Both the position numbers and the translations under genes were made by a program. From positions 1 to 36,318 of the forward strand of contig JAJHRB010000007.1 of the NCBI GenBank assembly GCA_020833025.1: DNA of 36,318 nt. The letters run 5' to 3'. Positions 1-36,318 of the stretch are shown here, in pieces. The number at the start of each line of letters is the position of its first letter. The first letter of the stretch is position 1. The DNA comes from Thermoproteaceae archaeon. GTDB lineage: Archaea; Thermoproteota; Thermoprotei; Thermoproteales; Thermoproteaceae. Below the pieces are notes generated by a model, which was not told the origin of the DNA, did no database searches, and saw only the letters and a list, made by a program, of their open reading frames with translations.

Positions 1-115
1 TGGCGTAGCAGTACAGACACCCGTGGCCGCAGCCAGTGTAGGGATTCAGACCGTACTTGGGCGGGCACGTGCACAGCGGGTTCCTCCATGGGTCGAATGG
101 CCGTATGACGCTCAC
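1..115 (-). CDS. Radical SAM protein, SPL/Rv2578c-like (N-terminal part, runs off window)
   Basis: Reverse strand reads (GTG)SVIRPFDPWRNPLCTCPPKYGLNPYTGCGHGCLYCYA; NPYTGCxHxCxYCYA is a radical SAM CxxxCxxC motif. Confidence 0.8.
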   Translation of the reverse strand, partial: MSVIRPFDPWRNPLCTCPPKYGLNPYTGCGHGCLYCYA

Positions 116-181
116 GCGCCCGCTCCGCGCGCGGGTTTATGTGCACGAACGCTTATTACCTAATCCCGGCTAGAGCAAGAG

Positions 182-952
182 ATGTCGGGGTTTAAGACCG
201 GCGTGATCCCTCTAGACGGGCAGCTCCCTCATGGCGTGCCAGCGGGCTACGTAATGCTGATAGAGGGGCCCCTGGGGACAGGCAAGAGCTTCTTTGCAAT
301 TACCATAGCCGCGACTGCCGCGAGGCAGGGCGCGCCAGTGCTCTTCTTCTCATTTGACGCGCTGCCTGACGAGGTGGCAGACGAGCTCAGGCAGCACGGC
401 GCCGCGCTCGAGCGCGTCACAGTCGTCGACGGCTTTGTCGCGCCGGACGAGCACTACTCGAGGCTCAAGCCCCCCATCAGGCACAGGCTGGAGGCTGTAG
501 ACGCGCGCCTCTTCATAAGAAAGCTTGCAGAGTTCGCAGGAGAGTTCAGGAGAGGCGTTGTCGTGGTCGACTCGCTTAATGAAATGCTGCTAAGGAGCCC
601 GGCCTCGGCCTCTGATGTCATCCGTGCGCTGAAGATCTTTACAAGATACACGGACTCTGTTGCCGTCGTCACGGTACACACAGACATGGAGGAAATTCGC
701 GCCGTTATGAGCGCCGTGAGGCACATGCTTGATATGGTGATCGAGCTCGGCACCGACCAAGAGTTCGAGAAGATGGGCGTCTACGTGCGGTGGATGAGGG
801 TGGCGCGCGCGAGAAAGCTGAGGGTGTCGCACGACAGAGTATATTTCGAGATCGTGAACGGCAGCGTCGTCGAGATTGATATCAAGGCCCTTATCAAGGC
901 GCTGAACAAACAGCTCGCAGAGGGGCTGGCGGTACTGAGGCAGGGCGTGTGA
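182..952 (+). CDS. RecA-superfamily/KaiC-like ATPase
   Basis: Walker A EGPLGTGKS, Walker B-like VVVVDSLNE, KaiC-type N-terminus. Confidence 0.85.
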   Translation: MSGFKTGVIPLDGQLPHGVPAGYVMLIEGPLGTGKSFFAITIAATAARQGAPVLFFSFDALPDEVADELRQHGAALERVTVVDGFVAPDEHYSRLKPPIRHRLEAVDARLFIRKLAEFAGEFRRGVVVVDSLNEMLLRSPASASDVIRALKIFTRYTDSVAVVTVHTDMEEIRAVMSAVRHMLDMVIELGTDQEFEKMGVYVRWMRVARARKLRVSHDRVYFEIVNGSVVEIDIKALIKALNKQLAEGLAVLRQGV

Positions 953-961
953 GAGAGCGCT

Positions 962-1600
962 CTAGACGCTCCTCAGCTGCACTGTCACCCTGACCCCGTC
1001 GAGCACAGCCTCGGCGTAGTGCCCGCCTCTCAGAGAGCCGGGGTTCACGATTACAGTCTCGCCGATGATCTCGATGCCCCTGTCCTCGTGTATGTGCCCG
1101 TGTACCGAGAGTAGGGGCCGCCTCTCCTCCAGGTACCTGCGTATTGAGGTGCTGCCCACCGGCACCACCCCGCCTACCCTGTCGAGGCACCCTCTCGGCG
1201 GGTTGTGAGCGACTAGCAGCTGGGGGGCTGGCCGGAGCGACTTGAGCGTGCCCTCTATTTCGTCCTCGTCTATCTCAAACGGAGTCCCGAACGGCGTTGG
1301 AAGGCTGCCGCCGACCCCGCCGACAGTGTAGGGCCCCAGCTGCTGCACCCTGCCGTGGAGGGGCTTCACGAGCTCGCTCTCGTAGCCTGCCAGCGCGGGC
1401 GGGTCCAAGTTTCCGGGGACGAAGTAAACAGGCGCGATTTTAGCCAGTGCGTTAAGAATTCCCGCCGCCTCCGAAACGGTGCCGCGGTGCGTTATATCGC
1501 CTGCCACTATCACGGCGTCGTACCGCCCCGTTAGCGCTCCTATCACATCGGCAGCCCCGTGTATGTCTGCGAGGATGAGAGCGCGAAGCGCCCCGCTCAT
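962..1600 (-). CDS. Calcineurin-like metallophosphoesterase (YfcE/Icc type)
   Basis: DIHGAADV, AGDITHRG, PGNLD, VHGHIHED, VNPGSLR motifs. Confidence 0.9.
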   Translation of the reverse strand: MSGALRALILADIHGAADVIGALTGRYDAVIVAGDITHRGTVSEAAGILNALAKIAPVYFVPGNLDPPALAGYESELVKPLHGRVQQLGPYTVGGVGGSLPTPFGTPFEIDEDEIEGTLKSLRPAPQLLVAHNPPRGCLDRVGGVVPVGSTSIRRYLEERRPLLSVHGHIHEDRGIEIIGETVIVNPGSLRGGHYAEAVLDGVRVTVQLRSV

Positions 1601-1640
1601 GGCGCCGGGTTGACCGCAGCTATTAAAGTTGCTGCTGGCG

Positions 1641-2372
1641 CTAGACGTATGGATAGTACAGGCGGAAGAGCTCTCTCAGCTCAGCGAGTTGGGAGCTGCG
1701 GCCAAGCCTCCTCACAATATTCCTGGCGAGAGCCCACGTAGCGTTGACGTCCCGGCTAAGCCTTATGCCACAGCGCGCGCAGCTCACAAGCTTGCCGTGT
1801 CTTTCCATTCTGACTCCGCATAGGGGGCACACGTCTGACATCATGGTCACGTGAAGCTCCACGTAATGCTCCCTCGCGAGCGCTACTGCCTCCTCGAGGA
1901 ACTGCCTGAATTTTGGCTCCGTGGGCACGTCAGCGATGAGAATGTTGACCCCCCGCTTCGGCCTGTAAATCTCTTTTATGCTACTCGCGACGCCCCGAGA
2001 CGCCAGCTCGACGTACTCTCCCATTCTAAACACGCGGTAAGTCGCGCCGAACTCATTCACATCCACAGCGTGAATGACAAGCGGCGACCCCTCTGCGAGC
2101 TCCGGCAGTCCAACTCTCTCGTCGCTCCTCACCAGCCTGACAATAACGCCGTTCCTCCTGACCAGAACCTCGGCGCGGCTCACGCCGAAGAGCGACGCCT
2201 CGGCGTACGTGAGCCTCCAGCTCTTGTACATGCACAGCGGAGTGTCGCCCTCGTACAGCGCCACGAAGCTCTCGACAAGTCTAACGACGCCTCCAAGCGC
2301 GGTCACTTTGTAATCGCCGCCTAGTGCCCTCCTGACCCGCCCGACGTCACAACGGAGGAAGTAAGTGAGCAT
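1641..2372 (-). CDS. TnpB/IS605 OrfB-derived protein, short and probably degenerate or domesticated
   Basis: C-terminal zinc ribbon CPLC-x12-CARC followed by RuvC-III-like SRDVNATWALARNI; RuvC-I-like AVDVNEFGATYRVF; only 243 aa. Confidence 0.65.
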   Translation of the reverse strand: MLTYFLRCDVGRVRRALGGDYKVTALGGVVRLVESFVALYEGDTPLCMYKSWRLTYAEASLFGVSRAEVLVRRNGVIVRLVRSDERVGLPELAEGSPLVIHAVDVNEFGATYRVFRMGEYVELASRGVASSIKEIYRPKRGVNILIADVPTEPKFRQFLEEAVALAREHYVELHVTMMSDVCPLCGVRMERHGKLVSCARCGIRLSRDVNATWALARNIVRRLGRSSQLAELRELFRLYYPYV

Positions 2373-2431
2373 AACAGAGCGCGGGAGGTGGCAGTAAAAG
2401 GTTATATCCTAAGCGGCGCTGCCGTTAGAAG

Positions 2432-2761
2432 GTGTCAAGAGCTTTTAAGCGGTTGCTAGTAAGGAGGGTCGTGTCGGTGAGAGTGCCTGGAGAGAATGAG
2501 GTGGTGGGAAAGGTGCTAGAAATGCTCGGCGATGGCAGGTTTAGGGTCATTTGTGCTGACGGGCGGATCCGCATTGCCCGCCTGCCTGGTAGGCTGAGGA
2601 AGAGACTCTGGCTGAAGGCTGGAGACTTTATTGTGATTGCGCTGTGGGATTTCGACCCGGACAAGGGCGACATAATTTACAAGTACGAGAAGAGGGAGCT
2701 GAAGGAGCTGGAAAAGCAGGGCTTCGCGGAGGTTATCAAGGCGCTCAGTCGCTATGTCTAG
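2432..2761 (+). CDS. eif1A: Translation initiation factor aIF-1A
   Basis: S1-like OB fold sequence VVGKVLEMLGDGRFRVICADGRIRIARLPGRLRKRLWLKAGDFIVI, typical of aIF1A. Confidence 0.92.
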   Translation: MSRAFKRLLVRRVVSVRVPGENEVVGKVLEMLGDGRFRVICADGRIRIARLPGRLRKRLWLKAGDFIVIALWDFDPDKGDIIYKYEKRELKELEKQGFAEVIKALSRYV

Positions 2762-2933
2762 CCGCCAAGAGGGCGGCTGGCTGTTGAGGCAGGCGCGCCG
2801 GAGGGGGCTGGGAACAATGCCAGCGCGTCCCCGGGGCCGGTGGAAGGTCGGGGAGCCGCCTCCCGCCATGCATTAACACACTGACGGACCCAGCACACAG
2901 AAAGTTTAATACGCGCGGCTGGCACGTGCTATT

Positions 2934-3380
2934 GTGAAGTTTCCTCCCGTCAGCGTCGACCAGCTCTTGGGCTTGCTGAAAGCCGTCTACAGTCTAGGCG
3001 GCAAGGCCGACGCTATGCACGTTAGCAATGCCATAAGTACAGGGCTGGGGGGCCTGCCCCTTGCAATCGACGCGGCGGAGATGCTAGGCTTGATAAGGGC
3101 GAGGGGCGGCGATCTCGAGCTCACTGAGGCGGGGAGGGCAGCGGTCTCAGGGCCCCTGCGCGAGCTCCAGAAGTACCTGAGGGCGAAGCTCAGGGACATC
3201 GAGCCGTTCGCTAGCCTGCTGAGGCTAGTCGGGGAGCTTAAGAGAGTAGAGATAACGAGAGTCGCAGAGCTCTTGAGGTCCGAGGGCTACAGCGAGGAGG
3301 GCGCCCAGAGGGTGCTTGAGTGGGCCGTGTTCGCGCAGCTCGTAGAAATAAGCGAGGGGGCGTGGGTCGTGCTGGCCTAG
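2934..3380 (+). CDS. Stand-alone AAA-associated C-terminal domain protein (ABC-transporter linked)
   Basis: 148 aa resembling the winged-helix C-terminal domain found on NrtD/SsuB-type ATPases; lies convergent with such an ATPase. Confidence 0.6.
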   Translation: MKFPPVSVDQLLGLLKAVYSLGGKADAMHVSNAISTGLGGLPLAIDAAEMLGLIRARGGDLELTEAGRAAVSGPLRELQKYLRAKLRDIEPFASLLRLVGELKRVEITRVAELLRSEGYSEEGAQRVLEWAVFAQLVEISEGAWVVLA

Positions 3381-4111
3381 ATGTATGAATACACCAGGTC
3401 CACGTAGTGCTGGAATTCTTGACTCCTTCTGTTCCGCGGATATGGCAGGTCAATTCTCATGTTCGCAACAATTCTAGCGGGTCTCGGGCTCAACATGACT
3501 ATCCTGCTCGCCATGTAGACCGCCTCCTCAACGTTGTGCGTAACAATAATTGCAGTGTGCACAGTTGATAGGTTCTCATGCCACATTCTGAGCACCTCAG
3601 ACCTCAAGCTCTCCGCCGTCAGCGAGTCGAGCATCGAAAACGGCTCGTCGAGCAGCAACACCTCGGGCTCTACGGCCAGTGCTCTCGCGAGAGCAACCCT
3701 GTACTGCATGCCGCCGGAGAGCTGCCGCGGGTAGGCCTCCTCGAACCCCGAGAGCCCGGCCAGCGCGAGATATCTCGCCGCTATCTCGCGCGCCTGGCTC
3801 CACTTAACCCCTCTCGCGACGAGGGGCAGCGCAACATTGTCCAGCGCGGTCTTCCACGGCAGTAGCGCCGGGAATTGAAACATTATTGCAATCTCAGTGC
3901 GGGGGCTGCTGACAGGCACGCCCTTAAATCTCACGACGCCCCGGTCGGGCCGCTCGAGCCCCGCTATAATTCTCAGCAGCGTGCTCTTGCCGCACCCAGA
4001 GGGGCCGAGTATTGCAACAAACTCTCCCTTTTCAATACTAAGAGATATCTTGTCAAGCACTATAGTATTGTTGTATTTCTTTGTAATACCTTCTAGCTCT
4101 ATGAGAGCCAC
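3377..4111 (-). CDS. ABC transporter ATP-binding protein (nitrate/sulfonate/taurine type)
   Basis: Walker A GPSGCGKST, signature LSGGMQYRVALARAL, Walker B VLLLDEPF. Confidence 0.93.
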   Translation of the reverse strand: MALIELEGITKKYNNTIVLDKISLSIEKGEFVAILGPSGCGKSTLLRIIAGLERPDRGVVRFKGVPVSSPRTEIAIMFQFPALLPWKTALDNVALPLVARGVKWSQAREIAARYLALAGLSGFEEAYPRQLSGGMQYRVALARALAVEPEVLLLDEPFSMLDSLTAESLRSEVLRMWHENLSTVHTAIIVTHNVEEAVYMASRIVMLSPRPARIVANMRIDLPYPRNRRSQEFQHYVDLVYSYI

Positions 4112-5463
4112 AGTACTGCCTTGTTGTAAATTCTCTTCCAGACCAGCGCGTTCACGACCACGACGAATGTGGTCATTGTGAGCAGCAAAACTGATACCAG
4201 CTGCATGTTGCCAGCCTCAGCTGCCGAGACCAGCGCGGAGCCTATTCCGTGAACTCCGGCGAGAGGCTCGGCAATCACTATTGCATTCCACGCGCCGCCC
4301 CACGCAGTTAGCAGTCCGGTGGCGAGATAGGGGAGGGATGCCGGCAGGAGGACGTGCGCATAGTACACAAGCCCCCTAATCCCGTACGCTGCGGCGTACT
4401 CAACCGGCACGTCGCGCCTTGCCGCACACGCGTTAAGTACCACATACACGGCGCTGCCGGGCAGCAGAAGCGCGTACGCCAGCAGCTCGCCGCCGAGCGC
4501 GTGGCTGAGAAGCGGGTATAGAAACGGCGCTGGCACCGACGATAATGCAGAGGTCAGCAGCAGGACAGCCCCTTCCAGCCCCGGCCTTCTGAGCACGCAC
4601 TCCAGCACGAGCAGACCAATGGCGAGGCACAAGAGCAGCACCAGCATTACGCGGAGCAGCGACGCGGCCAGCGCGTCGATAGAGTACATAAGGTAGGCCG
4701 CCGCCACGCCGGGGGCTGCGCCCAGGAGCGGCGAGACGGCGCAGTATACCAGCGCGATAAACAATATCAATATCAGCGCCGCAGATAAGAGGGAGCCGTG
4801 GCTCGTCCAAGCGGCCAACGCCCCCGCCACTCTCGCCGGCAGCGGCGGTAGTTCTTTAACAAGACGCGACCAGAGCAGCGCATACAGCGCGAAGTTAAAT
4901 GCCGAGCCGACCACTATGCCGAGCGCCATCATGAGCTCGTCTCCGCTCATGTAGGCGCTCATCACTAGGCTCCCAATGCCAAAAACCCTGTGCTCAGACG
5001 CGCCCAGGGCTATGACCTCGGAGGACGTGATGAAGAAAAACGCGTTGGCCCAGGATACCGGAATATTGTAGTACACGCTGCACAGCGCTGCCGGTATTAG
5101 CACGTGCGCCAGCTCCAGGCGCTTGTCTCTGAGATACGCACGCGACATTTCAACGTACTCCCGCGGAATCGTCTTGAACGACTGGTAAACGCCAAGGATG
5201 ATATTCCACGCCGTGCACGTGAAAATCAGAAACATGACGGCCAGCTCGACGCCCGCGACGGGAGCCAGCCGCACGATAGCGTGCAGCGCGACGGGAAAAA
5301 ATGCAAGTATGGGAATTGACTGAAGCACGTCAATGATGGGCAGCGTGAGCCGCTCGACAAGCCTGGAGTTGCGCATTGCATACGCAAGCGCGCAAGCAAC
5401 GGCCACTGACGCGAAGAGCGCGGCCATTATGCGTCCCGAGCTCGCGAGTGCTGCCAGCATCAA
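4099..5463 (-). CDS. ABC transporter permease, fused double permease
   Basis: 454 aa hydrophobic protein with two BPD-type permease segments; overlaps the ATPase ORF by 13 bp; TTG start. Confidence 0.85.
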   Translation of the reverse strand: MMLAALASSGRIMAALFASVAVACALAYAMRNSRLVERLTLPIIDVLQSIPILAFFPVALHAIVRLAPVAGVELAVMFLIFTCTAWNIILGVYQSFKTIPREYVEMSRAYLRDKRLELAHVLIPAALCSVYYNIPVSWANAFFFITSSEVIALGASEHRVFGIGSLVMSAYMSGDELMMALGIVVGSAFNFALYALLWSRLVKELPPLPARVAGALAAWTSHGSLLSAALILILFIALVYCAVSPLLGAAPGVAAAYLMYSIDALAASLLRVMLVLLLCLAIGLLVLECVLRRPGLEGAVLLLTSALSSVPAPFLYPLLSHALGGELLAYALLLPGSAVYVVLNACAARRDVPVEYAAAYGIRGLVYYAHVLLPASLPYLATGLLTAWGGAWNAIVIAEPLAGVHGIGSALVSAAEAGNMQLVSVLLLTMTTFVVVVNALVWKRIYNKAVLWLS

Positions 5464-5688
5464 TACTGCGGCCGCGTTCGCGACCCCACTGTATACTTGT
5501 AATAAGGCCGGTTTATATCAATGATCAATGGCGGGGTCAGCACTCGGCAAATTCCTCACGCGTCGGGCGAGGTCGCCCAGTCATCACGCACCTGCGGCTC
5601 CCCCCGCGCGCTTTTTAATTCTACAGTCCGGCGCGTCTGCTAGCGGGCTAGCCGCAAGCCCGAGACCCGCGGGCAGCCTCCGGGTAGT

Positions 5689-6213
5689 TCAGAGGTACTC
5701 CACCCTGATACTCTCGGGCCTGTAGGGCTTTATGAGCGACTTGCCGAGCGGGTCCTCTACCACTAGCGTGAAGCCGCCGCTCTCTATCGCCCGGTAAACG
5801 CGCCGTATGAATTCATCAACTCTCTGCGCGCTCCCTGGCTCCAGCACTTTCAGCTTCTCTGCGTAGTCTGCAACGCGGTAGAGGAGGCCCTCGACTGTGA
5901 TTATCATCGGCTCTCCGCCGAGTGCCGGCTCGAGCGAGAAGCCGAGGTCGGGCGAGTACACCGTGCCCGTCTTGCTTCTGATTAGGTAGGACCTCGCGAC
6001 GTCCTCTCCGTCCCTCGCCGCGAAGATAATGCGAGTGGGCCTCCCCACATCTGCGTACTCGATATCAAACAGCCGGTAGCCGCAGACGCTGCAGTAGCCC
6101 GTCTCCACAAGCACATTGCCAAAGTGCGGCATGTCGTATAGCAGCTCTTGGTAGCGAAACGCGCGGGACCTGCAGGCAGGGCATCTTGTTTCCTCGGCAA
6201 TGAGTACCGCCAC
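5689..6213 (-). CDS. ZPR1-family zinc finger protein
   Basis: CPACRSRAFRYQELLYDMPHFGNVLVETGYCSVCGYR zinc finger plus ZPR1-like body. Confidence 0.85.
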   Translation of the reverse strand: MAVLIAEETRCPACRSRAFRYQELLYDMPHFGNVLVETGYCSVCGYRLFDIEYADVGRPTRIIFAARDGEDVARSYLIRSKTGTVYSPDLGFSLEPALGGEPMIITVEGLLYRVADYAEKLKVLEPGSAQRVDEFIRRVYRAIESGGFTLVVEDPLGKSLIKPYRPESIRVEYL

Positions 6214-6259
6214 GCGTCGGACGCGCGCTCACTTTTTAAGCCCGGCGCTCGTGCCGCCC

Positions 6260-6517
6260 ATGAGCTTATTTGAAATCGCGGTGGCGCTTGCGGCAGTGGC
6301 GCTCGTGTCGCTCCTCCTCAACGGGCTCTGGAGTCTCTCGAGCCCGCACTGCGGCGCGCTCTGGGGCTACGTCACACTGGGAGTGTTGGTGGGAGCCGCC
6401 TTCCTATTCGGCGGGCGTTATAAGTGGCTTGAGACAGTGGGCGCGGGCCTCCTGCTGCTCTACCTCCTAGCAATTTGGTTGGTACTCGCAAGCCCCGGGC
6501 CCCTCGCCTACTGCTAG
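6260..6517 (+). CDS. Small membrane protein, unknown function
   Basis: ATG at 6260 downstream of TTTTTAAG; about 85 aa, three hydrophobic segments. Confidence 0.55.
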   Translation: MSLFEIAVALAAVALVSLLLNGLWSLSSPHCGALWGYVTLGVLVGAAFLFGGRYKWLETVGAGLLLLYLLAIWLVLASPGPLAYC

Positions 6518-6558
6518 CACGGGCGCTAAGTTATAAAGAGGCGTGCGGAGCTTTACAC

Positions 6559-7119
6559 GTGCCGGCCGCGGGGGTCAAGAGGCGGAAGAAACTCTTCCTG
6601 ATGGCGCTCGCGGCAATAATATTTGCCGAGACGGGCTACATACTGGGAACGACGGGCATAGGCTGGATGCTAATCGAGCTTTTCTTCGGGACGCGCCCCT
6701 TAGCATTCCTCGATCTGGTCTCCAAATCGCCGGAAGTCTACGTTTTCTACAACGGGAGCGTTGCGCGCGCAGATTCCCGCGCGGTGCGCTACAACGACTC
6801 TTACGTCCACCTCATTTACTATGCCGGAGCCAGGCTGGCGCCAACAGCGCTGAGGTGGATTGAAGTCGACGCGTCTGAGAAACCTGTTTACGTGATTCCC
6901 TTCTCCCCCCGGGGTGTGCCCGTGAATCCCGCGGACTTCTACGACGCGCTTCCGAAAACGGCCGCGCATCCCGTCGTTCTCGTGATATGCAATGCCGGCG
7001 ATCTCGAGAGATGGCTCTCTTACGTCTCTCAGAGACTGCAGTACAGGCCGAGCGGCACTCACATTAGAATTGAAATTGCTGGGGGAGAGCCCGTGGCCGC
7101 GCGCTCGCTGGCTGATTAG
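6559..7119 (+). CDS. Membrane-anchored protein, unknown function
   Basis: GTG at 6559 about 25 nt after TTATAAAG; single N-terminal TM then soluble domain. Confidence 0.6.
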   Translation: MPAAGVKRRKKLFLMALAAIIFAETGYILGTTGIGWMLIELFFGTRPLAFLDLVSKSPEVYVFYNGSVARADSRAVRYNDSYVHLIYYAGARLAPTALRWIEVDASEKPVYVIPFSPRGVPVNPADFYDALPKTAAHPVVLVICNAGDLERWLSYVSQRLQYRPSGTHIRIEIAGGEPVAARSLAD

Positions 7120-7204
7120 GCCGCGGCGGGCCTCGCGCCGCCCAAACCGCGACGGCGCTCCCGCTGGCAGGGAACGCTTATAAAAAGGCTCCCGCGCTGG
7201 CGGC

Positions 7205-7708
7205 GTGAGCTCGCCGGCCCAGCTGCCCAGGCCCCGCAGAGAGCTGCCGGGAGGGCTGCAGAGACTACTCAGGCTGAGGGTCAGGATGGAGAGAAGAATG
7301 CCGGAGTTCGTGCGCATAGACCAGTGGCGCTACAAGCGGATAGAGGGCAGCGGCTGGCGTTACCCGCGCGGCCTGGATAGCAAGATAAGGAGGAAGTGGA
7401 AGGGCTGGCCGCCGTGCGTCGAGGTGGGCTACCGCAAGCCGGCGGCAGTGCGCGGGCTCCACCCCTCTGGCTTCGTCGAGGCCGTGATCCACAATGCGGA
7501 GGAGCTCGACAGACTGGACCCGAGGACTCACGCCGTTAGAATCGCGAGCGCCGTCGGGCTGAGAAAGAGGCTGGAGATCCTCAAGAGGGCAATAGAAAGG
7601 GGCTTTTACGTCCTGAATCCCGGCAGGAGGGCGCTCGGGGCGCTCAGCAGCGAGGCCGCTGGCGCGCAGGCACAGCACTCCCAGGCAGGCCAGGCGCAGG
7701 CCGGGTAG
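7205..7708 (+). CDS. rpl32e: 50S ribosomal protein L32e
   Basis: RIDQWRYKRIEGSGWRYPRGLDSKIRRKWKGWPP..VEVGYRKPAAVRGLHPSGF; TATA CTTATAAAAAGG upstream. Confidence 0.95.
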   Translation: MSSPAQLPRPRRELPGGLQRLLRLRVRMERRMPEFVRIDQWRYKRIEGSGWRYPRGLDSKIRRKWKGWPPCVEVGYRKPAAVRGLHPSGFVEAVIHNAEELDRLDPRTHAVRIASAVGLRKRLEILKRAIERGFYVLNPGRRALGALSSEAAGAQAQHSQAGQAQAG

Positions 7709-7711
7709 GCC

Positions 7712-8155
7712 GTGACGGACGTGAAGAGGCTAGCGGCGGAAATTCTCGGCGTCGGCGCCAGCAGGGTTAGAATATCGCCGGAGGCCGCGCAGAGGCTAGA
7801 GGAAGTCGCGACGAAAAATGACGTGAGGGCGCTGATAGACGAGGGGCTTGTGTGGGCCGAGCCGAAGAGGGGAAACTCGAGAGGCCGCTGGCGCGAGCGG
7901 CACGAAAAAAAGAGGCGGGGCAGGAGGAGGGGCCCAGGCAGGCGCAAGGGACCGAGAGTCGATGAGAAGCGGGCGTGGATAAACAGAGTCAGGCCGCTCA
8001 GGAGGTTTCTCAGTGTGCTGAAGAGAGCGGGAGTGATAGAGCCGCGGATCTGGCGTGAGCTCTACAGAATGGTCAAGGGCGGCTACTTCCGCGACATAAA
8101 TCACTTGAAGGCGTACATAAACGAGCGCAAGCTCGCCAAGGGGCCCGTAAGGTGA
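7712..8155 (+). CDS. rpl19e: 50S ribosomal protein L19e
   Basis: Basic protein with L19e signature [24 protein letters not shown]; between L32e and L18. Confidence 0.95.
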
Positions 8156-8156
8156 C

Positions 8157-8819
8157 ATGGCAAGGGGGCCGAGGTACAGGGTTCTCTTCAGGAGGAGAAG
8201 GCTCGGCCTGACAAATTACAGCAAGCGGCGCAAGCTTCTCCTCTCTAAAAAGCCCAGGCTTGTCGTGAGGAAGACGAACAAATACATTATCGCGCAGATC
8301 GTCGTCGCAAGGCCTGAGGGCGACGTTACCGTGGTCGGCGTTGACACCAGAGCGCTCGCAAGATTCGGGTGGAGGGGCGACGAGAACAACACCCCGGCGG
8401 CTTACCTGCTCGGGCTAGTTGCCGGCTATAAGGCGAGGCTCCGCGGCGTGACTGAGGCAATAATTGATATCGGGCTCCACAGACCCGCGAGAGGCGCTAG
8501 AGTCTTCGCGGTGCTGAAGGGGGCTGCGGATGCCGGGCTCAAGATACCGTATAGCGAGGAGGTAATACCGAGCGAGAGCAGAATTCGCGGCGAGCATATT
8601 GCAGCATACGCAAAGAAATTGAAAGAGGCAAGCCCCGAGCTATACAACGCCAGGTTCTCGCGGTACCTGCAGCGCGGACTGCCCCCCGAGGAGCTCGCCA
8701 GGCACTTCGAGGAGACAAAGAAGAAAATTATCGAGTACTACGAGCAGAAGCTCGCCAAGCCTGCCCCCTCCAGCCCCAGTCCTGCCTCCGGGAGCGCGGC
8801 AGGGCAGGGCAGCGCTTGA
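8157..8819 (+). CDS. rpl18: 50S ribosomal protein L18
   Basis: [38 protein letters not shown], archaeal L18; Pro/Ser/Ala-rich C-terminal tail. Confidence 0.95.
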
Positions 8820-9002
8820 GCGCGACAGAGCGCCTGAGAGGGCCGCGCGCCGGAGCTGGCCCTCGTCAGAGTGGTGGGGCTGCAGCGCGAAATAAAGCCG
8901 TCCCGCTGCGCGCGAGGGCGAGTAGCGCGCGGCGATGGCCGCACCGCGGCTGTCCCTCAGACCTCCCGAAAGTTTTAAATAGCCGCAGCCTAATAGCCGC
9001 AA

Positions 9003-9030
9003 GCCCCGGTAGCTCAGCCCGGTCGGAGCG
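9003..9030 (+). other. Orphan tRNA 5' half (acceptor strand plus complete D-arm)
   Basis: GCCCCGG-TA-GCTC-AGCCCGGTCG-GAGC-G; begins about 26 nt after the centre of TTTTAAAT (8973-8980); no matching CCGGGGC/T-arm found nearby. Confidence 0.6.
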
Positions 9031-9254
9031 CCCAGGCAGCCCCGCCGGGCCGCCGCACTCCCAGTCCTCCTCTCGAGCCGCTCCCAAGGGGCCGGTCTCC
9101 ACGGAGGGCGCAGAGAAGCCGGAGCGAGAGTGCGCGGCTGAGCGTATTCGGCCCCTCAGGGTATCGGCGCGGCGCGTCAGCGTGTCATTCAAGCGCGTTG
9201 CGGCCTCGCTGAGCTGCGGCGCCGCCCGGAAAAGCTCGGCCAATTAAGGCCGGC

Positions 9255-9530
9255 CGCGATGTAGCGCGCCCACCATATCTGCCACTATGCCGGCGCTTAC
9301 ACCGCCGGCCTGCGGGCAGGAAGCATGGCTGCGAGAAGGGATCCCGACATGCCGATTACCGCGTCGAGAGCGCCCACTAGCGCAGGTCGCGCCCAGAATC
9401 CTCCCCTCCTTTAGCCGCTCTCAGCTGGCGCGGTGTCTCCTGGCGGCCCCGCTGCAAACAGCCCTAACGCTAGCGTGGCTGGCGCCGGCAGCAACGCGAG
9501 TGCACGCTGTTTGCGAATATCCCGGCGTTG
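9255..9530 (-). pseudogene. Decayed membrane transporter-like fragment
   Basis: Minus-strand frame reads KQRALALLPAPATLALGLFAAGPPGDTAPAESG*RRGGFWARPALVGALDAVIGMSGSLLAAMLPARRPAV*, then frameshifted AGIVADMVGALHRGRP*. Confidence 0.4.
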
Positions 9531-9538
9531 CGCGAAAT

Positions 9539-10435
9539 CTATGTGGCACACACCGTTTTCTTGCAGCTGCGCTTTGCTATAGATGCCGGCTTCTTGTCGT
9601 GCTGCTTATTTGCTCTGGTTTCCGCGTAGATCGATATTACGCCTCCTAAAATCACCAGAGCCCCACCGGCGGCGGTCCATTGCGATGGCGTCTGGCCCAG
9701 AAACAAGAAGGCAAACGTCGACGCATAAACTGGGTCCAGATAGCTGAGCGCGGACGCCAGCTGTACCGTGATTCTGCGCAACGCGTCGTACCACAGAAAC
9801 AGCGCCAACAAGGTGTTTAACACGGCGGCTGTAAACGCCGCGACTAAGGCGGAGGGGGTCGCCTCAAATCTGTATAGCGCCAGAAAAGGCGCCGTGAAAA
9901 ATGTTGCCACAGATGTCTGACATAGAACTAAATGGATAGGCGCCATGCGACTTGCGGAGAGCTTGCTGGTAACTATAAGCGCTGCATAAAACGCGGCGCT
10001 TAATGCGGCAAATAAGACGCCTAAGGGCGTAGTGTAGCTGGCGAACCCCATTAGCATGGTTACGCCGATAAACGAGACTAGTAAGGCCAGTAACTTTAGT
10101 GTCTGCATTTTCTCGCCGAGAAAGTGCATGTAAACGCTAGCTATTATGGGGCCTGCATAGTAGATCATAACAGCAGTGGACACCGGCATAAGAGTAGTGG
10201 CGTGGAATAGGAAGATCCAGTTAAGCGCGAGGAAAACGCCAGACAAAATCGCAGTCAGGCTGTCACACGCGAAGCCGCGCAGAGCCACAGCTAGCAAGAC
10301 GGCGGTAATAGCCACCCTGAAGAAGACAAACACAGGCGAAGGAAGTCCAGAAAGCTCGAATATAATGGGTACACTACCCCAAATAGCCGTCACCGCCAGC
10401 ATTTCTAATATGCCGACCGCGACTTGACCCCGCAT
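9539..10435 (-). CDS. EamA/DMT-family transporter
   Basis: 298 aa, about 10 TM, two EamA-like repeats; directly follows the regulator gene. Confidence 0.9.
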   Translation of the reverse strand: MRGQVAVGILEMLAVTAIWGSVPIIFELSGLPSPVFVFFRVAITAVLLAVALRGFACDSLTAILSGVFLALNWIFLFHATTLMPVSTAVMIYYAGPIIASVYMHFLGEKMQTLKLLALLVSFIGVTMLMGFASYTTPLGVLFAALSAAFYAALIVTSKLSASRMAPIHLVLCQTSVATFFTAPFLALYRFEATPSALVAAFTAAVLNTLLALFLWYDALRRITVQLASALSYLDPVYASTFAFLFLGQTPSQWTAAGGALVILGGVISIYAETRANKQHDKKPASIAKRSCKKTVCAT

Positions 10436-10436
10436 G

Positions 10437-11978
10437 TCACAACTTGCGGAAGACCAGCACGTAGGTGCCCGACCCTCTTCCTGTGGGATATACTCTATAC
10501 TGTGCCACCGGCTTCAAGCCGAGCGCAGACGCCGCGCCTACGAACTTCTCCACCGACGTCTTCCTCTCCTCTATGTATGCCACCCCCAGCAGAAGCGAGG
10601 TGAGCTCAAGCCTATAGAAGTGAAGAAAGGCCTTTTCTACGTCGTCTCCGCTCTCCCTAAGCTCTTTGGATATGCCGTGGTACGTCTTCGCCAAGATGTC
10701 CAGGGCCAATTTTATCTTTTCTGCCCTAGCGGCGTGGTATGCAGATAGGAGCTCCACGCGATATCTCTCTAGCGGGATGTCCAGGAGGTAGCGCAGATGA
10801 TGCATTATTATATTTCTCCGCCTTTCTCGCTCATTGTTATAGTCCGCTATAAACTCATCAGCCACAACGAGCAGGCCGCCGCTTCTCAGTCTCGACGAAA
10901 TCCATTCAAGGAAGTTCTCGATATGATGCGAAGCTCCGAACGAAACCACAGCAGAAGTGCCGGCGGGCACGTCGTCCAGCACTTGAACCGGGCTCAACTT
11001 CCTGAAAAACGGCGAAGATTCCACACAGGATATTTTCAAATCGGGCAAAAGCTCCGCCAGAATCCTTTCGTGATAGGCAGGGCCGCATGTCACGCTGATT
11101 ACCTCCGTAATTCTGCGCTTATAGAGCTCGTACGCGACATATACGGCCTGCTCGGCATAGCCAGGATGAAGAGGCTCGTAGATAAGATATTCGTACACAT
11201 CAAAATTCTGCTCGAACGGCGTAGTTCTCAAAACCTGTGGAAGGTTAGCACCCCTCGCGTGTACGACGGCTTTAGGTAGCGTCAACCTGCCAGCTAACGT
11301 GTTGTACTCGGCGGAAAGAATGTCAAAGAGGAGTAGATCCAGATACCTCTCCGGGGGCTGTTTCTTGTTTACCACCGAGATCGCATAGGCGAGGATCTCA
11401 TTGTCAACGTCTGGCTCAAGCAAGTCCCTAACCCCCTCTGTAACTACAGGCGTGGCGTCGAGGTACCATCTCTTGGCAGGTCTTCTCTGCGTGTGATAAA
11501 ACATAGCCACGACGGCAACAGCGCCGCCGCCCACCGCCATATAGAGATGGGGCTCCCCGCCGTAGAATTTGGCCGTCTCCCCCTCCCAGACGTACTTCGG
11601 CGCGTCGAGAGGCCCCACTATCATAGCCCCCTCAATTACGTGAACTACCTCAAGCGGCGAGTTTTCATGCGGCTCCGCGTAGCGTGTAGCCCCGGCTCCC
11701 AGCCTCATGAGATACACCTCCTTGCTGTTCCTTCGTTCTATTAAACGAACTTCGACGCCGTTTTCGGCGACGGATAGACTATGTTCCACAAGCTCGCCAA
11801 ACGTAACGCCTAAGGCGTTGGCGATTTTCCACAGGGTAGAGATGGTGGGGCTTACCCTCCCTTGCTCAATGGCCCACAACGCCGATTTGGAGATTCCTAC
11901 CAATTTTGCTAGTTGCGACAAGGTAAGACCCCGCTTCTCTCTGAGCTCCATAATCCTTTTCCCAACGGCGACTTCCAC
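10437..11978 (-). CDS. XRE-family HTH + cupin + SAM-methyltransferase-like fusion protein
   Basis: N-term GKRIMELREKRGLTLSQLAKLVGISKSALWAIEQGRVSP (XRE HTH), then cupin-like region, then Rossmann-like ITEVISVTCGPAYHERIL..LKISCVESS..LRSGGLLVVADEFI. Confidence 0.75.
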   Translation of the reverse strand: MEVAVGKRIMELREKRGLTLSQLAKLVGISKSALWAIEQGRVSPTISTLWKIANALGVTFGELVEHSLSVAENGVEVRLIERRNSKEVYLMRLGAGATRYAEPHENSPLEVVHVIEGAMIVGPLDAPKYVWEGETAKFYGGEPHLYMAVGGGAVAVVAMFYHTQRRPAKRWYLDATPVVTEGVRDLLEPDVDNEILAYAISVVNKKQPPERYLDLLLFDILSAEYNTLAGRLTLPKAVVHARGANLPQVLRTTPFEQNFDVYEYLIYEPLHPGYAEQAVYVAYELYKRRITEVISVTCGPAYHERILAELLPDLKISCVESSPFFRKLSPVQVLDDVPAGTSAVVSFGASHHIENFLEWISSRLRSGGLLVVADEFIADYNNERERRRNIIMHHLRYLLDIPLERYRVELLSAYHAARAEKIKLALDILAKTYHGISKELRESGDDVEKAFLHFYRLELTSLLLGVAYIEERKTSVEKFVGAASALGLKPVAQYRVYPTGRGSGTYVLVFRKL

Positions 11979-11981
11979 GCC

Positions 11982-11999
11982 AGTTCTATATTTAGAACT
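11982..11999. promoter_or_regulatory. Palindromic operator-like site AGTTCTA-TATT-TAGAACT at the XRE-cupin gene promoter
   Basis: 7-bp perfect arms, between TTTTAAG TATA box and the GTG start at 11978. Confidence 0.6.
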
Positions 12000-12050
12000 T
12001 AAAATTGTTCAGCCCGTCTATCGCCGACCACCGCTCGCCCACCAACGCTC

Positions 12051-12356
12051 TCATCGCCGAGTGCTCTGACCGCAGAGGCTATGCATCATGATACTCATGT
12101 TGCTATTCTCCAGCAGTGGCGGCAATTTCGGCCTGAACCATGCGCCGCTGTAACAAAAGAAAGTAAGGGTAGCCCAGATCCCGGGGTCTACGCTGAGCGC
12201 TTGCGCAGTCACGTAGTCAGCCTAGGCGCAGTTTTCGCCGGTCACAATAGTGCCGCCTGCCATGCAGTAAGCGTTTCTCGCCACTTAGTGCTTATACAAG
12301 GTCCTGAAGCTTTCATACATGTTCTGTGTCTCTTTCGGCCCCAGGATCTGTAGCGT
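12051..12356 (-). pseudogene. Decayed protein-coding remnant
   Basis: Minus frame reads TLQILGPKETQNMYESFRTLYKH*VARNAYCMAGGTIVTGENCA*ADYVTAQALSVDPGIWATLTFFCYSGAWFRPKLPPLLENS with two in-frame stops. Confidence 0.35.
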
Positions 12357-12615
12357 CCCTCCCGAAGACTCTGCGCCTTTCCTCGGTCGTTGACACTTCT
12401 TCACAACGCAATTGAGGCCGCCGGCGGCCCCGAGGCGGCCAAAATTAGGCCGTACGCTGCAGCTGACCTCCTAAGGCCGGCCAGGAGGGACGATGAAGTA
12501 AGAGAGGCGATAGCGATGTACCTCGCCGAGATGGCGAGAAGCAGAGCGCCGAGACGGAGAGTTCGCTGAATGTTTAAGTTAGAATGCCGGCCGGGCATGA
12601 CGGGAATAAAGGAGT

Positions 12616-12732
12616 TGGTGGACCGGCCGGGATTCGAACCCGGGATCGCCCGCGCTCTCGGGCGTATTGTGGCACGCCGCGCCAAGCGGGCATCCTTCCG
12701 CTAGACTCGGCGGTCTCGATCTCTACCGGCCC
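12616..12732 (-). tRNA. tRNA-Ala(GGC) with two introns and encoded CCA
   Basis: Exons give GGGCCGGTA-GTCTAGCGGAAGGAT-G-CCCGC-TTGGCGC-GCGGG-CGATC-CCGGGTTCGAATCCCGG-CCGGTCC-A with G3:U70; introns about 12706-12722 and 12655-12679. Confidence 0.88.
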
Positions 12733-13559
12733 TCGCGCCGGTCCTGTGCCCTGATTATCCGCGTTTAAAAAAGTTTTTCGCTTTATCGGCATCCGAGCCA
12801 GGAGATCCGCGCAGGCTTCTCTGCACTCTAGCCCAGGTCGGCCGCTAATAGCAGGAAAACCAGCCTAGTTGGCTAGCAGTATGCGTAAACGGTGCGAGGA
12901 GCTGCGGCGCTGCGTGTATCGAAACCGCCCTCAGGGGCTGCTGGACAGCCCACGGTCAAGGAGCTGGGACCGTGAGCTTGCCTGGGTCTCAGCGGCAGGT
13001 AGGTTAAAGTCAAGGCACTGGGCAGGCCCGCCGATATGCATGCAGTGCCGCGTCAGGATATACGCAGATGCTGAGAGCGTGGCGAGGAAGGCGGTGGGAG
13101 CCGGGCCTCTCAGGGGCATGCATGCCGATAGCCGCCTGATTAATAGCATGCTGGTGATCCGCGTCCACGGCCTGGGCGTGCCGCTTCAGGTCTCTCTGCG
13201 TGAGGCAGGCAGGAGCTGGCGCGCTGACTGTGAGGTGCCGCCTAATGCCGTCGCCGAGCGTCGCGCCGGCCGTACTGCCGGGTGTGCGGGACTGGCGCTC
13301 TCCTGCCGGCGGGGCCAGCGCCACAGAGCCCCTGCCCGAGCCCGCACGAGCCCGCGCCCGTCTCGCCGCAGCGCGGCTCACGGGCGGGCGCCTCGCTGCA
13401 CCATGCAAGAACTTACTCGCGTCGCCACCACAGCCCTCCCCTCTCGCCCTCAGGTTATCGATGGCCCGCGGCGTGCCGGCTCAACATAGTCCATCCGCGC
13501 GGATTTGCACGCGGGGCGCCGGGTTTTGCGTGCCGGCGGAAGTTGAGGGCGTGCGGCTC

Positions 13560-13979
13560 TCAGCCCCAGAGCATGTACTCCTCCTTCAGTAACTCTTGCA
13601 GCACTGCTCTCTCGAAGCACAGGTCCCTCACGGATATCACGCCGACGAGCTCGCCATCTCTGTTGACAATTACCAGGTGCCTGATTTTGTGCTCGCGCAT
13701 TCTCTCCGCGGCGACCCAGATAGGGTCTGTGTCGAGGGCAGTGACCGGGGGCTTTCTCGCTACCTCGACGGCAGGCCTCTCGGGGTCTACATGCTCTGCT
13801 ACCGCCCTCACGACGTCTCTCTCCGAAATCACGGCAACGGGCCTCCTCGGGTCGCTCCTAGAGGTCAGAACCACTATCCCTACTCTGCTCCTGGCTAGTT
13901 CTCTTGCCACGTCCCTTATCGTTGCCGTCTCGGAGAGCGAGACTGGCGGCCTTCTTATCAAGTCCGCGCACCTGAGCAT
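13560..13979 (-). CDS. Paired CBS-domain protein
   Basis: Two CBS repeats: RDVARELARSRVGIVVLTSRSDPRRPVAVISERDVVRA and AAERMREHKIRHLVIVNRDGELVGVISVRDL. Confidence 0.92.
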   Translation of the reverse strand: MLRCADLIRRPPVSLSETATIRDVARELARSRVGIVVLTSRSDPRRPVAVISERDVVRAVAEHVDPERPAVEVARKPPVTALDTDPIWVAAERMREHKIRHLVIVNRDGELVGVISVRDLCFERAVLQELLKEEYMLWG

Positions 13980-14029
13980 GGACAGCTCAGTAACCCGCCC
14001 AATTAAACAATATTATCGCAATTGTCGAA

Positions 14030-14758
14030 CTACACCGGCACGCGTAGCACTACGTCAACAGGAAAGCTAAGCCGGAGCGCCAGCCCCTCCCGCGCCATCA
14101 GCACCGAGGCCCCGACGACTCGCGCGCCTGCCGCTTGCGCCAAGTTCGCTAGGGCCTCGAGAGTCCTGCCCGTCCTGGCTATGTCGTCGACTACAAACGC
14201 GCGATCCCCACGCCCAATTTGCGTCGCGGGAATGTAGAGCGTGACGGGCCTCCCCTCCCTCAGCAGCGTGTACTCATAATTTGCAACTCCCGGCTCTCTG
14301 TACTGCTTGGCGACAACGAGTCTGGCGGAGAGCCGCGAGGCCGCGACGACGGCAAGCGGCACTCCGTCGACTGCCGCCGTGAGGACGACGTCTACTTCAA
14401 GCTCGGGGAACCTCCTGCTGAGGTATATGCCGTACAGCTCCCAGAGCTCGGGCAGGTTTGCAAATGACATGTCTACATAGGTCTCGTACGTCCTCACTAG
14501 CGTCTTGATAATGCTTGACAGCGGGTACGCTCTTTCGAGCGCTGCCAGCATCCTCCCGGCTGTGTCTGGAGACGGCAGCATGTCGCCCGTGACGTACCTG
14601 GAGAGAACGCTCTCTGGCAGGCTGAGCAGCACGGAAAGGTCTCTGTACGTCACATTCAGCAGCCGCTTCACCGACTTCAGGTAGTTAACTGCGTCGAGTC
14701 TTAGCCTTAGGCTCTCCATTCTTCTCGCGAAATTTCTCGTGACCTCTCTCGCAGACAC
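14030..14758 (-). CDS. PRTase-type transcriptional regulator (GfcR-like)
   Basis: N-terminal HTH LNVTYRDLSVLLSLPESVLSRYVTGDMLPS plus PRTase loop FVVDDIARTGRTLEAL. Confidence 0.85.
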   Translation of the reverse strand: MSAREVTRNFARRMESLRLRLDAVNYLKSVKRLLNVTYRDLSVLLSLPESVLSRYVTGDMLPSPDTAGRMLAALERAYPLSSIIKTLVRTYETYVDMSFANLPELWELYGIYLSRRFPELEVDVVLTAAVDGVPLAVVAASRLSARLVVAKQYREPGVANYEYTLLREGRPVTLYIPATQIGRGDRAFVVDDIARTGRTLEALANLAQAAGARVVGASVLMAREGLALRLSFPVDVVLRVPV

Positions 14759-14768
14759 TATCTAGTGT
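14755..14768. promoter_or_regulatory. Palindrome ACACTA-TC-TAGTGT overlapping the GfcR-like gene start
   Basis: Perfect 6-bp arms spanning the GTG start at 14758, about 15-20 nt from an AT-rich promoter. Confidence 0.5.
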
Positions 14769-14849
14769 GCGCTATATTATTTAATATTAATATCGGGCAG
14801 GCCAGCCCTCTTGCGAGTTGTTTTAATAAGCGCGCGCGGAAGCCTCGCA

Positions 14850-15446
14850 ATGTTAGAGGGCACAGGCGAGCTGGCAATTGAAATGTTCCAGGACTCCATA
14901 ACCGTGTACTACAGGGGTAAGAAAATTCCTGTGCTCGCTCTCTACGCAACGCCAACGCTCCACTACATACAGTTCGTCGCGCCGTACGTTGCCAGGAGGC
15001 TGATAGAGAGCAAGATAGCTGAGTTCAGAATCTGGGACCGCAGAGCCGCGAGAGTGATAGAGCTCGCGTGCAGGGGGCTCTGCCGTTACAGCAGTGCCGG
15101 CGCCGACATAAGCGGCGTGCTCGAGGAGGCGTATTACAACAGCCTTGCCGACGCGATCCTGGCGCGCGCGGCAGCTGTGGACGCGCTGGTCGTGCCGTGC
15201 GCCGACGCGCCGTTCGCCAGGGCGCTCATCAAGCGCGCGAGCGAGAGCGCGCCCGATCTCAAGATAATAGCGTCGCAGTACGGCGGTCAGTGCGTCGGAG
15301 CAGACGTCGTTCACACGCCGCAGCTCGCCGACGTGCCGCTCCCCCTGGGCCCCATCTCCAGAGCCGCGCTGCACACCGCGATGTGGGCCGTCGGGTCGGG
15401 AGAGGCAGAGTGTCCCTTGACGCCGCTGCTCGACTGTTCGTGCTGA
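14850..15446 (+). CDS. Conserved-looking protein of unknown function
   Basis: ATG at 14850 about 25 nt after GTTTTAATAAG; good coding character, Cys-rich C-terminus DCSC. Confidence 0.6.
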
Positions 15447-15600
15447 CGGCAATGCGGCTCAGCCCTCCAGGTGTGCGTCATCGTGTCGGGCGTCCCGACG
15501 GCCCTCATCACGGCAAGCCACGGCGCCCCGCGCCCTCTGCGTGCCCCCGCGGCCCACTTCTTGCAGCAAGGTAAAAAAAAAGCTGGGAGCGCTGCGGCGC

Positions 15601-16425
15601 GTGAGGAGTGCGGGCACCCAGGGTCCGTGCAGGGTAGTTGCCGTGGTCTCGGGCGGTCCCGACAGCACGTGCTACGCCGTGTCGTGGCTCAAGCGCGGCT
15701 GCGACGTGCACGCACTGACGTTCGCGTACGGCCAGAAGGCAAGGGCGGAGGTCGAGAGGGCAGTGGCGCTAATGAGGAGGATAGGCAAGATCGCTGAGAG
15801 CAAGGGCTGGGGGCGCGTGGTCGAGCACAGAGTGGTGGACGTCTCGCGGCTCGGCGAGATGTGGCGGGGCACACAGCTCACGGACGCCTCCGTGCCCGTG
15901 AGGGCGGAGTACGCGCCGACAGTTGTGGTGCCGATTAGGAATGTGGTTATGGCTGCAATTGCCACGGCATATGCCTACACGCTAAAGGCTCTGACCGGCG
16001 CTAGGGTGTACGTCGCGCTGGGCTCTCAGTACGACGACGTAAGGCCGCGGGACGACACGTGGGAGCCGCGATACCCGGACTGCTCTCCCGAGTGCATCGA
16101 GGCGCTGCAGGCAGCCTTTAGGATCTGCCACTTCCGCGCCGAGCGCGACGTGGAGATATGGACTCCGTCCAGAGAGGGCGTCAGGAAGTCGCAACTGCTG
16201 AGGGCGTGTTACGAGGAGGTGGGAGAGCTAGTGTACGAGACGTGGTCGTGCTATAAGCACGGAGAGATCCACTGCGGCGGGTGCGAGAGCTGCAAGAATA
16301 GACACGCGGCCTTTCTTGAGGCGGGAATTCCCGACTGCACGGCATACGCCACGCCGCCAGGTCCTGGTTTTGAGCGGCGCGGCAGCGCGCACGTGCACGC
16401 GAGCTGCCGCAGGCCCTCATCCTGA
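15601..16425 (+). CDS. queC: 7-cyano-7-deazaguanine (preQ0) synthase QueC
   Basis: [21 protein letters not shown]-loop, [39 protein letters not shown] zinc motif; GTG start after TAAAAAAAAA. Confidence 0.93.
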
Positions 16426-16461
16426 GATCGGCCCCGCGGCCGCGCGCCTGAAGCGGGGCGG

Positions 16462-17709
16462 CTACTCTGGCGGAGCTGACAGCAGGCTGAGCAGTCTCGT
16501 TAGCGTGTCTCTCGCGCTGCTTTCCAGCGTCTCCAGAACCATGTCTGTTATCTCGCGGAGGGCTGCGCGGGACAGCGACGCCACAGCCAGCGCGTCAATT
16601 GGCGTGTGCCCGCCGCGCGCGAGCGCGTCTATGTATCTCGCCGGCGCGCCGCCCTCCCTCAGTCTCTCAACATACTGGCTCTCCCCGCCCTCCCTCCTTG
16701 CAGTCGCGGCGCTGTGAGCGGCATTTAGAGTCTTGAGGTGCGGCGTTATGTCCGCCGCACGCCTGCCGGCGCTCACGTAAACGCGCGGGAGGGCCACGCC
16801 GCGGGAGCCGAGAAAGGACTGGACAGACGCGTAGTCGTAATAGAGGTTGTCTCCCATCTCTACCAGGAGGAATCCGAGGATCTCGCCGCGGGCCGCGTCT
16901 GCACGCAAATGAATTGTAATGGCGCTCTTGCTCACGCTCACGCACTCGGCGACTTTAAATGCTATGTTCGCAGCGTAGCCTGCATCGAATGAAAGCAAGC
17001 CCTCGACATCAACCCCGCTCACTCTTTCTCGAGTGATGTCAAGAGCATCCGCGAGTCTTAGCACGGCGCCCCAGAAGCTCACATCAATAACGCGGCCGGA
17101 GAGTTGTGCCGGGGGCAGGTCGAGTCTTGCAAATCCCCAGTGGAGCAGCGCCACGTCACTCACGACGCTCGCGAATGCCCTGGCGTCCTCCACGCAGCCG
17201 CTCACAAAGCTCGAGAGCTCCCTTCTCGTAATCTCGCGGCTCACCCACGGGTGTATCACTCTGAGGAATCTCGCAAAGTGCCGCATGTCTGAGGCGCCTA
17301 TGCTAGCGCTCGGCACCATGAGCCTGCCCCACTCTATGATGCTCTTGCCCTCGCCGTACTTCTCAAAGTAGCTGGCGAATTGCCTTAGCCTCGTCGAGAG
17401 GCCGGCGGCGCCCCCTGGGTCTAAGTACTCGCGCAGCGTCGCCGCGTTCAGTGACAGCGCATTGAGCTCTTGCGGCGTGACGAACATTCCCACGTCGTGG
17501 GCGTAAGCAGAGCACGCCAGGAGTGACCCGTGAAGGCCGCCGCACTGCTCGCCGCCCTCTCCCAGCGCGGCGCAGAGCTCCCTTCCCGCCCTCTCCACGC
17601 GGTCTGCGTGAGAGACGCCATGCAGGGTGAGGTGGGGGAGGCCGGAGTGCTTCTCGCGCCTCTCGGCGAATTCCCTGCACGCCTCAGTGGCGCCGCTCCA
17701 CACAGTCAC
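16462..17709 (-). CDS. HD-superfamily phosphohydrolase, HD-CE-like
   Basis: HGVSHADRVER..LLACSAYAHDVGMF (H..HD) and VLRLADALDITRERV (D); large non-HD C-terminal extension. Confidence 0.65.
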   Translation of the reverse strand: MTVWSGATEACREFAERREKHSGLPHLTLHGVSHADRVERAGRELCAALGEGGEQCGGLHGSLLACSAYAHDVGMFVTPQELNALSLNAATLREYLDPGGAAGLSTRLRQFASYFEKYGEGKSIIEWGRLMVPSASIGASDMRHFARFLRVIHPWVSREITRRELSSFVSGCVEDARAFASVVSDVALLHWGFARLDLPPAQLSGRVIDVSFWGAVLRLADALDITRERVSGVDVEGLLSFDAGYAANIAFKVAECVSVSKSAITIHLRADAARGEILGFLLVEMGDNLYYDYASVQSFLGSRGVALPRVYVSAGRRAADITPHLKTLNAAHSAATARREGGESQYVERLREGGAPARYIDALARGGHTPIDALAVASLSRAALREITDMVLETLESSARDTLTRLLSLLSAPPE

Positions 17710-17760
17710 GCGAGGCTTGCAGCGCGCCCGGGAAAAAGTATTATTAACTGCCGCGGCGGC

Positions 17761-18972
17761 CTACGCGCAGAGCCTGAGCGATAGGGAGTCTCTTGTGAGC
17801 TCTCTGACCGGCCACTTCTGGTAGTCGAACGTGACTGCCTTAATTTCGCGCGCCTTTCTGTAAGCGTCGGCGCGGCGCGCGCCCTCCCTGATCAGCCTAT
17901 TCATGTGAAACTCGGTCAACGCGTACGGCAGCGCTCTCTGCAAGTTCTCTGCTATGCGGCCCTCGTTTACCTCCAGGCTTCTCAGAACTGCAAGCATGCT
18001 TTCCAGCATCTCGTCAACCGCCAGAATCGACTCGGGTATCCAGATGCGCTCGTTTGCCGAGTTTGTGAGGTCTCTCTCGTGCCACAGCGCAACATTCTCC
18101 AGCGCGACGTTGACCAGAGCGCGGACGTAACGCGCGAGGCTGACTATTCTCTCTGACGCTGTCGGGTTTGATTTGTGCGGCATGGCCGACGAGCCGCCGC
18201 CCCTCTCGACGAGCTCTCCAATCTCCGGCCTTGAGAGCTCCCTGACCTCGGTTGCCAGGCGCTCTAAGACGGCTGCCACGAGGGCCAGCGCGAAGGCAAG
18301 CACTGCAAAGGTCTCGCGCGGTGCCACTTGCGTCGTTATCGTGTGGTACGGCAGCCCCAGCCTCTCGGCGACGCGCCGCCTTATCTCGGGCCCCAGCTCT
18401 CCCCACGCGGCCATTGTGCCCACGGCGCCGCCAATTTTTGCCCTCACCATGTCCTCGGCAAGCGTCAGCTGCTTGCACGCTATGTAGAGCTCGTAGTAGT
18501 AGTTTGCAAACTTGAAGCCAAGCGTGATAGGCTCGGCCCACTGCCCGTGAGTGCGGCCGATCATCTCAAGGTTCTCGTACTTTCTCGCGAGGCGCGAGAG
18601 CTCCTCGCCTACAGCCACTATTTTGCTCTTCACGGCCGACAGCGCCCTCCTGACCAGCATGGCCCACGCCGTGTCCACAATGTCGTACGACGTCGCGCCG
18701 TAGTGCACAAAGCGACAGCCGCTCCTCTCTTCGAGCAGCAGTACTAGGCTTAGGACGTCGTGTCTTGTCTCCCTCTCGAGCTTGTAGACGTCGTCGGCGC
18801 TCACTTTAACTCCAGCGAGGGCGTCACAGCAGCCGCGCTCGGCAACTCCAAGCTCCTCCAGCACGCACACAAGCGCCCTCTCGACCTCAACGTAGGCATC
18901 AATTATTGACTGGGGGGTGAAGAGGCTGCGGATCTCGTCCGAGCCGTAGCGCCAGTCAAACGGGGAGATCAT
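17761..18972 (-). CDS. purB: Adenylosuccinate lyase
   Basis: GGSSAMPHKSNPTASERI fumarase/ASL signature; IGRTHGQWAEPITLG. Confidence 0.95.
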   Translation of the reverse strand: MISPFDWRYGSDEIRSLFTPQSIIDAYVEVERALVCVLEELGVAERGCCDALAGVKVSADDVYKLERETRHDVLSLVLLLEERSGCRFVHYGATSYDIVDTAWAMLVRRALSAVKSKIVAVGEELSRLARKYENLEMIGRTHGQWAEPITLGFKFANYYYELYIACKQLTLAEDMVRAKIGGAVGTMAAWGELGPEIRRRVAERLGLPYHTITTQVAPRETFAVLAFALALVAAVLERLATEVRELSRPEIGELVERGGGSSAMPHKSNPTASERIVSLARYVRALVNVALENVALWHERDLTNSANERIWIPESILAVDEMLESMLAVLRSLEVNEGRIAENLQRALPYALTEFHMNRLIREGARRADAYRKAREIKAVTFDYQKWPVRELTRDSLSLRLCA

Positions 18973-19010
18973 GTTCCCTGCGTGCGGCCAGCACTAATTA
19001 TAGTTGGGGG

Positions 19011-19025
19011 CCCCGAGACTCGGGG
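19011..19025. promoter_or_regulatory. Palindrome CCCCGAG-A-CTCGGGG upstream of the purB TATA box
   Basis: Perfect 7-bp arms, just upstream of CTATAATTA on the minus strand. Confidence 0.35.
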
Positions 19026-19106
19026 GAATCCCGCTCTGGACGCCTCAAACCGCGCCTGCGCGCTAAGCTGGCTTGAGGGCGGCCTGGGCTAAAATTAGCG
19101 CTTAGT

Positions 19107-20111
19107 TCAGAGCCTTCCCTTCTCGCGCCTCAAGTCTATCACGTGCCAGGGCTCGGGCCCTGTGCCTATCAGCGTGACTGGCACCCCGAGCTGGCTCTCT
19201 ATCTCGTCAATCCACCGTCGCGCCTCCGGGGGCAGATCCCCCCAGCGCGCCTTTCCGGCAGCCTCCCTAAATATGGCGTCTACTTTGGTGATCGCTATCT
19301 GCGTGGGCGTGTTGAGAAGGACCGCCCTCTTGGCCAGGTCAATATTGAAGGGGGCGGCCCTCCTCTGCCTGCCGGTGACGGCCCCGCGCTCCGCCCAGCC
19401 CCTCCTCTCGACCTCCTCGGGCGGCAGCTCGCCAGGGAGGGGGCCCCCGCCCACTCTGGTAACGTAGGCCTTGAAGACCAAGACGATCTCGTCAGCTGCC
19501 TTGGGCCCGACGCCGGCCTCGCTTAACACGCCGCTGGCAGTCACGTCCCTGCTCGTGACGTACGGGTAGGTTCCGTGGTAGAGCGATAGAAACGTTCCCT
19601 GCGTGCCCTCAATTATAACGCCGCGGTCCTTAAGCTCGTGGACCAGAGAGGGGACGTCTGCCAGGTAGGGTTTTAGCACGTCGAAGTCCCTGGCCAGTCT
19701 CAGCCTCCTCAGAACGCGATCCACCACGGCCGCTCCCACGCCCTGTCCCGTTGACCCGATCACCCTCATCAGATACTCGTCCTCCAGCTCCGCGCTCACG
19801 TGCCGGTCCTCTATTACGCCGGTATTGTAATCAACGTGAGACTTGCCCCTGCCGTACTTGTTTACCTCGTCGAGGAAGATATCAACTCTTATCAACGCGC
19901 CCGGCGCCACCGCTAGCCTGGCCTCGTGGTGCGTAAAGCACGCAGGGAGGGCCCTCAGTACGTGCGCCACGCCGTTTATCATGACTGTGTGGCCAGCATT
20001 CGGCGCGCCGGTCCTCACGCAGAGGGCCGGTCTGTCGGCGGCTGCCAAGTATGACACTACCTTTCCTTTGCCTGTGTCGCCGAAAAAGCCGTCGACTACC
20101 ACGTAGAGCAC
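19107..20111 (-). CDS. purA: Adenylosuccinate synthetase
   Basis: VDGFFGDTGKGKVV, APNAGHT, EGTQGT; leaderless GTG start at 20111 about 25 nt after TTTTTTA. Confidence 0.95.
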   Translation of the reverse strand: MLYVVVDGFFGDTGKGKVVSYLAAADRPALCVRTGAPNAGHTVMINGVAHVLRALPACFTHHEARLAVAPGALIRVDIFLDEVNKYGRGKSHVDYNTGVIEDRHVSAELEDEYLMRVIGSTGQGVGAAVVDRVLRRLRLARDFDVLKPYLADVPSLVHELKDRGVIIEGTQGTFLSLYHGTYPYVTSRDVTASGVLSEAGVGPKAADEIVLVFKAYVTRVGGGPLPGELPPEEVERRGWAERGAVTGRQRRAAPFNIDLAKRAVLLNTPTQIAITKVDAIFREAAGKARWGDLPPEARRWIDEIESQLGVPVTLIGTGPEPWHVIDLRREKGRL

Positions 20112-20186
20112 GCTAGAGTCTACGCGGCAGGTAAAAAACGTCGCGCGCCTGGGAGCGCTGGCCGTGAGGCGGCGTCTGTCCCAGGG

Positions 20187-20213
20187 CTCTTGAGCGCTGG
20201 CGGGGCTCAAGAG
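20187..20213. promoter_or_regulatory. Inverted repeat CTCTTGAGC-N9-GCTCAAGAG between divergent purA and TFE genes
   Basis: Perfect 9-bp arms immediately upstream of GTTTATAAAC (TFE TATA). Confidence 0.45.
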
Positions 20214-20250
20214 TCCCGAAGTTTATAAACGGCGCGGGCGCAGCTCGGGC

Positions 20251-20778
20251 GTGAGCCCCCTCAGGGAGGCCTACCTCTACATAGTTGAGAGGGCTGTCGC
20301 GTGGGAGTTTGACAGCGCGGAGTACGGGAAGCTCGCGAGAAAAATGGTTGAACTCCTTCTTGAGCAGAGAGAGAGCATGACAGACGATAAAATAGCAATA
20401 ATGCTCAATGTCTCCACAGCAGAAGTCAGAAGAATACTTCAATACTTGATGAAACATAACTTAATAGGCACCAAGAAGAGAATGACGGAAGATTACAGAA
20501 CCGAGTACACGTGGTACGCGAACGACGAGGTGATACGGCAAGCGGTCAGAGGCAGGGCAAGGGCAGTGAGGGAGAAGCTGTCGCTCCTAATAAAGGCACT
20601 CGCCGAGGGGAGCTACTATGTGTGCCCCAACTGTTTCATGCGCTACGCGCTCGACGACGTGATGAGTGGGGGAGACTCATGTCCTGTGTGCGGGGCTAAG
20701 CTCGAGTACGTCGAGGGACCAGACGAGATAGGCAAGCTGACTAGAGTGTACGAGGAGCTCGAGAAAGTGCAGGGCTGA
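20251..20778 (+). CDS. tfe: Transcription factor E subunit alpha (TFE)
   Basis: Winged helix SMTDDKIAIMLNVSTAEVRRILQYLMKHNLI and zinc ribbon YVCPNCFMRYALDDVMSGGDSCPVCGAKL. Confidence 0.95.
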   Translation: MSPLREAYLYIVERAVAWEFDSAEYGKLARKMVELLLEQRESMTDDKIAIMLNVSTAEVRRILQYLMKHNLIGTKKRMTEDYRTEYTWYANDEVIRQAVRGRARAVREKLSLLIKALAEGSYYVCPNCFMRYALDDVMSGGDSCPVCGAKLEYVEGPDEIGKLTRVYEELEKVQG

Positions 20779-20893
20779 GCCCAGGCGCCCATTCCGCGCC
20801 CGGCCCCGGGCCGCGAGACCAGCGCCGTGTTATGCCCGCTTCAGCGCGCTCGCGGCGAGGTTAAAAAGAGGGCGTGCAGGTCTCGGGATTCTT

Positions 20894-22528
20894 GTGAGCT
20901 TTGAGATTGCCGCCAAGGACTTGGCGGCCAGAGTGGGGCGGCTCAGAGTGAAGGGCGGTGTCGTAGAGACTCCCGCGCTCTTCCCGGTAGTTGACCCGAG
21001 AAAGCAGGAGGTGCCTGTCGAGACGCTGAGGAAGTACTTTGGCCAGGTGATAACAAATGCCTACTTCATATACAAGCTTACTGGCGGCAAGACGGTAGAC
21101 GTGAAGAAGTTTATCAAGTGGGACGGCGTTGTAATGACGGACTCCGGGGCCTATCAGATGATACACCGCGGCACAGTTGAAATCGATCCAGATGAGATCC
21201 TGACATACCAGTCGAGAATAGGGAGCGATATAGGAGTCATTCTCGACATTCCGTTTGACTATGAAGAGCCTTACGAGAGCGCGCTGCTCAAGGTAGAGGA
21301 GACGATCAGGAGGGCAAAGCGGGCTGCCACGATGCTGGACAGGTTGGACATGCTCGTCGTCGCGCCGCTGCAAGGCGCTCTCTACACCGACTTGCTCATC
21401 AGGTCAGTCCGCGAGCTATCGAGACTAGGCTTCCACGTATTCGCAATAGGCAGCCCGACGACACTACTCGAAGAATATAGGTTCGACCAAGTACTCGAGA
21501 TTGTGCTGAACGTGAAGCTGAACATGGCACGAGAGGCGCCGCTCCACCTCTTCGGGGCCGGGCACCCGCTGATAATTCCATTCGCCGTGGCTCTCGGCGT
21601 TGACGCGTTTGACAGCGCGTCCTACATACTCTATGCCAGAGACGGCAGGGTCTTGCTGAGAGACAGGACGCTGCGGCTTGACGACGTGAGGACGGACTAC
21701 TTGCCGTGCAGCACTAAACTGTGCGAGATGCCCGTGAGGGAGCTGCTGGAGATGCCCCAGCACGAGCGCACGCTGCTGATAGCAGAGCACAACCTGGCTG
21801 TGATACGGGAGGAGCTGCTTGAAGTCAAGCAGCGCATATATGAGGGCACGCTGTGGGAGTACCTCGAAGTTAAGGCGCGCGCCCACCCCTCGCTCTACAG
21901 GTTCCTCCTGCTCTTGAGACGCTACCGGCACCTGCTTGAGGAGTACGACCCGGAGACGCACCCAAGACCCCACGGGCTGGTGTTTTACGGCGACACGTCG
22001 CCCGCAAGGCCGGAGCCGCTGAGACACCGCACGAGGATGTCGCGCGTCGAAATAAGCGGGAGGGCGGTAATTGTCCTGCGCGTCGAAGAGAAACCGTATA
22101 ACAAGAGCTGGGAGTATCAGTTTGTAAAGAGCATTGCAGGGAGCAGAATTCCAGTGCTCTTCTTCGATCCCACTTTTGGCATAATTCCGGAGGGCATTGC
22201 AGATGTCTACCCGCTGTCTCAAAACTCGTCCGAGGGCGAGAGCGAGGAGGCCAGGGCATTTGCGTACGAGTGGCTGGGCCGCTACGATGTGATACTGGCG
22301 TACGGAGTTGACCTGCCGCTGGCAGGCAAGCGCGTCATAAGACTCAGCTCGCTGGAGGAGATAGCAAACATGCTCTCCCTCAGCCCCGGCAGCCATCCAG
22401 AGGGCGGGGGCCCCGGGACGCCCTATATCCCGGACCGCGCAGTCCCGCCCTCAGGGCCCCCGCGCGCCCCCGCCAGCGGCGGGACTAAAGTGGAGTCAGC
22501 CGTTGAGGGCGGCGCACGCCTTATATGA
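20894..22528 (+). CDS. tgtA: Archaeal tRNA-guanine transglycosylase (TgtA), lacking a recognisable PUA domain
   Basis: MTDSGAYQM, LQGALYTDLLIRSVRELSRLGF, LFGAGHPLIIPFAVALGVDAFDSASYILYARDGR; low-complexity Gly/Pro tail. Confidence 0.93.
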   Translation: MSFEIAAKDLAARVGRLRVKGGVVETPALFPVVDPRKQEVPVETLRKYFGQVITNAYFIYKLTGGKTVDVKKFIKWDGVVMTDSGAYQMIHRGTVEIDPDEILTYQSRIGSDIGVILDIPFDYEEPYESALLKVEETIRRAKRAATMLDRLDMLVVAPLQGALYTDLLIRSVRELSRLGFHVFAIGSPTTLLEEYRFDQVLEIVLNVKLNMAREAPLHLFGAGHPLIIPFAVALGVDAFDSASYILYARDGRVLLRDRTLRLDDVRTDYLPCSTKLCEMPVRELLEMPQHERTLLIAEHNLAVIREELLEVKQRIYEGTLWEYLEVKARAHPSLYRFLLLLRRYRHLLEEYDPETHPRPHGLVFYGDTSPARPEPLRHRTRMSRVEISGRAVIVLRVEEKPYNKSWEYQFVKSIAGSRIPVLFFDPTFGIIPEGIADVYPLSQNSSEGESEEARAFAYEWLGRYDVILAYGVDLPLAGKRVIRLSSLEEIANMLSLSPGSHPEGGGPGTPYIPDRAVPPSGPPRAPASGGTKVESAVEGGARLI

Positions 22529-22699
22529 TCGCTGGCTGCAACAACCCCCGTCCAAAGCAGCCGCGCCTCGTGTGCCTCGGAGAGAAATCGGAGAGAAAAA
22601 AAGAGGCAACAGAAGGCATGGGGAGGGGCTAGGCGCCCCAAACAACTAAAAATTTAAAAATGCGCGGGAAGAGAGGTCCCACCAGCCGCCGCCCGCCCG

Positions 22700-22788
22700 A
22701 CTCAAGGGGCAGGGCTCTCGGCTGCAGGCCGGCCCACAAGACCCTGTGGCGTAGGCCTGCGTGGGTTCAAATCCCACCCCCCGCACCA
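22700..22788 (+). tRNA. tRNA-Leu(CAA) 3' part (D-loop to CCA) with 20-nt intron 22718-22737; 5' half not found
   Basis: CAGGG-CTC[TCGGCTGCAGGCCGGCCCAC]AAGA-CCCTG, class II variable arm TGGCGTAGGCCTGC, T-arm GTGGGTTCAAATCCCAC, acceptor CCCCCGC-A-CCA; promoter AATTTAAAAA at 22651-22660. Confidence 0.75.
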
Positions 22789-22804
22789 CCCTCCTGCCGG
22801 CTCC

Positions 22805-23956
22805 TCACAGTGCGCTCGTAATTATGTCGGCGACAACCTCACTGGTCACCTGAAACGGCGCATTGCTCTCAAGTGTGCCTCTAGACGTCGCAAGAACTCT
22901 CTCCGCGAGCGCCTTAACATCCCTCTCAGAAAAGCCGTAATCGCCGAGTCTCTCGCGAAAGCCTATCTCTTCCTGGAACCTCGCAATGGCTCTCTCGGCA
23001 TCCTTCGCATACTCCGGGCTGGGCTTGATGTTGGGAGCCAGCGCCCTCAGGACTCTAGCGGAGGTCCCGGGGTCTGCCCGGTGCGTGTAGTACACCGCGC
23101 GCGGGCCCAGCATTCCGAGCCCGCAGCCGTGGGGGAGCCTGGGCTCGAGGCCGCTCAGCACGTGCTCCACCGCGTGCAGCACGTGAACGCGCGACATGTC
23201 AATCGCAATTCCTGCTATCATTGACGCGTACAGCATTTCGTAGCGGAGCTCCAGATTCTTTAGGTCGTTCATGAGAGAGGGCAGAGACCTCGATATTGTC
23301 GCGGCGGCGCTCTCAGCTAGCGTTAGGGTCAGCGGGTTGGAGAGCCTGCCGGTCGCGGACTCGTACGCGTGATAGAGCGCGTCCAGCGAGACGCAGATGC
23401 TCTGCCTCCTGTCAAGCGTTAGCGTGTACCTTGGGTCGTCTACCGACACGTCCGGATACCTCGCGTAAATGCCGACCTTCTCCCTGGTATTCTCAAACGT
23501 GACGACTGCCCACTTGTTGACCTCGCTGCCCGTGCCGTGAGTCAGGTTGACAACTATCAAGGGCACCGCCCTCTTGGCCCTCCTCGCGCCCGTTCTGTAA
23601 TCAGAAACCCTCCCCCCGCTAGCGGCCACGATAGTCGCCAGCTTCGCCGCGTCGATCACGCTACCGCCGCCTATTGCCACTACCGCGTCCGCGCCTTCCT
23701 CCCAGACGGCCCTCGCGAGCTCCTCGGCTTGCGCGGCCCATGGATTCGGCGTGATATTGCTGAACACGGTGTGCTTGATGCCGAGATTGCCGAGCAGTCT
23801 AAGCACGTCGTCCAGCGCGCCGGAGACAGCAGCTGAGGATCTCCCCGACGCTATGACGGCTCTCTCGAAGTGCCGCACGAAGTCTCCAATCTTCTCCACG
23901 GCCCCCGGGCCGAAGAATAGCGTCACGCCGCCGTACTTGAGCTCGAACTTGCGCAC
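22805..23956 (-). CDS. Iron-containing alcohol dehydrogenase
   Basis: AIGGGSVIDAAKL, GTGSEVNKWAVVT, HAVEHVLSGLEPRLPHGCGLGML. Confidence 0.92.
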   Translation of the reverse strand: MRKFELKYGGVTLFFGPGAVEKIGDFVRHFERAVIASGRSSAAVSGALDDVLRLLGNLGIKHTVFSNITPNPWAAQAEELARAVWEEGADAVVAIGGGSVIDAAKLATIVAASGGRVSDYRTGARRAKRAVPLIVVNLTHGTGSEVNKWAVVTFENTREKVGIYARYPDVSVDDPRYTLTLDRRQSICVSLDALYHAYESATGRLSNPLTLTLAESAAATISRSLPSLMNDLKNLELRYEMLYASMIAGIAIDMSRVHVLHAVEHVLSGLEPRLPHGCGLGMLGPRAVYYTHRADPGTSARVLRALAPNIKPSPEYAKDAERAIARFQEEIGFRERLGDYGFSERDVKALAERVLATSRGTLESNAPFQVTSEVVADIITSAL

Positions 23957-23980
23957 TGTGCGGCGGGGGCCTGGCGGGAG

Positions 23981-24505
23981 TTAAACTTTGCGCGCCTGGC
24001 GGCACCTGTCCCTCGCGGAGACCTCTACCTCCAGCAGCGCCAGGTACTGCTCGTCTGTCACTGAAATGAGCGGGTTCGCCCTCTGCACTTCCTGTATCGC
24101 GTCGTCGGCGCTCAGACACTTTGTGAGTACCAGATACGCGGCAAGCGCCGTGGCAGTCCTCCCGACTCCCCCGACGCAGTGGACCACCACGGCGCCTCTC
24201 GATGCCTCAAGCGCGATGATCTCGGCAAGGTCGTGCAGGTCTCTTGGCGCGCGCCCGTCTTGCGTGGGCCAGTGCACCCACTTGATTCCGCTCTTCTCCA
24301 GCACCCGGCGAAACTCGCGCGGGTCCCACCTGCCGTAGTGCTCTAGCTCCCACGACTCTGCCAGGGTTATTACAGTTCTCACGCCAGCTCTGACCCACTC
24401 CACGACGCTCTCTGCGCTTGGCACGCAAGACCCGGCGACTCTCTCGTCAAGCCAGTACAGGCAGTTCACGCGCACAGCGCCGGCGGTACCATAAATACCC
24501 GCCAC
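23981..24505 (-). CDS. Dual-specificity/PTP-like protein phosphatase
   Basis: HCVGGVGRT (HCxxGxxR) P-loop. Confidence 0.93.
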   Translation of the reverse strand: MAGIYGTAGAVRVNCLYWLDERVAGSCVPSAESVVEWVRAGVRTVITLAESWELEHYGRWDPREFRRVLEKSGIKWVHWPTQDGRAPRDLHDLAEIIALEASRGAVVVHCVGGVGRTATALAAYLVLTKCLSADDAIQEVQRANPLISVTDEQYLALLEVEVSARDRCRQARKV

Positions 24506-24520
24506 AGCAATGCCCGCAGC

Positions 24521-25633
24521 GTGAGGGCGGTAGTGCTCGGCGGGGGCATAGCCGGGGTCTTCACGGCATACTTCCTGAGGCGGCTCGGCTTTAGGGTCGT
24601 CGGAATTGGAGGGAGGCTGCAGTATCCGCTGGCACGGCTAGTGCTCACGCTCTCGATGCCTTACGAGGACGACGTAGAGCTGGCGCGGAGAAGCCTGGAG
24701 ATATACAGCGAGCTCGCAGAAGTTGAGGGAGTCACGTCGGTGGATATACTGCCGGAGGGAGTTGACCTCTCCAGGCTGAGAATACCTCACGAGGTGGTCG
24801 ACACGGTAGAGGGCGTGAGGCTGAGACCTGGGGAAATCGCCGTCATTAGCAGAGACTACCTAGTGCCGGTCAGACGCGTAGTTGCGGAGCTAAGACGGGA
24901 GCTAGGCTTCATTAAGGCACACGGCAGGCTGAAAGTTGTCGGCGACGCGGCGCACGTGATCGTGAACGGCGGGAGGGTGGCCGGCGACATCGTCGTTCTC
25001 GCCGCCGGGCACATGAACAGGCAGCTAGCACAGGAGGCGGGCATTAACCTCCCGCTGGTGCCCTATGACTGCTACGCCGTTATCTGCCTCGCGCGGAGGC
25101 GGCTCTGGAATTACAGCATCGGCGATTACGTGCTCGGCTGGTACGGGCGCCCGGCAGTGCCACCGCTCTACATAATTGGGAATGGGTGCGGCCGGTACTG
25201 CGGCGGCGTGCCCCGCGGCTATGCGTCACGGCTCGCCAGACTTGTATCACAGAGAGTTGGGCGCGTAATACCGCTGGCTGTCAGAGCTGGGCATTGCGAG
25301 GTCGGGCCTCACGGCGGCCCGCTCTACGGAAAGCACCCGCACGTTAAGAACCTGTATGTAATTGGCGGTCTCGACGGGTACGGCGGCATGGTCGGCCCGG
25401 CCCTCGCGGAGCGGCTCGCCGCGCTAATATCGGGGCGCGGCTTTGACGACGCGTACAGGCTGGAGAGGTACGCAGATGCAGCGGCCTTCGACCCGTGCTC
25501 TATTGTTGAGAGGCATGACTGGAGGTTGGCGCTAAAAACACAATATTTAAATACTCAGGACGCAGGACCGCGTGTCAAGAAAGCGCGAGAGAATGGTACT
25601 GGTTTCCTTTCACGCCCCCCAGACGTATATTGA
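24521..25633 (+). CDS. FAD-dependent oxidoreductase, D-amino-acid-oxidase-like (DAO family)
   Basis: AVVLGGGIAGVFTAYFLRRLGF Rossmann motif; C-terminal HPHVKNLYVIGGLDGYGGMVGPALAERLA. Confidence 0.85.
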   Translation: MRAVVLGGGIAGVFTAYFLRRLGFRVVGIGGRLQYPLARLVLTLSMPYEDDVELARRSLEIYSELAEVEGVTSVDILPEGVDLSRLRIPHEVVDTVEGVRLRPGEIAVISRDYLVPVRRVVAELRRELGFIKAHGRLKVVGDAAHVIVNGGRVAGDIVVLAAGHMNRQLAQEAGINLPLVPYDCYAVICLARRRLWNYSIGDYVLGWYGRPAVPPLYIIGNGCGRYCGGVPRGYASRLARLVSQRVGRVIPLAVRAGHCEVGPHGGPLYGKHPHVKNLYVIGGLDGYGGMVGPALAERLAALISGRGFDDAYRLERYADAAAFDPCSIVERHDWRLALKTQYLNTQDAGPRVKKARENGTGFLSRPPDVY

Positions 25634-25814
25634 TATGGTCAATGAGCTCGTGAGGCGCGGGGTGTATCCCAGCAGGAGCGAGGCCGTGAGGGCTGCAATC
25701 CGCGAGCTGCTCAGCAAGTACAGGCCGGAGACTGCCGGCGGGCGGCCGGGCGCCCCCTCGGATGGGTCGCCCCCTTCGCCCCCTCCCCGCCCTCTGCCTA
25801 GAGCTGATGAGTAA
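25572..25814 (+). CDS. Ribbon-helix-helix (CopG-like) regulator
   Basis: ERMVLVSFHAPQTYIDMVNELVRRGVYPSRSEAVRAAIRELL; own TATA ATATTTAAAT inside the upstream gene end. Confidence 0.85.
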   Translation: MSRKRERMVLVSFHAPQTYIDMVNELVRRGVYPSRSEAVRAAIRELLSKYRPETAGGRPGAPSDGSPPSPPPRPLPRADE

Positions 25815-26159
25815 CTAGACAGCAGACTGCTGATGAGCTGACGACGAGCTGACCCCTCCCCTCATCTGGGAGAGCTTCTTACTGATCTCATCCAGTAGCT
25901 GCTCTCTCGTCTTGCCCTCAACGGGTATGCCGAGGGCCCTCGCCATTTCGAGAACCTTGTTGTCCGGCTCCTCCCGTCTCTCGGCGGCCCTCTTCTCCTC
26001 CCTCTCCCCCGCGCCGGAGACTGCCTTTCTGAACTCCCTGATCGCCTCGCCCACGCCTCTTGCGAGAGACGGCAGCTTAGTCGGGCCCCATATCAGCAGG
26101 ATTACTATAGCTATGAGCACGATTATCCACTCTTGCCCGCCGAGCCACAGATACATCAT
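25815..26159 (-). CDS. tatA: Sec-independent translocase TatA-like subunit
   Basis: One TM followed by amphipathic helix: EWIIVLIAIVILLIWGPTKLPSLARGVGEAIREFRKA. Confidence 0.9.
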   Translation of the reverse strand: MMYLWLGGQEWIIVLIAIVILLIWGPTKLPSLARGVGEAIREFRKAVSGAGEREEKRAAERREEPDNKVLEMARALGIPVEGKTREQLLDEISKKLSQMRGGVSSSSAHQQSAV

Positions 26160-26239
26160 GAGAGCCGCAGCCGGAGAATAAATGCTTTCTCCCAGCCGGC
26201 ACGCTTTATTTGTTTTTTAGTGCACGCAAGAGTAGTGCT

Positions 26240-27100
26240 GTGGAGGACAGGCCCCCGCGCGACAGGGAGATGACGATCTTGGAGCACCTTTCCGAGCTTG
26301 GTACGCGGCTCAAGCGCGTCGCCATAGCGTTTGTGGTCGCCTTTATCATAACGTGGCTCCCCGCGCCAGGGCCCGGCGGCAGCCCGCTCAATATTCTCAC
26401 GTCATTCTTCGTCACCGGGGAGTACAACCCTCTTGCCTACTGGCTCTTCATGAGCTCGCTGCAGCCCCTCATGGCGGAACTGAACAAGACAGGTACCGTG
26501 AGGATAGGCCTGATAGCGGGCGAGGTCTGGAGCCCGCTGAACGCCGTTATTTACATCTCGCTGTACTTTGCGGCGCTCGCAGTGTTCCCGTATCTCGTGT
26601 ACGAGGTCTGGATGTACGTCAGGCCAGCCCTGTACTCGCACGAGGAGGGGGCCGCGAGGAGATATCTGGTGCCCGCCCTGCTACTGTTCTACGCCGGAAA
26701 TCTATTCAGCGCGCTGGTCGTGTACCCGGCGCTGCTGAGATTCATCGTGGGAATGTCGCGGATACTAAACGTCGAGGCCATCTTCAGCGTGTCCTCGGTA
26801 ATAAGCTCGTGGATTCAGCTGGCCCTCATAACAGGGGCAATCTTTGAGACTCCCGTCGTCATGGCAATTCTCTCTGAGCTGTGCCTCCTGAACCCGTGGA
26901 GTCTCGCGGGGTACAGGCCTGTTGTCTACGCGCTCGCGTTAATAGTAATTGCAATACTGACTCCCGACACCACTCTAATATCGACAACGCTAACATTCAT
27001 ACCGTTCGCGCTGCTGTTCGAGCTCGGCCTGCTCTGGAGCAAGCGAATAGTGCGCAAGTGCCCCGAGATGGCGCGGGAGGGGCTCGGTGTAGGCAGATAA
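26240..27100 (+). CDS. tatC: Sec-independent translocase TatC
   Basis: MTILEHLSELGTRLKRVAIAF and six-TM TatC organisation. Confidence 0.93.
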   Translation: MEDRPPRDREMTILEHLSELGTRLKRVAIAFVVAFIITWLPAPGPGGSPLNILTSFFVTGEYNPLAYWLFMSSLQPLMAELNKTGTVRIGLIAGEVWSPLNAVIYISLYFAALAVFPYLVYEVWMYVRPALYSHEEGAARRYLVPALLLFYAGNLFSALVVYPALLRFIVGMSRILNVEAIFSVSSVISSWIQLALITGAIFETPVVMAILSELCLLNPWSLAGYRPVVYALALIVIAILTPDTTLISTTLTFIPFALLFELGLLWSKRIVRKCPEMAREGLGVGR

Positions 27101-27124
27101 ATTGACGCGAATTCGGAGTGGCAG

Positions 27125-27496
27125 ATGAGTGTGGTCGGAATAAGGTTCGAGTACCTACACGCCGAGAGGCTCGGCACGCCGCCCTCGGGATCGCAGCTGC
27201 AAATAAACATGCACGTGATGATAGAGGGTGAGAGAGCTGTCAAGCGGGGCGATGCCCTCGAGGTGCCCTTTGCTGTCAGCGTTGCGTCAACGCCCAGCGT
27301 CGTTACTGTAACGATCAGGGGAGTCGCGTCAATACAGGGCGACGTTGATGCAAAGAATTTGCCGCCTCACGTGGCAGGCCCAATTATACAGGCAGCGCTC
27401 TTCGAGGCAGCGCTCATCATGAGGGAGCTAGGCCTGCCCCCGGCTCTGCCCATCCAGCCACAGCAGGCCGCTCAGCATGCGCCACAGTATGCGTGA
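27125..27496 (+). CDS. SecB-fold-like protein (tentative), downstream of tatC
   Basis: Beta-rich N-terminus then LPPHVAGPIIQAALFEAALIMRELGLPPALPI, resembling the SecB C-terminal helix region. Confidence 0.45.
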   Translation: MSVVGIRFEYLHAERLGTPPSGSQLQINMHVMIEGERAVKRGDALEVPFAVSVASTPSVVTVTIRGVASIQGDVDAKNLPPHVAGPIIQAALFEAALIMRELGLPPALPIQPQQAAQHAPQYA

Positions 27497-27503
27497 TGGC
27501 CTG

Positions 27504-28805
27504 TCATGCCTCCTTGCCGAGAAACTCGGTGACAGGCCTCTCGACCTCCTCTCTCTTGCCGAGGTCCTTTACTCTCACCACGCCCCTCTCTAGCTCCCTC
27601 CTCCCAATAATGACCATGTACCTCACGCCCAGCCTCAGCGCGTACTCTAGGGCCTCTCTCAGGGTCTTATCGCCCAGTTCTATGACGACGTCGCTGCCGC
27701 TGGCGCGCATTCGCCGGGCAATCGCCGCGGCTAGACTGTACGCCCCGTCGTCAAAGATGTAAATGTAATAATCGGGCGGCTTCTCGATGCCCTGAACTCC
27801 CAGCGCCTCCATGAGTCTCTCGACGCCCAGGGCGAAGCCCAGCGCGGGCATGCTGATGCCGCTGTACAGCTCCAGCAAGCTATCATAGCGACCCCCGCCG
27901 CCAATTGCCAGCTTGTAATTGCCAGCGAATACCTCGAATACCATTCCGGTGTAGTAATCAAGCCCCCTCACGATGGACATGTCGAATACAAACTTGTCAA
28001 GGCCCGACGCAGAGTCTAGATACTTTAGCAACTTGCAGTAGAAATTGTACAGTTCAGCTCCGGCTCTCTTTATGATGCTCTCAACCGCCTCTTGGAGGGG
28101 CATCTCCACTGCGGCGTCGTAAATGGCCTCCGCCTTGCTGGGCTCAACTCCGCTGCTCGTCATGATTTTCACGACGTCCTCCCGGGGCAGTTTGTGCTTC
28201 TTATCCAGCGCGCGGTAAATCGCTTCTCTATACTCGCGGACTCCCATGCTCTCGAGCATCTTGTCCACCATTTTCCTGTCGTTTATCCTAACCACGAAAT
28301 CAGGCACGCCGACAGCCCTTAGGGACTCCGCAAGCACGCCGAGGACCTCTGCGTCCGCTCTGGGGCTGGACGAGCCCACTAGCTCCACGCCGAATTGGTG
28401 GAATTCCCGGTAGCGCCCGTGCTGCGGCTCGTCGTAGCGGTACACCCTGGAGAAGTAGTACCATCTGACGGGCCTCGGAATTGTAAGGTTGTAAGAGATC
28501 GCCCGCGCGATAGGAACTGTCATGTCGAACCGGAGGCCCAGCTCTCTGCCTGCCCTGTCCTTGAAGTAGTAAATCTCGCCTACAATCTCGCGGCCCGCCC
28601 TCCTGGCGAGCACTTCAAAGTGCTCGACGACAGGAGTTTCCACTCTCCTGTAGCCAAACGACTCGGCCACTCTCGACAGCAGCTCCTCCATCCGCCTGAG
28701 CGCGTAAAACTGGGGCGGGAGCCAGTCGCGCATCCCGCGCACCGGCCTCCTCAGGTGATCTGGGAGGCCTCCGGTGCCTGTCGCCGCCTGTGCTCTCTGC
28801 GTCAC
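27504..28805 (-). CDS. hisS: Histidyl-tRNA synthetase
   Basis: Class II motifs LRFDMTVPIARAI, YYFSRVYRYDEPQHGRYREFHQFGVELVG, VRGLDYYTGMVFEVF, GGGGRYD. Confidence 0.95.
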   Translation of the reverse strand: MTQRAQAATGTGGLPDHLRRPVRGMRDWLPPQFYALRRMEELLSRVAESFGYRRVETPVVEHFEVLARRAGREIVGEIYYFKDRAGRELGLRFDMTVPIARAISYNLTIPRPVRWYYFSRVYRYDEPQHGRYREFHQFGVELVGSSSPRADAEVLGVLAESLRAVGVPDFVVRINDRKMVDKMLESMGVREYREAIYRALDKKHKLPREDVVKIMTSSGVEPSKAEAIYDAAVEMPLQEAVESIIKRAGAELYNFYCKLLKYLDSASGLDKFVFDMSIVRGLDYYTGMVFEVFAGNYKLAIGGGGRYDSLLELYSGISMPALGFALGVERLMEALGVQGIEKPPDYYIYIFDDGAYSLAAAIARRMRASGSDVVIELGDKTLREALEYALRLGVRYMVIIGRRELERGVVRVKDLGKREEVERPVTEFLGKEA

Positions 28806-28859
28806 TCAAGCACCTTAACGGTGTAGTTATTTGCTTTTCCCACTTCCGGTCGCCCGCCC

Positions 28860-29264
28860 CTAGACCAGCTGGAGCCTGTAGGCATAGAGCGTGAGCGCGA
28901 GAGGCGGGAGCCTGCTTACCCTACTGGCGACAGGCACTAAGGCGAGCACGGGGCCTGACACTGATCTGTCGAGCACTCGAATTCTCACTCTCTTGTTGCA
29001 GACGACGCCGCTTAAGAGCCCGTCCTTAACCTCGCCCTCTATCACGTGATCGAAGTGGCTCAGTAAGAACTCGTCAAGTCTCACTCTAGTCATGTTTAAC
29101 AGCATCACGCCGCGTCGCGCTCTGAAGAGAGACGCTCGGAACGGGGGCTCCATGCCTGTGGGGAGTTCCACGAGCTTCACGCGCACTGCGCCGCAGTGCG
29201 GAGGCTCCGCGGTGATGTAGTACAGCCCGGCGCAGGGTCCGCGCGCAAGCGCCACTACGTCCAT
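28860..29264 (-). CDS. Protein of unknown function
   Basis: Leaderless ATG at 29264 about 26 nt after TTAAAA; coding-like composition. Confidence 0.5.
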   Translation of the reverse strand: MDVVALARGPCAGLYYITAEPPHCGAVRVKLVELPTGMEPPFRASLFRARRGVMLLNMTRVRLDEFLLSHFDHVIEGEVKDGLLSGVVCNKRVRIRVLDRSVSGPVLALVPVASRVSRLPPLALTLYAYRLQLV

Positions 29265-29301
29265 GCCGGCGTCTCGCGGCGCCATTTTAAGGAACGCGCA
29301 G

Positions 29302-29336
29302 GTTCACGGCGTGAACTTGAGGTTCACGGCGTGGAA
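29302..29336. promoter_or_regulatory. Tandem operator-like repeat GTTCACGGCGTGAAC / GTTCACGGCGTGGAA
   Basis: First copy is a perfect 6-3-6 palindrome (29302-29316); second copy (29322-29336) repeats it 20 nt away, just upstream of the TTAAAA box of the 28860-29264 gene. Confidence 0.6.
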
Positions 29337-29375
29337 AACGCGGGGAAAAGCCTTGCGGCAATTTCCGAGAGGGCC

Positions 29376-29858
29376 TTAGGAGCGCGCTACTTTCAACTTT
29401 CTTGGCGTGCCTCTCACGTAATCCACAATCACCTCAACCGGCTTGCGCAGCTCCTCCACTCTCGGCGGCTCTTTCTCTCTGTCGGGCGTGAATACCATGC
29501 TGTCGTAGCTGTAAAACGCCAAGTCCTTGATTTCCGTCGAGTACAGCGCGTCTGCAGGGCATGTGTCAATGCAGAAGTGGCACATTATGCAACGCCCGTA
29601 GTCAATTCCTGGGCGCCTCTTTCCATCTGGCGCCAGGTACATCTTAATTGCATTGGCGGGGCATACGCGGGCGCACATCATACACGAGGTGCACTTCTCG
29701 ACGTGCAAGCCTATCCAGCCCCGCACGGCGCCGTACTCCAGCCTCTCATAGGGGTAGTATATTGTAATACGCTCCGGCTTGATGAAGTTCCTGATGACTA
29801 CTTTAAATGCATCCACTGTGAACTTTATTATTGAGCGCGCCGACATCTTCGCCCTCAT
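29376..29858 (-). CDS. nuoI: NADH-quinone oxidoreductase subunit I (2x 4Fe-4S)
   Basis: CTSCMMCARVCPANAI and CIMCHFCIDTCPADAL; ATG at 29858 overlaps the nuoH stop. Confidence 0.92.
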   Translation of the reverse strand: MRAKMSARSIIKFTVDAFKVVIRNFIKPERITIYYPYERLEYGAVRGWIGLHVEKCTSCMMCARVCPANAIKMYLAPDGKRRPGIDYGRCIMCHFCIDTCPADALYSTEIKDLAFYSYDSMVFTPDREKEPPRVEELRKPVEVIVDYVRGTPRKLKVARS

Positions 29859-30913
29859 GGCGCCGCGCCCGCGAGCCTCAGCGCCACTGACCACGCGAGC
29901 GATAGAACTGACATGACTAAAAGTCCCCTCCACCCAAGCGCGAGTGCATGATCGAGCCTCAGCACGGGCATCACGGCCCTAAGAAATACTAGAAAGAACA
30001 TGAGCGCGGCAACCTTCACAAAAACCCACGCGGAGAGCATCAAGTGCCCTAGCATGTCCTGAGGCCACGGCCCGGCGGAGAAGCCGGGGAGGGACCAGCC
30101 GCCGAGGAATAGAAGCGACGCGAGAAACGAGTAAGAGAACGCAGCGTAGTACGTGCCGCCGGCAAACGACAGCACGAGAAACACCCCGCCGTAATCGCTG
30201 TAAGGCCCCGTGGCCACGTCGCCCTCGTAATCTGCTATCTCGAAGGGAAACCGCGCCGTTGCCATCGCAACGGCGGTCATGAACGCCAAGAACGCAAGGG
30301 GGTTCATAACCGCGCCGACGAGGGCGTACTGCTTGGCCACTATTTCGAGCGGGTTGAGAGTCCCGTATAGTATTACCATGGCGAGGAATGAGAGCAGCAG
30401 AGGGACCTCATACGCTGCAACTAGGAGTGCCTCGCGGGCAGCGCCTATATAGGCAAACCTGTTATTTGCAGACCAGCCTATGATTACAACGGAGATGGAG
30501 ACTAGAAGCAGCAGCGCGAGCGAGAACACCAGGCCGTAGGGGAGCAGGCCCGGGTCCCTTATCAGTCTCAGGTCAGGGGTCAGCGGCAGCAGCAAGGACG
30601 CGCCGAATGCCAGCGTGATGAATATGGGCGGCCCCCAGGTGAAGAGAATCCTGAATGCCCCCCTGTGTACTATTGGCTCGCTTATTATGAACTTAAGCGC
30701 GTCAGCCACCAGCTGCAGGAGCCCGCCGAGTCTCGGCGAGGCGTGATAGGGGCCGACTCTCATTTGAACTCTCGCCGCGGCCTTGCGCTCGAACCAGACG
30801 GCAAGCAGCAAGACGGCGCTCGACGCCACTAACATGACGGCAAAGAACCACACGCGAGGCGATAGGAGCGCGCTCTGGATCAGCTGGGCGATCGCCTCGG
30901 GAGTGGCGTTCAT
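29855..30913 (-). CDS. nuoH: NADH-quinone oxidoreductase subunit H
   Basis: ERKAAARVQMRVGPYHASPRLGGLLQLVADALKFIISEP and RFPFEIADYEGDVATGPYSDYGG. Confidence 0.95.
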   Translation of the reverse strand: MNATPEAIAQLIQSALLSPRVWFFAVMLVASSAVLLLAVWFERKAAARVQMRVGPYHASPRLGGLLQLVADALKFIISEPIVHRGAFRILFTWGPPIFITLAFGASLLLPLTPDLRLIRDPGLLPYGLVFSLALLLLVSISVVIIGWSANNRFAYIGAAREALLVAAYEVPLLLSFLAMVILYGTLNPLEIVAKQYALVGAVMNPLAFLAFMTAVAMATARFPFEIADYEGDVATGPYSDYGGVFLVLSFAGGTYYAAFSYSFLASLLFLGGWSLPGFSAGPWPQDMLGHLMLSAWVFVKVAALMFFLVFLRAVMPVLRLDHALALGWRGLLVMSVLSLAWSVALRLAGAAP

Positions 30914-30953
30914 GCCGTAGATTGCCTGGAGGGTTAATTGCTTACCGCCGTGT

Positions 30954-32159
30954 TTACCTGTCTTGCTCGGGCGGGAAGTAGCCGAAAGAGCCGTAAATTG
31001 CCGGCAGGTCCATGAGTCTCGACCCTATGAATGCCTTTATCATAGCGCGCAGGTTCTGCCACGACGGCGTTGTGATCCTTACTCTGTGCGGCCTCTCAGT
31101 GCCGTCCCCGAGGACGTGAAAGAGGAAGCGGCCGCGCCCGCCCTCCGTGACGCCCACAGCCTCTGCAGGGGGCAGTCTCATGAGGAACAGCGCTGTTAGC
31201 TTCACGCGCCTTGACGCCATCTCCCGAAGCTTGGGCGGCATCTTGCCCAAGAGTGCGTCGCCGACGAGCGGCCCATCTCTCGGCACTTTCTCAAGCGCCT
31301 GCCTGATGATTCTGGCGCTCTGCTTTATCTCGCAAATTCTGACCAGCGTCCTGGCTAGGGAGTCCCCGCCGTCCTCAACGCACACGCTCCACTCAAACTC
31401 GCCGTAGGCGCCGTATTTGTAATCCCGCCTCGCGTCCCAGTCAATTCCCGAGCCCCTTGCGCCGGGCCCCGTGGCCATGTACCTCGCGGCGTCCTCTCTG
31501 CTAAGGTAACCAACGTCCCTCAGCCTGTAATACCCAACGGGATTCTTTATAACAACTGTTACAAACTCATCAATTTTTTTCTCTAAATAATTCAAGTATT
31601 CTTTTGTCTTTGTGTAAAATGCATCCGGCGGCGCCGTGCGGGCGCCGCCGGGCAGGATCCAGGTCGGCGTGGTTCTCGAGCCTGTGACCATAGCCCACAG
31701 ATGCACCAAAAGCTCGCGCAAACCGAAGGCCCACATGTACCCCGTCGACGACCCGATCATTATTGAGTGTATCCCGAGGTCGTAAAGGTGCGTGGAGATC
31801 CTGCTCAGCTCTGCCATTATGACCCTGAGGTACTGCGCCCGCTTTGGCACGTCCAGACCGAGCAGCTTCTCAATGGCCATGACGTAGGCCCACGTCACGT
31901 TTATCGCGTCGGGCAGCGAGATTCTCTCGAATAGCGGTATGTTCTGTATCCAGTGCCGGGTCTCCCCGAGCTTCTCCATGGTGCGGTGCACGTAGCCCGG
32001 ATCCGGCGTGACGTTAACGACAATATCGCCCTCCACCTCGACTATAAAGCGCGTGTGGCCGGAGGAGGGGTGCTGAGGCCCCCAGAAAATCTCCAGGACT
32101 CGCCGCTCTCCGCTGCCCTCCTCTCTCAACACGAGCCCGTAGCTCTCAACCCTAACCAT
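30954..32159 (-). CDS. nuoD: NADH-quinone oxidoreductase subunit D (49 kDa family)
   Basis: WGPQHPSSGHTRFIVEVEGDIVVNVTPDPGYVHRTMEKLGE; GARTAPPD. Confidence 0.95.
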   Translation of the reverse strand: MVRVESYGLVLREEGSGERRVLEIFWGPQHPSSGHTRFIVEVEGDIVVNVTPDPGYVHRTMEKLGETRHWIQNIPLFERISLPDAINVTWAYVMAIEKLLGLDVPKRAQYLRVIMAELSRISTHLYDLGIHSIMIGSSTGYMWAFGLRELLVHLWAMVTGSRTTPTWILPGGARTAPPDAFYTKTKEYLNYLEKKIDEFVTVVIKNPVGYYRLRDVGYLSREDAARYMATGPGARGSGIDWDARRDYKYGAYGEFEWSVCVEDGGDSLARTLVRICEIKQSARIIRQALEKVPRDGPLVGDALLGKMPPKLREMASRRVKLTALFLMRLPPAEAVGVTEGGRGRFLFHVLGDGTERPHRVRITTPSWQNLRAMIKAFIGSRLMDLPAIYGSFGYFPPEQDR

Positions 32160-32281
32160 GTGCTCGCATCTCGCCCTAAATTAATCTGTTGGCACAGCCC
32201 GCGCCCTCGCTGCAGCGGCGCCATCAAAGCGCCTGGCTATCTTCGCAGCTTACTTTTTCTGCCGGGCCGCGCAGCGCTGCT

Positions 32282-32833
32282 ATGCACGACGAAGTGCTCA
32301 GACTGGAGGAGAGCATCAGACTCCTGCTGAAATACCTCGGAGAGGACGCCGAGAGGCCCGACCTGAGAGACACGCCCAGGAGATTCCTGCAGGCAATGAG
32401 CGAGCTAACGAGGGGCTTGAGAGAGCCAGCGCCAGAGATTGTATTCTTCTCCCTTGACGGCAAGGAGCGGCCCGGCCCTGTGATGATAGAGGACATTAGT
32501 GCGGCGTCTCTCTGCGAGCATCACTTGCTCCCAATTATCATGAGGGTCTCTGTAGCGTACGTGCCTGGAGATAGAGTGCCCGGGCTGAGCAAAGTCATTA
32601 GGCTGGTGAGGTGGGCCGCGGCGCGACCGATACTGCAGGAGCGCTTCACTGAATGGCTCGCGGACCTGCTCGCCGAGAGGCTCGGCGCGAGATCCGTCTC
32701 GGTGAGGGTCTGCGGCATTCACATGTGCGCATTCTTAAGAGGCGTCGTCGACGAGCACCACAAGATGATTACGCAGGCAAAGCGAGGCGAGATAGACATA
32801 ATGCCGGGATGTAAGTGCCCGGCCTTTCGGTGA
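32282..32833 (+). CDS. folE: GTP cyclohydrolase I
   Basis: LCEHHLLPIIMRVSVAYVPGDRVPGLSKVIRLVRWAAARPILQERFT; ATG at 32282. Confidence 0.95.
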   Translation: MHDEVLRLEESIRLLLKYLGEDAERPDLRDTPRRFLQAMSELTRGLREPAPEIVFFSLDGKERPGPVMIEDISAASLCEHHLLPIIMRVSVAYVPGDRVPGLSKVIRLVRWAAARPILQERFTEWLADLLAERLGARSVSVRVCGIHMCAFLRGVVDEHHKMITQAKRGEIDIMPGCKCPAFR

Positions 32834-32866
32834 GGGCGGGGTGTCACTTGCTAAATTAAGTTTAAA

Positions 32867-32876
32867 TTTTCGAAAA
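32867..32876. promoter_or_regulatory. Palindrome TTTTCGAAAA between TATA and start of the Lrp-like gene
   Basis: Embedded in AGTTTAAATTTTCGAAAACT just upstream of ATG 32891. Confidence 0.35.
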
Positions 32877-32890
32877 CTAGAAACAGCGAT

Positions 32891-33361
32891 ATGACTGAGG
32901 AGGTCAAGCTAACGGACAGACAGTATCAGCTGCTAAGCCTCTTGTTACAGCGGGCGCAGCCCATGAGAGTTTACACTGTGTACGGGGACCAGGACGAGAT
33001 AGCGAGGGAGCTGGGCATGACGAGACAGGCTCTCGCAATTCACCTGAAGAGGCTCAAGGAGCTTAATCTCGTAAGGACTGGGAGAGAGTTTATAGACATA
33101 ACCGAGAAAGCCGTTAGACTCCTCAAGGGGCACTCTAGTGACGTGATAATTCTCGTCAAGATAGAGCCAAAATACCGCGAGAAGGCGTACGAGATTGCCA
33201 AGAAGCTGCCGATAGAGAAGGCGTTGAGGCTGGCGGGCGATTACGACCTAGCAATAATAACGCAGGAGACAGTGCTTGACAAGGTGCTTGACGCAGTAAA
33301 CAACATGGAAGGCGTCAGAGAGACGAGGACGCTGATTTCTATAGGAACGATAAAGGAGTAG
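32891..33361 (+). CDS. Lrp/AsnC-family transcriptional regulator
   Basis: HTH QDEIARELGMTRQALAIHLKRLKEL plus RAM-like DLAIITQETVLDKVLDAVNNMEGVRETRTLISI. Confidence 0.85.
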   Translation: MTEEVKLTDRQYQLLSLLLQRAQPMRVYTVYGDQDEIARELGMTRQALAIHLKRLKELNLVRTGREFIDITEKAVRLLKGHSSDVIILVKIEPKYREKAYEIAKKLPIEKALRLAGDYDLAIITQETVLDKVLDAVNNMEGVRETRTLISIGTIKE

Positions 33362-33387
33362 CCGCGCGGCAGCCCGCGCCGGCGGGA

Positions 33388-35850
33388 ATGAAGTGCTTAA
33401 CCGGAAGGGACTTTGTTTTTCCCGACTACCTCCCCAGATTCTCCCGCAGCTTTGATTTCGATATCCTCCACATGCTACTCGATATAGAGATAGATATCGA
33501 GGGGGAGGCTGTCAATGGCACGGTGAGGTACAGAGCGAGGGCGAGGAGGGACGGCGCCAAGGTAGTGCTGGACGCCGTTGAGATGGAAGTGCTGGGGGCG
33601 AGCCACGACTATTACTACAGCGGAGAGGTAATTGAGATCTCGCCCCAGTGGAGGGCGGGAGACGTGGCAGAGGTCGCCGTGAGCTACAGGGCGAGGCCAA
33701 GGGCAGGCATGTACTTCGTCAGAAGGGGAGGGCTAGTTTACGTGTGGACGCAGGGAGAGACAGAGTATAACAGGTACTGGGTGCCGATACCCGACTCGCC
33801 CAACATAAAGTTCCCGTGGACCGTTGCCGTGACTGTCCCGAAGCCTCTCACGGCCGGGAGCAATGGCGTTTTGGCAGCCGTGAGGGATCTAGGCGACAGG
33901 ACCGCCTTCGTCTGGGAGATGAAGCACCCGATGTCGCCGTACTTGCTCGCGATAGTCGCGGGCGATTTCGAAATTCACAGGGAGACGTGCGGCAGAGCTA
34001 CACTAGAGTACTACGTGCCGAGGTACATCGCCGGCGACTGGAGGCTCTCGTTCTACAACACTTGCGAGATTCTTAAGTTCTACTCTGAGTACCTCGGAGT
34101 CCCGTACCCTTACGAGCGTTACGCTCAGGTCATCGTGCCCGAGTTCATATACGGCGGCATGGAGAACACCACCATCACGGTGCTCTCCGACTGGACGGTG
34201 CACGACAAGCACGCGCACTGCCCGTACGGCGACTTCCCCTGCCCGGAGCTGGAGGACTACACCTCTGACCCCCTTGTCGCACACGAGCTGTCGCACATGT
34301 GGTTCGGCGACCTCGTGACGGCGAAAGACTGGGGGCACATAGCGATAAACGAGGCGCTGGCAACGCTCATGGAGGCCCTGTGGCTCGAGAGGAGCAAGGG
34401 CCGCGACGAGTACATTTATAAAATGTATTTAAATTTCAAGAGCTACTTAGACGAGTACTCCAGGAGGTATTCAAGGCCAATAGTGATAAATGTGTATAAA
34501 ATTCCAGACGAGCTTTTTGACAAGCACTCATACGAGAAGGGGTGCGTGGCGCTCCACACGCTGAGGGGTCTCATCGGCGACGGCGCCTTCAGGACCGGCC
34601 TTAAGCTCTTTCTCGAGCGTTACAAGTACAAGGCCGTAGATATGGAGGACCTGAGAAAGGCAATGGAGGAGGCGTCTGGGCGGGACCTGGAGTGGTTCTG
34701 GAGGCAGTTCTTCTACTCGGCGGGCCACCCCGTTTTGAGAGTCTCGTGGGGCTACTCAGACGGAGAGCTCAGGCTCAGGATGGAGCAGGCACAGAGAGAC
34801 GACAGCTACCCCGTCTACACCCTCCCCCTGGATGTGAAAATAGTGTACGAGGACGGCACGAGGGAGTTGAGGGAGGTTGTCGTGAGCGAGAGGGAGGTCG
34901 CGCTGCGCGCGCGTTGCAAAAAGCCAAGATATGTTTGCGTCGACCCGGCATTTAAGGTCATGAAGGTGCTCGAGCCGCAGTATCCGCTTGAGTCTGCAGT
35001 TGCGATGCTGGGCGATGACGAGGTTTACTGCCGGCTTCAGGCAGTCGACGCGCTGAGGAGAAACGGCAGCAGGAGGGCCGTCGAGGCGCTGGCAACAGCT
35101 CTGCGCGACAAGTTCTGGGGCGTTGCAGTTGAGGCCGCGAGGGCGCTCGGCGAGATCGGCAGCAGGGAGGCCGTAGAGAGGCTGGTCGAGGCTTACGGCG
35201 GGGTGCGCCACCCGCGGGTGAGGAGGGCTATTGTCGAGGCGCTGGGCAGCTCAAGGCGCAAGGAGGCGGCAGAGTTTCTCGACAGGGTGCTTCACGACAG
35301 CAGCGAGAGCTATTACGTGAGGGCAGAGGCTGCCAGGGCGCTGGGGAGGCTCAAGTGGGAGTTCGCCGAGCACAGCCTCAAGAGGGCTCTCGAGTACGAG
35401 AGCCACCTCGAGGTCATAAAGCGGGGCGCCCTCGAGGGGCTGGCAGAGCTGGGAGCCGAGGACGCGCTGAGGCTGGTGCTGAGACACGCAGAGCCCGACG
35501 TGCCGACGCCCGTAAGAGTTACGGCAGTCCAGTCTCTCGCAAAGTTCGGGCCGCGCAAGGAGGTCCTCGAGGCCGTGAGGAGGGCAATGAGAGACGGCAG
35601 CGTTAGAGTGAGGCTGGCAGCCCTAGCCGCGGCGCTCGAGCTGCTCGAGCCGCGCCTGCTGGCGGACCTGCAGGAGCTCGCTGAGCGCGATGTGGAGGGC
35701 CGCGTCAGGAGAATGGCGAGAGAGGTCGCGGAGAAAATAAGGAGGGCTATGGAGAGAGGCGCGGAGTACCAGAGACTGAGGGAGGAGGTGGAGAGGCTGC
35801 GCGAGGAGTACAGAAAGCTGCTGGACCGCATTAGCCACATGGAGCGCTAG
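33388..35850 (+). CDS. M1-family aminopeptidase with C-terminal HEAT/PBS-lyase repeats
   Basis: GGMENTT, HELSHMWFGDLVTAKDW..NEALAT zinc site; repeated AVEALATALRDKFWGVAVEAARALGEIGSREAVERL units. Confidence 0.93.
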   Translation: MKCLTGRDFVFPDYLPRFSRSFDFDILHMLLDIEIDIEGEAVNGTVRYRARARRDGAKVVLDAVEMEVLGASHDYYYSGEVIEISPQWRAGDVAEVAVSYRARPRAGMYFVRRGGLVYVWTQGETEYNRYWVPIPDSPNIKFPWTVAVTVPKPLTAGSNGVLAAVRDLGDRTAFVWEMKHPMSPYLLAIVAGDFEIHRETCGRATLEYYVPRYIAGDWRLSFYNTCEILKFYSEYLGVPYPYERYAQVIVPEFIYGGMENTTITVLSDWTVHDKHAHCPYGDFPCPELEDYTSDPLVAHELSHMWFGDLVTAKDWGHIAINEALATLMEALWLERSKGRDEYIYKMYLNFKSYLDEYSRRYSRPIVINVYKIPDELFDKHSYEKGCVALHTLRGLIGDGAFRTGLKLFLERYKYKAVDMEDLRKAMEEASGRDLEWFWRQFFYSAGHPVLRVSWGYSDGELRLRMEQAQRDDSYPVYTLPLDVKIVYEDGTRELREVVVSEREVALRARCKKPRYVCVDPAFKVMKVLEPQYPLESAVAMLGDDEVYCRLQAVDALRRNGSRRAVEALATALRDKFWGVAVEAARALGEIGSREAVERLVEAYGGVRHPRVRRAIVEALGSSRRKEAAEFLDRVLHDSSESYYVRAEAARALGRLKWEFAEHSLKRALEYESHLEVIKRGALEGLAELGAEDALRLVLRHAEPDVPTPVRVTAVQSLAKFGPRKEVLEAVRRAMRDGSVRVRLAALAAALELLEPRLLADLQELAERDVEGRVRRMAREVAEKIRRAMERGAEYQRLREEVERLREEYRKLLDRISHMER

Positions 35851-35922
35851 AGCGCGCAGGTCCCTGGGAGGACGCGGCTGAGAGTAGCCGCGGGGGCGCC
35901 GCGCTTTGTCTCGTGACGAGGA

Positions 35923-36318
35923 CTAGGGCAGGAGCCGGAGCGTAAAGTAGGCCGCCGCGTAGGCCCAGTAGCCCAGCGCGATAAGCAGCACGTACGGCAC
36001 GCCGTACCTTGCCTTCACCCACTCTGCGTCTACTCTGACGCTCCTGGGGTCGTAGCGCTCCACGTCTCTCACGCTGCCGACGATGTACTTTAGCGGGCTC
36101 CTCGCGAGCTCCTCGCGCGAGACGCAGACGTGCGTGAGCATCTCAAAGGCGGTCATGCGGCAGGGCCTCCCGCGGTTCGTCACGTAGAGCCTCAGCATTA
36201 TTGCCGGCAGGGCCGCGCTACCGGCTGCAACCGCAATGAAGGCTGCTGGCAGCGAGCACACGGGCGGGGCCGCGCTGACGGCGGCCAGCGCGATTGAGTC
36301 CGCGTAGCCGGCGCCGAG
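35923..36318 (-). CDS. Archaeal type IV prepilin/preflagellin peptidase (A24), C-terminal part
   Basis: Reverse strand from window end reads LGAGYADSIALAAVSAAPPVCSLPAAFIAVAAG..; GxxAD motif and multiple TM; runs off window. Confidence 0.7.
   Translation of the reverse strand, partial: LGAGYADSIALAAVSAAPPVCSLPAAFIAVAAGSAALPAIMLRLYVTNRGRPCRMTAFEMLTHVCVSREELARSPLKYIVGSVRDVERYDPRSVRVDAEWVKARYGVPYVLLIALGYWAYAAAYFTLRLLP

What the first reader, a model, noticed from the sequence alone, without database searches (positions are those of the whole stretch)
22651..22788. Orphan 3' half of tRNA-Leu(CAA) with its own promoter and an anticodon-internal BHB intron: candidate split tRNA
Seen: TATA AATTTAAAAA (22651-22660), predicted start near 22681, then a GC-rich leader ACCAGCCGCCGCCCGCCCGA, then D-loop/D-stem 3' strand CTCAAGGGGC, anticodon stem CAGGG/CCCTG, class II variable arm, T-arm, acceptor CCCCCGC-A-CCA. 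A 20-nt intron at 22718-22737 has a clean BHB: central helix GGGC/GCCC, bulges TCT and ACA, inner helix CGG/CCG. It splices to loop CTCAAGA, so the intron sits between positions 34 and 35. The required 5' strand GCGGGGG-TG-GCCC.. is absent upstream, downstream or elsewhere that I could find. Established: Thermoproteales tRNAs carry multiple non-canonical introns, and Caldivirga has split tRNAs whose 3' half transcripts start with a GC-rich leader complementary to the 5' half trailer. Inference: trans-spliced tRNA-Leu split in or near the D-loop. Alternatives are a truncated gene or an attachment-site remnant.
Basis: partly seen in the sequence, partly recalled or inferred. Interest (0 to 1): 0.85.

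Follow-up and report, generated by a model that had tools for sequence, protein, structure and literature searches.

The report
Split leucine tRNA gene, 3' half
This hot-spring archaeon (a Pyrobaculum relative) appears to build four of its five leucine tRNAs by stitching together two separately made RNA pieces, with a shared front piece joined to different back pieces, and its relatives show that this arose recently by breaking genes open at an intron.

Summary
Window 22705-22788 is the 3' part of a tRNA-Leu(CAA), preceded by its own TATA box and a GC-rich leader, and interrupted by a 20-nt intron at 34/35. The missing 5' strand exists elsewhere in the genome: contig C89 carries two orphan 5' halves (GCGGGGGTGCCCGAGCCAGGTCAA plus a G-rich trailer). 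Three more orphan 3' halves encode Leu(CAG), Leu(GAG) and Leu(TAG); only Leu(TAA) is intact. Joined at position 21/22, all four pairs give perfect 88-nt tRNA-Leu. The unconstrained fold of the window half with one 5' half shows a bulge-helix-bulge splice motif. A sister genus has one 5' half and five 3' halves for its entire Leu set. Pyrobaculum relatives keep intact genes. One of the nearest (G008) has a cis intron at exactly 21/22, and another (G004) keeps an intact Leu(CAA) beside the same dehydrogenase gene. So the split is recent, arose at least twice, and probably came from opening that intron. Split tRNAs, including shared halves, were known from Caldivirga, Nanoarchaeum and Desulfurococcales. 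New here: leucine, Pyrobaculum, a nearly whole isoacceptor family, and visible intermediates. Expression is untested.

The parts
22646..22659 (+). TATA promoter of the 3' half (CTAAAAATTTAAAA), centre 22653
   Evidence: Profile from 44 intact tRNA-Leu promoters: score 14.3, reached by 3e-5 of window positions; centre lies 52 nt before the exon against 27-33 nt in intact genes, leaving room for a leader of about 24-26 nt
22680..22704 (+). Leader of the 3' half transcript; 22686-22698 pairs with the 5'-half trailer, 22699-22702 (GACT) forms the central helix with exon GGTC, 22703-22704 (CA) is the leader part of the 3' bulge
   Evidence: Cofold with 5' half B (C89:55050) gives a 13-bp helix plus GGTC/GACT; stronger than all but 27 of 6000 random genomic 27-mers
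22705..22717 (+). 3' exon, first part: tRNA positions 22-34 (AGGGGCAGGGCTC); trans-splice junction at 22704^22705
   Evidence: Joined product is a perfect tRNA-Leu(CAA) identical in body to this genome's Leu(TAA) and to relatives' Leu genes
22718..22737 (+). 20-nt cis intron between positions 34 and 35 (bulge-helix-bulge: GGGC/GCCC, bulges TC^T and AC^A)
   Evidence: Direct sequence; homologous intron at the same position in intact Leu(TAA) of this genome, C100:10706-10812
22738..22788 (+). 3' exon, second part: tRNA position 35 to the encoded CCA end
   Evidence: 100% identical to the Leu 3' parts of other Pyrobaculum-group genomes
22805..23956 (-). Iron-containing alcohol dehydrogenase family gene: the ancestral downstream neighbour of tRNA-Leu(CAA)
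   Evidence: 63% identical gene convergent with an intact tRNA-Leu(CAA) in G004; Pfam Fe-ADH
20894..22528 (+). tRNA-guanine transglycosylase (TGT): the new upstream neighbour; in P. oguniense it is not beside a tRNA-Leu

Best explanation
Window 22646-22788 is a functional gene for the 3' half of a split tRNA-Leu(CAA). It is transcribed from its own promoter as a leader plus the tRNA 3' part. The leader pairs with the G-rich trailer of a separately transcribed 5' half made from contig C89 (locus B at 55050, or locus A at 44350). This forms a bulge-helix-bulge at tRNA position 21/22. The tRNA splicing endonuclease cuts both RNAs there and the exons are ligated; the same endonuclease removes the small intron at 34/35. 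The same two 5' halves also supply Leu(CAG), Leu(GAG) and Leu(TAG), each from its own 3' half. The state is derived: the gene was intact in Pyrobaculum ancestors, and a cis intron at 21/22 was broken open by rearrangement. Shown by sequence: loci, complementarity, promoters, missing intact copies, synteny and the related cis introns. Inferred: transcription, pairing in the cell, cleavage, ligation.
For: Five Leu 3' ends but only three Leu 5' ends in the genome; one pair forms an intact gene, leaving four orphan 3' halves (CAA, CAG, GAG, TAG) and two orphan 5' halves. Two of each lie on one 67-kb contig, C89, so they belong to one organism. Each joined pair is called tRNA-Leu with the right anticodon by ARAGORN, 88 nt. 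Trailer and leader pair: all eight combinations are stronger than all but 0-27 of 6000 random genomic segments, and with dinucleotide shuffles P runs from below 0.0005 to 0.055. The unconstrained fold of window half plus 5' half B shows helix GGTC/GACT between bulges AAAG and CAA. 3' halves have TATA boxes 50-54 nt from the exon, 5' halves and the intact gene at 28-31 nt. Two genomes of a sister genus have the same architecture at the same junction: a single 5' half, and five (G011) or four (G013) 3' halves. G008, a near relative, has cis introns at 21/22 in four Leu genes with the same layout, CCCGCCC-GGCT-AG^A against CCCGCCC-GACT-CA^A in the window. The locus is the ancestral Leu(CAA) site. 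A splicing endonuclease gene is present.
Against: No transcript data. The assembly is 93.9% complete in 126 contigs, so an intact Leu gene could be missing from it, though all five 3' ends are accounted for. The 5' bulge is 4 nt (or 3 nt plus a bulged G), not a strict 3; the cis introns of G008 share this. For CAG, GAG and TAG the central helix GGTC/GCCC has one mismatch, and the lowest-energy fold prefers a helix that skips it. In the 75 and 90 degree C models the central helix with the window half is not predicted. The 5'-half A promoter is weak (score 3.1).
Confidence: 0.93

Rival explanations
1. The 3' half is a dead remnant: a truncated gene or the attachment-site copy left by an integrated element.
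For: tRNA 3' ends are common attachment sites; partial tRNA fragments are known in Crenarchaea (PMC3218864). A TnpB-like gene lies about 500 bp from 5' half B.
Against: It is the only Leu(CAA) 3' end in the genome, with an intact 34/35 intron, a strong promoter and a leader matching 5'-half trailers. Four 3' halves and two 5' halves coexist, and a sister genus has no intact Leu gene at all.
Confidence: 0.03
2. Assembly artefact: intact Leu genes were broken or chimerised by the assembler at repeated tRNA sequence.
For: Draft metagenome-type assembly; the Leu genes share identical 30-50 nt blocks.
Against: Halves lie inside contigs (C89 67 kb, C34 36 kb) with unique, mutually complementary trailers and leaders and promoters at new distances. 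Two other assemblies of another genus show the same structure; complete single-contig relatives show the same site as a cis intron.
Confidence: 0.02
3. The window half is trans-spliced, but to a dedicated 5' half not in the assembly rather than to the shared C89 5' halves.
For: The genome is 94% complete; the window leader differs from the other three leaders, and its pairing to B is the weakest by shuffle test (P 0.055).
Against: Both C89 5' halves give a perfect Leu(CAA) body, and B gives a 13-bp helix plus the correct central helix with the window leader. The sister genus uses one 5' half for all five.
Confidence: 0.1

Closest known systems
Split tRNA-Ala(CGC)/Ala(UGC) and split/tri-split tRNA-Gly of Caldivirga maquilingensis (same order)
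   Same: Separate halves with promoters, GC-rich complementary leader and trailer, bulge-helix-bulge at the junction; two Ala isoacceptors share one 5' half; intervening sequences resemble cis introns at the same position in relatives (PMC4390854)
   Different: Here the isotype is Leu, the junction is 21/22, two 5' halves serve four isoacceptors (one serves five in the sister genus), and the 3' half carries an additional cis intron
Split tRNA-Asp(GUC) of Aeropyrum/Thermosphaera and tRNA-Lys(CUU) of Staphylothermus (PMC3218864)
   Same: Recently split genes, complementary GC-rich stem, rearrangement breakpoint inside the tRNA gene, intact orthologue in a neighbour
   Different: One split tRNA per genome with nearby halves joined at 37/38 or 30/31; no shared halves
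Split tRNAs of Nanoarchaeum equitans
   Same: Trans-spliced halves; Glu(CUC) and Glu(UUC) share one 3' half (PMC4390854)
   Different: There the shared piece is the 3' half; here it is the 5' half, and the host is a Pyrobaculum relative
Cis introns at 21/22 of tRNA-Leu in Pyrobaculum-group genome G008 and in G014
   Same: Identical position, GGTC central helix, G-rich/C-rich inner stem (GGGCGGG/CCCGCCC in G008), AG^A or AA^A 3' bulge
   Different: One transcript with a short intron (about 30 nt); here the intron is opened into trailer and leader at unlinked loci

Membership tests
Archaeal split (trans-spliced) tRNA | 5' and 3' parts encoded at separate loci | tested here: met
   3' half in window; 5' halves at C89:44350(+) and C89:55050(-)
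Archaeal split (trans-spliced) tRNA | Each half has its own promoter | tested here: met
   TATA scores for window 14.3, CAG 14.2, GAG 10.5, TAG 14.6; 5' halves weaker (3.1 and 5.4) but at the right distance
Archaeal split (trans-spliced) tRNA | Complementary trailer of the 5' half and leader of the 3' half | tested here: met
Archaeal split (trans-spliced) tRNA | Bulge-helix-bulge at the exon junction | tested here: met
   Window half with 5' half B: GGTC/GACT helix, bulges AA^A(G) and CA^A in the minimum-energy fold at 37 C; inconclusive for CAG, GAG and TAG, which have one mismatch
Archaeal split (trans-spliced) tRNA | Joined product is a complete tRNA needed by the cell, with no intact copy | tested here: met
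   ARAGORN calls all four joined products; no intact CAA, CAG, GAG or TAG gene found; assembly 94% complete
Archaeal split (trans-spliced) tRNA | Halves and mature tRNA are expressed and joined | not testable with these tools
   No RNA data
Archaeal split (trans-spliced) tRNA | Host has a splicing endonuclease of the heteromeric crenarchaeal type | tested here: inconclusive
   One tRNA_int_endo gene found, C61:40360-40611, 100 bits; a second, divergent subunit was not found by that model
tRNA attachment-site remnant | A complete copy of the same tRNA elsewhere, plus integrase | tested here: not met
   No complete Leu(CAA); flanking genes are TGT and a dehydrogenase

The most novel reading that the evidence does not exclude
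Leucine decoding in these archaea runs on a modular system. A promoter-leader cassette has spread through dispersed tRNA-Leu loci at the 21/22 intron site, converting intact genes into 3' halves that all draw on one or two shared 5' halves. It happened independently in two lineages and in the sister genus swept all five Leu isoacceptors. In support, about 53 nt of promoter plus leader is nearly identical among four of the five unlinked 3' halves of the sister genus (the GAG half is more diverged), while their downstream flanks differ.
Probability: 0.45. Interest if true: 0.9.

Novelty: new variant of a known kind. Interest (0 to 1): 0.82.

Why it matters
Whether split tRNAs are ancestral relics or late breakages of intron-containing genes is an open debate (PMC3218864, PMC4390854). 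Here one family of archaea shows the whole series for one isotype: intact genes, a cis intron at 21/22, and split genes at the same nucleotide. The ancestral neighbour is still in place, and the split arose at least twice. That makes late origin directly testable. It would also be the first split tRNA in Pyrobaculum (none in five species checked in PMC3218864), the first split tRNA-Leu that I know of, and the widest sharing of one tRNA half among isoacceptors that I know of.

Tried and rejected
Adjacent cis exon: rejected, since no GCGGGGGTGNCC lies in the window within one mismatch; GCGCGGG at 22663-22669 would pair with the acceptor with one mismatch, but it lies next to the TATA box, upstream of the predicted start, and lacks a D-arm. 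Junctions other than 21/22: I tested by hand the registers from -3 to +6 around the shared AAAGGGGC; only 21/22 gives a (near-)complementary central helix together with a correct mature tRNA. Splitting after GGGGC, suggested by the 5' halves matching through GGGGC, fails because AGGG would have to pair with AGGG. Trailer pattern search alone was uninformative: 811 forward matches at 3 mismatches against 957 for the reversed control. Apparent Leu 5'-end deficit in G025, G035 and G044: not splits; those genes are intact or begin GCGGGGGTACCC-like.

Full report
OBSERVATION. The sequence is as described. The window holds the 3' part of a class II tRNA with anticodon CAA, its own TATA box and GC-rich leader, and a 20-nt intron between positions 34 and 35. 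ARAGORN and Rfam find no tRNA and no 5' strand lies in the window.

THE MISSING HALF. Searching the window's own genome (1.56 Mb, 126 contigs, 93.9% complete) for the Leu 5' end gives exactly three perfect places: C89:44350(+), C89:55050(-) and C100:10812(-). The 3' end gives exactly five: window, C89:48531(+), C89:53499(-), C102:3197(+) and C100:10710(-). Only C100 has both and is an intact Leu(TAA), carrying the same 34/35 intron as the window. The rest are orphan halves. The 5' halves read GCGGGGGTGCCCGAGCCAGGTCAA AGGGGC plus GGGCGGGTGGTTAATGGGCGCC (A) or GGGTGGCGGGTGCTGCC (B). The 3' halves carry anticodons CAA (window), CAG, GAG and TAG, each behind a C-rich leader. Two 5' and two 3' halves share one 67-kb contig, so binning error cannot explain them.

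JUNCTION. Relatives' intact genes read GGTCAAAGGGGCAGGG. Joining the halves as GGTCAA|AGGGGC (tRNA 21/22) restores this exactly; ARAGORN then calls Leu(CAA), Leu(CAG), Leu(GAG) and Leu(TAG), 88 nt each. With the window half and 5' half B the unconstrained cofold gives the acceptor stem, D-stem CCC/GGG, central helix GGTC/GACT, 5' bulge AAAG, 3' bulge CAA(G) and a 13-bp trailer/leader helix. The other three 3' halves end GCCC-AG^A, which leaves one mismatch against GGTC: a relaxed motif, marked inconclusive. Pairing strength against random genomic 27-mers: 0 to 27 of 6000 are as strong. The harsher dinucleotide shuffle, which keeps the G-rich and C-rich make-up, gives P from below 0.0005 (A with TAG) to 0.055 (B with window).

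PROMOTERS. A profile from 44 intact Leu promoters places the TATA centre 27-33 nt before the tRNA. In the orphan 3' halves of this genome it is 50-54 nt before the exon, leaving leaders of about 24-28 nt; in the 5' halves it is 28 and 30 nt.

RELATIVES. All complete Pyrobaculum-group genomes examined have unsplit Leu genes. A sister genus (G011, G013) does not: a single 5' half and, in G011, five 3' halves, one for each Leu isoacceptor (four found in the 80%-complete G013), all split at 21/22. Most of these 3' halves carry a further cis intron in the anticodon stem. In a TGT protein tree, G000 lies inside Pyrobaculum and the sister genus is basal in the family; well-supported branches force at least two changes. 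One of the nearest relatives, G008, has cis introns at exactly 21/22 in four Leu genes, for example GGTCAA^AGGGGCGGGTGGTTGCCCGCCCGGCTAG^AGGGGC. The trailer start AGGGGCGGGTGG of 5' half B is identical to that intron's 5' part in two of them, and the window leader CCCGCCC-GACT-CA^A has the same layout as the 3' part CCCGCCC-GGCT-AG^A, including the 4-nt 5' bulge. G014 has another 21/22 intron in Leu(CAG).

LOCUS HISTORY. In G004 an intact Leu(CAA) is convergent with a dehydrogenase gene 63% identical to window 22805-23956. So the window half is at the ancestral Leu(CAA) locus with its downstream side kept. Upstream, G004 has a GTPase-like gene and a phosphatase; in the window the phosphatase homologue now lies on the far side of the dehydrogenase and TGT has come next to the tRNA. 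An inversion with a breakpoint in or at the tRNA gene fits; this is inference.

MECHANISM. Two transcripts anneal through trailer and leader, the splicing endonuclease (one subunit gene found) cuts the bulges, and a ligase joins the exons. The 34/35 intron is removed in cis. Shown: anatomy, complementarity, absence of alternatives in the assembly, comparative series. Inferred: all RNA events.

KNOWN CONTEXT. Split tRNAs are known in Nanoarchaeum, Caldivirga and Desulfurococcales, with halves shared among synonymous isoacceptors (PMC4390854, PMC3218864, PMC4033280). Five Pyrobaculum species were reported to have none (PMC3218864). I found no held paper describing a split tRNA-Leu; the 2009 Caldivirga paper itself is not held.

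CASSETTE IDEA. In the sister genus about 53 nt of promoter plus leader is nearly identical in front of four of the five dispersed 3' halves (the GAG half is more diverged), while downstream flanks differ. In G000 the upstream regions also align far better than those of intact genes in G004 (alignment scores 12.5-30.5 against 4.5-8.5). This suggests that a promoter-leader block spread between Leu loci.

Noticed in passing
L264 (G029:C63:4977-5271): Another genus of the order has a Leu(UAA) whose halves lie about 230 bp apart with an internal TATA and a perfect 13-bp trailer/leader (GCGGGCCGCGGGG / CCCCGCGGCCCGC), junction near 37/38: an apparently independent split or nearly split gene.
   Followed up: partly
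L267 (G020:C1, about 885-965): Orphan Leu 3' half in a third family with leader GCGGCCCCGCCCCGCCGCAG before TTAGGACCCGC; a Leu 5' end sits at a contig end (C10:60892), so the partner may be there.
   Followed up: no
G000 C100:10706-10812 and C102:3168-3234 against G004/G009/G002 Leu loci: The intact Leu(TAA) of this genome is beside the gene that flanks Leu(GAG) in relatives, and the GAG 3' half is near the gene that flanks Leu(TAA): isoacceptors have swapped loci or been converted.
   Followed up: partly
L273:15547-16827 (G000 C89:55546-56826): A TnpB-like gene (Pfam Cas12f1-like TNB) lies about 500 bp from 5' half B, a possible agent of rearrangement.
   Followed up: no
window 12616-12755, - strand: A second tRNA in the window, weak in the tRNA model (26.4 bits), with acceptor GGACCGG/CCGGTCC and apparently two introns (D-arm and anticodon loop); isotype not assigned.
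   Followed up: no
G007: A close relative (74% complete) gave no Leu 5' or 3' end within 1-3 mismatches; its one Leu-like piece (C148:262-303) has a degenerate T-arm with an insertion. Either incomplete or unusually disrupted.
   Followed up: partly
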